DNA from: Paludibacteraceae bacterium
GTDB taxonomy: Bacteria > Bacteroidota > Bacteroidia > Bacteroidales > Paludibacteraceae
Direction: 5' to 3'
Assembly: GCA_024399535.1 (NCBI GenBank)
Contig: JAKSNU010000004.1
Coordinates: forward strand, 1-47,922
DNA length: 47,922 nt
The notes under the pieces: model-generated
Told to the model about the DNA's origin: nothing
Database searches by the model: none
The model's input: the letters and a program-made list of their open reading frames with translations, nothing else
Made by a program: the position numbers and the translations under genes
Shown: piece by piece, positions 1 through 47,922 of the stretch
How the letters are laid out: every line of letters starts with the position of its first letter
Numbering within the stretch: the stretch's first letter is position 1

Positions 1-1345
1 GGCGGAACTCAAGTGCCTGTGCTGCATTGAAAAGCTCAATGCCGAGAACGCGCTCGGTGTTGAGGGCTACGCGGATAAGCTTGGTTGCTGCATTAGCACC
101 CATAGATACGTGATCCTCCTGACCCTGCGAAGACTCGATAGAGTCAACAGAAGCAGGCATACAGAGACCCTTGGACTGGCTTACGATTGAAGCGGCAGTG
201 TATTGAGGAATCATGAAGCCTGAGTTGAGACCTGGTTTTGCAACGAGGAATGAAGGAAGTTCGCGTTTGCCGCTGATGAGCTGGTTGATACGCTGGCAAG
301 AGATAGAACCGAGCTCTGCAAGTGCAATGGCGAGGAAATCCATAACGATTGCCAATGGCTGACCGTGGAAGTTACCTGCCGAGATTACCATATCGCTGTC
401 TGGAACAACCGTTGGGTTATCGGTGGCAGAGTTGATTTCAGTTGTAACCACTGACTTAACGTAAGCGATGGCATCTTTTGAAGCACCGTGAACCTGTGGC
501 ATACAGCGGAATGAATATGGATCCTGGACATGCTTCTTAGGACGTGCTATAATCTCGGAACCTTTCATGAGGTTGCGAATACGCTCAGCTGTTGCAAGCT
601 GTCCGTTGTGAGGGCGGATAGCGTGAACCTCATGAGTGAATGGTTCGATACGTCCGTCGAATGCGTCGAGGGATACGCCACCGATAGTGTCAGCAGCCTT
701 CGAGAGTTCCTCAGCCTTGATGAGTGCCCAAGTTGCATGAGCAGCCATGAACTGAGTACCATTCAAAAGTGCAAGACCTTCCTTAGACTGGAGTGTGATA
801 GGCTCCCAGCCGAATTTCTTGTTAACCTCAGCGGCAGCAACCTTTTTGCCCTCGAAATAAACCTCGCCAAGACCGAGCAATGGCAAGCATAGATGTGCGA
901 GAGGAGCAAGGTCGCCTGATGCACCAAGCGAACCATTCTGATATACGACAGGGATTACGTTGTTGTTGAACATGTCGGCAAGACGCTGAACGGTAACAAC
1001 CTGACAGCCAGAGTAGCCATACTGGAGAGACTGAATCTTGAGCAGCATGATGATGCGGATGATTTCTGGGTCAACAGGGTCGCCAGTACCGCAAGAGTGG
1101 CTCATAACGAGGTTCTTCTGAAGCTGAGAGAGTTCGTCGGCTCCAACAGAGATGTTGCAGAGTGAACCGAAACCGGTTGTGACACCATAGATTGGCTCTT
1201 TCTGAGTCTTCATCTTGTTGTCGAGGTAGTCACGGCATTTCTGAATGCGTGCTACAGACTCTTTTGAGAGTTCAATCTGGCGGTTCTCGAAGATGATTGA
1301 TTTGATATCTTCGATTGAGATTTTATCAGTTATTGTATATTTCAT
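1..1345 (-). CDS. hutH: Histidine ammonia-lyase (HutH), C-terminus cut by window edge
   Basis: Converts L-histidine to trans-urocanate and ammonia, the first step of histidine degradation, in the cytoplasm. The minus-strand frame is open from an ATG at 1345 to the window edge (448 codons, against about 500-510 usual), so some 50-60 C-terminal residues lie outside. The Ala-Ser-Gly triplet that cyclises to the MIO electrophile is at residues 142-144, in the context GSLGASGDLAPLAH, the same numbering as in characterised bacterial HutH. The GVTTGFG and NGTQ motifs are also present. It lies 113 nt downstream of hutU on the same strand with no promoter of the usual type between them, so the two are probably co-transcribed. 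Pairing with urocanase favours histidine over phenylalanine or tyrosine as substrate. Confidence 0.95.
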   Translation of the reverse strand, partial: MKYTITDKISIEDIKSIIFENRQIELSKESVARIQKCRDYLDNKMKTQKEPIYGVTTGFGSLCNISVGADELSQLQKNLVMSHSCGTGDPVDPEIIRIIMLLKIQSLQYGYSGCQVVTVQRLADMFNNNVIPVVYQNGSLGASGDLAPLAHLCLPLLGLGEVYFEGKKVAAAEVNKKFGWEPITLQSKEGLALLNGTQFMAAHATWALIKAEELSKAADTIGGVSLDAFDGRIEPFTHEVHAIRPHNGQLATAERIRNLMKGSEIIARPKKHVQDPYSFRCMPQVHGASKDAIAYVKSVVTTEINSATDNPTVVPDSDMVISAGNFHGQPLAIVMDFLAIALAELGSISCQRINQLISGKRELPSFLVAKPGLNSGFMIPQYTAASIVSQSKGLCMPASVDSIESSQGQEDHVSMGANAATKLIRVALNTERVLGIELFNAAQALEFR

Positions 1346-1458
1346 TTTATAGTTCTTTTGCCCCTTCAGGGCGTTTGGTTAATTTTGATTGTTTACCCAG
1401 GGTGTTACCCAGGGCTATTTTCTTTTGCCCTTTTAGGGCGAAATTTGATTTTTGTACG
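1346..1458. repeat. Interspersed Bacteroidales hairpin repeat between hutU and hutH
   Basis: This spacer is made of repeat modules. CTTTTGCCCCTTCAGGGCG at 1355-1373 and CTTTTGCCCTTTTAGGGCG at 1422-1440 are near-identical, and each contains a GCCC/GGGC stem. Between them ACCCAGGG occurs twice (1395-1402 and 1407-1414) and forms a hairpin with one mismatch. Modules of this style are scattered between genes in many Bacteroidales genomes (from memory, not searched). A related but different array is at 38811-38944. Confidence 0.7.
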
Positions 1459-3456
1459 TTACTCTAAGATACTATCATCAACTATATTTGGCATTGTGAC
1501 AACAAGCCCTGGAGTGCGGTCCATCTCACGTTGGATGGCGAACATTGCGCCCTCGTTGCGTGCCCATGAACGGCGGGCGATACCATTGTTTACGTCCCAA
1601 AGCAACATGTTGTCAATGCGGCGAGAGCATTCAGCAGTACCATCAACGACCATACCAAAGCCGCCATTGATAACTTCGCCCCAACCTACACCGCCACCGT
1701 TGTGGATAGATACCCAGGTAGCACCACGGAACGAGTCGCCGATGCAGTTTTGGACAGCCATGTCGGCACAGAACTGTGAACCGTCATATATGTTTGAAGT
1801 CTCGCGGAATGGAGAGTCGGTACCTGAAACGTCATGGTGGTCACGACCGAGAACTACAGGAGCAGAAATCTCGCCAGAAGCGACAGCCTTGTTGAACGCC
1901 TGTGCAATCTTCATACGACCCTCAGCATCAGCATAAAGGATACGAGCCTGAGAACCAACGACGAGGTTGTTCTTCTGAGCCTCCTTTATCCAATGGATAT
2001 TGTCGTCAAGCTGACCGATAATCTCTTTTGGTGCAGTCTTGCGAATCTCCTCAAGCACCTCAGTTGCCAAACGGTCGGTGACAGCCAAATCCTTAGGGTC
2101 GCACGAAGTACAAGCCCAACGGAAAGGACCAAAGCCATAATCGAAGAACATAGGGCCCATGATGTCCTGAACGTACGATGGATAACGGAATTTGCCGTTA
2201 GCGCCCATGACGTCAGCACCTGCACGCGAAGATTCAAGTAGGAACGCATTTCCATAATCGAAGAAATACATGCCTTTTGCTGTCAGTTTATTGATTGCAG
2301 CAACGTGGCGGCGAAGCGAAGCCTGAACAGCCTCTTGGAACTTCTCTGGTTCCTCAGCCATCATGCGGTTGCTTTCCTCGAATGTATAACCTGCTGGATA
2401 ATAACCACCTGCCCATGGGTTATGGAGTGAAGTCTGGTCAGAACCAAGATTAATCTCAATACCATCTTTTGCAAGACGCTCCCAGAGGTCAACCACGTTA
2501 CCCTGATATGCGATAGAAACAGCCTCTTTGTTGCGTGAAGCCTCAAGCATACGAGGAATCAGCTTGTCGAGGTCGTCATAAACCTCGTTCACCCAACCCT
2601 GCGTATAACGGGTATTGACAGCCTTTGGATTGATTTCGGCGATGACGCCCACAACACCAGAGATGACAGCAGCCTTTGGCTGAGCTCCCGACATACCACC
2701 AAGACCTGCACTGATGAATATCTGGCCACGGAAATCCTTCTCGCCTGGTTTCAGGTGTTTGCGTGCGGCATTCATCACTGTGATAGTCGTACCGTGAACG
2801 ATACCTTGTGGGCCAATATACATGTAAGAACCAGCGGTCATCTGACCATACTGGCTGACACCGAGTGCGTTGTAACGCTCCCAGTCGTCTTTCTTAGAGT
2901 AGTTAGGGATGACCATACCGTTGGTGACAACCACACGTGGAGCCTCTTTCTGCGAAGGGAAGAGTCCGAGTGGGTGACCTGAATACATCACGAGAGTCTG
3001 CTCGTCAGTCATCTCAGAGAGATATTTCATCACAAGGCGATACTGTGCCCAGTTCTGGAACACAGCACCATTTCCACCGTAGGTGATAAGCTCGTGAGGG
3101 TGCTGTGCAACGGCAGGGTCGAGGTTGTTCTGTATCATCATCATGATGGCAGCAGCCTGACGGCTCTTGTAAGGATACTCGTCAATGTGGCGAGCATACA
3201 TCTTGTAGTCAGGACGCAGACGGTACATGTAGATACGACCATATTTCTGCAACTCCTCCTTAAACTCCTTTGCAAGTTCTGCATGGTGTTTCTTTGGGAA
3301 ATAGCGAAGAGCATTGCGCAGGGCAAGTTTCTTCTCCTCGTCAGTCAGAATTTCCTTGCGCTTTGGCGCATGGTTGACTGTTGTGTCATAAGCTTTTGGC
3401 TGTGGCAACACGTCAGGAATACCCTCACGGATTGCCTCTTTGAAACCCTTTTCCAT
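1459..3456 (-). CDS. hutU: Urocanate hydratase (urocanase), long form
   Basis: Adds water to urocanate to give 4-imidazolone-5-propionate, using tightly bound NAD+ as electrophile; second step of histidine degradation. The protein is 665 aa when started at the ATG at 3456. The frame extends upstream to 3492, but that stretch overlaps the promoter -7 box (3490-3497), so the internal ATG is chosen. A glycine-rich segment GLGGMSGAQPKA at residues 251-262 matches the NAD-binding region. The C-terminal third (GRDHHDVSGTDSPFRET, then NGGGVGWGEVINGGFG) resembles the long, animal UROC1-like type rather than the roughly 555-aa pseudomonad enzyme. Where I recall the Pseudomonas enzyme having ARICW, this protein has ARILY (Leu507). 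It is first in the operon with hutH. Confidence 0.95.
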   Translation of the reverse strand: MEKGFKEAIREGIPDVLPQPKAYDTTVNHAPKRKEILTDEEKKLALRNALRYFPKKHHAELAKEFKEELQKYGRIYMYRLRPDYKMYARHIDEYPYKSRQAAAIMMMIQNNLDPAVAQHPHELITYGGNGAVFQNWAQYRLVMKYLSEMTDEQTLVMYSGHPLGLFPSQKEAPRVVVTNGMVIPNYSKKDDWERYNALGVSQYGQMTAGSYMYIGPQGIVHGTTITVMNAARKHLKPGEKDFRGQIFISAGLGGMSGAQPKAAVISGVVGVIAEINPKAVNTRYTQGWVNEVYDDLDKLIPRMLEASRNKEAVSIAYQGNVVDLWERLAKDGIEINLGSDQTSLHNPWAGGYYPAGYTFEESNRMMAEEPEKFQEAVQASLRRHVAAINKLTAKGMYFFDYGNAFLLESSRAGADVMGANGKFRYPSYVQDIMGPMFFDYGFGPFRWACTSCDPKDLAVTDRLATEVLEEIRKTAPKEIIGQLDDNIHWIKEAQKNNLVVGSQARILYADAEGRMKIAQAFNKAVASGEISAPVVLGRDHHDVSGTDSPFRETSNIYDGSQFCADMAVQNCIGDSFRGATWVSIHNGGGVGWGEVINGGFGMVVDGTAECSRRIDNMLLWDVNNGIARRSWARNEGAMFAIQREMDRTPGLVVTMPNIVDDSILE

Positions 3457-3489
3457 ATATCTTATTTCTTTAATTGTCAAAATACGGTG

Positions 3490-3497
3490 CAAAGGTA
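3490..3497 (-). promoter_or_regulatory. -7 promoter element for the hut genes
   Basis: On the minus strand this reads TACCTTTG, matching TAnnTTTG, followed by C. Transcription would start near 3483, about 27 nt before the hutU ATG. No good -33 TTTG lies at the usual distance, so the promoter may be weak or need an activator. Confidence 0.55.
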
Positions 3498-3539
3498 CAA
3501 ATTTTTTGCCTAATGTTATACCTTTTCCATCAAAAAAAA

Positions 3540-4763
3540 TTATTTTTTCTCAAAAACCTCTGCAGCCTTCTCCATACGCTCGACAATATTCACCTTGAAA
3601 GGGCATCTCTCCATACACTCGCCACATTTCTGGCACTCTGACGCTTTATGCTCCAAAGCATCGTAACGAGCTTGCAATTCAGCATTTACCCCTTCGCAAC
3701 CTTGTGCCTCATATTCGTCGAGGATGCGGTTGACCTCGGCAATGTCAATCTTTGACTTGCATGGTGCGCAATGGCCGCAATAGGTGCATTCCTGCTTCTG
3801 CTGATTGTCGCCACGCTCGATAACTTTGGAATAATCTTTCTCCTCGTCAGTTGCAGTGACATAATCGAGTGCCTGCTGCAACTCCTCGCAAGTGTTCGCA
3901 CCAGTGAGAGCACACGATACACAAGGTTTAGCCAGCACGTAAGCAAGACATTGAACAGGTGTAAGCGCCACGCTGAGTGGTGATTTCGAAGCATCCAGCA
4001 AACGACCACCGGCAAACGATTTCATATTGACAACTGCAATGTCATGCGAAGCGCAATAATCATAAAGTTCAATGCGGAATGGGTCAATACCATTTATTGA
4101 CTGGGTGCCGAAATCAGCATCCCAAGGATTTACACCCGAAGGAAGACGGTCGAAAACAGGGTTTATTGAGAACATAAGCACCTCGACAATCCCCGATTTC
4201 ACAGCAGCAAGAGCCACCTCAGCGTTATGCGACGAAAGGCCAATATGTTTGATTTTGCCCTCAGCTTTCAGTTGTTTGACGTATTCGAGATACTCTGACC
4301 CTTTGATTTCCTCCCATTGCTCCCAAGAGTCGGTGATATGAATCATACCAACCTCGATATGGTCAGTTTCAAGGCGAGCGAGCAGGTCTTCGAAACCTTC
4401 GCGACATTCAGCGATATCGCGAGTCTTTTTATATTGCCCGTCCTTCCAACAGACACCCACATGCCCTTGGATAACCATACGGTCCCTACGTCCACGAAGG
4501 GCATATCCGATATTCGAACGCACTGTAGGGTTGGCATCATAAATGTCAATATAATTCACCCCACTATCCATAGCAAGATCCATATAGATACGTGACTGGG
4601 CAGTGTCGAATTTGGCAAAAGCGCCACAGCCGATACCTATTTCTGACACCTCAATACCCGTTGCACCGAGTGGACGGCATTTCATAAGATTGTGTTTTTC
4701 CTCCTTTTTGCAACCGCAAAGGAGAACAAGCATGATAGCAATTGAATAAATAACCTTTTTCAT
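3540..4763 (-). CDS. Lipoprotein aldo/keto reductase with C-terminal 4Fe-4S motifs
   Basis: 407 aa. The N-terminus is a lipoprotein signal: MKK, a hydrophobic stretch, then LLCGC followed by a KKEEKHN linker, so the predicted mature N-terminus is a lipid-modified Cys. An aldo/keto-reductase barrel follows (GATGIEVSEIGIGCGAF, YIDIYDANP, MIHITDSW). The C-terminus carries two ferredoxin-like Cys clusters, C326/C329/C332/C335 and C377/C380/C383/C387, the latter followed by Pro. The usual AKR Asp, Tyr and His positions look present. The position of the catalytic Lys reads VIQGH, so Lys may be missing. A start at the internal ATG (4685) would remove the signal, but the promoter at 4818-4848 places the first ATG about 48 nt into the message. 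The substrate is unknown. Confidence 0.8.
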   Translation of the reverse strand: MKKVIYSIAIMLVLLCGCKKEEKHNLMKCRPLGATGIEVSEIGIGCGAFAKFDTAQSRIYMDLAMDSGVNYIDIYDANPTVRSNIGYALRGRRDRMVIQGHVGVCWKDGQYKKTRDIAECREGFEDLLARLETDHIEVGMIHITDSWEQWEEIKGSEYLEYVKQLKAEGKIKHIGLSSHNAEVALAAVKSGIVEVLMFSINPVFDRLPSGVNPWDADFGTQSINGIDPFRIELYDYCASHDIAVVNMKSFAGGRLLDASKSPLSVALTPVQCLAYVLAKPCVSCALTGANTCEELQQALDYVTATDEEKDYSKVIERGDNQQKQECTYCGHCAPCKSKIDIAEVNRILDEYEAQGCEGVNAELQARYDALEHKASECQKCGECMERCPFKVNIVERMEKAAEVFEKK

Positions 4764-5098
4764 ATCCTTGTATATTTAAATGATTATGCAATCTTAAACC
4801 TCGAAGATTTATGACTGCAAAGGTAATGAAAAAATGTCAAACAGCAAAACAGCTGATGCAATTTTTTCTGATTTTGTATGATTCAGCCAGAAAATCTGAT
4901 TTCAAAGTCCACGAATAACGCGATTAGTAGATGAAAAACGGGGAAATTTTGGTGGATAGCGGCATTTTCAAGAAAAAAATTTGGTGGGAATTAAAATTCG
5001 ACTGTCAACCCTTTTTCATAAAAACCTCTTTAGTATATCAATTCATTTGGAATTACCGAGTAATTGAAATAATCCAAAATCGTCTTTCTCCCAAACAA
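4764..5098. other. Non-coding spacer between the reductase and deiminase genes
   Basis: 335 nt, AT-rich. The only signal recognised is the reductase promoter at 4818-4848. A 6-bp stem at 5051-5065 lacks a U-run and is not called a terminator. There is no convincing gene on either strand. Confidence 0.5.
4818..4848 (-). promoter_or_regulatory. Promoter of the lipoprotein reductase gene
   Basis: On the minus strand: TTTG (4848-4845), a 19-nt spacer, then TACCTTTG (4825-4818). This fits the Bacteroidota -33/-7 pattern. The predicted start is near 4811, which supports the first ATG (4763) and hence the signal peptide. Confidence 0.7.
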
Positions 5099-6004
5099 TC
5101 ATTTATTTCGTTTTCCATCACATTTATTAGTATTAAATGAATTAATATCCAACACATTCCAAGAACTGCAATGCAATCCGCCTCCAAACTTAATTGCTGG
5201 TAACGCATAAACAGGGATTATATTTTCCTGCTTATATTCGCTGAATAGCTTTTGGAATTGCCTCTTTACACAAAGGTCTTCAGCGCAATCAGCCTTTGGA
5301 GACAAAGCTGGATAAAGTACGTAATCAGATGTGTGAATATAATTGATATATGCCCATTGATACGATTGACGCTTTATAGCTGCATTTCTAGGCATGAATA
5401 ATGATGAAACCTTGTAATCCTTGAAATGTGATTTGACCTCTTTAATATATTTCCTATCTGGATATTTTGTCAATAGTAAACGTGACTCATCAACATATCT
5501 TATCACACCATCAGCATGACCATATATTGGTTCATTTCTATCCCATGGGATTATTATAATATAACGCATAAATAGCATCTCTAATTCGTGAATAAGTCTC
5601 GAAGTTGTGTATTGAGGATTGTCATACAAAACCTTATCCGTCATAACCACAAAATCATTTCCTTTAATAACATTGCCTCCGTCAAGTACAATATCCGATG
5701 TCAACACATCAACATTATGTTCGAAAAGAGATTGACATATTTGAGCAACATTATCAGTGATTGTAGCACGATGTGCATCTGTATCATTCAGATAGTCAGG
5801 ATTATATTTAAAATTCACGAACCTATAAGGAGAGACCTGTATAGGCATATAATCACGGGCCCACATGCTATTGCCTCCTTTGAAAAAACGTATTGGAAGT
5901 CCAAGTTCCTTAAGTTTTGAAACAGAACTAAACAATTCTGGGCACTCATTTTCTATCGTATCAGAAAAGAAAATAACATTAGTAAGTTGATCAGTAATTA
6001 TCAT
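5099..6004 (-). CDS. Agmatine deiminase / peptidylarginine deiminase-like hydrolase
   Basis: 301 aa from the ATG at 6004; the longer frame to 6016 would need a TTG. Guanidino-group hydrolase fold (PAD_porph family). Motifs seen are WARDYMP near the N-terminus, LDGGNV, GHADG with the catalytic-type His, and GGGLHCSSWN near the C-terminus with the nucleophile Cys279. Family members hydrolyse agmatine to N-carbamoylputrescine and ammonia, or deiminate arginine. The protein is shorter than typical agmatine deiminases (about 340-370 aa). No signal peptide is apparent, so it is probably cytosolic. It stands alone with its own promoter and no polyamine genes beside it, so agmatine is only the likeliest substrate. 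Confidence 0.8.
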   Translation of the reverse strand: MIITDQLTNVIFFSDTIENECPELFSSVSKLKELGLPIRFFKGGNSMWARDYMPIQVSPYRFVNFKYNPDYLNDTDAHRATITDNVAQICQSLFEHNVDVLTSDIVLDGGNVIKGNDFVVMTDKVLYDNPQYTTSRLIHELEMLFMRYIIIIPWDRNEPIYGHADGVIRYVDESRLLLTKYPDRKYIKEVKSHFKDYKVSSLFMPRNAAIKRQSYQWAYINYIHTSDYVLYPALSPKADCAEDLCVKRQFQKLFSEYKQENIIPVYALPAIKFGGGLHCSSWNVLDINSFNTNKCDGKRNK

Positions 6005-6049
6005 ACAAAATAACAATTAACCTTTTGATTATTAATAATTAGTTTGGTG

Positions 6050-6081
6050 CAAAGGTCAATGTTTTTTGCGAGAAAACCAAA
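6050..6081 (-). promoter_or_regulatory. Promoter of the deiminase-like gene
   Basis: On the minus strand: TTTG (6081-6078), 20 nt, then TGACCTTTG ending at 6050. The -7 box has G in place of A at its second position. The predicted start is near 6043, about 39 nt before the chosen ATG. Confidence 0.5.
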
Positions 6082-6131
6082 AATATCAGCTTAAAAATGG
6101 TTAAAGTTTTTCGAAAGATTGTCACAACAAA

Positions 6132-6161
6132 AAAAAGAGAGCACATTAGAACTCTCTTTTT
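6132..6161 (-). terminator. Intrinsic terminator of the 227-aa unknown gene
   Basis: Perfect 10-bp stem AAAAAGAGAG / CTCTCTTTTT with a 10-nt loop. On the minus strand the stem runs into a U-rich tract. It lies 26 nt after the stop of the gene ending at 6187. Confidence 0.7.
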
Positions 6162-6186
6162 CTCGTTATATAGAACTATTGATATT

Positions 6187-6870
6187 TCATTTGTATTTCA
6201 AATCCTCTTTTCTCATAAATGCCCACAATCGTTCACATTTGTTTTTTCCATCTTTATAACGAATATCATTATTTGTGTATTTAAACACACCCTGCCTTGT
6301 TTTTTGACTTATATCAATATTTTTAAGTGATGGCACATCTTCCCAAGTAACTACAGAATTGCCATTCATCATAAAGCCATTGAGAAAAACCTTAAGATAG
6401 GTACATTGTGTATTGAAAACTTTCTTTGATATATTCACCTCGTCGGGTTTTCTTGCAACAAAATGACCACGCTTTGTCTCCGAGTCAATTTCCCAGCACC
6501 ATAAATGCTTTTCTTTAACGTCATAGATTTCGTATCCTCTAATAAGCGCAGAAGAGCGCACTTGATTCGCCTCATCTTCGAATGTGATGTCATACCCAGA
6601 ATTATGTGCATGAAGCATCATAGGTGGGAAATAGGGTACTTTTCCATCAACATCGCGGTTGTTATTACGATGATATACAATTGGATCTTTGATATTGCCA
6701 TTTTCCTCGTGATAATAAAACTCAACTGTACGGATGTATATATGATAATGTCCATTTACATTTATGTAACCACCATAAAGAAATGTTTCAGCAAGTTTTT
6801 TAAACTCTACAGTCAATTCTTTTTCTGTAAGATTCCGTTTAAAATTGTTGAGTTGTTCAGATAGACTCAT
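6187..6870 (-). CDS. Uncharacterised Bacteroidales protein
   Basis: 227 aa from the ATG at 6870 (MSLSEQLNNF); the frame also reaches a TTG at 6882. I do not recognise a named domain. It resembles a family of unnamed Bacteroidales proteins I recall by pattern, with YYHEENG followed by an IVYHRN segment, LHAHNSGYDITFE, an SALIRGYEIYD strand and a late WEDVP. The many aromatic and His residues (HYHIYIR, MLHAHNSGYD) could form a binding pocket, which is speculation. There is no signal peptide and no membrane segment. It is monocistronic, with a strong promoter at 6988-7018, a leader of about 110 nt and its own terminator. Confidence 0.6.
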   Translation of the reverse strand: MSLSEQLNNFKRNLTEKELTVEFKKLAETFLYGGYINVNGHYHIYIRTVEFYYHEENGNIKDPIVYHRNNNRDVDGKVPYFPPMMLHAHNSGYDITFEDEANQVRSSALIRGYEIYDVKEKHLWCWEIDSETKRGHFVARKPDEVNISKKVFNTQCTYLKVFLNGFMMNGNSVVTWEDVPSLKNIDISQKTRQGVFKYTNNDIRYKDGKNKCERLWAFMRKEDLKYK

Positions 6871-6987
6871 AAGTTTATTCAATCAGTTTCTTTAATAAGT
6901 ACCGAAACAAGCGTCAATAAACGCCTATAAATATGTCTGCTCCCCTACCCCTGATGAGACACTCCCACTTGGCGCAGGTTTGCGCTG

Positions 6988-7018
6988 CAAAGATACGACT
7001 TTATTTTGGTATGGCAAA
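6988..7018 (-). promoter_or_regulatory. Promoter of the 227-aa unknown gene
   Basis: On the minus strand: TTTG (7018-7015), 19 nt, TATCTTTG (6995-6988) and then C. This is a near-consensus Bacteroidota promoter. The predicted start near 6981 gives a leader of about 110 nt that begins with a small GCGCAAACCTGCGC hairpin. Confidence 0.65.
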
Positions 7019-7158
7019 AGAAAATATAAAAATATTTCACGTGATTTATCAGACACTGCTTGCACGATGATTATGTCCTCTGGCAGGACGATGAACAGAG
7101 TCCGGACAAAGCATAGTATGACAATACAGATGGACCACTGAAGGTCCGTCATATCTCT

Positions 7159-7244
7159 GCTGATCCTTCGCTGATCCTCCGTAGTGAACTCGAATTGAAC
7201 TCGAATTGAACTCGATTCTGAACGGAGAAAATTCGAGTTCACTA
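7159..7244. repeat. 11-bp tandem repeats inside a 15-bp inverted repeat
   Basis: GCTGATCCTTC (7159-7169) is followed directly by GCTGATCCTCC (7170-7180). GAACTCGAATT occurs at 7186-7196 and 7197-7207, and GAACTCGATTC at 7208-7218. The outer flank TAGTGAACTCGAATT (7182-7196) recurs as its exact inverse at 7230-7244. Both tandem sets have an 11-bp period. Confidence 0.75.
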
Positions 7245-7355
7245 TGGTTTTGCATAGGTGGCACACACGACTATCAGCATTGTATTACTTGAAGATTTAT
7301 TCTCTCTCGAATTAGAGAGATAGGAGATTATACGAATAATCACTCTTTTTGCATG

Positions 7356-7389
7356 AAAAAAAATGCCTGACAACATATATTGTCAGGCA
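7356..7389 (-). terminator. Intrinsic terminator of the tRNA(CAU) gene
   Basis: TGCCTGACAA (7364-7373) and TTGTCAGGCA (7380-7389) form a perfect 10-bp stem with a 6-nt loop. Eight U residues follow on the minus strand (7363-7356). It lies just past the tRNA 3' end. Confidence 0.85.
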
Positions 7390-7398
7390 CTTAGCAGG

Positions 7399-7472
7399 TG
7401 GTCCCACTAGGGCTTGAACCTAGGACTCCCTGATTATGAGTCAGGTGCTCTAACCAACTGAGCTATGGGACC
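7399..7472 (-). tRNA. tRNA with CAU anticodon (elongator Met, or Ile2)
   Basis: 74 nt on the minus strand from the GGTCCCA acceptor arm to discriminator A. All four arms fold: acceptor GGTCCCA/TGGGACC, D arm with AGCTCAGTTGGTTAGAGC, anticodon stem CCTGA/TCAGG around a CTCATAA loop, and a T arm with GGTTCAAGCC. The anticodon CAU is complementary to plus-strand 7436-7438. The CCA end is not encoded (CCT follows). A first G:C pair and the lack of three G:C pairs in the anticodon stem exclude initiator tRNA. Whether it is Met or lysidine-modified Ile2 cannot be settled by eye. Confidence 0.95.
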
Positions 7473-7495
7473 AATGCTTCTTTCGAAAAGCGGTG

Positions 7496-7527
7496 CAAAG
7501 GTACAACTTTTTTACGACCCAGCCAAA
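7496..7527 (-). promoter_or_regulatory. Promoter of the tRNA gene
   Basis: On the minus strand: TTTG (7527-7524), 20 nt, TACCTTTG (7503-7496). The predicted start is close to the mature tRNA 5' end at 7472. Confidence 0.7.
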
Positions 7528-7535
7528 TATTTTTC

Positions 7536-7568
7536 GAAAAAAATGGCAGGCTTTTTCAAACCTGCCAT
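7536..7568 (-). terminator. Terminator of the perR-rubrerythrin operon
   Basis: ATGGCAGG (7543-7550) pairs with CCTGCCAT (7561-7568). On the minus strand the hairpin is followed by seven U residues. It lies 22 nt after the rubrerythrin stop. Confidence 0.8.
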
Positions 7569-7590
7569 CAATCAGCATCTTACGATACGA

Positions 7591-8136
7591 TTATTTCCCG
7601 AAATATCTCTTAAACAACCCCTCGAAACCCTTTCCGTGACGTGCTTCGTCCTTAGCCATCTCGTGCACTGTGTCGTGAATTGCATCGAGGTTTGCCTTTT
7701 TAGCATTGGCGGCAATCCTCATCTTGTCGGCACAAGCTCCTGCCTCAGCATTCATTCTCTTCTCAAGGTTGGTCTTAGTATCCCATACTACATCGCCAAG
7801 CAATTCAGCGAATTTAGCGCAATGTTCTGCCTCCTCGAAAGCATAACGCTTGAAAGCCTCAGCAATCTCAGGATAACCCTCACGGTCTGCCTGACGACTC
7901 ATAGCAAGGTACATTCCAACCTCGGTAGCCTCGCCCATGAAATGAGCATTGAGATCCTTGATCATCTCTTCGTCAGTTCCCTCTTTGGCAACACCGATGA
8001 CATGCTCGGTCACGAAATTGAGCTCGCCCTCTTCGAGTTTCTCAAATTTCTCTCTTGGCTGTTTACACTGTGGGCACTTCTCAGGTGCCTCTGGTCCTTC
8101 GTGTACGTAACCGCACACTTTGCAAATCCATTTCAT
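7591..8136 (-). CDS. rbr: Reverse rubrerythrin (rubredoxin domain first)
   Basis: 181 aa. Non-haem iron protein that reduces hydrogen peroxide to water in the cytoplasm of anaerobes. The order of domains is inverted relative to classical rubrerythrin. An N-terminal rubredoxin knuckle (C5, C8, C21, C24) comes first, then a ferritin-like four-helix domain with diiron-type motifs ([44 protein letters not shown]). It sits 21 nt downstream of the perR-like gene and is followed by a terminator. Peroxide-responsive control of the pair is therefore likely, and a palindromic operator upstream of perR supports this. Confidence 0.93.
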
Positions 8137-8157
8137 AATAATACTGTTTTTTTAATG

Positions 8158-8568
8158 TTATTGTTTTAATGCACATTCTGGACATATCCCATAATAATAC
8201 ACATCTGTATTCTCCATCTCAAAGCCCTTTGGCAGTTTCATCTCCATCTGGGGCATCTCTAAATCGAAAACCTTCCCACATCTGCGACATTTGAAATGCG
8301 CATGGTCCTCAACGCAGATGTCATATCTGACATTTTTCTCGTCAATCACTATTGACCTCACCGCTCCACTCTCCTCAAGTGTCTTCAACACATTGTATAT
8401 AGTGGTACGACTCAATGTGAGCATCTTCGGACTCAACGCCACATAAATGTCATCAACCGTCGGATGAGTGCGATGCCCGATTAAATATTTCAACACTTCT
8501 GTTCTCTGCACCGAAGGCCTTATTCCATGCCTTTCAAGCATTTCGACAGCAAATTTAACTGTTTCCAA
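8158..8568 (-). CDS. Fur-family regulator, PerR-like
   Basis: 136 aa if the TTG at 8568 is the start. The next start is an ATG at 8544 (MLERHGIRPS), which would give 128 aa. Related Bacteroidales proteins have some ten residues before the GIRPSVQR motif, which slightly favours the TTG. It has a winged-helix N-terminus (RPSVQRTEVLKYL, HPTVDDIYVALSP, LSRTTIYNVLKTLEESG), a His-rich metal-sensing segment (EDHAHF), and two structural zinc CxxC pairs (C94/C97 and C129/C132). The adjacent rubrerythrin argues for PerR, a peroxide sensor, rather than Fur or Zur. A 7-1-7 palindrome just upstream of the start suggests autoregulation. Confidence 0.85.
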   Translation of the reverse strand: METVKFAVEMLERHGIRPSVQRTEVLKYLIGHRTHPTVDDIYVALSPKMLTLSRTTIYNVLKTLEESGAVRSIVIDEKNVRYDICVEDHAHFKCRRCGKVFDLEMPQMEMKLPKGFEMENTDVYYYGICPECALKQ

Positions 8569-8570
8569 TA

Positions 8571-8585
8571 TTGTAATGATTACAT
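8571..8585. promoter_or_regulatory. PerR/Fur-type operator palindrome
   Basis: TTGTAATGATTACAT contains the perfect palindrome TGTAAT-G-ATTACA (8572-8584). It is close to the known 7-1-7 PerR box TTATAATnATTATAA. It lies between the predicted transcription start and the perR start codon, a position suited to repression of the perR-rbr operon. Confidence 0.6.
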
Positions 8586-8599
8586 TTTTATATCGATTG

Positions 8600-8631
8600 C
8601 AAAGTTAGTATTTTTTTTTCAATCCACCAAA
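8600..8631 (-). promoter_or_regulatory. Promoter of the perR-rubrerythrin operon
   Basis: On the minus strand: TTTG (8631-8628), 20 nt, TAACTTTG (8607-8600) and then C. The predicted start near 8594 leaves a leader of about 26 nt containing the operator palindrome. Confidence 0.7.
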
Positions 8632-8676
8632 CAAAAAAAGTAAAAAAAACTTGCACTCCATCTCAAAAAAAAATCG

Positions 8677-8684
8677 TACCTTTG
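8677..8684 (+). promoter_or_regulatory. -7 promoter element of the short-chain dehydrogenase gene
   Basis: TACCTTTG followed by C, about 28 nt before the ATG at 8713. The -33 region is weak (CTTG at 8650-8653, 23-nt spacing). Confidence 0.55.
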
Positions 8685-8712
8685 CAGTCTGGAATTTTAA
8701 GTACATAATATA

Positions 8713-9480
8713 ATGAAAAAGATAGCTATGGTTACAGGCGCAACTTCGGGAATAGGTCGCGCCACTGCAATCCAACTTGCCGATGCTGGTTACAATTTAA
8801 TAATCACCGGCCGTCGCGCTGACAGACTCGAAGAGCTCAAAAAATTATTGAACGTAACCTACAAATCAGACGTGGTTGCACTTAATTTCGATGTCCGCAA
8901 CAATGTCGAAGTCAAAGAAGCCATTGATTCGCTCAAGGGAGAATGGCGCAACATTGACGTCCTTGTCAATAATGCAGGTCTCGCTGTTGGTCTTGACCCA
9001 CTGAACGAAGGCATAATTGACGACTGGGAGCGCATGATTGACACAAACGTCAAGGGTCTGCTTTATGTGTCGCGTGCTGTCACACCACTCATGTGCGAAC
9101 GCAATCACGGACACATTGTGAACATCTGCTCGACGGCAGGGAAGGAGGTATATGCCAACGGAAATGTATATTGCGCTACGAAACACGCAGTTGATGCCAT
9201 ATCCAAAGGTATGCGCATCGATATGTTGAAATACGGCATAAAGGTGACCAATATCTGCCCTGGTGCAGTCGAGACTGAGTTCTCGCTCGTCCGTTTCAAA
9301 GATGATAAGGAACGTGCGGACCGCACATATGCAGGTTATAAACCTCTCACTGGCGACGACATCGCCACACTCATACGATTTGCTGTCACCTTGCCAGAGA
9401 ATATCTGCATTAACGACCTTGTGGTCACACCAAAGGCACAGGCAAACGCAACAAATATATTCCGTGTCGAAAACAAATAA
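8713..9480 (+). CDS. Short-chain dehydrogenase/reductase, YdfG-like
   Basis: 255 aa NAD(P)-dependent Rossmann-fold oxidoreductase. The cofactor motif TGATSGIG is at residues 8-15, NNAG at 86-89, and the catalytic Tyr153/Lys157 pair lies in YCATK, with a Ser in the preceding NICSTAG strand. The Arg-rich GRRADRL after the second strand suggests NADP. Length and motifs resemble the YdfG/serine-3-dehydrogenase group of small-substrate dehydrogenases, but the substrate cannot be read from the sequence. Its 3' end overlaps the start of the RNase HI-like gene by 17 nt, so the two are probably translationally coupled. Confidence 0.85.
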   Translation: MKKIAMVTGATSGIGRATAIQLADAGYNLIITGRRADRLEELKKLLNVTYKSDVVALNFDVRNNVEVKEAIDSLKGEWRNIDVLVNNAGLAVGLDPLNEGIIDDWERMIDTNVKGLLYVSRAVTPLMCERNHGHIVNICSTAGKEVYANGNVYCATKHAVDAISKGMRIDMLKYGIKVTNICPGAVETEFSLVRFKDDKERADRTYAGYKPLTGDDIATLIRFAVTLPENICINDLVVTPKAQANATNIFRVENK

Positions 9481-10084
9481 GAAATATTACGTCGTCTGGC
9501 GTGGACGCGAGACAGGCATCTTCACATCTTGGGATGCCTGTTTTCGTTCTGTCAAAGATTTCCAAGGTGCTCTCTTCCGTGGCTATCCAACTTGGGAGGA
9601 AGCTCATGCTGCCCACTTGAACGGTTATTGGAATGAAGTAAAGACAAAAAAAGCGGATTCTCCAACTGCTGAAGTAATCCGCCATTCTTTCCTAACTGAT
9701 GCTGTCCGCAACGACGATGACACTTTTTCCTATTTCATTTTGGATTTCGAAAAATCCAAAGTGATATATCGCTCCCCCGCATTCCGCGATTCGAACCTGA
9801 ACGTCTGCCGGTTTCTCGCCATTGTCCATGCCCTCGCCATCCTTACAAGAACTTCCGACACCCGACCAATCTATTCGCCATCGGCTATAGCCATATCGTG
9901 GGTGAGCCATCGCGAATGCCATACTTCGCTCTGCCGGACACTAAACAATACCGCCACCTTCGACATCATCATACGTGCCAACCGTTTCCTCGACTCAAAT
10001 GTATCCCTCAATCCCGTCCTCAAATGGGATTCAGATGCTTGGGGTGCTATACCTAATATTTCCGATTCAGAATCTCGCTCATGA
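9464..10084 (+). CDS. RNase HI-like protein with intact hybrid-binding domain and lost catalytic residues
   Basis: 206 aa from a GTG at 9464; no suitable ATG exists unless the frame is extended far into the dehydrogenase gene. Residues 7-50 (KKYYVVWRGRETGIFTSW, then FQGALFRGYPTWEEAHAAH) are a Cauli_VI/viroplasmin domain, the RNA:DNA hybrid-binding domain of eukaryote-type RNase HI. The rest aligns with the RNase H core of Bacteroidales RnhA proteins (RFLAIVHALAIL, ISWVSHREC, then KWDSDAWGAIP). The first catalytic Asp is kept (D79). The Glu expected before FLA is Arg116, the Asp expected in YSDS is Pro139, and the C-terminal ADFGRK end is absent. It is probably inactive as a nuclease and may only bind hybrids. 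Confidence 0.7.
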   Translation: MSKTNKKYYVVWRGRETGIFTSWDACFRSVKDFQGALFRGYPTWEEAHAAHLNGYWNEVKTKKADSPTAEVIRHSFLTDAVRNDDDTFSYFILDFEKSKVIYRSPAFRDSNLNVCRFLAIVHALAILTRTSDTRPIYSPSAIAISWVSHRECHTSLCRTLNNTATFDIIIRANRFLDSNVSLNPVLKWDSDAWGAIPNISDSESRS

Positions 10085-10409
10085 TGACAGCTTTCTTCAT
10101 GTCGTCCACTGTCATCTTTTTCTCGTCATTTTCGACCTCGTTTGTTTCAGTAACGACCTCCTTCGCTTTCTGATGCTCAACAGGTTTCTTTTCTGAATTG
10201 TAAAGGTTGTATTCCAAACTCTCTTTGCCTTTGTCCGTTACATTTTCCTCCTGCGATTTCGGGATATCAGGTTCATGGACATTAATATTAAGCATTTGGT
10301 TAGTCTGTCGTTTCGCACCACTTTTAACAATCATAGAGATTATGGTGAAAAAAAAGACAAGCACTATCCCAAATATTGAACCGACAGATAATAATATCAC
10401 TGCTTTCAT
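10053..10409 (-). CDS. Small single-pass membrane protein of unknown function
   Basis: 118 aa. One N-terminal hydrophobic segment (VILLSVGSIFGIVLVFFF) is followed by a highly charged, Lys/Glu-rich tail, probably cytoplasmic and partly disordered. No family is recognised. It starts with ATG 27 nt after the comM stop on the same strand and is probably co-transcribed with it. Its last 32 bases overlap the 3' end of the convergent RNase HI-like gene. Small size and biased composition keep the confidence moderate. Confidence 0.55.
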   Translation of the reverse strand: MKAVILLSVGSIFGIVLVFFFTIISMIVKSGAKRQTNQMLNINVHEPDIPKSQEENVTDKGKESLEYNLYNSEKKPVEHQKAKEVVTETNEVENDEKKMTVDDMKKAVIMSEILNRKY

Positions 10410-10436
10410 ATTGTCTGATTTTACGATTTTAACTTT

Positions 10437-11972
10437 TCAATTCACCCAACTTTCCTTGTCGAGATTCCGGTAATTCAAAGCCTCAGCCACATGCATTGAC
10501 TCAATAGTCTCAGAGCCAGCAAGGTCGGCTATTGTTCTCGACAATTTCAATATCTTATCGTAAGCCCTCGCTGACAAGCCAAACTTAGTCATCGCCTTAC
10601 TTATCATAGTCTGACTCCTCTCGTCCAGAACACAATATTTTCTAATCATTTTCGGAGTCATCTGCGCATTACAATATATGCCCACCATATCTTTGAAGCG
10701 TTCGGTCTGAATAGCACGTGCACGAATCACCCTCTCTCTAATCTCAGCAGAGCTCTCAGCATCCTTGTCAGAAGACAACTCGTTGAACCTTACCGGCACT
10801 ATCTCAATATGCATATCAATCCTATCCAACAAAGGTCCAGATATCTTCGACAGATACCTCTGTATCTCGCCAGGAGTGCAATTACATTCATGCGTCGGGT
10901 CGTTATGATATCCACACGGACAAGGATTCATAGATGCCACCAACATAAACGATGCCGGATATTCGACTGTAAGTTTAGTACGGCTAACAGTAATCTTGCG
11001 ATCCTCCAATGGTTGTCGCATAACCTCCAATACAGACCTCTTAAACTCAGGCAATTCGTCCAAGAACAAGACTCCATTATGCGCCAACGAGATTTCTCCT
11101 GGCTGAGGATATGAACCTCCGCCGACAAGTGCTACATCCGAAATGGTATGATGCGGACTGCGGAAAGGACGACGAGTGATTAATCCGACACCCTTATCCA
11201 GTTTCCCAGCCACAGAATGAATCTTTGTTGTCTCAAGCGACTCCTCGATTGTCAGCGAAGGCAATATAGTAGGGAAACGCTTGCTCATCATACTTTTCCC
11301 AGCTCCTGGAGGTCCTACCATCAATATGTTGTGACCTCCTGCTGCTGCTACTTCCAACGCACGTTTCACCGATTCTTGACCCTTCACTTCGGAATAATCA
11401 ACTCCGAAATTATCATACCCATTGTCAAACTCAGCTTTTACATCTATCTTTCTCGACTCAATTTCAATCTTCCCATTGAGGAACTCAACAACCTCGGTAA
11501 TGTTATGCGCTGGTATAACATCCAACCCTTCAACAACAGCAGCCTCCATAGCATTCTCCTCGGGCAGGATAATCCCCTTAAACCCTTGCTCTTTTGCCAA
11601 TATAGCCATTGGCAAAGCACCTTGTACCGACTTTAGCGACCCGTCCAACGACAATTCGCCCATCATCAAGAAATCCCCCAATTTCTCTTCACTCACTGAC
11701 TGGCAAGATGCCTGCATACCTATTGCTATTGGCAAATCGTAATACGACCCTTCTTTCTTAACATCAGCTGGTGCCATATTGATTATTACCGGTTTGCCAG
11801 GAACGACCAGATTGTTGTATTTTATGGCCGAAAAAATTCTCTCCCGACTCTCCTGCACAGCTTTGTCAGGCAACCCCACCAAAGCAAAACCAGTAGTCGA
11901 TTCGTTAACCTCAATCGTAACTTTAATAGCTGATATTCCGCTTATTGCTGCACCATATACCTTTACTAACAT
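10437..11972 (-). CDS. comM: YifB/ComM family Mg-chelatase-like AAA+ ATPase
   Basis: 511 aa. In transformable bacteria ComM is a hexameric helicase that extends branch migration during integration of incoming DNA; elsewhere its role is less clear. It has an N-terminal Lon-like ChlI domain (residues 1-170, GFALVGLPDKAVQESRER), Walker A GPPGAGKS at 220-227, Walker B with Asp305 in LFLDELPEF, and a C-terminal Mg-chelatase subdomain (CNAQMTPKMIRKYC, then LSARAYDKILKLSRTIADL). A zinc-type CPCGYHNDPTHECNC segment follows the ATPase core. No promoter is visible between it and the terminator of the peptidase gene upstream, so it may depend on read-through. Confidence 0.92.
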   Translation of the reverse strand: MLVKVYGAAISGISAIKVTIEVNESTTGFALVGLPDKAVQESRERIFSAIKYNNLVVPGKPVIINMAPADVKKEGSYYDLPIAIGMQASCQSVSEEKLGDFLMMGELSLDGSLKSVQGALPMAILAKEQGFKGIILPEENAMEAAVVEGLDVIPAHNITEVVEFLNGKIEIESRKIDVKAEFDNGYDNFGVDYSEVKGQESVKRALEVAAAGGHNILMVGPPGAGKSMMSKRFPTILPSLTIEESLETTKIHSVAGKLDKGVGLITRRPFRSPHHTISDVALVGGGSYPQPGEISLAHNGVLFLDELPEFKRSVLEVMRQPLEDRKITVSRTKLTVEYPASFMLVASMNPCPCGYHNDPTHECNCTPGEIQRYLSKISGPLLDRIDMHIEIVPVRFNELSSDKDAESSAEIRERVIRARAIQTERFKDMVGIYCNAQMTPKMIRKYCVLDERSQTMISKAMTKFGLSARAYDKILKLSRTIADLAGSETIESMHVAEALNYRNLDKESWVN

Positions 11973-11985
11973 ACCCTACAGATAT

Positions 11986-12030
11986 TAAAAAATCAGTTGT
12001 CGCAAACTCCCTGCCCCCGACAACTGATTT
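11986..12030 (-). terminator. Terminator after the metallopeptidase gene
   Basis: AAATCAGTTGTCG (11990-12002) and CGACAACTGATTT (12018-12030) form a perfect 13-bp stem with a 15-nt loop. On the minus strand it leads into a U-run. It closes the four-gene unit that starts at 16938. Confidence 0.85.
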
Positions 12031-12050
12031 TCAACTCTCAAAAAAATTTA

Positions 12051-14108
12051 TTATTTCAATTTATCCAAAGCGTCGCTCGTCTGTTTCAACAATGCATCTA
12101 TGGTTACATCAGCTCCTGTAGCATTCCTCATCCAATGATTAGGAGTCAAACGACCACCTTTATAGATTCGCAATACTTCCTCACCGAGGTTCTTGCCCGC
12201 GAAATGCTCCTCCAACTGTGCCTCAACGAGATTGCCATAAGCGTAGTTCGACAAATACAAAGGATAAGAAATCATATGCGAATATACTGCAAGTATTGGC
12301 GAATCCTCCACTCCAAAATATGGAGCATAATATTTATTCCATACCTCGACAGCTATTTTCATAACCTGCTCCTTCAACTCGGCAGCAGTTGCATCCTGAT
12401 GGTCGTACATCCATCTCCAAGTATAGAGATCGACGAGCGAAACACCCATCATTTCATAGCCATTCCAAAAAATATCTATTGTATTCATTGCCTCAGCCTT
12501 CTCATCTTTGGATTTTATGCCAAGCAACTCCAAATCCCTCTTCTGGAATACAAATGCCAATGCTTCGGTGAATGCAGTTGATGGCACTCTCGCCATCGTA
12601 TAATAATCAACATCCTGAATAGATATAGTCTGCTCGACATTATGTCCAAACTCATGGCACGCAATGTTGTAGCCCAAATAGTCAAATCCGTCAGGTTTGA
12701 TACGTGTCCTGAGTCTTGATGGTTCAAATTTAGCCTGAGATGTCCATGCATGTCCTGCACTACGTGAGGCGTCAACCTCGACCTTCGACTGAATGAACTC
12801 TGCCTTCTCTTTTGAAAAACCTAATTTCACCAATATATTTGCCATATCAGCTTTGAAAGCAGCATTGTTCGGATACAATTTTCTCGTCTTAGCCGACAAC
12901 TCTTCAGCGTTGATAGTACTTCTGGTCTTGAATCCATCGTACCAAATGTCGTATGGTCTCAAATCCCTACCCAAACGCGACTTAACCAATGCAACAACTG
13001 CCTGCGACTCTTTAGATGTCAGATATGTTGTAAACATCTCCTCTATCTCTTTGTCAGAAACTTCCATATCATGGTCGAATGCTCTTGCTATGGCAGTTGG
13101 ATATGCTGGACAATATTTATCCATTGCCTTGCATGCATAAAATTGATTCAAAAGGTGCTGATATCTGACGTCAGCTTCTCTTTCAACTTCAACTTCCTTA
13201 GCATTAAGATCGGCAACCTTATTTGAATAAGGATACCAAACATAATCCTCAGAATTTATTACGCATTGTGGAATTGTCTGGTCGATGATTCGCAGCATTA
13301 TCTGATAAATCATCTCCTGTTTCTCGCGTGCGACAGCTGAGGAGTCTGCATAATATGTTTTCAACTCATCTCGGAGATTCCAATGAGATATAAGCGACAT
13401 ACCATCAGGGAACATTTGTTCTCCCTTTTCGTTTCGCACCTTACCCATCTTGATGTCATAACTCTCAATATAAGTTCCTGCCTCGGAATTAGTCTTCGTG
13501 AATGCCATCGTGAGACTTGCAGGTATCCTGCTGGTGAACCAATCTGCCATTCTCGCATATGCCCACTGTTCGCGTGACCATTTGCCACCCAATTCATTTT
13601 TCTCAGCCAATGTGTATATTGGGAAATTCAGCAATGCCACGAATGCTATCTTGCTCTCAAACATATCGTCAGTGAAATGAGCTAATGGATCGTACGCAGC
13701 AAACATATCGTCAATGTCCATCAATGTGTCGCCAACAACATGCAATGGGAACATAAAATCAACGTATGTCATATCACCATGACCTCTGAGACACTCAATA
13801 TGACGATCTATCTTGTTAAATAATGTATGCCTTGCAGTGGGATTTGCAATGTAGTTTTTTGCGCAGAACTCCACAAACTCCTGCTCTGACCCATCTTCTT
13901 CCATCCACATAGAAGCTACGCTCTTTACACCCCTTTCGACCATTTCGATGTCAATTTCAACAGGTTGCGCCACTATCCTTTGAATAGCTGAATCGATATA
14001 CGTATCAGATATTGATGACATACTATCGTCCTCCTTTATCTCTTCCTCTTTTTTGCTGCAGGCTACCATCATAACCACAGCAGCCATTAAAATAAATAAT
14101 TTCTTCAT
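12051..14108 (-). CDS. Lipoprotein zinc metallopeptidase, M3-like (gluzincin)
   Basis: 685 aa. A lipoprotein signal is present (MKKLFILMAAVVMMVAC, then SKKEEE), so it is probably anchored in the envelope and may face the periplasm. The zinc site is HEFGH at residues 485-489 (ligands H485 and H489, base E486), with E515 in FTEALAFVF as the likely third ligand. This is the gluzincin pattern of M3/M32-type peptidases, which cut short peptides or remove dipeptides. It starts 13 nt after the upstream dehydrogenase stop with no promoter between them and ends at a strong terminator, so it appears to be the last gene of the steroid-reductase-like unit. A link to that pathway is not obvious. Confidence 0.8.
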   Translation of the reverse strand: MKKLFILMAAVVMMVACSKKEEEIKEDDSMSSISDTYIDSAIQRIVAQPVEIDIEMVERGVKSVASMWMEEDGSEQEFVEFCAKNYIANPTARHTLFNKIDRHIECLRGHGDMTYVDFMFPLHVVGDTLMDIDDMFAAYDPLAHFTDDMFESKIAFVALLNFPIYTLAEKNELGGKWSREQWAYARMADWFTSRIPASLTMAFTKTNSEAGTYIESYDIKMGKVRNEKGEQMFPDGMSLISHWNLRDELKTYYADSSAVAREKQEMIYQIMLRIIDQTIPQCVINSEDYVWYPYSNKVADLNAKEVEVEREADVRYQHLLNQFYACKAMDKYCPAYPTAIARAFDHDMEVSDKEIEEMFTTYLTSKESQAVVALVKSRLGRDLRPYDIWYDGFKTRSTINAEELSAKTRKLYPNNAAFKADMANILVKLGFSKEKAEFIQSKVEVDASRSAGHAWTSQAKFEPSRLRTRIKPDGFDYLGYNIACHEFGHNVEQTISIQDVDYYTMARVPSTAFTEALAFVFQKRDLELLGIKSKDEKAEAMNTIDIFWNGYEMMGVSLVDLYTWRWMYDHQDATAAELKEQVMKIAVEVWNKYYAPYFGVEDSPILAVYSHMISYPLYLSNYAYGNLVEAQLEEHFAGKNLGEEVLRIYKGGRLTPNHWMRNATGADVTIDALLKQTSDALDKLK

Positions 14109-14121
14109 ATAATTTTGTTTT

Positions 14122-14922
14122 TTATTTCTGGAATTGCGAAATACGTTTCATCGCTGCAAAGACAAACCAATCTGGCAAATGCTTTATTATAAACACAAAC
14201 GGTCCGTTTATCAATCCAGGCACCACATGTTTCTTCCCTTTGAACATTGCCTTTAAGGCTTTCTTCACAAGACGCTCAGGTGTCATGCTAACATGTAAAC
14301 CTACTGCGAGCTTTCTCAGATTTGGTGCCAAACCATACAATGTTGTATCAACTGCTCCTGGACAAATTGCAGTCACTGTCACCCCAAGCGGTTTCATCTC
14401 ATACCATAACGACCTCGAAAAATTCAGTATATACGACTTCGACGAGTTATATACATTTATACCTGGCATTGTCATCCAAGCAGACATCGAACTCATATTC
14501 AATATGTAGCCGTGTCTCTTCTCAGCAAAGTATTGTCCAAACACATGGCACATTTTCGTAACCGCCATTATATGCAGGTTGAGTAACAATTCAACACGTC
14601 TCCATTCGGTGTTGATGAGCGGATTGAAAAAGAACACTCCTGCATTATTTACCAATACTTCGAGATCCAAATCATTCTCCTTCACATATTCCAATAACTC
14701 ATCTGGCGCATTCGAATCTGTAAGATCCTTAAACATTGTATGAACCTCAACCCCGAAATCTCGCTTTATCTCTTCTCCAGTCTCGAAAATTTCTTTTTCC
14801 TGATTGGATACTATGAATAGATTGTATCCCTGATTAGCCAACTCACGGGCATAACATCTACCAATACCAGAACTGGCTCCTGTTACCAATGCGTACATAC
14901 CTTTAATGTTTTTCAGCCTCAT
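14122..14922 (-). CDS. Short-chain dehydrogenase, possible hydroxysteroid dehydrogenase
   Basis: 266 aa. Cofactor motif TGASSGIG at residues 14-21, NNAG, and the catalytic pair in YNSSK. The C-terminal 40 residues are hydrophobic and basic (KHVVPGLINGPFVFIIKHL), suggesting membrane association, as in some steroid and lipid dehydrogenases. The ATG at 14922 lies inside the 3' end of the flavin reductase gene (20-nt overlap). A later ATG (14898) would begin right at the first strand and is less likely. Its place in a unit with 5-alpha-reductase and flavin-reductase homologues suggests a 3-hydroxysteroid (3-beta-HSDH-like) role, which is inferred from context. Confidence 0.8.
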   Translation of the reverse strand: MRLKNIKGMYALVTGASSGIGRCYARELANQGYNLFIVSNQEKEIFETGEEIKRDFGVEVHTMFKDLTDSNAPDELLEYVKENDLDLEVLVNNAGVFFFNPLINTEWRRVELLLNLHIMAVTKMCHVFGQYFAEKRHGYILNMSSMSAWMTMPGINVYNSSKSYILNFSRSLWYEMKPLGVTVTAICPGAVDTTLYGLAPNLRKLAVGLHVSMTPERLVKKALKAMFKGKKHVVPGLINGPFVFIIKHLPDWFVFAAMKRISQFQK

Positions 14923-16132
14923 CTACCTCCTTTTGGAGTTTCGCAGGCATATCTTTTACATCGCAATGACATTTCATCTCTAATGTGTACATTCTGCCAA
15001 TACAATAGTTTGAATGCTTGCAACCATTGCAATATTCTCCCTCAGTCTCCTTCATCTTGTTGACAAAGTCGGTATCGTGTACCAGCGCACGTGCCATTTG
15101 CACTAACTCAAACCCAGAATCAAGTACCTCATCGATTTTCGATCTGCGCACCAATCCTCCGACATAAATCAACGGAATCTTAATCTCTTTTCTGAATTTC
15201 AATGCATCTTCAAGGAAATAAGCCTCTTTGAATGGCACTGTCGGAATCATCCATCTTCCAGCAATCTTCAGTCCGAGTTTCAACCACCAAAAACGACAAG
15301 GGTCCATATAATGTGCTAATGTCTTCAACGGCATTGCACCTCGCATGACATGCATAGGAGCTTTGCTGACAAAACCAGCAGATAAAACTATACCATGCAC
15401 ACCACATTTCTCGATTTCTTTTGCGACTGTGATGCAGTCCTCAAGTTGCATTCCTCCCTTAAAACCATCAAACATATTGGTTTTGACAACTACTGCCATA
15501 TCATCGCCCGCTGCACGCATTACTTCGGCAAGCACCTCTTTCATAAAACGCATTCTGTTCTCCAACGACCCACCATATTCGTCATGTCTATGGTTTGTAT
15601 ATGGCGAAATGAATTGCGAAATGAGATACCCATGCCCTGCATGTATCTCAACGCAATCAAAACCAGCTTCACGACACATATTCACAGCTTTTCCGAAATC
15701 CTTCACCAACTCCTTAATCTCGCTGACCTTCAATCCGCGCACGAGGGTAGGCGAATAAAGGTTAAAACCTCCTGATGCTCCAACTGGCATGCAACCACAT
15801 GTATAGAAGTGCGTCATATTTCCGCAATGACCCAATTGTATGCTCGCCTTAGCCCCATGACTATGAATGCTATCGGTGAGTTTCTTCAGTCCAGGGATAA
15901 TCTCAGGTCTCATCCACAATTGCGCTGCAAACGAAACACCGCTCTTATTGACAGCACAATAGGCTACAGTCGTCATTCCGACGCCACCTTTTGCAACTGC
16001 CGTATGATAATTAAACAAATCATCGGATGGCGAATTGTTATATGCCATATTTTCAAAGGCTGCAGAGCGTATCGTTCTGTTCCGCAACTCAATTGGTCCC
16101 AATTGAAAAGGTGTAAAAAGTTTTGATTCCAT
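14903..16132 (-). CDS. NADH:flavin oxidoreductase, Old Yellow Enzyme family (possible steroid 5-beta-reductase)
   Basis: 409 aa from the ATG at 16132; the frame reaches a TTG at 16138. FMN-dependent barrel enzyme of the ene-reductase family. Motifs include FTPFQLGPIELRNR at the N-terminus, the active-site strand IHAGHGYLISQFISP, HRHDEYGGSLENR, and PLIYVGGL for phosphate binding. The C-terminus has a Cys cluster (YCNGCKHSNYCIGRMY, then CHC) like the iron-sulfur site of larger relatives, but the flavodoxin-like domains of 2,4-dienoyl-CoA reductases are absent. OYE-type enzymes act as 3-oxo-delta4-steroid reductases in bile acid pathways (BaiCD/BaiH, and the 5BR of gut Bacteroidales). It begins 2 nt after the stop of the 5-alpha-reductase homologue. 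Confidence 0.88.
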   Translation of the reverse strand: MESKLFTPFQLGPIELRNRTIRSAAFENMAYNNSPSDDLFNYHTAVAKGGVGMTTVAYCAVNKSGVSFAAQLWMRPEIIPGLKKLTDSIHSHGAKASIQLGHCGNMTHFYTCGCMPVGASGGFNLYSPTLVRGLKVSEIKELVKDFGKAVNMCREAGFDCVEIHAGHGYLISQFISPYTNHRHDEYGGSLENRMRFMKEVLAEVMRAAGDDMAVVVKTNMFDGFKGGMQLEDCITVAKEIEKCGVHGIVLSAGFVSKAPMHVMRGAMPLKTLAHYMDPCRFWWLKLGLKIAGRWMIPTVPFKEAYFLEDALKFRKEIKIPLIYVGGLVRRSKIDEVLDSGFELVQMARALVHDTDFVNKMKETEGEYCNGCKHSNYCIGRMYTLEMKCHCDVKDMPAKLQKEVDEAEKH

Positions 16133-16134
16133 AA

Positions 16135-16938
16135 TCAATATAATTTTGGGAAAACCCTTTTTAATTTATCTTTGTCAAACTCGTCAGCAAACTCTTCTTC
16201 GTATTTGTGATATATCGAATTTGCCCTTGGAACAAGATTTGCCATAGTCCAAATTACAAACATTGCTCCTGCTGCACTCCACGTCATAATTGCAAATCCT
16301 GTCCATTCTACAATTTCACCAAAATAATTTGCTGACGTTACATATTTGTACATACCCTTCTTAGGCAGATAATGTTTAGTATCACCAGGTTCTCTCAAAT
16401 GTCTGATTACATAATCGCTGTGCAGATTGATAAAGAAGCCCATGAAAAAGACTATCACACCAAGTATGAACTTAGGCGATGTCAGCCAATTATCGTAATA
16501 CCCTTCTGGCGCAAGAAAAAATATCCATTCTCCTTGCATATATCCATTCACGAGATTGAATATTATTCCCATTGACATTATAGCTATTGGCATCTTGCTT
16601 TTGCCTTTCAATAAAAATGGAAATATAAATGACCTTTGGAAATAATGTAATTCAAAAAACAAAAAGAACAAAAAATACGGAACTTCAAATTGTCTATCGC
16701 CACTCTTCAGCCAGAAATACAATAAAACGAAGAAAACTGGGCACTCCATAAGCACCCAAGCCAACTTATTATTTATAGCAGGACCCCATTTTTTAGATAT
16801 CATTTTGCCATAACCAGCATCTACGAAATAGAGGGAAACGAACACAATCAATGCTATAATTGCCATAATAATTAGCAATAAATCAAACTGTTGAGTATCT
16901 AATACAAGACCTTGAATCAACTCTTTAGTATTTTCCAT
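16135..16938 (-). CDS. Steroid 5-alpha-reductase family membrane protein
   Basis: 267 aa with six or seven hydrophobic segments. The C-terminal half matches the 3-oxo-5-alpha-steroid 4-dehydrogenase domain: FELHYFQRSFIFPF, then GMYKYVTSANYFGEIVEW, and MANLVPRANSIYHKYEEEF near the end. The Asn, Tyr, Arg and Glu residues in these strings form the NADPH and substrate site in the family. Family members reduce the 4,5 double bond of 3-oxo-delta4-steroids to the 5-alpha (allo) form in the membrane. It is first in a unit with an OYE-type reductase and a short-chain dehydrogenase, the trio reported to make isoallolithocholic acid in gut Bacteroidales. The actual substrate here is unproven. Confidence 0.85.
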   Translation of the reverse strand: MENTKELIQGLVLDTQQFDLLLIIMAIIALIVFVSLYFVDAGYGKMISKKWGPAINNKLAWVLMECPVFFVLLYFWLKSGDRQFEVPYFLFFLFFELHYFQRSFIFPFLLKGKSKMPIAIMSMGIIFNLVNGYMQGEWIFFLAPEGYYDNWLTSPKFILGVIVFFMGFFINLHSDYVIRHLREPGDTKHYLPKKGMYKYVTSANYFGEIVEWTGFAIMTWSAAGAMFVIWTMANLVPRANSIYHKYEEEFADEFDKDKLKRVFPKLY

Positions 16939-16972
16939 ATACTTTTAATTTATTCATTATGCATTTAAGTTG

Positions 16973-17004
16973 CAAAGGTAGGAATTATTTTTTATATGAG
17001 CAAG
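16973..17004 (-). promoter_or_regulatory. Promoter of the steroid-reductase-like operon
   Basis: On the minus strand: CTTG (17004-17001), 20 nt, TACCTTTG (16980-16973). The -33 box has one mismatch. The predicted start is near 16966, about 28 nt before the ATG at 16938. Confidence 0.6.
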
Positions 17005-17024
17005 CGAAAAGGCAAAAAATACTT

Positions 17025-17082
17025 AAAAAATATACGACAACCGCAAGCTTTCACATATAATGCTATAACTTGCGGCTGTCGT
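17025..17082 (-). terminator. Terminator of the HU gene
   Basis: ACGACAACCGCAAG (17034-17047) pairs with CTTGCGGCTGTCGT (17069-17082). The single mismatch is a G:U pair on the minus strand, and a U-run follows. The minus-strand bias fits HU, whose stop is at 17119. Confidence 0.8.
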
Positions 17083-17118
17083 ATTCTAAACTTTTCTGGG
17101 TATTGTACCCATTTTTGT

Positions 17119-17382
17119 TTATTTTTTCAAGTCAGCTCCAGCTTTAAACTTAACGACCTTCTTAGCAGGAATAACAATCTGCTTTTTGGTTGCAGGATTA
17201 ATACCCTTGCGCTCAGAACGCTCTATTATCTGGAAATTACCAAACCCGATAAGAGATACGCTTTCACCGTTCAAAAGTGCCTCCTTAATGCTATCCAACA
17301 CAGCATCAATTGCAACTTTTGAATCTACTTTTGTCATTTTAGCTTTTGCAGCTACTGACTCGACTAAGTCTTTCTTGTTCAT
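17119..17382 (-). CDS. hup: HU-family DNA-binding protein
   Basis: 87 aa, usual HU length (about 90). Small nucleoid protein that dimerises and bends DNA. It begins MNKKDLVESVAAKAKMTK and has the GESVSLIGFGNF core strand, then the beta-arm region RKGINPATKKQIVIPA and the C-terminal VVKFKAGADLKK. The frame extends to 17409, but the predicted transcription start is near 17415, leaving only about 6 nt, so the ATG at 17382 is the start. The arm carries the usual INPAT Pro that intercalates into DNA. It is monocistronic with a near-ideal promoter and its own terminator. Confidence 0.95.
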   Translation of the reverse strand: MNKKDLVESVAAKAKMTKVDSKVAIDAVLDSIKEALLNGESVSLIGFGNFQIIERSERKGINPATKKQIVIPAKKVVKFKAGADLKK

Positions 17383-17421
17383 AACAAAATTTTTTAAGAT
17401 TGATACCAATTATTTCCGCGC

Positions 17422-17453
17422 CAAAGGTAGATGTTTTTTTTTATATGAGCAAA
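17422..17453 (-). promoter_or_regulatory. Promoter of the HU gene
   Basis: On the minus strand: TTTG (17453-17450), 20 nt, TACCTTTG (17429-17422). This is consensus in both boxes and spacing and decides the HU start codon. Confidence 0.75.
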
Positions 17454-17533
17454 TGTTTTGTAATAAAATTTCAAAAAAAATATTTATAATAATTTTTGCC
17501 CTCAAATTTCTTTATAGTTTCCAAAAAAATTAT

Positions 17534-17541
17534 TACCTTTG
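17534..17541 (+). promoter_or_regulatory. -7 promoter element of the rhomboid-lpxB operon
   Basis: TACCTTTG followed by C, 26 nt before the ATG at 17568. No clear -33 TTTG at 19-21 nt. It excludes the upstream in-frame ATG at 17496. Confidence 0.55.
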
Positions 17542-17567
17542 CAACCCGAAAAATAAAGCAATCTGAT

Positions 17568-18308
17568 ATGCGTAAGGCTACCACTAACATAATAATAATT
17601 TCTGGTCTTGTTTGGCTCGCTTCCATCATTTTACCTGACCGTTTGGGCATTGATATTGTCAGATATTTAGGTCTTCACTATTGGCGCTCCGACTTTTTTA
17701 ACCCATTTCAGCTTGTTTCATACATTTTTATGCACGATACTTCCTCGTTCTCTCATATCTTCTTCAATATGTTTGGCGTTTGGATGTTTGGTCGTATGCT
17801 TGAAGATGTATGGGGCACACGCAAATTCATTTTCTTCTACCTTCTTGCAGGTGTTGGCGCAGGAATTGTTCAAGAAATCACTTGGATGATTGATCTCTCG
17901 CAAATTTCATCAGACTTCAACTCTGCAATAGCAGCTAATTCTGGAGAATCACTATCCCAATATCAATCTTTACTTATTTCTGGCGATATTACAACTGCTG
18001 GAGCAGAAGACCTCATTCAACTCCGCCAACAACTTTTCAACATGCGAGTCACAGTAGGAGCTTCGGGTGCTCTTTTCGGTATTCTGCTTGCCTTCGGTTG
18101 GCTATTCCCTGAAACTCGAATGTTCCTTTTATTCATACCAATTCCTATTCCATCACGCATATTTGTAGCCATTTATGCCGTCATAGAACTTATTTTGGGT
18201 GTTGTAGGACCGATGGATGGTATAGCTCATTTCGCTCACCTCGGAGGAATGCTTTTTGGTGCGATAATTCTATATATTTGGAAAAAACAAGGTAAACTAT
18301 ATCGATGA
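17568..18308 (+). CDS. Rhomboid-family intramembrane serine protease
   Basis: 246 aa from the ATG at 17568; the upstream in-frame ATG at 17496 precedes the promoter box. It has about six membrane segments. The catalytic Ser166 lies in GASGALFG and the partner His224 in AHLGGMLFG, the classical dyad arrangement. The N-terminal HIFFNMFGVWMFGRMLED motif corresponds to the conserved loop-1/TM2 region. Rhomboids cut transmembrane proteins within the bilayer; no substrate can be inferred. An insert of about 50 residues separates TM2-3 from the Ser helix (DLSQISSDFN onward). It is the first gene of a packed envelope operon, and its stop overlaps the next start (ATGA). Confidence 0.9.
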   Translation: MRKATTNIIIISGLVWLASIILPDRLGIDIVRYLGLHYWRSDFFNPFQLVSYIFMHDTSSFSHIFFNMFGVWMFGRMLEDVWGTRKFIFFYLLAGVGAGIVQEITWMIDLSQISSDFNSAIAANSGESLSQYQSLLISGDITTAGAEDLIQLRQQLFNMRVTVGASGALFGILLAFGWLFPETRMFLLFIPIPIPSRIFVAIYAVIELILGVVGPMDGIAHFAHLGGMLFGAIILYIWKKQGKLYR

Positions 18309-19393
18309 AATCTGATAACAACAAAATATTGAAAACAATAAACCGAATCTTCACCTTTGCTGTCCTAATTCTGTATGTGCTGGTACTTTATCTTCCTTTC
18401 CTACGTCCAGAACTAATACCTCATCTCAATTTTATTGGTATCGCTACGTTCCCTATCCTGCTTCTTCTCATCGCAGTTATAATAATCAATATATGTCACC
18501 GAAACATTATCCTCTCTCTTGTAGCAATAATTTCACTTCTTATCGGTTTCCCAACTTGGCGCAACACTTTTGTCTTCAATATCCCAGACGAACCAAACAT
18601 TGCCGGCCATAGTACTCAACTTCATCTTCTTTCTTACAACTTACATGATTTTACTTATACTGATTCTTCCCCAGACTCTATCCTATCATTCGTATCGCAT
18701 GGCAACTTCGACATTGTTTGCTTTCAAGAATATCATGATGCACAACTGAATTCTGGTAAATTTATTTCATCATCACTTGATTCAATTTTCCCTTACTCAC
18801 ACTTTGGTTATGGTCTGCGCAATCACGGCATTGCTCTCTTCTCCCGCTATCCTATCATAGATAAACCCAATGGTCGTTTTGGCGGGAATATTTACAATAG
18901 TGTATTTACCGATATCCTTGTCAATGATGATACTATCCGCATTATCAACAACCACCTTGAATCTACACACCTCAACGATGAGGAACGAGCCATCACATCA
19001 AAACTATCTGACAATAAGGATGACTCAATATACAATACAACATATGGACTACTAAAACACCTTGCTTCATCATCCATGAACAGAGCTCCTCAAGCTGATT
19101 CTGTGGCAGCTCTAATCGCTCGTACACCATACCCTGTTATTGTCATGGGCGATTTTAATGACATCCCACAATCATATACATACCACCGAATTATCTCTTC
19201 CGAAAACCACAAACTCCACGATGCCTATGCAACTGCTGGCAGATGGCTTTACTATTGGACTTATAATGACCATTGTTTTTTCCTTCCGATTGATCACATT
19301 ATCGTTTCTGACAACTTCAAAATTCTTGATGCGCACATCGATTATGTAAAATTCTCAGATCACAACCCTATTTCGACAATTGTTGAACTTTAA
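18305..19393 (+). CDS. Membrane-anchored endonuclease/exonuclease/phosphatase family protein
   Basis: 362 aa. Two or three N-terminal membrane segments (about residues 12-90) are followed by an EEP-fold hydrolase domain. Catalytic motifs in order are SYNLHDFTY, CFQEYHD (metal-binding Glu), GIALFSRYPI, NNHLEST, MGDFNDIP, IDHIIVSD and FSDHNPI (catalytic His). Family members cleave phosphodiester bonds in nucleic acids, lipids or sugar phosphates. The membrane anchor and envelope-gene neighbours suggest an extracytoplasmic lipid or glycan phosphate substrate, which is inference. It overlaps the rhomboid stop by 4 nt. Confidence 0.88.
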   Translation: MKSDNNKILKTINRIFTFAVLILYVLVLYLPFLRPELIPHLNFIGIATFPILLLLIAVIIINICHRNIILSLVAIISLLIGFPTWRNTFVFNIPDEPNIAGHSTQLHLLSYNLHDFTYTDSSPDSILSFVSHGNFDIVCFQEYHDAQLNSGKFISSSLDSIFPYSHFGYGLRNHGIALFSRYPIIDKPNGRFGGNIYNSVFTDILVNDDTIRIINNHLESTHLNDEERAITSKLSDNKDDSIYNTTYGLLKHLASSSMNRAPQADSVAALIARTPYPVIVMGDFNDIPQSYTYHRIISSENHKLHDAYATAGRWLYYWTYNDHCFFLPIDHIIVSDNFKILDAHIDYVKFSDHNPISTIVEL

Positions 19394-19415
19394 TATATAT
19401 TACATTAGTAAGAAT

Positions 19416-20135
19416 ATGTTCAGTATTTACATTAAAGAACTGAAATCATTTTTTGGCACTGCAATAGGATATATTGTCATCGCCATTTTTCTCCTTGCCA
19501 CAGGCTTGATGCTTTGGGTATTCCCTGGCAATTATAATATCATTGACCGTGGATATGCTGACCTTGAAGGTCTGTTTTTATTAGCACCTTGGCTATATCT
19601 CTTCCTCTGTCCAGCCGTAACTATGCGAATGATTGCCGAAGAGCGTCAAAATGGAACAATAGAATTGCTCGTCACTCGCCCAGTCTCAGGATGGGATATT
19701 GTCCTTGGCAAACTGTTTGCTGGTTGGACAGTTGTTTTCATAGCATTGCTTCCGACTTTAGTTTGGTTTGTCTCAATTAATTTGCTTGCCGAACCAGAAT
19801 ATAATGTTGACTATGCCCAATTCTGGGGTTCATGGTTAGGTCTCGTATTTCTTGCTGTCGTATTTATCTCCATTGGCATATTCGGCTCTTCATTAAGCAA
19901 AAATCAAATTGTGGTATTCATTCTTTCTGCGCTCATCTGCTTCACACTATATTATGGGTTTGAGCTTCTTGGTTCACTCTTCTCCGGTCGTATTGCATAT
20001 TCTCTCCGTAACATAGGAATTCACGAACATTATTCCTCAATAGCACGCGGTGTAATTGACTCTCGAGATATTATCTACTTCCTGTTCGTCTCTACTATAT
20101 TCGCATATTTTACAAAACTTCGTGTTAAGAAATAA
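19416..20135 (+). CDS. GldF-like ABC transporter permease
   Basis: 239 aa from the ATG at 19416; the frame starts at 19380 inside the preceding gene. ABC-2 type permease with six membrane segments: SFFGTAIGYIVIAIFLLATG, then MRMIAEERQNGTIELLVTRP, the conserved cytoplasmic motif of the family. It resembles GldF of gliding Bacteroidota, which works with GldG and the ATPase GldA. Here gldG does not follow and no ATPase is in the window, so partners must lie elsewhere or the protein has another role. It is followed 11 nt later by surE. Confidence 0.75.
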   Translation: MFSIYIKELKSFFGTAIGYIVIAIFLLATGLMLWVFPGNYNIIDRGYADLEGLFLLAPWLYLFLCPAVTMRMIAEERQNGTIELLVTRPVSGWDIVLGKLFAGWTVVFIALLPTLVWFVSINLLAEPEYNVDYAQFWGSWLGLVFLAVVFISIGIFGSSLSKNQIVVFILSALICFTLYYGFELLGSLFSGRIAYSLRNIGIHEHYSSIARGVIDSRDIIYFLFVSTIFAYFTKLRVKK

Positions 20136-20146
20136 AACAATTCCAT

Positions 20147-20893
20147 ATGAAAATATTGATTACTAATGACGATGGCATTCATGCTCCAGGAGTACACAAA
20201 CTTGCTGAAATGGCCTCACGTTACGGCGATGTGGTCGTTGTCGCACCTGACGGACCACGTTCAGCCCAATCTATGGCACTAACCATCACCATACCAATTT
20301 CTGCCAAAATTATTAAACGAGAACGTAACATAACGTGGTATCAATGCTCTGGCACTCCTGCTGATTGTGTGAAACTTGCCTGCAGTCAACTGCTCGATTC
20401 TGCTCCTGATATCATTCTCTCAGGCATTAATCATGGTTCTAATACAAGTGTCAATGTACTCTATTCTGGGACTATAGGTGCAGCTCTCGAAGGAGCAATG
20501 CACGATGTTCCTTCAATTGGATTCTCTATTTGTGACCACTCACTCGAAGTTTCTTTTGAATACTGCCTTCCTCTCTTCGAACAAGTCTTGGCAAACACTA
20601 TCAAATATGGACTTCCACATGATATCTGTCTAAATGTCAATGCACCTGTCGGCCCAGTACGTGGTATGCGCCTATGCCGTCAATCAGCAGGACGCTGGGC
20701 AAACGACTTCACTCGAGATAATGCACCACGTACAACAGATTTTTATTGGATGGTTGGCGATTTCTTTAATACAGAACCAGATGAAACTGCCGACCAGGCA
20801 TCTGTAGAGCTCGGATATGTCACAGTGGTACCCATCCAAATTGATATGACTGCCTACTCAGCCATGGAACATTGTAAGAAAATAGTTGAATGA
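20147..20893 (+). CDS. surE: 5'/3'-nucleotidase SurE
   Basis: 248 aa, family length. Divalent-metal-dependent nucleotidase and polyphosphatase acting on nucleoside monophosphates, linked to stationary-phase survival. The metal site is formed by D8 and D9 in MKILITNDDGIHAPG, the Ser of GPRSAQSM and the Asn of SGINHGSN. GTIGAALEGA and CSGTPADCVKLA are also diagnostic. It sits between the gldF-like gene and a small membrane protein followed by lpxB; surE and lpxB are often neighbours in Bacteroidales. Its stop overlaps the next start by 4 nt. Confidence 0.95.
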   Translation: MKILITNDDGIHAPGVHKLAEMASRYGDVVVVAPDGPRSAQSMALTITIPISAKIIKRERNITWYQCSGTPADCVKLACSQLLDSAPDIILSGINHGSNTSVNVLYSGTIGAALEGAMHDVPSIGFSICDHSLEVSFEYCLPLFEQVLANTIKYGLPHDICLNVNAPVGPVRGMRLCRQSAGRWANDFTRDNAPRTTDFYWMVGDFFNTEPDETADQASVELGYVTVVPIQIDMTAYSAMEHCKKIVE

Positions 20894-21183
20894 AAAAATT
20901 CCTTGACAATCCATATTTAGGACTTTTTATTGGATTACTCATACCTTTTGTCTTTGGGCTCCTTTTTCTTGACTCACTTCATATCCCCTTCAATATAGTC
21001 GAGATTCTCTCCTTTCTTCACACACCGAGCCTTATAGTCAAATTTATTTGCGTATCTCTCTTTCCAGACATGGGATTAGTATATATATTCTATTCTTTGG
21101 ATGCCTGGCGTTCCTGTCGCGGAATATTCTCAGCAATAGGAATATACACTATGGCAGCAATTATAGTATTCTTTATAATATGA
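20890..21183 (+). CDS. Small three-helix membrane protein between surE and lpxB
   Basis: 97 aa, unnamed. Three hydrophobic segments (LGLFIGLLIPFVFGLLFL, LIVKFICVSLFPDMGLVYIF and AIGIYTMAAIIVFFII) with little else. ATGA overlaps at both ends (with surE and with lpxB) argue that it is a real, coupled gene. Its position suggests a role in lipid A synthesis or membrane placement of LpxB, but nothing in the sequence proves this. Confidence 0.7.
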   Translation: MKKFLDNPYLGLFIGLLIPFVFGLLFLDSLHIPFNIVEILSFLHTPSLIVKFICVSLFPDMGLVYIFYSLDAWRSCRGIFSAIGIYTMAAIIVFFII

Positions 21184-22301
21184 AATATTTTCTGATTGCT
21201 GGCGAGGCATCAGGCGATTTACATGCCTCGCGACTGATGAAACACCTTATTCTTCGCGACCCTAACGCCGAATTTCGTTTCTTTGGCGGTGATAAAATGT
21301 CTCGTTATGGAGGATCACCTTTAATCCATTATCGTAATATGGCATTTATGGGATTTGTCAACGTTATACGCAATCTTGACAAAATCATTTCACTACACCG
21401 CCTTGCGCAACGCGAAGTTATACTTTTTCATCCTGACCATGTTATACTCGTTGATTATCCAGGTTTCAATCTATCTTTCGCCAAATTTGTAAAAGCCAAC
21501 CTGCCTAACACTATTGTTGACTACTATATAGCCCCAAAACTTTGGGCATGGAAAAGTTGGAGAATCCATACAATAAGCCGTTATATTGATAATATGTACA
21601 CTATATTCCCATTCGAAACAGAATGGTTCAAAAATCGTGGTTATGATGTACACTATGTCGGCAATCCATCAGTTGATGCCATTGACTCATTTCGGCGTCG
21701 CGGCTTTAACCGCAACTTATTCTTATCCGAACATGGCATAGCCGAACGCCCTTTGGTTCTATTACTTGCTGGCTCACGAATGCAGGAAATTAGAGATTGT
21801 CTGCCTATTATGGCATCTGTCGCAAAGCGTTTCCCCAATTACCAATTTATTGTTGCCGCTGCCCCAGGAATAAATATTGATATCTATCATCAACTTTTAA
21901 AAGGCACTGACCTTCTTGTACTTCAAAATGTAACCTATGAACTAATGTCCGTTGCTTCAGCAGCAATTGTCAATTCAGGTACTGCAACGCTCGAAGCTGC
22001 ACTTTTCCGACTTCCACAAGTAGTTGTATATAAAGTTTTCGGCGGTCGTCTTGCCATGATGCTCAAACCACTCGTCATTCATACTCGATTTGTGTCGCTT
22101 GTCAATATAATTGCAGGTCACGAAATAGTACGCGAACTTCTCGGTCACCATTTTACTGTAGATTCAGCTTCTGCTGAACTATCGCGCCTGCTTTCCGATG
22201 AGACATACCGAACATCGATTCTTGCAGGATACGACTACATTATCAATCTTCTCGGCAAACCTGGCGCACCATTGCGCATTGCCTCTTCCATTTGTAAATA
22301 A
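21180..22301 (+). CDS. lpxB: Lipid-A-disaccharide synthase
   Basis: 373 aa from the ATG at 21180, which overlaps the previous stop; the frame extends to 21048 within that gene. A GT-B glycosyltransferase at the inner membrane, it joins UDP-2,3-diacylglucosamine and lipid X into the tetraacyl disaccharide of lipid A. Diagnostic strings are FLIAGEASGDLHASRLM, FFGGDKM, the GFVNVIRNL helix, DYYIAPKLWAWKSWR, TIFPFETEWF, VGNPSVDAI, LLAGSRMQEI and VNSGTATLEAAL. All family landmarks are intact. It is the last gene of the operon, and its stop lies in the stem of a bidirectional terminator. Confidence 0.95.
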   Translation: MKYFLIAGEASGDLHASRLMKHLILRDPNAEFRFFGGDKMSRYGGSPLIHYRNMAFMGFVNVIRNLDKIISLHRLAQREVILFHPDHVILVDYPGFNLSFAKFVKANLPNTIVDYYIAPKLWAWKSWRIHTISRYIDNMYTIFPFETEWFKNRGYDVHYVGNPSVDAIDSFRRRGFNRNLFLSEHGIAERPLVLLLAGSRMQEIRDCLPIMASVAKRFPNYQFIVAAAPGINIDIYHQLLKGTDLLVLQNVTYELMSVASAAIVNSGTATLEAALFRLPQVVVYKVFGGRLAMMLKPLVIHTRFVSLVNIIAGHEIVRELLGHHFTVDSASAELSRLLSDETYRTSILAGYDYIINLLGKPGAPLRIASSICK

Positions 22302-22342
22302 AAGAATTGGACCACAGCAACCTGTAACCCAATTCTTTTATT
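22297..22342. terminator. Bidirectional terminator between lpxB and the barrel-protein gene
   Basis: AATAAAAGAATTGG (22297-22310) and CCAATTCTTTTATT (22329-22342) form a perfect 14-bp stem. The A-rich and T-rich arms serve both strands. The lpxB stop codon is inside the left arm. Confidence 0.85.
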
Positions 22343-22357
22343 CCGCCATCATCCCTC

Positions 22358-23482
22358 TTAATCCATTTTATCTCCGTTCCCTTTGACGTATATCGTATTT
22401 CTACTTTCCGACTCATTCTTCTTTTTCTGCTTCTTAATGGCCTTCTTAGCACGTTTATCTTGGTTTTTGGTTTCCCTTGGTGCTAAATTACGCCATGAAG
22501 CTCCTCGGTCTGTCTGCAGACAGTGACATTTCTGTGGAACAGGCATTTCAAACAAGAATGTCAACTTTGCACCAACATAAAGAGGATTGACATTTACGTT
22601 CTGCATAGAATGCGACTTATAATAAGGGCAAATAAGTAACTGCGATGGATCTTTGCAATTATAGCCCGCCTGTTCCGCCTGCTTATAATCAAACTGAGAC
22701 TTTATTTCGCCGTTATTATTGTAAACCGACAAGAAACCATACTCTGCATACGCACCCAATTTCAGTATCCATGGTCTGACATTATCACTTCCCTCACTAT
22801 GATATACTTCATATCCTATCTCAGCGATAGCAGATACATTCAAACCAAGCTGAATAGATACATCTTTTCCATCCATAGTCACTCCTGAACTATATTCAGT
22901 AAGATAATGATTTGGCATACTTTGGAAGTCGATGATATATCTATCGTATGTCGATGATGTTGTATATGTAGATTTTGGAGTAGTAGTTGCATAGAAATTA
23001 TATCCAACTTTGGCACCAACACCTATGTAGAAAGCATTTGCCCGAATACCAAACATAATTGGCACATTTCCATATACCGAAATCAAATCTTCATGCCAAT
23101 CCGAGAAATCATAGTGATAAGTATTCTCTCTCTGTTCGTTACGATAATATGAATCTGTATCATACATCATTGTGTCCAACCTCTCAATGCCTGCTCTAAG
23201 TCGTGAGGTTATCAACTGGCCCTCAATTCCTAAACTCATCCAAAACATTCTATACCTATATTCGTATCCGAAACCAATTGTTGCACCCATCAACCCAGGA
23301 ACCTTAAAATTAGGATTCTCATTCTTGAACCCAGGCGACAACATTGATGAATATCCGACACTGATTGGTAATGCTACATAATGGAACTCCGGATATTTGC
23401 GCTTCTGAGCCATTACATCGTTACTGCACAGGGTAATTGCAGCGATGAGCAATAATACTATTGTAATTATTCTTTGTCTCAT
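22358..23482 (-). CDS. Predicted outer membrane beta-barrel protein
   Basis: 374 aa. A signal peptide (MRQRIITIVLLLIAAITL, cleavage after VMAQ) is followed by alternating-residue beta strands typical of an outer-membrane barrel (FHYVALPISVGYSSML, ATIGFGYEYRYRMFWMSLGI, AFYIGVGAKVGYNFYA, YVGAKLTFLFEMP). The last 55 or so residues are different, very basic and lysine-rich (KRAKKAIKKQKKKN), and should sit outside the barrel. It lies 15 nt after the large type IX surface-protein gene and is probably co-transcribed with it. Such barrels often partner a secreted protein, but the function is not known. Confidence 0.7.
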   Translation of the reverse strand: MRQRIITIVLLLIAAITLCSNDVMAQKRKYPEFHYVALPISVGYSSMLSPGFKNENPNFKVPGLMGATIGFGYEYRYRMFWMSLGIEGQLITSRLRAGIERLDTMMYDTDSYYRNEQRENTYHYDFSDWHEDLISVYGNVPIMFGIRANAFYIGVGAKVGYNFYATTTPKSTYTTSSTYDRYIIDFQSMPNHYLTEYSSGVTMDGKDVSIQLGLNVSAIAEIGYEVYHSEGSDNVRPWILKLGAYAEYGFLSVYNNNGEIKSQFDYKQAEQAGYNCKDPSQLLICPYYKSHSMQNVNVNPLYVGAKLTFLFEMPVPQKCHCLQTDRGASWRNLAPRETKNQDKRAKKAIKKQKKKNESESRNTIYVKGNGDKMD

Positions 23483-23497
23483 ATCTGTGTCCTCCCG

Positions 23498-26400
23498 TTA
23501 TTTTTCAGTTATCATAACTTTATAAACCTGACGATTAGCACCTACAATAATCTCTAACAGATAAATGCCTGAATAATTTGGTGTCATAATGGTATAGTTA
23601 AATTTATCTATCTCGAACACTCCAAGCATTTGTCCAGTGATGCTATACCATCTTGCCACACCACTTTCATTAATATTCGAAAGCTCCAACATTGATGCCG
23701 GCATATGTTGTACAGCACATCCGACACAGAGTTGCATATATGGAGATGCGTCAGTATGCAAAACTGGAATAATCTCACATGTCATATATGACTTAGTTTC
23801 ACCAACCCTTGTCAACTCTACTGAATATCTATCAGAGGTGAAATCAAATGTTGTGCTATCAATACCTATATAAATGTATGGAAGCACCTCTCCGTCCAAC
23901 TTCACACCATTCTTATACCACTGGAAATCGCTGAACTTATAGCCTGGGTTTCGATATTTGTCATTGTATTTCTCGTTCAATACTGCTATAACATCATTCC
24001 ATTTCTGCTCCAGCACCGTATTTGCATAAAGAACAGTGAAATGCAAAGGCACAACTGTAGGTCCACAAATCACATCGTTGAATTCAACATTAACGGTATA
24101 ATCATTAACATAAGGCTCCTTATCCTCAACATTGCGAATCAATACATATGGTGAATCCATATTAATTGGCACTGAATCAACGTTCTTGAATCCTTCTTTC
24201 GCTGCCTCTGACGAGAACCTCAGATTGTAGCTCAATGATTGACCCTGAGTAATCTTAAACTCGTATAACTGACTAATATCATCAGCACACATAGGCGGTG
24301 TAGATACGAACTTCGCTGCAACACAAGTTTGTGTAAGTTCTATATCCACAGGAGCACTTTCACACCCGAATCTATTTCTCACTACGACTATATAATGTCC
24401 CTTAGTGAGGCTATCCAATCTTCCACTATCCACACCATTAACCGTATATCGCCACGTTGAATCTGGCAAATCGAGCTTAATCCATCCTGTATTTGGTGCA
24501 CCTTGCTCATTCTGTGATGTATATGTAAATACTATTGGATCGTAAACATATAAATCCAAAGTCACTACCGAGTCACAACCTGCTGCACTCTTAAGTTTTG
24601 ATTTATACTCGCCCGACTTAGTAAATTTATTACCATTGAAATCGTAAGACTGTCCATCGCAAATAGTATCGTAAATGGTTGTATCTATCTTATCAACCAC
24701 CTTCAAATCGAGCACTATGACTGAGTCGCAACCACCGAGACCTTTTGCTGCTGCTGTATAAACTCCTGTTGTATTGAGTTTCTGACCATTGAAAATATAT
24801 ACTTGACCTTGACAAATCGACTCAATAATTGTATCTGTCACCTCATGTATTTTTGGCACATTATATGCTATCCTCATTGTGTCAAGACACATACCTCCAG
24901 AGATTGCAGCCACGAGTTCTAATATATACGTTCCTCCTTCATTAGGTACGGTTATTGTTGGTGATTCTGTCGCAAGTCCCTTGACAATGGTATCATTGTT
25001 CAAACTATCAACAATATTCCATCTGTAGTACTCTGGTTGCTCAGATGTCACACCACGTTGAGTAATTACTGACGATGTATTCTGCAAAAGCACTCTGTTC
25101 TCACAATTCACTGGTTGCCATTGTGGTGTGAACTGTGCGAGTGGATTTCTTGGCAACAAAGATGCCTCAAGCGTGAAAAAGCAGTTTGGATTAGTTTTGT
25201 TCACTACCCTACAAACATATGTTGCAGTATCTGTACCTTGTACGGAGAATTGTTGACTTGTTCCGACTATTGTCTGACTTGGGTCAGTTTTTTTATACCA
25301 CTGATAGTTGAAACCAGCTGGTGCTTCAACTTTAGATTCAGCAACATCACCGCACGACAAACCAGTAATCTGAGCATCGGAACACGACAAAGCATAATAA
25401 GCATACCCATAATGTCCTGACGCATTACAATCCTTCGTTGTGAAACATATTCTCAATGTCTGTCCTGCATACTGCGACAAGTTGAATCCCACTTGCGTCC
25501 ACTCCTTCCACCAAACATGCTCCATTGCATTGCATTCGTGCCATGTTGCATCGCGGTTTGTTCCATCACAGAGGAATGTTGCCTCAGTACAAGAACCAAT
25601 AGAAGTTCCTGCAAGGTTAGTAATCTTCATATTAAATTCAGGTGGCTCGCTATGTCCTGGTTCCTCAAATACCACGGCATATTTCAACATCATTATGACG
25701 TTTGAATTTGCTGGAACAGTATATGTGTAAGTCACAGTCTCAGCTTCCGAACCATTGTTCCAGTTACCAAGACGGACCGCAACGACCTCGCCTTTAGGAA
25801 TAGTAGGCAATCCACCTCCTGTTCTTGGGTCGGTCTCGCCTGGCGTAGAGTGTACTGTATGTCGCGACGACATTTGCGCCGGACCATTATCTATGATACC
25901 AGTAGTCTGTTTTGGATTGCTATACGAGCCATACGTACAAGTCACACTTGGGTCAGTCAGGTTCCTAAAATCAATACAATGTGCAGATGGGTCATACACT
26001 ATGACATTTTGCGCTATCACCCAAATACTCGTATCAGTAGGGCAATCAGAACGCACTAAAAAGTCATATATACCTTCACCTACATTATTTATAGTATACG
26101 ATGTTCCAGTAATACCCGTAATAGTTGTAACAGTTGACGAACCATACGCTCTATACTGCAAGTCGTATGTAGTTGCATTTCCACTCCAAGTGACAACAAT
26201 CTGACTTCCATTTGCCGTTGCATTCACGTTGGTTGGTTTTCCACAAGCACGTGTAGCTATCTGCACATTATCGATACAACCTCCTGGTGGAACATTGTTT
26301 TGACCATTGTTACTCCACGCAAATACAAGTTTCATAGGAGCTCCTGTACTTGTAATCTGAACGTTTGCTACTTTCCAACCTCCTGTGAGGCTTATCGAAT

Positions 26401-26863
26401 TTTTTCCGTTTATTGTAAAAGCATTATTCAGCCATGCAGGAGAACCCATAACTGCAGAATTTGTCGTAGTCGATCCTGAGACCCAACATGCCTTCAGACA
26501 GTCCAGAGTACCTTCACCGCCAGCATAATAAGTAAAACTCAGATCATAAGTACCAGATGGCAATGTAAACGTCCTATACGCTACAATGATTATCGGGTTA
26601 TTGGCATAAGATGCCGTAACACCACCATCAGAACTTATATCCAAGGCACTATCACCAGCATACACCTCTGCCGTTGATACATACCATTTATTCCTTGACG
26701 TGTTTCCTGCTGGGCCTGCATTTAGAGTCCATTGTGCATTTTCAGTAGCATCTTCAAAACCGCAAAAATAAGGCAGCGTAACAGTCTGTGCATCCAACAT
26801 TACGCTAAACATCAGCGCAAATGCCATCAGCATAACAATCTTCCTTAATCCGAATTGTTTCAT
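23498..26863 (-). CDS. Large secreted surface protein with type IX sorting domain
   Basis: 1121 aa. A Sec signal peptide at 1-25 is followed by a jelly-roll/MAM-like domain (about 26-205, YFCGFEDATENAQWTLN) and a fibronectin type III domain (about 206-290, PTNVNATANGSQIVVTWSG). After another jelly-roll-like region and PKD/Ig-like regions come two related modules around residues 684 and 736 (ICQGQVYIFNG and ICDGQSYDFNG, each ending GCDSVxxLDL). The last 50 or so residues (RWYSITGQMLGVFEI, then SGIYLLEIIVGANRQVYKVM) match a type-A C-terminal sorting domain, which directs export by the type IX system and anchoring to the surface. It is probably an adhesin or matrix protein; no catalytic motif is seen. 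Confidence 0.82.
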   Translation of the reverse strand: MKQFGLRKIVMLMAFALMFSVMLDAQTVTLPYFCGFEDATENAQWTLNAGPAGNTSRNKWYVSTAEVYAGDSALDISSDGGVTASYANNPIIIVAYRTFTLPSGTYDLSFTYYAGGEGTLDCLKACWVSGSTTTNSAVMGSPAWLNNAFTINGKNSISLTGGWKVANVQITSTGAPMKLVFAWSNNGQNNVPPGGCIDNVQIATRACGKPTNVNATANGSQIVVTWSGNATTYDLQYRAYGSSTVTTITGITGTSYTINNVGEGIYDFLVRSDCPTDTSIWVIAQNVIVYDPSAHCIDFRNLTDPSVTCTYGSYSNPKQTTGIIDNGPAQMSSRHTVHSTPGETDPRTGGGLPTIPKGEVVAVRLGNWNNGSEAETVTYTYTVPANSNVIMMLKYAVVFEEPGHSEPPEFNMKITNLAGTSIGSCTEATFLCDGTNRDATWHECNAMEHVWWKEWTQVGFNLSQYAGQTLRICFTTKDCNASGHYGYAYYALSCSDAQITGLSCGDVAESKVEAPAGFNYQWYKKTDPSQTIVGTSQQFSVQGTDTATYVCRVVNKTNPNCFFTLEASLLPRNPLAQFTPQWQPVNCENRVLLQNTSSVITQRGVTSEQPEYYRWNIVDSLNNDTIVKGLATESPTITVPNEGGTYILELVAAISGGMCLDTMRIAYNVPKIHEVTDTIIESICQGQVYIFNGQKLNTTGVYTAAAKGLGGCDSVIVLDLKVVDKIDTTIYDTICDGQSYDFNGNKFTKSGEYKSKLKSAAGCDSVVTLDLYVYDPIVFTYTSQNEQGAPNTGWIKLDLPDSTWRYTVNGVDSGRLDSLTKGHYIVVVRNRFGCESAPVDIELTQTCVAAKFVSTPPMCADDISQLYEFKITQGQSLSYNLRFSSEAAKEGFKNVDSVPINMDSPYVLIRNVEDKEPYVNDYTVNVEFNDVICGPTVVPLHFTVLYANTVLEQKWNDVIAVLNEKYNDKYRNPGYKFSDFQWYKNGVKLDGEVLPYIYIGIDSTTFDFTSDRYSVELTRVGETKSYMTCEIIPVLHTDASPYMQLCVGCAVQHMPASMLELSNINESGVARWYSITGQMLGVFEIDKFNYTIMTPNYSGIYLLEIIVGANRQVYKVMITEK

Positions 26864-26902
26864 ATCTCGTATGATTTACTTTATTTACAATTTTTGAGCC
26901 TG

Positions 26903-26932
26903 CAAATTTACAAATAAATATTTGATTACAAA
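26903..26932 (-). promoter_or_regulatory. Promoter of the surface protein-barrel operon
   Basis: On the minus strand: TTTG (26932-26929), 18 nt, TAAATTTG (26910-26903) and then C. It falls in the 107-nt gap after cmk. Confidence 0.6.
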
Positions 26933-26970
26933 AATATTTTGATATTTTTTTCGTCATATAAATAGAATCG

Positions 26971-27651
26971 TCATCTACGAGCCTCGTTGAACCATCCTTT
27001 GATTGTCTCGAACTGCTCTTCTCTTGTCAATTCTGAATTATCCAAAATTCTTGCATCAACTGCCTGTTTCAAAGGAGATTCCTTTCTATGAGTATCCCTA
27101 TAATCTCTATCAATAACGTCTGCCAACACCTCATCCATTTTCATCTCTTTTCCTTTTGCCTTCAATTCATCAAATCGCCTTTTTGCTCTGATTTCAGCTG
27201 CCGCAGTCACAAAAATCTTCAGTTCAGCCTTCGGAAAAACGACAGTTCCTATGTCTCTTCCATCCATTACAATACCTTTCTCATCACCCATTCTCTGCTG
27301 CAACTCCACCAATTTAACTCTTACAAAACCAATAGCAGATACCCTTGAAGCAGCGTTACCCACTTCTAATGTTCTAATTTCTGATTCAACGTCTTCTCCG
27401 TCCAATGTGGTATGTTGCTTACCTTCTACAATGGCGAAATCAATCTTTAGATTTTCAATCATCACTTTGAGTTTCTCTTCATCTATTTCATCGTCAGTGA
27501 TAATTCCCTTCCTAAGTCCTGCCAATGCTGTTGCTCTATACATTGCTCCTGTATCAACATATCTATAACCAGCATATTCTGCTAAAGCTTTAGCCATTGT
27601 GCTTTTTCCGCAAGATGAATATCCATCTATCGCAACTATTATTTTCCTCAT
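26971..27651 (-). CDS. cmk: Cytidylate kinase
   Basis: 226 aa, normal length. Phosphorylates CMP and dCMP with ATP in pyrimidine recycling. The P-loop is at the N-terminus in VAIDGYSSCGKSTMAKAL, followed by YVDTGAMYRATAL (CMP site), VMDGRDIGTVVFPKAELK, and the lid segment DRDYRDTHRKESPLKQAVDA. It begins 6 nt after porQ. The porQ-cmk pairing is also found, as I recall, in Porphyromonas, where cmk appears to be a passenger in the secretion-gene transcript. Confidence 0.95.
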   Translation of the reverse strand: MRKIIVAIDGYSSCGKSTMAKALAEYAGYRYVDTGAMYRATALAGLRKGIITDDEIDEEKLKVMIENLKIDFAIVEGKQHTTLDGEDVESEIRTLEVGNAASRVSAIGFVRVKLVELQQRMGDEKGIVMDGRDIGTVVFPKAELKIFVTAAAEIRAKRRFDELKAKGKEMKMDEVLADVIDRDYRDTHRKESPLKQAVDARILDNSELTREEQFETIKGWFNEARR

Positions 27652-27657
27652 ATATTT

Positions 27658-28674
27658 TCAAATTTTTATTGCTACCGAAGCATTATAACATATGTTCCCA
27701 GCCTGATATGGCGTTATCGAAAAATCCACAGAAACCATCTTCACACTGAACCCTGCCCCAAAAGCAAATCCAGCGATAGAACGATGGTCCGAGACTGCCA
27801 TATCCCTATGTGCCTGATGATTATACGACACAACAAATCGCAAATAACTTGTTGGTATCACCTCTACCGACCATATCGTGTGACGGAAAAACATATCAAG
27901 TCCCTGCAACCCTTTAGACTTATTAGCCATTACATCCTTTACGACATCTGTCGAAGTGTAATTTAAATCCCACCTCTCCAAATTATGATATGTGAACGAA
28001 AACCTCAATGGGGCTTTCGATAATTTGTAACTCACACCGACCATTAGATTGAGCGGCAACGTCTCTGTATGTTGTTTCGATTCTATACTATAGAGTCCTT
28101 TTATCTGAAAACCAGCATTTCTCAGCACTAATGCCGCAGTCACACCCTTCTCTGCATTATGATATGAAAAACCAAAATCAAATGCCATTCCTACGCTTTG
28201 GTATTTCTCATATACCGAGTATATCACTTTTGCCGCCACACCTGCCGACAAATGAGGAGAAAACCATCTTGCATATGTCACATTTGCAACCATATCTTTA
28301 GCCGTAAATCGGCCCTCTTCAGCATCCGTCACTGACCTTCCGTCGAATTTTCCATAATCGACATAACGCATTCCGAAAGCCATAAAATCCTTATCGCTTG
28401 GATTATATCCATAAGCTGCAGAAGCTATGTTGACATCGCGGAACCTGTTTTGGTAATTCAATGCCAAGGTTCTATCAGTAGTTTTGCCTAAATGAGCCGG
28501 ATTATCAAAACTGAGAGACAAATCGCTATCGCATACTGCAATTCCAAATCCTCCGAGAGCTCCATTCCTCGCCCCTGCCGGCAATTCCAAGAATTCCCAG
28601 ACATTGCTCAATGATTGCCCTGCGACACAGACTGCAAACACAATGATTGTCAATATGGTTATTACTCTTTTCAA
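27658..28674 (-). CDS. porQ: Type IX secretion protein PorQ
   Basis: 338 aa from a TTG start at 28674. No ATG or GTG exists between the upstream in-frame stop and the signal peptide, so TTG must be used. Signal peptide KRVITILTIIVFAVCVAGQ is followed by a FadL/PorV-like outer membrane barrel (LPAGARNGALGGFGIAV, then SLSFDNPAHLGKTTDRTLAL). In Porphyromonas PorQ is part of the attachment complex that moves sorting-domain proteins onto lipopolysaccharide. The nearby sorting-domain protein is a plausible cargo. It lies between the cyclo-ligase (18-nt gap) and cmk (6-nt gap). Confidence 0.85.
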   Translation of the reverse strand: MKRVITILTIIVFAVCVAGQSLSNVWEFLELPAGARNGALGGFGIAVCDSDLSLSFDNPAHLGKTTDRTLALNYQNRFRDVNIASAAYGYNPSDKDFMAFGMRYVDYGKFDGRSVTDAEEGRFTAKDMVANVTYARWFSPHLSAGVAAKVIYSVYEKYQSVGMAFDFGFSYHNAEKGVTAALVLRNAGFQIKGLYSIESKQHTETLPLNLMVGVSYKLSKAPLRFSFTYHNLERWDLNYTSTDVVKDVMANKSKGLQGLDMFFRHTIWSVEVIPTSYLRFVVSYNHQAHRDMAVSDHRSIAGFAFGAGFSVKMVSVDFSITPYQAGNICYNASVAIKI

Positions 28675-28692
28675 CTCTCTTCGGTCACCTAT

Positions 28693-29223
28693 TTATCCCA
28701 CTACTAATATGTCGTGTACTGGTAAATCGAACTCCTCGGTTGGTATTTCTGCAACAATCTGGAAATCAAAACAAATACCAAGTCTAAAAGCATCTTTATG
28801 TTTTTCTAAGAATCTGTCATAATAGCCCTTACCACGTCCGAGCCTATTACCTGCATGATCGAAAGCCACACCTGGCACCAATATAAAATCCATTTCGCCT
28901 TCGTATGGCTCAGCTTGTGGTTCCATAATTCCAAAAGGACCCTCTTCCCATTTTGTGTCTTTAGTCACCTCCACTGGTATTATATCATCGCCTACAACTG
29001 TTGGCAATATTACTCTTTTGCCTGTCGTCAATGCCCTTTTTATTAGAGGTCTCGTGTCAGGTTCATCCCACAAAGGATAGTATAACATTACGATATTCGC
29101 CTTTTTGTACTCATCCGAAAGGTATATTTTCTCAACGAGTTTTTTTGATTTAGCCTGCAATTCATCAGTCCCAAAGGCTTTTTTGAACTGCCTGATTCCG
29201 CTACGTATCTCTTTCTTGTCCAT
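28693..29223 (-). CDS. 5-formyltetrahydrofolate cyclo-ligase
   Basis: 176 aa from the ATG at 29223. The frame runs to 29253, but that lies upstream of the predicted transcription start (near 29244). ATP-dependent conversion of 5-formyl-THF to 5,10-methenyl-THF in one-carbon metabolism. It has an N-terminal MDKKEIRSGIRQFKKAF helix, then MLYYPLWDEPDTRPLI, ILVPGVAFD, and the ATP/folate loop NRLGRGKGYYDRFL. It heads the operon with porQ and cmk, and its promoter diverges from that of dnaG. Confidence 0.93.
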   Translation of the reverse strand: MDKKEIRSGIRQFKKAFGTDELQAKSKKLVEKIYLSDEYKKANIVMLYYPLWDEPDTRPLIKRALTTGKRVILPTVVGDDIIPVEVTKDTKWEEGPFGIMEPQAEPYEGEMDFILVPGVAFDHAGNRLGRGKGYYDRFLEKHKDAFRLGICFDFQIVAEIPTEEFDLPVHDILVVG

Positions 29224-29250
29224 AATCCGAGCAATGTAATATTTTGCCTG

Positions 29251-29282
29251 CAAAGTTACATCTTTTTTTCGACTCTGCCAAA
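29251..29282 (-). promoter_or_regulatory. Promoter of the cyclo-ligase-porQ-cmk operon
   Basis: On the minus strand: TTTG (29282-29279), 20 nt, TAACTTTG (29258-29251) and then C. Consensus boxes and spacing. Confidence 0.7.
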
Positions 29283-29380
29283 ACTACATCAAAATAATTA
29301 CAAAAAATCCTAACTACTATACACTTCTTATGCTCATTAATGTCTTTCTGACATAGCATAAAATATTTACTGCCAAAATA

Positions 29381-29411
29381 TTCGTCAATTGAAAAATTAT
29401 TTGTAACTTTG
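29381..29411 (+). promoter_or_regulatory. Promoter of the dnaG operon
   Basis: TAACTTTG (29404-29411) and then C, with TTCG (29381-29384) 19 nt upstream as an imperfect -33. The predicted start is near 29418, about 36 nt before the dnaG ATG. Confidence 0.6.
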
Positions 29412-29453
29412 CACTTTGCAATATTATAATGTATTTGTTTCTGCAAAAGTGTT

Positions 29454-31418
29454 ATGGCTTTGATTGATGATGCTACTGTTCAACGTATTATGGAGGCTGC
29501 TCGGATAGAGGATGTCGTGCGTGGTTATGGTGTTGACCTCCACCGTGCTGGCTCTGTGCTCAAGGGTCTCTGTCCATTCCATGATGAAAAAACCCCATCT
29601 TTCGTAGTCTCGCCAGCAAAAGGCATCTTCAAATGCTTCGGTTGCGGCAAGGGCGGAAATGCCGTTATCTTCGTTCGCGAAAAGGAACAATGTTCCTATG
29701 GCGAAGCACTTAGGATTTTAGCTAAAAAATACAATATCGAAGTTCCTGAACGTGAACTGACAAACGAAGAAAAAGCCGAACACTCGGAACGTCAGAATAT
29801 GTTAGCACTCAATGAATGGTTCGCCAATTATTGTACTGATATCATGAACGACAATCCCGATGGTCGTGCTGTTGGATTATCCTACTTCCGGAGTCGCAAA
29901 TTCTCTGATGAAACCATTCGTGATTTCCGTCTCGGCTATTCTCTCCCTGATTCTGATGCTGCGACCAAAGCAGCCGTCAAAGCTGGTTTCGCCGAAGACA
30001 TCCTTGTCTCTTCCGGAATTTCTGGCCGCAACGAAAAGGGAAATCTGTACGACCGCTTTCGTGGCAGAGTTATGTTCCCTATCCAGAACCTCTCTGGCAA
30101 AATAGTGGCTTTCGGTGGTCGTATTCTTGAAAAACGCGAAAACACAGGAAAATACGTCAATACTCCCGAGAATGTTGTTTATCATAAATCTAACGAACTT
30201 TACGGAATGTTTCAGGCAAAAGGCGAAATCAACCGCAAGAATCAATGTATTTTGGTTGAAGGCTATGCCGATGTCATAAGCATGCACCAGTCGGGTGTTC
30301 GCAATGTCGTAGCGAGTTGTGGCACTTCCCTCACTACTGAACAAGTGAAAGCTATCCACAGATTTACCAACAACATAATGATAATCTACGATGGCGACAA
30401 TGCAGGAGTCAAAGCTGCAAATCGTGCCATCGAAATGGTTGCATCAGCTGGTATGAACATCCGTTTGGTCTTCCTGCCTAATGGTTCTGACCCTGATGAC
30501 TTTGCAAAAGAGCACAATGCCGATGAAGTGGAAACATATCTTAAGGAACAAGCTATGGATTTTGTGGACTATAAAGTGCAGACATTGCTCGGTGGCAATT
30601 TTGACGACACTAACCGCCAGAATGATGTGCTGAGAAATATATTGGAAGTCATAGCTGTCATGCCTGATGCTCTCATGCAAGAGACTTTCATCAAGAAAAC
30701 TGCACAACGTTTCGACATCAATCGTGATGCGCTTCTCAAGACTCTCCGCTCAATAATGAGTTCTAAAATAGAAGAACAATACCATACCGAAGAACGTCAA
30801 CAGGATTTTTCCTCCAATGTTCCTCAGCAGATTGCCGAACATCGCCAACAGCAAATCCAAAAGCAATATCCGTTGGATCGACAGGAAATGGAGTTGATGC
30901 GTTTTGTGGTACGCCATTATTCAGAAAGTGTGCTGACCGACAATGGAGTCTTCTCAGTGATAGATATCTTATACAACAATCTCAGCGATGTCGAGACTGA
31001 CGGCATCATCTTCCATAATCCTGCTTACGAAAAAGTATTCCGCACTGCCGTCAATGGCGACAGAAGCAATCCCCACCTCTTTTCGTTCAACAACGATGAA
31101 GAAATTCTATCCACTGCAGCTTCGTTTATGGAAGACCGCGAAATTGTCTCCCGGCGTTTCGACAAACAAAATGATTTTAAGATAAAGCCAGACAATCCAC
31201 AATACGAACGTCTGAAGGCAGAATGGGATGCTCAATGCAAGCAGGAGCACGAACAGGCATTGATTAACGAGCTCGCCACTCTTGTAAACGAATATAAACG
31301 CGCTATTATCAAACTCCGTTGCGATGAACTTAGGTCAGAGATAAAACGTGGCGAAAATATTGAAGAGAATTTTATGTTGTTGCAACAAATGACACAAATG
31401 TTGAATCAAAATAGTTAA
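29454..31418 (+). CDS. dnaG: DNA primase
   Basis: 654 aa. Makes RNA primers at the replication fork. The N-terminal zinc finger (CPFHDEKTPSFVVSP, then FKCFGCGKGG) binds template DNA. The RNA polymerase core follows, with the TOPRIM motifs EGYADVISMHQ and YDGDNAGVKAA supplying the metal-binding acidic residues. The C-terminal region (about 430-654) would bind the DnaB helicase. All key residues look intact. It is the first gene of a plus-strand run, with sufB starting 3 nt after its stop. Confidence 0.95.
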   Translation: MALIDDATVQRIMEAARIEDVVRGYGVDLHRAGSVLKGLCPFHDEKTPSFVVSPAKGIFKCFGCGKGGNAVIFVREKEQCSYGEALRILAKKYNIEVPERELTNEEKAEHSERQNMLALNEWFANYCTDIMNDNPDGRAVGLSYFRSRKFSDETIRDFRLGYSLPDSDAATKAAVKAGFAEDILVSSGISGRNEKGNLYDRFRGRVMFPIQNLSGKIVAFGGRILEKRENTGKYVNTPENVVYHKSNELYGMFQAKGEINRKNQCILVEGYADVISMHQSGVRNVVASCGTSLTTEQVKAIHRFTNNIMIIYDGDNAGVKAANRAIEMVASAGMNIRLVFLPNGSDPDDFAKEHNADEVETYLKEQAMDFVDYKVQTLLGGNFDDTNRQNDVLRNILEVIAVMPDALMQETFIKKTAQRFDINRDALLKTLRSIMSSKIEEQYHTEERQQDFSSNVPQQIAEHRQQQIQKQYPLDRQEMELMRFVVRHYSESVLTDNGVFSVIDILYNNLSDVETDGIIFHNPAYEKVFRTAVNGDRSNPHLFSFNNDEEILSTAASFMEDREIVSRRFDKQNDFKIKPDNPQYERLKAEWDAQCKQEHEQALINELATLVNEYKRAIIKLRCDELRSEIKRGENIEENFMLLQQMTQMLNQNS

Positions 31419-31421
31419 TAT

Positions 31422-32855
31422 ATGAACGATATAATCAACGAAGCAGTCGAGAAAGATTATGAATATGGGTTTACGACTGATGTGGAAACTGACACAATCA
31501 GCCGCGGTCTCAACGAGGATGTTGTCCGCGAAATTTCTCGTCGTAAAGGCGAACCCGAATGGTTGCTTGACTTCCGACTCAAAGCTTTCGAATATTGGAA
31601 AACGCTGAAATGCCCCAACTGGGCACACCTCGAAATTCCTGAAATTGATTTCCAGGCTATCTCCTACTATGCTGCACCACAACAGTCGAAAGCCAAGTCG
31701 CTTGACGAGGTTGACCCTAAGGTGCTTGAAACTTTCAACAAACTCGGGATTCCTCTTGAAGAGCAGAAGGCATTATCGGGCATCGCTGTTGATGCAGTTA
31801 TGGATTCTGTCTCGGTGAAGACAACTTTCCGTGAACAGTTGAAAGAGAAAGGGATTATTTTCTGCTCTATCTCTGAAGCTGTCAAGGAACACCCAGACCT
31901 TGTTCGCCAGTATCTCGGGTCTGTGGTCGGCTATCGCGACAATTTCTATGCTGCGCTCAATAGTGCTGTTTTCAGCGATGGCTCTTTTGTCTATATACCA
32001 AAAGGTGTCCGCTGTCCTATGGAATTATCCACATATTTCCGCATAAATGCTCGCGGCACAGGTCAGTTCGAGCGTACTCTCATTGTTGCTGACGACGGAG
32101 CTTATGTCTCCTATCTTGAAGGATGTACTGCTCCTATGCGAGACGAGAACCAACTTCATGCCGCCATAGTCGAAATAGTGGTCAATACTGACGCTGAAGT
32201 GAAATATTCTACAGTGCAAAACTGGTACCCAGGCGACAAGGATGGTCGTGGTGGTATATATAATTTCGTCACTAAACGTGCAGCCTGCCGTGGAGCACGC
32301 TCACGTATATCTTGGACTCAAGTCGAGACTGGTTCAGCCATCACGTGGAAATATCCTTCGTGTGTCCTGATAGGCGATAACTCAGTAGGCGAGTTCTACT
32401 CTGTCGCACTTACTGCAAACTATCAGCAGGCAGATACTGGCACAAAGATGATTCATTTGGGACGTAACACTCACTCACGCGTTGTCAGCAAAGGCATCTC
32501 CGCTGGTTTCTCACAAAACTCATATCGTGGTTTGATTAAAATAGGACGTAATGCCGAAGGGTCACGCAATTTCTCGCAATGCGACTCGCTTCTCCTCGGC
32601 TCTAATTGCGGTGCACACACTTTCCCATATACCGAAATAGAAAACACTACATCCACAGCCGAACACGAAGCTACTACGTCCAAAATTTCCGAAGACCAGC
32701 TCTTCTACTGTATGCAACGTGGTATTGGCGAAGAAGATGCCGTAGGTCTGATCATTGGCGGATATGCCAAAGAGGTTATCAACAAACTGCCTATGGAATT
32801 TGCCGTCGAAGCTGTAAAACTCCTTCAGATATCTCTCGAAGGTTCTGTCGGGTAA
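31422..32855 (+). CDS. sufB: Fe-S cluster assembly scaffold SufB
   Basis: 477 aa, normal length. With SufC and SufD it forms the SufBC2D scaffold on which Fe-S clusters are built. The beta-helix core is recognisable from [57 protein letters not shown], and the C-terminal [20 protein letters not shown]. It is unusual that neither sufC, sufD nor sufS flanks it. The neighbours are dnaG (3-nt gap) and pnuC (11-nt gap), so the partners must be encoded elsewhere. Confidence 0.95.
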
Positions 32856-32866
32856 ACTTGTCTGCT

Positions 32867-33508
32867 ATGATTGAAACTGATCTACTGATTGAAATATTAG
32901 CCGTTGTTTCTGGTGTCATCGCCATATTCCTCGCTTCCCGCGAGAATTGGCTGACCTTTCTCATAGGTCTGCTGAATGCAGGGTCGTTCACGGTGTTTTT
33001 CTACTTTAAACACCTCTACTCCGCCTCTGCCGAACATTTTGTCTATTTCGTCATTGATTTCTTTGGCATTTTGGCATGGCTCGGACTTTTCAACAGATGG
33101 CGAAAAGGGAAAAAAGAAGAACCTCAAGTGACACAGTTGTCCATTTCCTGGAATGCTCTTCTGCTCGCAATTGTAGCAGTTATCGGCATTGCGTTGGGTG
33201 CTGCCATGACATACCTGTCGTCGCAACTCCCTGAATTGATTCCTAATGTCAAATACCCCTACTGCGATGCCATTTTGACAGTAGGTTGCGTCATGGCTCA
33301 GATTTTGCTTGTCAAAAAGAAAATCGACACATGGTGGTGGTGGATTGTAATTGATATGTTGAAATGCGTTATGTACGTTGCCATGTGGCTTGAAACAGGC
33401 GAGAATATCCTGATGACAGCCTTGCTGCACATTGTATATATATGTATAGCTATTTCGGCTATTATACATTGGAAACCAAAATTGAATAAAGAGCAAACAC
33501 TACAATAA
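32867..33508 (+). CDS. pnuC: PnuC-type nicotinamide riboside transporter
   Basis: 213 aa from the ATG at 32867; the longer frame overlaps sufB. Inner-membrane facilitator with about seven hydrophobic segments that imports nicotinamide riboside (or thiamine in PnuT variants) for cofactor salvage. Family features are SRENWLTFLIGLLNAGSFT near TM1-2, the aromatic DTWWWWIVIDMLKCVMYVAM region late in the protein, and a short charged C-terminus. No TPP or NAD riboswitch is evident, since it sits within an operon, so thiamine versus nicotinamide riboside is undecided. Confidence 0.85.
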   Translation: MIETDLLIEILAVVSGVIAIFLASRENWLTFLIGLLNAGSFTVFFYFKHLYSASAEHFVYFVIDFFGILAWLGLFNRWRKGKKEEPQVTQLSISWNALLLAIVAVIGIALGAAMTYLSSQLPELIPNVKYPYCDAILTVGCVMAQILLVKKKIDTWWWWIVIDMLKCVMYVAMWLETGENILMTALLHIVYICIAISAIIHWKPKLNKEQTLQ

Positions 33509-33512
33509 ATAT

Positions 33513-33872
33513 ATGGATGTAAGTAACAAAAAATTGATTTCGTGCATTGTCGAAGGAATGCAAGAAGTGAAAGCCAAAAGTATTAAGATAGTTGACATGA
33601 GTTCACTTGAGGCACCTTGTCCTTTCTTCGTTATATGCGAAGGCACGTCCAACACTCACGTCATGAGCATTGGTATTAGTATCAAAGATTGGGTTCGCGA
33701 ACATATAAGCCAGAAACCTCTCTCTTCCGAAGGCTACGAAAATGCAGAATGGGTCGTACTTGATTATGGTCAGGTTGTCGTACACGTTTTTCGTCATGAA
33801 ACTCGCGAATTCTACGACATCGAACATCTCTGGGCTGATGCCGAAATAACTGAAATAACCGATATTATATAA
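33513..33872 (+). CDS. rsfS: Ribosome silencing factor RsfS
   Basis: 119 aa. Binds ribosomal protein L14 and blocks joining of the 50S and 30S subunits when nutrients are low. Family pattern: MSSLEAPCPFFVICEGTSNTH, then GYENAEWVVLDYGQVVVHVF and REFYDIEHLWADAE. It comes directly before ftsH, an order common in Bacteroidota. Confidence 0.93.
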   Translation: MDVSNKKLISCIVEGMQEVKAKSIKIVDMSSLEAPCPFFVICEGTSNTHVMSIGISIKDWVREHISQKPLSSEGYENAEWVVLDYGQVVVHVFRHETREFYDIEHLWADAEITEITDII

Positions 33873-33879
33873 AAATACT

Positions 33880-35844
33880 ATGGAAAAAAGAAAAGGATTC
33901 GGTATTTACTGGATATATCTGGCTATTGCCATATTCTTCATCGTGATATCTTTTTGGACTCCCGGCGGCAGCTCCAAAGAGGTTCCTTATTCAAAACTTG
34001 TGAAAGCCGTACGCAGTGGTTGCGTCAAAAATGTTGAAATCGATATCAGCAATCGCACTGCTAAAGCTGAACTCGACCCTGAATGCGCCAAGACCTACAC
34101 CGGTCATCAATCCGCTGACGGCAATCCAGTAAACATCACAACAACTATCCCTGCAGTTGACGAGTTTTCGAAATTCCTTTCCGAAATGAAGGAAGAAGGC
34201 AATTTCACCGGAGAGGAAAGTTACAAGGAGAGTCACGACTATTGGAATGTCTTCCTCTTCTCGGTTCTCCCATTTGCCATTCTTATACTGTTCTTCGTCT
34301 ATATGAACCGCAGAATGACTGGCAATGGCGGAGGTGGAGGAGGAATCTTCAACGTCGGAAAATCGAATGCCAAAATATTCGACAAAAGCAAAGCGGAACA
34401 TAAAGTGACATTTGCCGATGTGGCAGGTCTCGAAGGTGCAAAGCAAGAGGTTGAAGAGATAGTTCATTTCCTAAAAAACCCTAAGAAATACACAGCCCTT
34501 GGAGGCAAGATTCCAAAGGGAGCTCTCCTCGTGGGTCCTCCAGGAACAGGAAAGACACTGCTTGCGAAAGCTGTTGCAGGCGAAGCTGATGTACCGTTTT
34601 TCTCAATGTCAGGCTCTGACTTTGTTGAGATGTTTGTAGGTGTCGGAGCTTCTCGTGTACGCGACCTCTTCCACCAAGCTAAGGAAAAAGCTCCTTGCAT
34701 TGTCTTCATCGACGAAATAGATGCAATAGGACGTGCCCGCGGCAAAAATGCCAGCTTCAACTCCAACGATGAGCGTGAAAATACTCTCAATCAACTTCTT
34801 ACCGAAATGGATGGTTTTGGCTCAAACTCCGGAGTCATCATTCTTGCTGCCACCAACCGTGCAGAAATTCTTGATAAGGCGCTTATGCGTGCAGGACGTT
34901 TCGACCGCCAAATACATGTCGAGCTACCAGACCTCAACGAACGCAAAGCAATATTCAACGTTCATCTGAAACCTATTAAAATTGACAGCAGTGTTGACGT
35001 TGATTTCCTTGCGCGCCAGACTCCAGGTTTCAGTGGTGCTGATATTGCCAATGTCTGCAACGAGTCAGCCCTCATCGCTGCACGGAAAGAGAAAACATCA
35101 GTCACAAAACAGGATTTCCTTGATGCTGTTGACCGTATAATTGGTGGCCTTGAGAAAAAAACCAAAATCATTACTGCCGAAGAGAAGAAAAACATCGCCT
35201 ACCACGAGGCTGGACATGCGACCATCAGTTGGCATCTGCAATATGCCGACCCTCTCGTCAAGGTGACTATTGTCCCTCGTGGACAAGCTCTCGGTGCTGC
35301 TTGGTATCTGCCTGAGGAGCGTCAGCTCACATCGCAACAATACATTCTCGACAAGATATGCTCTCTGCTCGGCGGACGTGCTGCTGAAGAGATTTTCTTC
35401 GGCATACTCGATACTGGTGCTCTCTCCGATCTCGAACAAGCCACACGTCGTGCCTATGCACTTGTCACCTATTTCGGAATGAGCGACAAGTTGAAGAACA
35501 TCTCCTTTTACGACTCTACCGGACAAAACGAATATGGTTTCACTAAACCATATTCCGAGGCTACAGCACAGATGATTGACGACGAGGTGAAACGTATCAT
35601 CAACGAGCAATACGAACGCGCCAAGGACATTCTTATTCAATACAAGGAGGGACACAATCGTATAGCCCAGATACTGATTGACAAGGAGGTACTCTTCGCC
35701 GAAGACCTCGAAAACGTATTTGGCAAACGCCCTTGGGCTTCGCGTGCCGAAGAACTGCTTGACGATGCTTCCAACTCACTCGTCACCGACTCTGAACCTA
35801 AATCCCTCACGCAAGCACCTGATGAACCACAAGACAACAATTAA
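33880..35844 (+). CDS. ftsH: ATP-dependent zinc metalloprotease FtsH
   Basis: 654 aa. Membrane-bound AAA+ protease that degrades misfolded membrane proteins and short-lived regulators. Two N-terminal membrane segments (about 8-26 and 120-140) flank an extracytoplasmic domain. The ATPase domain carries Walker A GPPGTGKT at 219-226, Walker [13 protein letters not shown], and the second region of homology [15 protein letters not shown]. The zinc protease motif is HEAGH at 442-446. A glycine run after TM2 is typical of the Bacteroidota form. The C-terminus is acidic and Ser/Pro-rich. Confidence 0.96.
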
Positions 35845-35851
35845 GTAGAAA

Positions 35852-36655
35852 ATGGATTACAAAAATCTCGCAATACGCACTGTTTCCGGAGCAATCCTCG
35901 TGACACTGATTGTAGCTGCCACGATGATGTCAGGTTGGTATTTCGCAGCACTGTTTGGCTTGATAGCCATACTGACGACTCACGAATTCATGAATATAAA
36001 TGGAATGGCGCGATGGAAGTCTTGGACTGCCGCTATTGCATCGCTTGCCATGTTCCTCTTGCCGATGGTTGGAATTAAATACACCGTTTGGATAGCTGCC
36101 GTTTGGATACTAATTCTCGTTGGTATGTTTGCAATGGAACTTTGGCTAAAAGCCGACGACCCAATCCGCAACTGGGGTATTTTCGCTCTCAGCCAACTGT
36201 ACGTTGCTCTCCCCTTTACGTTGATGCACATCCTGCAGATAAATTCCGAAATCAGCATGGTGCTTGTACTTTTCGTAATGATATGGGTGAACGATACCTT
36301 CGCTTTTCTGACAGGCTCGTTTCTCGGTCGTCATAGGATGTTCGAACGCGTATCTCCGAAAAAATCATGGGAAGGTTTTGTTGGGGGAAATATTTTTACT
36401 CTTGCCGCAGCTTTTATTCTTTGGCTGCTCTATCCTCGCACATTCGACCTATGCGAATGGTTTATTGTTGCTGAAATAATAGTTATTTTCGGTACACTCG
36501 GCGACCTTGTAGAATCACTGATGAAACGGACTCTCGGTCTGAAAGATTCCGGGCATATAATTCCCGGTCATGGTGGAATGCTCGATCGTTTTGACAGTGC
36601 AATACTCGCAGCCCCAATGCTCTATGCCGTTATATTGATAATAAATTCGTTATGA
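35852..36655 (+). CDS. cdsA: Phosphatidate cytidylyltransferase
   Basis: 267 aa integral membrane enzyme that makes CDP-diacylglycerol from phosphatidate and CTP, the branch point to phosphatidylethanolamine and phosphatidylglycerol. The full family signature is present near the C-terminus: SLMKRTLGLKDSGHIIPGHG followed directly by GMLDR. Seven or eight hydrophobic segments. It overlaps psd by 4 nt, and psd acts later in the same pathway. Confidence 0.95.
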   Translation: MDYKNLAIRTVSGAILVTLIVAATMMSGWYFAALFGLIAILTTHEFMNINGMARWKSWTAAIASLAMFLLPMVGIKYTVWIAAVWILILVGMFAMELWLKADDPIRNWGIFALSQLYVALPFTLMHILQINSEISMVLVLFVMIWVNDTFAFLTGSFLGRHRMFERVSPKKSWEGFVGGNIFTLAAAFILWLLYPRTFDLCEWFIVAEIIVIFGTLGDLVESLMKRTLGLKDSGHIIPGHGGMLDRFDSAILAAPMLYAVILIINSL

Positions 36656-37320
36656 AAAAGATAAAAATTCACAAAGAGGGCTACGGCATTGTAGCCGTAT
36701 TGTTTCTGATTATTGCCACACTGAATATTTTCGTATATTACGAAACCCCAAGCCGTACGCTTTTCATCGTTAATCTCATTATCACGTGTCTCGCTTTCGG
36801 TTATGTGATTTTCTTCTTCCGCAATCCCGCACGTGTGGTCGAAGTGGACGACAACAATATGATTATCGCCCCTGCCGACGGACGTGTCTGCGTGATTGAA
36901 CCAACCGAGGAATGGGAATATTTCGAAGGCAAGAGAATGATGCAGGTCTCAATATTCATGTCGCTGATTTCGGTTCATGCCAACTGGTTCCCTATTTCGG
37001 GCAAAGTGCTATATACCAAGCACCACAAAGGTCGTCATATTGCAGCCTACCTGCCTAAATCATCGTCCGAAAACGAGCGTGCGACTACAGTGATTGAATG
37101 TGCCAACGGCGAGAAGATATTAATTCGTCAGGTGGCTGGAGCTCTTGCTCGGCGAATCGTTACATATGCCGCTGCTGGTCATGAATGCTCAATCAACGAG
37201 CATCTCGGATTTATCAAATTCGGTTCACGTGTTGACATCTTCTTGCCAATTGACTCCAAGATTTTCGTCGAACTTGGCGAGTCAACTAAGGGCAACGAGA
37301 CAATTATCGCCCGCCTTTGA
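36652..37320 (+). CDS. psd: Phosphatidylserine decarboxylase
   Basis: 222 aa, the short type. Converts phosphatidylserine to phosphatidylethanolamine. The proenzyme cleaves itself between Gly191 and Ser192 in the motif IKFGSRVDIFLP, and the Ser becomes the pyruvoyl cofactor. The active-site strand VSIFMSLISVHANWFPISG is also seen, and one or two membrane segments lie at the N-terminus. Gene order cdsA-psd groups phospholipid steps. pssA, needed between them, is not in the window. The stop codon abuts that of the convergent transporter gene. Confidence 0.95.
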   Translation: MKKIKIHKEGYGIVAVLFLIIATLNIFVYYETPSRTLFIVNLIITCLAFGYVIFFFRNPARVVEVDDNNMIIAPADGRVCVIEPTEEWEYFEGKRMMQVSIFMSLISVHANWFPISGKVLYTKHHKGRHIAAYLPKSSSENERATTVIECANGEKILIRQVAGALARRIVTYAAAGHECSINEHLGFIKFGSRVDIFLPIDSKIFVELGESTKGNETIIARL

Positions 37321-38556
37321 TTATTTTATAGCACTCACCTTGATATAATTAGGTCTGACTACTGCATAGAACAGCAGCAGTCCTATGATATGTACACATG
37401 CCACCATCCAGAAAGTCGCTTCATAGCTGAAGTTCTCAGCCACCACTCCACCGAGCAGCACACCTATCCCGCTACCCAAATCCCAAGCGGTCAGTATCGT
37501 GCCGTTTGCCGTTCCTCGCTGGCTATGGTCAGCTATCGAAATTATCATATTCTGGAACGCCGGCCAGATATGGCCATTACCAAGACCTATCAGAATTGCA
37601 GCGCCATAATATCCCACCATTCCCTGCCAACCTGCCATTTCGGGCCACACTATGAATAGCAGATAGCCACAGGACGACAAAATCACACCTTCAGCAGCAT
37701 TCAGTACCATCTTGCCCTCCCTGAGCGACTTGCTCCCCCACAAACGCGAAGAAATCAAAGCCAGCGAAAGCAGCAGGAAGAACATTCCCGTACCGCCGGT
37801 TATCCCTAAATGCTCCTTGCCGTAAATGGCAAGGTAGTTGCCCATCACGCCCCAGCAGAAACCGCTCACCACGATGAACATTGCTATGAACCAACCTTTC
37901 AGCAGGAAGAAACGGTCAAGCGAAATCTTCTGTTTGTTCTTCACCACAGGCTTATCCTCCACCTTCACCCTTGAAGCCATCCACAACCCGAGACCTGCCA
38001 CGCCAAAGGCAATCCAGAAGAGCACGTCAAAATTGTTCGTCAGATGATAAAGGTATATTCCAGCAGAAGGTGCAATGGCAGAGGCGAGGTTATTGCTCAG
38101 ACCATAAAATCCTATTCCCTCGTTTCGCCTTGAAGATGGCAGCACGTCAATAGCCATAGTGCTGTTGGCAACAGTCGAAGCACCGAATGGTCCGCCATGC
38201 AATGTCCTGACCACAGCAAAAAGCACCATCGACCCTGCCACTAAATATCCACCCATAAATATGAAATAGGCAGTGAGGCACCACAGCAGCACCCTTTTTC
38301 TCGGGAAACTGTCAACCATGAAACCGCTGAATGGTCGCATGAGCAGGGCCACCAACGTATAACCCGACAGCACAAAGCCTATCATATCCTTTCCTGCACC
38401 GTAAGTCTCGCTCAGATATATTGGCAACAATGGCGTCAACAGATAGAACGAGAAAAACAGGGCGAAATTAGTCGCCATCACCCTGTTGTAATTGGCATTC
38501 CAAAGTTTCTCTTTCACTTCCATGATTACCTGTTGTTGTTTTTCGATATGTTTCAT
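37321..38556 (-). CDS. MFS transporter
   Basis: 411 aa from the ATG at 38556; a GTG at 38568 and an ATG at 38523 are alternatives. Twelve hydrophobic segments. The MFS motif A region after TM2 reads SGFMVDSFPRKRVLLW, and the TM4-5 region has LHGGPFGASTVANSTMAIDVLPSSRRNEGIGFYG, shortened here to its key residues GGPFGAS and PSSRRNEGIGF. It resembles DHA1/YfcJ-like drug or sugar exporters, but the substrate cannot be told. It is convergent with psd, with no gap. Its promoter box is at 38676-38683. Confidence 0.82.
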   Translation of the reverse strand: MKHIEKQQQVIMEVKEKLWNANYNRVMATNFALFFSFYLLTPLLPIYLSETYGAGKDMIGFVLSGYTLVALLMRPFSGFMVDSFPRKRVLLWCLTAYFIFMGGYLVAGSMVLFAVVRTLHGGPFGASTVANSTMAIDVLPSSRRNEGIGFYGLSNNLASAIAPSAGIYLYHLTNNFDVLFWIAFGVAGLGLWMASRVKVEDKPVVKNKQKISLDRFFLLKGWFIAMFIVVSGFCWGVMGNYLAIYGKEHLGITGGTGMFFLLLSLALISSRLWGSKSLREGKMVLNAAEGVILSSCGYLLFIVWPEMAGWQGMVGYYGAAILIGLGNGHIWPAFQNMIISIADHSQRGTANGTILTAWDLGSGIGVLLGGVVAENFSYEATFWMVACVHIIGLLLFYAVVRPNYIKVSAIK

Positions 38557-38675
38557 CAGCCTTTTCACCTATTACGTTCTGTCGCAGAAATATTCCGCAA
38601 ACTCGTAACAGCCTGCTATAAAAGGATTTACCGGCTTTATTATATTTACGATTATTATGGTTATAATGAATCGTG

Positions 38676-38683
38676 CAAAGGTA
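38676..38683 (-). promoter_or_regulatory. -7 promoter element of the MFS transporter gene
   Basis: TACCTTTG followed by C on the minus strand. No TTTG lies at 19-21 nt. The leader would be about 110 nt. Confidence 0.45.
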
Positions 38684-38810
38684 ACAATTTTTTCTCAGAC
38701 ATCACCCATCAAACAGCAAAAATTTATTCAACATTTTTTAAGACGGCAATGCCACACCAGCCAAACAATCAGTACATCACTATCGGAATACGTTGCTTGC
38801 ATCACTCTAA

Positions 38811-38944
38811 AGCTCTGCAGGAGCGGAATAGTGTATAAACAGAATCAAAACAGCTCTGAAAGAGCGAAAAAAATTAGGATAGGGCGTGAGCCCTATCTAT
38901 GGAGTAATCAACAACCAGAGTGCCGTAGGTACGACATAATTTTT
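38811..38944. repeat. Interspersed Bacteroidales hairpin-repeat array
   Basis: Modules in order: GCTCTGCAGGAGC (38812-38824), GCTCTGAAAGAGC (38853-38865), the perfect 8-bp hairpin GATAGGGCgtgaGCCCTATC (38878-38897), and TGCCGTAGGTACGACATAAT (38921-38940). I recall this module series as a common intergenic repeat of Bacteroidales. It sits at the border between core genes and the island. Confidence 0.7.
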
Positions 38945-38988
38945 CAGTAGATTCTACGCGAAACAATAATCAAAAAAATCACGAAACA

Positions 38989-39020
38989 TTTGTCCATATC
39001 AAAATAATACACTAACTTTG
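38989..39020 (+). promoter_or_regulatory. Near-consensus promoter of the helicase-methylase operon
   Basis: TTTG (38989-38992), 20-nt spacer, TAACTTTG (39013-39020) and then C. The predicted start is about 39027, some 430 nt before the first ATG, so a long leader RNA is made. Confidence 0.75.
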
Positions 39021-39026
39021 CAACGT

Positions 39027-39456
39027 AAAACCAGCAGTTTGTGCGTAATGCAGTAAACCGCTGATTTACAAAATATATTACATATAAATAGCATTGACTA
39101 TCATTGTGGTCTTCCAGAGAATAAGCCTGAGAAACTTTATTATTCTGAATAAACACCACATCAATGATGGTTGGCTCGTCCGTATATAGCTGAGGCTATG
39201 TGCTGAGAATTTGCCAACCGACATGCAATAACGAATAGTTGATGCCAAGCACTCCAATATTGGATTGCTGGCATTTTTCTTATTGCATGTCGGAGGTTCA
39301 GAAATTCTCACGCTTAGCCTCAGGAAGACCGTAAGATGATTGCCTGCAATCCTTTTCTTTTTGCAAGGCAATAGTCTTGCCTTACGCACACATATACAAG
39401 CCAATTCGGTTGATTGATAGCATTTGCATTAATTAGCCAGGTTGGCTTGTATTGTT
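39027..39456 (+). ncRNA. Highly structured leader RNA of the helicase-methylase operon
   Basis: Nearly the whole leader can be paired. Hairpin 1 is 39031-39065 (CAGCAGTTT/AAACCGCTG, with TGC/GCA inside). Hairpin 2 is 39100-39168 (ATCATTGTGGT with ACCACATCAATGAT, one 3-nt bulge, and an inner CAGA-ATAA/TTATTCTG stem). Hairpin 3 is a nested structure of 132 nt: outer arms 39191-39212 and 39302-39322 (TGAGGCTA and GAGAATTT with their inverses, one U:U mismatch, a G:U pair and a bulged C), a perfect 14-bp stem 39218-39231/39280-39293 (CCGACATGCAATAA), and an inner stem 39242-39273 around TCCAATATTGGA. Hairpin 4 is 39332-39384. Hairpin 5 is ACAAGCCAA/TTGGCTTGT (39397-39405/39442-39450), ending 6 nt before the ATG. 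Bulges and wobble pairs look like a folded RNA rather than simple DNA repeats. Its function is unknown. Confidence 0.65.
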
Positions 39457-42400
39457 ATGTCAAAGATTTTCGACAATAGTTCAGAAGAGAAAAAATTCAA
39501 GAACATTCTGAAAGAGGTCATTATCGAAGATTCTGTCAAACGCATTGACATGTGCGTTGGCTATTTCAATCTTCGAGGATGGGATTTCATTGCAGAGGAG
39601 ATTGACGAACTTGAAGGAGCATACGTGTATGAGGAAGATGACCGAGTGTTTCGTACATCCCGTTTGCTGATAGGTATGTATCAGGCTCCAGAAGAATTGA
39701 TAAGGCTTCAGTATAAGAACAAAAGATTGCCTGATTCTGACTATGTCCAGAAATGTAAACGCAAAATAGCGGAAGACTTCAAACGACAGTTGCTCATAGG
39801 CAAATGTACGGCAAAAGACGAGGTCACGCTTCGTGTTCTGTGTCGCCAACTCGAAGAAGGGAAGGTTTGTGTGAAATTGTACTTGAAAGAGCCTCTTCAC
39901 GCTAAACTTTATCTTGCCCACACCAACAGCAATCTGAAGAAGATATATGCTTTCTTAGGCAGCAGCAATCTGACATACAGCGGTCTTGCAGGTAATGGCG
40001 AGTTGAATACAGAGGTGAATGACACTAACGATGATGAATACTTAGCTCAATGGTTCGATGACCGATGGAACGACAGATTGTCTATTGACATCAGCAAAGA
40101 CCTTGTAGAGGTAATCAAAAACAGTTGGGCATCTGCTGACGACATTCCGCCATATTACATATATCTGAAGACAGCTTATCTGCTTAGTCAGGATGCACGT
40201 ACAGGTATGGCAGAATATACTTTGCCACCTATGTTCAAGAAAGATCTTTTTGAATTTCAGGAGACAGCCGTCAAGATTGCTGCAAAACATCTGAATAACG
40301 AGAAACGAGGAGGAGCAATGATAGGTGATGTCGTTGGTTTAGGTAAGACAATTACAGCCTGTGCGGTTGCAAAAGTGTTTGAACAGCAGTTTTATGCCTC
40401 AACCTTGATAATCTGTCCTGCCAATCTTCAGGTTATGTGGCAGAAATATATTGACAAATACGATTTGAAGGCTACAGTCACCTCTATGCAAAAGAGGATG
40501 GATGTTGAGAACATGAGGTATTACAAGCTCGTGATTATTGACGAGAGTCACAACCTCAGGAATTCAGAAGGCAGTCGTTATCATAACATCAAAGACCTAA
40601 TCAACGTCATGGATTGTAAGGTTCTCTTACTCACTGCAACGCCTTACAATAAAGACTTCTCAGACCTTGGCAATCAGCTGAAACTGTTTCTTGACCCTGA
40701 TTTTGATTTGGGCATACGTCCAGAATCCTATATACAGGAAATTGGCGGGGAACGTCAGTTCCTGATGAAGCACAACGAGGTTTTCATCCGTAGCATCAAG
40801 GCTTTTGAACAAAGCGAGAGGGTAGAGGATTGGCGTGAATTGATGAAACTTTTTCTTGTCCGTCGTACAAGGACGTTCATCAAAGATAATTATGCTCTGA
40901 CAGACCCAGACTCCAAGCGAAAATACTTGCAATTCCGTGATGGTCACAAGAGTTATTTTCCTGACCGTATTCCAATAGCTGTCAAATATAAAACAGAGAA
41001 AAACGACCAGTATTCCCGCCTTTACAGTGATGAGATGATAGACACTATGAAGGAGTTGAAACTTCCTCGTTATGGTCTTTCGCATTACATTGATGAGGCA
41101 AAAAAGAATGAGGCTGGCAAAAATGACAGAAAATTTCTTGAAAACCTTTCTCGTGCTGGTCAGCGTATGATGGGTTTCTGCATGAGTACCTTTTTTAAAC
41201 GTATAGATTCTTCAGGTTATTCTTTTCTGCTGACTATTTATCGCCACATTCTGCGAAATATGGTTTTTATCTATGCTATAGACAATAAAATCGAATTACC
41301 TATAGGAGATGAGAATGTACTTCCTGATGACTTTATGGAAGATAACGACTCTGGCACTCTTCCTAACATACCATCGGCAAAAAATATCTTGAAGGAAGAA
41401 AACGGAACAATAAAGATTTCAACAGATGATAAACTGTATGAGTCTTTGGCAAAGGATTATTACCAGGCTATAATTTTGAAAAGTGGGAGTAGTGTAAGGA
41501 GATTAGACTCTGGTTATTTCAAACGCTCTCTCAAAACTCAATTGAAGAAAGATTGCGAGGTTCTTTTCAAGATTCTGAATATGTGTAATGGATGGGTTGT
41601 AAAGGAAGACCAGAAACTTAACGAACTTGAAACGCTGCTGACTGTCACTCATCCAAAGGAAAAGGTTTTGGTCTTTACACAATACAGCGACACTGCAAGA
41701 TATATTTACAATCAACTCAAGAAACGGGGAATTGATTCAATAGAATGTGTTACAGGCAATACTGACAATCCTACGGCCATAGTTGACCGGTTTTCGCCTA
41801 AAAGCAACAATGCGCCAACCGAGAAGGAAAATGAATTGAGAGTGCTTGTTGCAACTGACGTTCTTTCTGAAGGCCAAAACCTTCAGGATGCACACGTTAT
41901 TGTTAATTACGATATGCCATGGGCTATCATAAGGTTGATTCAACGTGCAGGCCGTGTTGACCGTATTGGTCAGGAGGCCGAAAAAATCTTGTGCTATTCT
42001 TTCTTTCCTGCAGAAGGTGTCGAGAAGGTCATCAGGTTGCGCAAACGTCTGAACGACCGTATAAACGAAAATGCCAATGTCGTAGGCAGTGACGAGATTT
42101 TCTTTGAGGGTAACGAGAAAAACCTGCAAGACCTCTTTAATGAAAAAGCAGGTTCGCTTGACGATGAAGATGATTCAGACGTTGATATGGCATCATACGC
42201 TTATCAGATTTGGAAGAACGCAACTGACGCAAAACCAGAACTGAAAAATATTATTCCAGCCATACCAGAGAAGGCATATTCCACAAAGACAAACACTGGC
42301 AACACTGTTGATGAAGGTGTTGTCACGTACGCCAAGACGTCAAGCGATAGCGACATCCTTACATGGGTTGACAAGAACGGACGGATAGTGACACAGTCGC

Positions 42401-42843
42401 AACTTACAATCCTGAAGGCTATGGCATGTGACAGCAAAACTCCTGCTGTTTCTCCTTTCGACAATCATCATGAATTGGTTGACAGGGCACTATCCTCTGT
42501 CAGCGAGATGAACACAAAGACGAGCGGCATATTAGGTAGTCGTTTTAGCACAAAGTTCAGGGTCGTTGCAATGATGGAGACATATATGGAGCAAAATCCA
42601 ATTTTTGCCACTCCTGAATTGAAAGAGGCAATAAACCAGATTTACAATTATCCATTGCGGGAACAATCTAAATTCACCTTAGGTCAAATGCTGAAACGTG
42701 GAGACATGGCTGATGATTTTGCTGAATATTTGGTAGAGATGTGCCGTGCAAATCAACTTTGTGTAATTGCAGAGGAAAATGAAAACAAAGAAGCAAGAGT
42801 AATATGTTCTCTTGGATTGAAAAACGAAGACAATATTGTATAA
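39457..42843 (+). CDS. PLD-nuclease-like / SNF2 helicase fusion protein
   Basis: 1128 aa from the ATG at 39457; the frame also reaches a TTG at 39442, which lies in the leader hairpin. The N-terminal 200 or so residues are phospholipase-D-like: HAKLYLAH at 148-155 (HxK motif, the usual Asp replaced by His155) followed by FLGSSNLTYSGL. Then comes a superfamily 2/SNF2 motor: Walker A GDVVGLGKT (290-298), DESH (362-365), LLLTATPYN (390 on), FTQYSDTARYIYNQL, and motif VI QRAGRVDRIGQ (829-839). The C-terminal 280 residues are not recognised. The family is common in restriction and defence modules, where it would translocate on or cut invading DNA. It starts the operon and is followed 3 nt later by the methylase. 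Confidence 0.88.
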   Translation: MSKIFDNSSEEKKFKNILKEVIIEDSVKRIDMCVGYFNLRGWDFIAEEIDELEGAYVYEEDDRVFRTSRLLIGMYQAPEELIRLQYKNKRLPDSDYVQKCKRKIAEDFKRQLLIGKCTAKDEVTLRVLCRQLEEGKVCVKLYLKEPLHAKLYLAHTNSNLKKIYAFLGSSNLTYSGLAGNGELNTEVNDTNDDEYLAQWFDDRWNDRLSIDISKDLVEVIKNSWASADDIPPYYIYLKTAYLLSQDARTGMAEYTLPPMFKKDLFEFQETAVKIAAKHLNNEKRGGAMIGDVVGLGKTITACAVAKVFEQQFYASTLIICPANLQVMWQKYIDKYDLKATVTSMQKRMDVENMRYYKLVIIDESHNLRNSEGSRYHNIKDLINVMDCKVLLLTATPYNKDFSDLGNQLKLFLDPDFDLGIRPESYIQEIGGERQFLMKHNEVFIRSIKAFEQSERVEDWRELMKLFLVRRTRTFIKDNYALTDPDSKRKYLQFRDGHKSYFPDRIPIAVKYKTEKNDQYSRLYSDEMIDTMKELKLPRYGLSHYIDEAKKNEAGKNDRKFLENLSRAGQRMMGFCMSTFFKRIDSSGYSFLLTIYRHILRNMVFIYAIDNKIELPIGDENVLPDDFMEDNDSGTLPNIPSAKNILKEENGTIKISTDDKLYESLAKDYYQAIILKSGSSVRRLDSGYFKRSLKTQLKKDCEVLFKILNMCNGWVVKEDQKLNELETLLTVTHPKEKVLVFTQYSDTARYIYNQLKKRGIDSIECVTGNTDNPTAIVDRFSPKSNNAPTEKENELRVLVATDVLSEGQNLQDAHVIVNYDMPWAIIRLIQRAGRVDRIGQEAEKILCYSFFPAEGVEKVIRLRKRLNDRINENANVVGSDEIFFEGNEKNLQDLFNEKAGSLDDEDDSDVDMASYAYQIWKNATDAKPELKNIIPAIPEKAYSTKTNTGNTVDEGVVTYAKTSSDSDILTWVDKNGRIVTQSQLTILKAMACDSKTPAVSPFDNHHELVDRALSSVSEMNTKTSGILGSRFSTKFRVVAMMETYMEQNPIFATPELKEAINQIYNYPLREQSKFTLGQMLKRGDMADDFAEYLVEMCRANQLCVIAEENENKEARVICSLGLKNEDNIV

Positions 42844-42846
42844 GTC

Positions 42847-45800
42847 ATGAAACGGAAAGATTTTGACCAGTTGATAGATTCTGCATCATTCGCTGAACTT
42901 TTCATTGCAGAAATGGGATGGGACAACCCATCTAATACTTTGTCTGTTCCTGTTGAACTGAATGATGCTCAATACGAGTTTGTTCCTGTAGCGGAGAAAA
43001 GTGGTTTTCAGGTCTATAAATGTCTTGTAGATGATGTGCCTACTGCTTCTGAATGTAAACAGATTGACAACAAGCTTCGCCGGTTCAGTTATGATTATAT
43101 ATGTGTTTTTATTCAGAATGGCACATGTCACCATCTTTGGCTAACTCCTGTCAAGTCTAACGAGAAACGTGAGTTGGTCAAGACTGAATATGTAGGTGGA
43201 GCAAAAGCTGATTTCCTTTTCTCGAAAATCGATGATCTCTCGTTTGAGTTGACGGATGTAGCACTTATCACAGATGTCAAGACAAAGGTTCAGGGCTCTT
43301 TCAGGTTGAACAGCGAGGAGGTGACAAAGGCATTCTACAAGCAGTTCAGTGAGCAACATAAATCTTTCAAGAAATATATTACTGGCATAAGTGGTGAGAA
43401 AGATGTTGATTGGTATGCAAGCGTTATGCTAAACCGATTGATGTTCTGCTATTTCATTCAAAAGAAGGGATTTCTCGATTTCGATACTAACTATCTACGC
43501 AACAAACTTGTGTGGGTGAAAGAACAACAAGGCAAGGACAAGTTCTTCGGGACCTTCTATAAAGGTTTTCTCTGTGCTTTGTTCCATAAGGGTTTGAATG
43601 ACCCAAAACACGACACTCCTGAATTCACAAGGAAATACGGCCGCATCCCTTACCTGAATGGTGGAATGTTCGATTATCATCAGTTGGAACTTGACAACAA
43701 TGACATAGATATTGCCGACGAGGCTTTTGAGTCACTTTTCACATTCTTCGACAAATGGAATTGGCATCTCGACACTCGCCTGACTGCCTCTGGCAAGGAC
43801 ATAAACCCAGATGTGTTGGGTTATATTTTCGAGCAATATATCAACGACCGTGCCTCGATGGGTGCTTACTACACTAAAGAGGACATCACTGAGTATATTG
43901 GCAAAAACTGCATCATTCCTTTCCTGATGAACAAGACTGAGGAGAAATCCAAAAGTGCTTTTCGTCCTGATGGTTTTGTATGGACGCACCTTAAAGAGAG
44001 TGGTGGCAAATATATTTATGATGCTGTCAAGAAAGGTCATTCATCTGACTGGCAGAACCGCATTCCAGACTATATAAACAAAGGTATTGACACAACCACA
44101 GGCAATCTCCTTGAACGTCGTGAGCGATGGAACGAAAAGACTTTTGAGGAGTTTGCCTTACCTACTGAGATTTGGCGAGAGACTATAGAACGTCTGCAAC
44201 GTTGTGATTCTTTGCTTCAAAAGATTTCTAATGGCGAGATAACCAACATAAACGATTTTATCACATATAACCTTGATATTCGCCAGTTCACCGAAGACGT
44301 GATACGCACAACAGACGACCATCGTTTTGTCCTTCATTTCTATGAGGCTCTTCAATCTGTCACCATTCTTGACCCAACGTGTGGTTCAGGTGCTTTCCTA
44401 TTTGCGGCACTGAATATCCTTGAACCACTCTACGAGGCTTGCCTTGACCGCATGGAGGAGTGGAATCACTCAAAACCTAAACTGTTTGACGATAAACTGA
44501 CTGAGATTGCTGATAAATACGGAAACAATCGTCAGTATTTCATCTACAAGAGTATAATATTGCGTAATCTTTATGGTGTTGATATAATGGTTGAGGCTAC
44601 TGAGATTGCCAAGTTACGACTGTTCCTGAAAATGGTGGCTGTTGTTGACGTTGACAAACGCAAGGACAACCTTGGTCTTGAACCTCTTCCTGATGTTGAT
44701 TTCAACATTAAATGTGGAAATACGCTCGTAGGGTATGCTACAGAAGAAGAATTGAACAATACCTTGGCATTTGGCGATATGTTTGCCAACCTTGAATTCA
44801 AGGAAAAGATTCATTCTGAAATGGCCGTTGTTTCAGAGGCATATAACTGTTTCCGTCAGGAACAATTGAGAACATACGACGACAATGCAAGCATAAAGGC
44901 GACAAAAGAAGAATTGAAAACAAGGCTTGGCAAATTGAATGATTTGCTGAACCAGCACATGTACAAGAGCATAACAGGCAAAGATGTCCTTGACGAAGGT
45001 GTTGATTTATGGTATGACTCTTGGCAAAAATCTCATCAGCCATTCCATTGGTTGGCTGAGTTTTATCAGATTATCAAGGGTAATGGTGGCTTTGATGTAA
45101 TTATTGGTAATCCACCGTATGTGGAATATAATAAGAAAGATTCAAAAACTCATAAATCAGTTTCTGATAATTACAAAATAACAAATTATAAAACAGAAGA
45201 TTGTGGAAATTTATATGCTTTTGTAATTGAAAGGTGTTTTTCTATTAGTAATTGCTTGTCCAAAGAAGGTTATATTATTCCATCTGCAAGTTTGTGTACA
45301 CCAAGGATGCATGAACTATCTAATATTTTAAAAGATAAAAAATGCTTGTGGTCTAGTATTTGGGATGAACGACCATCCAAGTTATTTGATGGTGTTGATC
45401 AACAGTTATGTATTAATATATGTGGAAAAGCGCAAAATGAAATTTCATATATTACAAAAATGAATCACTGGACAGTAGAATGTAGAAATTTTCTATTTAA
45501 CAATATAAAATATCAAGAATATGATTCTAATGATATTATTGCAAGTGTTGTCCCAAAAATACAAGATAAAATAGAACGTTCTATTATTAAGAAAATTTTC
45601 AAAGAATCTAAACAACTAGGTCTATATTATGTTAAAGGAGGAATTCCCATTTATTATAAGAATGCAGGAGGTCGATATTGGAGACTGGTTAAATCTTATC
45701 CAACATATTTCAAAAGTCAGACCAATACAACAACATCTACAGAAAAGGTTTATATGGTCACAAATGACATGACGAAAAAGACTGTTGCTTGTCTTTGCTC

Positions 45801-46155
45801 AAATTTATTCTATTGGTTTTGGCGTTTAGCATCAAATTGTCGTCATCTCACAAATAGAGAATTGGAAGCATTCCCAATTGCTGTAAGTCTGTTAAATGAA
45901 TCATTATTATTGGATAAGTTAAGTTCTAAGTACGAACTATCATTGGAGAAAAACAAAAAACGCACTACCACTATTAGTAAAAACACAGGTGAAATAACCC
46001 AAGACTTTTACTATATGAAATATTCAAAACCCATAATTGACGAAATAGACAAAGTCCTTGCGAAATATTATGGCTTCACAGAAGAGGAACTTGACTTTAT
46101 CATAAACTACGACATAAAATATCGTATGGGTGATGAATTGGGAAATGAAGAATAA
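42847..46155 (+). CDS. Large adenine-N6 DNA methylase (Eco57I/type IIG-like)
   Basis: 1102 aa. S-adenosylmethionine site DPTCGSGAFL at 509-518 and catalytic NPPY at 755-758 identify an adenine-N6 (gamma-order) methyltransferase of the Eco57I/PglX style. Residues 1-330 form an N-terminal region (FVPVAEKSGFQVYKC, then YICVFIQNGTCHHLWL) in which I see no PD-(D/E)xK nuclease motif. A helical stretch with LGYIFEQYINDRASMGAYYT at 320-340 leads into the methylase. After NPPY comes the target-recognition region, which is markedly AT-rich (about 22-32% GC in lines counted, against about 47% in the methylase core). It probably marks host DNA so that the helicase partner spares it. Confidence 0.9.
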   Translation: MKRKDFDQLIDSASFAELFIAEMGWDNPSNTLSVPVELNDAQYEFVPVAEKSGFQVYKCLVDDVPTASECKQIDNKLRRFSYDYICVFIQNGTCHHLWLTPVKSNEKRELVKTEYVGGAKADFLFSKIDDLSFELTDVALITDVKTKVQGSFRLNSEEVTKAFYKQFSEQHKSFKKYITGISGEKDVDWYASVMLNRLMFCYFIQKKGFLDFDTNYLRNKLVWVKEQQGKDKFFGTFYKGFLCALFHKGLNDPKHDTPEFTRKYGRIPYLNGGMFDYHQLELDNNDIDIADEAFESLFTFFDKWNWHLDTRLTASGKDINPDVLGYIFEQYINDRASMGAYYTKEDITEYIGKNCIIPFLMNKTEEKSKSAFRPDGFVWTHLKESGGKYIYDAVKKGHSSDWQNRIPDYINKGIDTTTGNLLERRERWNEKTFEEFALPTEIWRETIERLQRCDSLLQKISNGEITNINDFITYNLDIRQFTEDVIRTTDDHRFVLHFYEALQSVTILDPTCGSGAFLFAALNILEPLYEACLDRMEEWNHSKPKLFDDKLTEIADKYGNNRQYFIYKSIILRNLYGVDIMVEATEIAKLRLFLKMVAVVDVDKRKDNLGLEPLPDVDFNIKCGNTLVGYATEEELNNTLAFGDMFANLEFKEKIHSEMAVVSEAYNCFRQEQLRTYDDNASIKATKEELKTRLGKLNDLLNQHMYKSITGKDVLDEGVDLWYDSWQKSHQPFHWLAEFYQIIKGNGGFDVIIGNPPYVEYNKKDSKTHKSVSDNYKITNYKTEDCGNLYAFVIERCFSISNCLSKEGYIIPSASLCTPRMHELSNILKDKKCLWSSIWDERPSKLFDGVDQQLCINICGKAQNEISYITKMNHWTVECRNFLFNNIKYQEYDSNDIIASVVPKIQDKIERSIIKKIFKESKQLGLYYVKGGIPIYYKNAGGRYWRLVKSYPTYFKSQTNTTTSTEKVYMVTNDMTKKTVACLCSNLFYWFWRLASNCRHLTNRELEAFPIAVSLLNESLLLDKLSSKYELSLEKNKKRTTTISKNTGEITQDFYYMKYSKPIIDEIDKVLAKYYGFTEEELDFIINYDIKYRMGDELGNEE

Positions 46156-46641
46156 ATGACACATTTTGGCAACATATCTTTGCTTGACCAGCCGAAGCAA
46201 GCTTTCCTCTGCTCCAGATGTACTTGTTGCAGTGTGATACTGCCATGTCTTGATTGGGCAACCGAACATCGTAAAGGTTCATCGCCTGTAATAAGCACAT
46301 TTCATAGTATTTTGGAACAATCAGTTCTTGACCTGCTTATTTCAGGAACGTGCCCTATTATTATTGTGCTTGGTCGTTCTCTGTATAAGAACATTCCAAC
46401 TAAACTTCAACCTCTGATTGAACAAAACCGCCTTCTCATCATATCATTGTCAAACAGCAATCGCATTAGCCGTGACTCTGCCGCAAAATGCAACAACTTC
46501 ATCTGTGAACAATCTTCCGAAATAACCTTTGGCTACATTTCCCCCAAAAGCCACCTCAATTCTCTATACAACTCGTCACTTCTATCCGCAAAGAAAATCC
46601 ATCTGCTCAGTGAACAGATTTTTGCATCAGACAAACAATAA
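46156..46641 (+). CDS. DprA/SLOG-like small protein
   Basis: 161 aa; the ATG directly follows the methylase stop. It shows the DprA-like Rossmann pattern: an N-terminal FLCSR with nearby Cys residues (FLCSRCTCC), SPVISTFHSILEQSVLDLL, then GTCPIIIVLGRSLYKNIPTK, LQPLIEQNRLLIIS, and a degenerate RNR-like helix AAKCNNFICEQSSEITFGYI. DprA proper loads RecA on single-stranded DNA during transformation and is longer. Short DprA/SLOG proteins in defence operons are thought to sense nucleotides or bind DNA ends. Its strict adjacency to the helicase and methylase marks it as a component of the module. Confidence 0.65.
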   Translation: MTHFGNISLLDQPKQAFLCSRCTCCSVILPCLDWATEHRKGSSPVISTFHSILEQSVLDLLISGTCPIIIVLGRSLYKNIPTKLQPLIEQNRLLIISLSNSNRISRDSAAKCNNFICEQSSEITFGYISPKSHLNSLYNSSLLSAKKIHLLSEQIFASDKQ

Positions 46642-46660
46642 TAAATTAAAAATCTATATT

Positions 46661-46714
46661 ATGACAAAAAGTGAATTCGTAAAAGTTGTTGCTACTGAAA
46701 CTGTTGTAAGATAA
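46661..46714 (+). pseudogene. Truncated HU-like gene remnant (17 codons)
   Basis: ATG at 46661 opens MTKSEFVKVVATETVVR and then stops. This matches the first helix of HU-family proteins (compare MNKKDLVESVAAKAK of the intact gene in this window) and then ends abruptly in a terminator stem. It starts 19 nt after the DprA-like stop. It may be a remnant of a lost fourth gene, or a real minimal peptide. Confidence 0.5.
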
Positions 46715-46743
46715 TCCAAAAACACATTGTGTTTTTGGATTAT
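46711..46743. terminator. Shared terminator of the island operon and abiH, stops inside the stem
   Basis: ATAATCCAAAAACAC (46711-46725), loop ATT, GTGTTTTTGGATTAT (46729-46743): a perfect 15-bp stem. The stop of the HU-like remnant (46712-46714) and the stop of the convergent abiH gene (46740-46742) both lie in it. Confidence 0.8.
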
Positions 46744-47789
46744 ACATCTAAGTGTAAATTGCTGTAGTCATACGTGAAGCAATGCTTAAGAAAGGCATTA
46801 AGTTCAGCTTCTTTATTTGCATTCAAGTAATTATATCTTTCAACAAGGCCTTCTGTCGAAAAACTCATGTACTCAATTTCTCCATCTTCTAATCTTGGCA
46901 TAAATGTATCGTCTGATATATTATTAATGTTTATCTTTACCTCATTACATTTTGAATCAGTGTAATTGATGTTTGCGATAATCTTTAAATTCCTGGAGGT
47001 CTTTAATGTCTTTTTGAAATATTGGGAATCAGTATCACCCATTGAATGCCCAAAGATTAAAATAACATTTGCATCCATCAGTTGTTCCTGAAATAGATTC
47101 ATCATATCTATGTAATTGCTCTTCATATTAGCTTTTATTGCGTCTGGACATACCTTGAATACTTTACTGTCATATCTTGTGCCGAGGACAATACTTGGAA
47201 ATTCCTTCTGTGCCCCTTCAAGTATTGAACCATGAGGATAATGGATATGATTTCTAATTGTTTCCTCTGATACATTTTTATGATTAAGAATTATTTCACA
47301 GGTATGAGTGTAGTTGAAATTCCATATATTGTAATCTGCATTGTATTCAATTAATTTCTCAAGTACTCGATAGCTAGCCTTTTTAGTGTAAATATGATTG
47401 TCAATTTTTAGTTTGCAATTCGATTGGATATATTTGAATAAGAAGTAACGAAGAGCAAATAACTCTTTTGCAATGGTTTCTGAATTTGTTTCTAAATCAT
47501 TCTGCAAGCAATAATCTCTAATATCAATTTCAAGATCCACCCATTTACGTTCTTCTTCTTCCTTTTTAACGAAAGCAGCCAATCCATTTGGATAGATTTG
47601 CATTTTGTTTTTGTTTGTAACGAAATCTTGAAAGTAGTCATATTTACTATGATTACCATCTAACATAGGCTTAAAATCATCGCTTTTGACAAAGTCTATA
47701 TATCTGGTTTCCAAGTCCATGTCGAGGTCAAAACCATTGCCAATTATTAGCAGAACTTTTGGTGCAAGTTGAATCGGTGTTTCTTCCAT
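46740..47789 (-). CDS. AbiH-family abortive-infection protein
   Basis: 349 aa, family-like length. Key AbiH pattern: VLLIIGNGFDLDMDLETRYIDF at the N-terminus (cofactor-loop-like NGFD motif), then NIWNFNYTHT, NHIHYPHGSI with paired His, and VILIFGHSMGDTDSQYF near residue 250. AbiH of lactococci blocks phage growth by an unknown mechanism, probably nucleotide-binding or hydrolytic. It is AT-rich like the methylase recognition segment, converges on the helicase-methylase operon and shares its terminator, so it is likely part of the same defence island. No consensus promoter is visible upstream. Confidence 0.85.
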   Translation of the reverse strand: MEETPIQLAPKVLLIIGNGFDLDMDLETRYIDFVKSDDFKPMLDGNHSKYDYFQDFVTNKNKMQIYPNGLAAFVKKEEEERKWVDLEIDIRDYCLQNDLETNSETIAKELFALRYFLFKYIQSNCKLKIDNHIYTKKASYRVLEKLIEYNADYNIWNFNYTHTCEIILNHKNVSEETIRNHIHYPHGSILEGAQKEFPSIVLGTRYDSKVFKVCPDAIKANMKSNYIDMMNLFQEQLMDANVILIFGHSMGDTDSQYFKKTLKTSRNLKIIANINYTDSKCNEVKININNISDDTFMPRLEDGEIEYMSFSTEGLVERYNYLNANKEAELNAFLKHCFTYDYSNLHLDV

Positions 47790-47922
47790 TGTTTGTTTAC
47801 TTTTTTATGTGATTAATATGGTATATAAAAGAATAGTTACAATCACTAGTGTCCACTAAAAAATTTCAGAAGACGGGTTTATTATTTGGTTTATAATTAA
47901 TTACAATGATTTTTTGACCGAA
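47790..47922. mobile_element. Possible insertion-sequence end at the window edge
   Basis: AGTGTCCACTAAAAAATTTC at about 47848-47867 resembles a terminal repeat. On the minus strand an 18-codon frame (FGQKIIVINYKPNNKPVF, then stop at 47866-47868) runs in from the edge and could be a transposase C-terminus. Too little is visible to name a family. Confidence 0.25.

Follow-up and report, generated by a model that had tools for sequence, protein, structure and literature searches.

A structured leader RNA ahead of unrelated restriction-modification operons in Bacteroidales, with features of a portable cis-regulatory module

The window, by which we mean the whole 47,922-nt stretch of DNA analysed here, corresponds to contig C34 of a 1.63-Mb Paludibacteraceae assembly that is 80% complete (G000). 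Its forward strand carries a defence-type operon whose first gene (39457..42843, 1128 aa) encodes a protein with PLD and SNF2 helicase domains, followed by a type IIG restriction-methyltransferase gene (42847..46155, 1102 aa; PADLOC REase_MTase_IIG, E 2.1e-268). A 161-aa frame 3' of the type IIG gene (46156-46641) has no Pfam or PADLOC match and may be no gene. Past the operon, an AbiH gene occupies 46740-47789 on the opposite strand. Ahead of the first gene, with no gene in between, positions 39021..39456 of the forward strand specify a structured leader RNA, recognised by its fold energy and by a similarity among leaders of unrelated genes that ends at or before the start codon. No tRNA was found near the leader.

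A promoter precedes this leader, as the initial annotation had claimed, but it is of the Bacteroidales rather than the sigma-70 type. It consists of a -33 element TTTG (38989-38992), a 20-nt spacer and the -7 box TAACTTTG (39013-39020), thus spanning 38989..39020 on the forward strand, and it fits what we take to be the Bacteroidales consensus (TTTG, 20 nt, TAACTTTG). Among the relatives described below, TAnnTTTG occurs 5' of 44 of 69 members, against 4.3 expected from simple shuffles. A sigma-70 promoter was considered and rejected; its best matches agreed at 9 of 12 positions, with six found against 2.0 in shuffles. Directly upstream of the promoter, on the minus strand at 38852-38897, lies a match to the Acido-Lenti-1 RNA (RF01687, 45.1 bits).

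The predicted folding energy of the RNA from 39021 to 39456 is -170.7 kcal/mol, compared with a mean of -102.35 (sd 4.82) for 100 dinucleotide shuffles, none of which equalled it (z -14.18). Together with stems that are conserved and covary among relatives, this bears out the earlier suggestion of a selected RNA fold. All stems named at that stage were recovered, including the perfect 14-bp middle stem (39218-39231/39280-39293) with its inner palindrome and a last stem ending 6 nt 5' of the ATG at 39457. The description as five consecutive hairpins needs partial revision: conservation supports a long-range helix, P1, that encloses P2, P4 and P5, followed by the terminator-like hairpin and then by the pre-ATG hairpin. 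The outermost repeat pairing of the window (39040-39052/39378-39390) appeared by eye to be lost in the relatives compared. Three other leaders folded singly gave z -9.2 (L010) and the weaker values of -2.7 (L009) and -3.4 (L011). An Rfam 15 scan of 39021-39456 returned no family match, the best score below cut-off being 16.1 bits against 83. At L051, L107, L113, L122-L124 and L038, Rfam matches were absent or lay outside the elements. Indels in the leader alignments, judged by eye, are not multiples of three, an observation that bears on the idea of a leader peptide.

Relatives were sought by RNA sequence and structure alone. A DNA search matched 9 of 150 relatives, two of them weakly, a covariance model of the 5' domain (R1) matched 16 of 358 genomes of the family, and a full-core model built from 17 sequences (R2) matched 22 of 393 genomes of the order; each count includes the window's own genome. 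A single DNA pattern retrieved 39 contigs from the GTDB collection, by their titles all Bacteroidales or unassigned, and had no match in viral contigs. One of the hits, L107, comes from the isolate Parabacteroides distasonis An863. Carriage as phage or plasmid cargo was set aside, since neither exact patterns in viral contigs nor plasmid and phage DNA searches reaching only fairly close relatives gave a match. Run over 74 sources, R2 produced 76 matches; after removal of a fragment (L066) and of a 20.8-bit antisense match in L102, 74 full-length rows of at least 41 bits remained, 73 of them distinct (L091 equals L045). Three subfamilies were distinguished by strand S of P1 among the 69 members kept for sorting (without L091, L103, L072, L111 and L083): CTATCATTGTGGT (n=38), CTATTATTTGCGTTC-like (n=6) and the remainder (n=25). 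Terminator and promoter counts were made without L091, L072 and L037.

A third model, R3, matched 4 of 395 genomes of the phylum and 7 of 395 of the class, again including the window's own genome in both. Inspection left out hits L114 and L115 and rejected L125, L126 and L127, which look like chance. Four hits from other families of the class Bacteroidia (L113, L122, L123 and L124) are shorter, and most carry the P5 form GCUCACGCC/GGCGUGGGC; read by eye, they keep P1, P2, P4 and P5-like stems.

The conserved elements of the window, all on the forward strand, include a 5' motif, GCAUUGACUAUC (39091..39102). Strand S (39104..39115) and strand B (39323..39334) form P1, within which P2 pairs 39123..39133 with 39305..39315. 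The interior region 39218..39293 comprises P4 (39218-39231/39280-39293), which holds P5 (39241-39275). A possible pseudoknot (39294..39320) would pair 39294-39296 with 39318-39320, crossing P2.

Covariation was assessed with our own test, modelled on R-scape. In an alignment of the 38 subfamily-1 sequences (A8), column pairs 24-240 in P1, 140-197 in P4 and 42-222 in P2 each gave E 0, followed by 25-239 in P1 (E 0.02) and 207-233 (E 0.24-0.3). All five best pairs are standard pairs, and the sixth (E 0.54) is not. Strand S was paired in 97.6% of cells and the putative pseudoknot (E about 0.24-0.3) in 100%, with exchange of A-U for G-C in 14 of 38 sequences. Over the named pairs, 87.8% of 1852 cells were paired and 24 of 53 pairs had changed on both sides; the covariation score of 0.250 compares with 0.138 in shuffled alignments (0 of 500) and 0.068-0.105 when the pairing was slid. 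The number of further pair types was less striking (79 against 74.0; 28 of 500). P4 was paired in only 71.4% of cells, and its columns align poorly.

Other alignments agree in part. Among 18 of the 25 subfamily-3 members (A9), P2 reached E 0.02 and P1 E 0.42. With 36 mixed sequences aligned by sequence alone (A10), P2 gave E 0 and the P1 pairs 0.08-2.8, the best being only 64% paired. In the alignment of all 76 sequences (A5), P1 and P2 reached E 0 despite being absent from the alignment's model; some columns that are not partners also scored E 0 to 0.06, so subfamily descent inflates this test. The smallest alignment (A4, 17 sequences) contained no significant covarying pair. Duplex tests between S and B were significant (p<0.05) in 28 of 31 and in 39 of 40 members, against 4 of 31 in the control. 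We regard P1 as firm, and the stem-conservation check proposed at the outset came out positive for P1, P2 and other stems.

The P4 stem is hypervariable yet self-complementary and turns over as a unit. Over 79 close pairs of leaders, identity is 67% in P4 against 85% elsewhere in the core, and L081 and L097 are 48% identical in P4 and 94% elsewhere in the core. Orthogonality between copies, template switching or recognition are possible causes of this turnover. A role of P4 as an R-M target site found nothing consistent among EcoRI-type members inspected by eye, and an attempt to anchor J4/5 by a regular expression mixed up the registers. A variable stem that stays paired is also a trait of retron msd hairpins, which lends some appeal to a retron-like or other effector RNA of a defence system. 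We consider this very improbable, given that four of the eight element-bearing genomes were searched (G000, 80% complete, G043, G085 and G393) with no RVT_1 match, and that the first downstream proteins have no one family in common. An effector RNA is less likely than a cis-regulatory leader. At one locus (L018), two tandem reverse-transcriptase genes that look like a defence RT pair lie 6-8 kb behind the leader (G005:C10:24158-26013).

The genes behind the leaders are biased towards restriction-modification (R-M). The search for first genes was confined to the strand of the leader, and 70 were scanned, each cut at 600 aa (L091, L095, L103 and L072 gave none, and that of L094 was read from L022). 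In 56 of the 70, the product is a DNA methyltransferase or a SNF2/ResIII-type helicase, which supports the link to defence operons made initially. By our own class labels, which for a few truncated genes rest on likeness of the first residues, the methyltransferases comprise 19 of EcoRI type, nine MmeI/N6-like, six type III Mod, two MmeI type IIG, two HsdM, two D12, and one each of C5, N6 and N6_N4; the helicases are seven PLD-SNF2, five DrmD-like and one ResIII. The other 14 are a UvrD-like helicase, a decayed PLD fragment, three proteins with no Pfam family, an ion channel, an SPFH protein, an acyltransferase, three sulfatase/EptA-like proteins, a GDSL protein, a WYL gene 361 nt off and one leader with nothing near. 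In 65 of 70 cases, the longest open frame within the 1.2 kb after the core has the same strand as the leader. Since the searches used RNA features only, this bias was not built in; the members are not independent, because related species are included. In an upstream-neighbour control (n=67), no Pfam family occurred more than twice and no R-M family appeared among the 25 of 133 listed; by PADLOC, two upstream neighbours match a type I specificity subunit.

The association does not extend to the whole family, no R-M gene being recognisable behind the four distant relatives. The first proteins after L122, L123 and L124 have no Pfam match, and no frame of 70 codons was found behind L113. Taken with the 14 of 70 leaders before other or unclear genes, these relatives indicate that R-M control is not the function of the family as a whole and that the R-M link belongs to subfamilies 1 to 3. 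Separately, the genes behind the leaders L054, L056, L063 and L046 are of the sulfatase-fold (LTA synthase or EptA-like) or acyltransferase kind, and modification of the cell surface could likewise act as phage defence. The earlier idea that the RNA might be a guide, neutralise a toxin or serve as an effector for the window's module in particular is not supported, as the same RNA heads many unrelated R-M and other genes.

Leaders that are 83-92% identical can head unrelated genes. Of the 49 subfamily-1 pairs whose aligned leaders reach an identity of 80% or more, 32 differ in gene class, for instance a type III Mod and an HsdM leader at 92%. In such pairs, similarity begins between the promoter region and the core start and extends to the start codon or stops short of it by as much as about 110 nt, with one pair continuing 3 nt past. 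The window's leader and L075 are similar from -99 to 369 (ATG at 369 and 437, respectively), the window and L102 from -75 to 369 (L102 ATG at 378), L084 and L097 from -1 to 336 (ATG at 338), and L080 and L086 from -1 to 263 (ATG at 310). For a pair with related genes, L099 and L085, similarity continues to the end of the compared stretch. Closely similar leaders before unrelated genes, with similarity ending at or before the start codon, point to a swapped module.

Such swapping would also be expected of a mobile promoter element or MITE that landed before defence genes by chance, and two or three divergent copies do occur in some genomes. The window's own genome additionally holds a truncated 5' copy (L002, G000:C7:34182-34244) that retains the promoter and roughly 100 nt from the leader's 5' end and shares 89% identity across 63 bases; the gene behind it is unrelated and reads like a lipoprotein. 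We give this explanation little credence: compensatory changes are present in the stems, 56 of 70 copies stand before R-M-type genes, and the incomplete own genome contains one full copy beside the truncated piece, where a MITE would be multi-copy. On this count of copies, the block does not behave as a MITE.

Two further hairpins follow the core. T1 (39338..39362, forward strand) is a terminator-like hairpin, GATTG/CAATC with a T-rich tail (GATTGCCTGCAATC plus TTTTCTTT). A hairpin with a T-run after P1 occurs in 37 of 71 members, against 1.2 expected from simple shuffles; the window's T1 conforms to the rule of this count and is absent from a stricter terminator scan. Many members have their own promoter and a terminator-like hairpin, which would suit a stand-alone small RNA that ends at T1 and acts in trans as a regulator, decoy or protein partner, with the operon read through or separately transcribed. 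The distant relatives L122 (z -8.7) and L113 (z -6.3), which fold into stable rods, are in keeping with this alternative. Against it, similarity often extends beyond T1 to the start codon, a start-codon hairpin recurs across unrelated genes, and TAnnTTTG between T1 or the core end and the gene shows no excess (5 of 69, with 3.6 expected), a sign that transcription of the gene probably begins at the promoter of the leader. We therefore judge a trans-acting RNA unlikely, although less so than the retron-like and mobile-element explanations. A cis-acting leader is favoured over a trans RNA by the location of the RNA ahead of the start codon, by its swapping regardless of the gene behind it and by the hairpin at the start codon.

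T2 (39394..39452, forward strand) is the hairpin right before the ATG, with GATAG at 39416-39420. Its survey used the 69 members of the duplex test described below without L095, L094 and L109, and a hairpin around a GATAG-type anchor was found in 65 of these 66, at least five of which (L110, L078, L040, L054 and L104) look weak or off the start by eye. Where the distance was measured, the 3' end of T2 falls between 8 nt past and 15 nt before the ATG in 44 of 55. The earlier idea that the last stem might control ribosome access is supported as a possibility by this predicted start-codon hairpin. Many members keep the core sequence GATAG...CTATC, as might be expected if T2 were a palindromic DNA operator bound by a transcription factor, in which case the RNA fold would be incidental. 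This option appears remote, considering that the arms differ between members yet stay paired and that fold energy and covariation sit in the RNA upstream.

Several strands have more than one potential partner. The 5' motif is complementary to the 5' arm of T2 and, together with S, to strand A (39155..39174, forward strand), its alternative local partner, with 13+4 bp in the window. The motif:T2 duplex was significant (p<0.05) in 39 of 69 members (without L091, L103, L072, L037 and L071). This pairing is not unique: in 28 of 71 members the motif reaches p<0.05 with P4/P5 as well, a region that holds a similar GAUAGnnnGAUG stretch. The S:A helix covaries in A5 (E 0 at two pairs), an alignment that was itself fitted to a model with this helix. 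In subfamily 1, no S:A pair changes on both sides; the invariance of these strands is in part a product of the search, as the pattern that retrieved most loci prescribes their sequence. Among members of subfamilies 2 and 3 found without the pattern, motif plus S paired with A at p<0.05 in only 14 of 31, compared with 7 of 31 in the control. P1 and S:A overlap only partially, so strict mutual exclusion does not follow. An exchange of the motif between these partners is put forward as a hypothesis.

The conserved P1/P2/P4/P5 fold, the promoter box, T1, T2 and swapping between unrelated genes are each supported by computation. Many unrelated R-M and other genes behind the same RNA, and a 3' part that covers the start codon, point to a shared cis-regulatory leader; the capacity of the motif to pair with either the T2 hairpin or an inner strand makes a cis switch that gates expression the best reading. 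We therefore favour, with a probability of roughly two in three, a cis-acting regulatory leader that serves as a portable module heading Bacteroidales R-M and related defence operons and works as a two-state switch. The module would consist of promoter, folded RNA, T1 and T2, with transcription starting near 39027. In the low-expression state, motif and S would pair with strand A, so that T2 could fold across the start codon and T1 could end transcription. In the open state, S would pair with B to close P1, and the freed motif could pair with the 5' arm and loop of T2, exposing the start codon. The balance would be tipped by some shared cellular cue, for example a ligand, a protein of the host or the condition of its transcription or translation apparatus; the direction of the switch and its trigger are our proposals. 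Autoregulation was discarded, as the first downstream products are unrelated; for the same reason, each operon's own product is an unlikely signal and a shared one is likely. A phage-triggered switch, proposed initially, is one possible candidate.

This leader looks like an apparently undescribed shared RNA control module for bacterial immunity, heading dozens of unrelated R-M and DNA-methylation operons in gut bacteria. More tentatively, and with the odds against it, it may represent a new class of sensor RNA in gut Bacteroidales, in which a single input, either a metabolite or some mark of phage attack, would act through one RNA-controlled regulon of unrelated defences. Such a regulon would include type I, II, IIG and III restriction, DISARM-like helicases and perhaps cell-surface modification genes. 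Two open questions are touched here, namely what keeps R-M systems silent or safe when they reach a new host, and what coordinates distinct defences. One conserved RNA before many unrelated systems would make both testable, and its signal, once found, would be a common input to bacterial immunity. Furthermore, the leader provides a sequence handle for defence operons (39 loci from one pattern), and its clean exchange at the start codon makes it a natural plug-in regulator.

Several known systems share features with the leader. Riboswitch-type leaders combine a long structured 5' leader with a terminator and a ribosome-access hairpin. The present RNA resembles them in its long structured leader, terminator-like hairpin, start-codon hairpin and strands with alternative partners. 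Of the properties of a riboswitch, it has the conserved covarying fold in a 5' leader, and an expression platform (terminator or ribosome-access hairpin) is predicted in many members. It differs in having no Rfam match or known ligand and in heading unrelated defence genes instead of the genes of a single pathway. T-box, ribosomal-protein and amino-acid attenuators likewise control through alternative pairing in the leader; the present RNA has no such Rfam match, and because the downstream products are unrelated, neither a shared amino acid nor autogenous control by a product would fit. C proteins or antisense RNA delay or tune R-M expression in other systems, whereas here a shared leader RNA would do so, and the window has no gene between leader and first gene. 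Retron and defence-RT RNAs are folded RNAs beside defence genes with a variable stem, two features found here as well; RVT_1, in contrast, was missing from the four carrier genomes searched.

A literature search over titles and abstract starts, with subscription papers mostly outside it, found no description of this leader RNA, and the main text of PMC8040213 contains no occurrence of restriction, methylase or methyltransferase. The AbiF system RNA of C. difficile (PMC12373285) is alike in what its record indicates of RNA-based regulation of a defence system; by its title it concerns one phage-encoded system, unlike the present RNA, which heads unrelated operons. Leader-based regulation as such is known; a single leader RNA shared by unrelated restriction systems appears, as far as searched, to be new.
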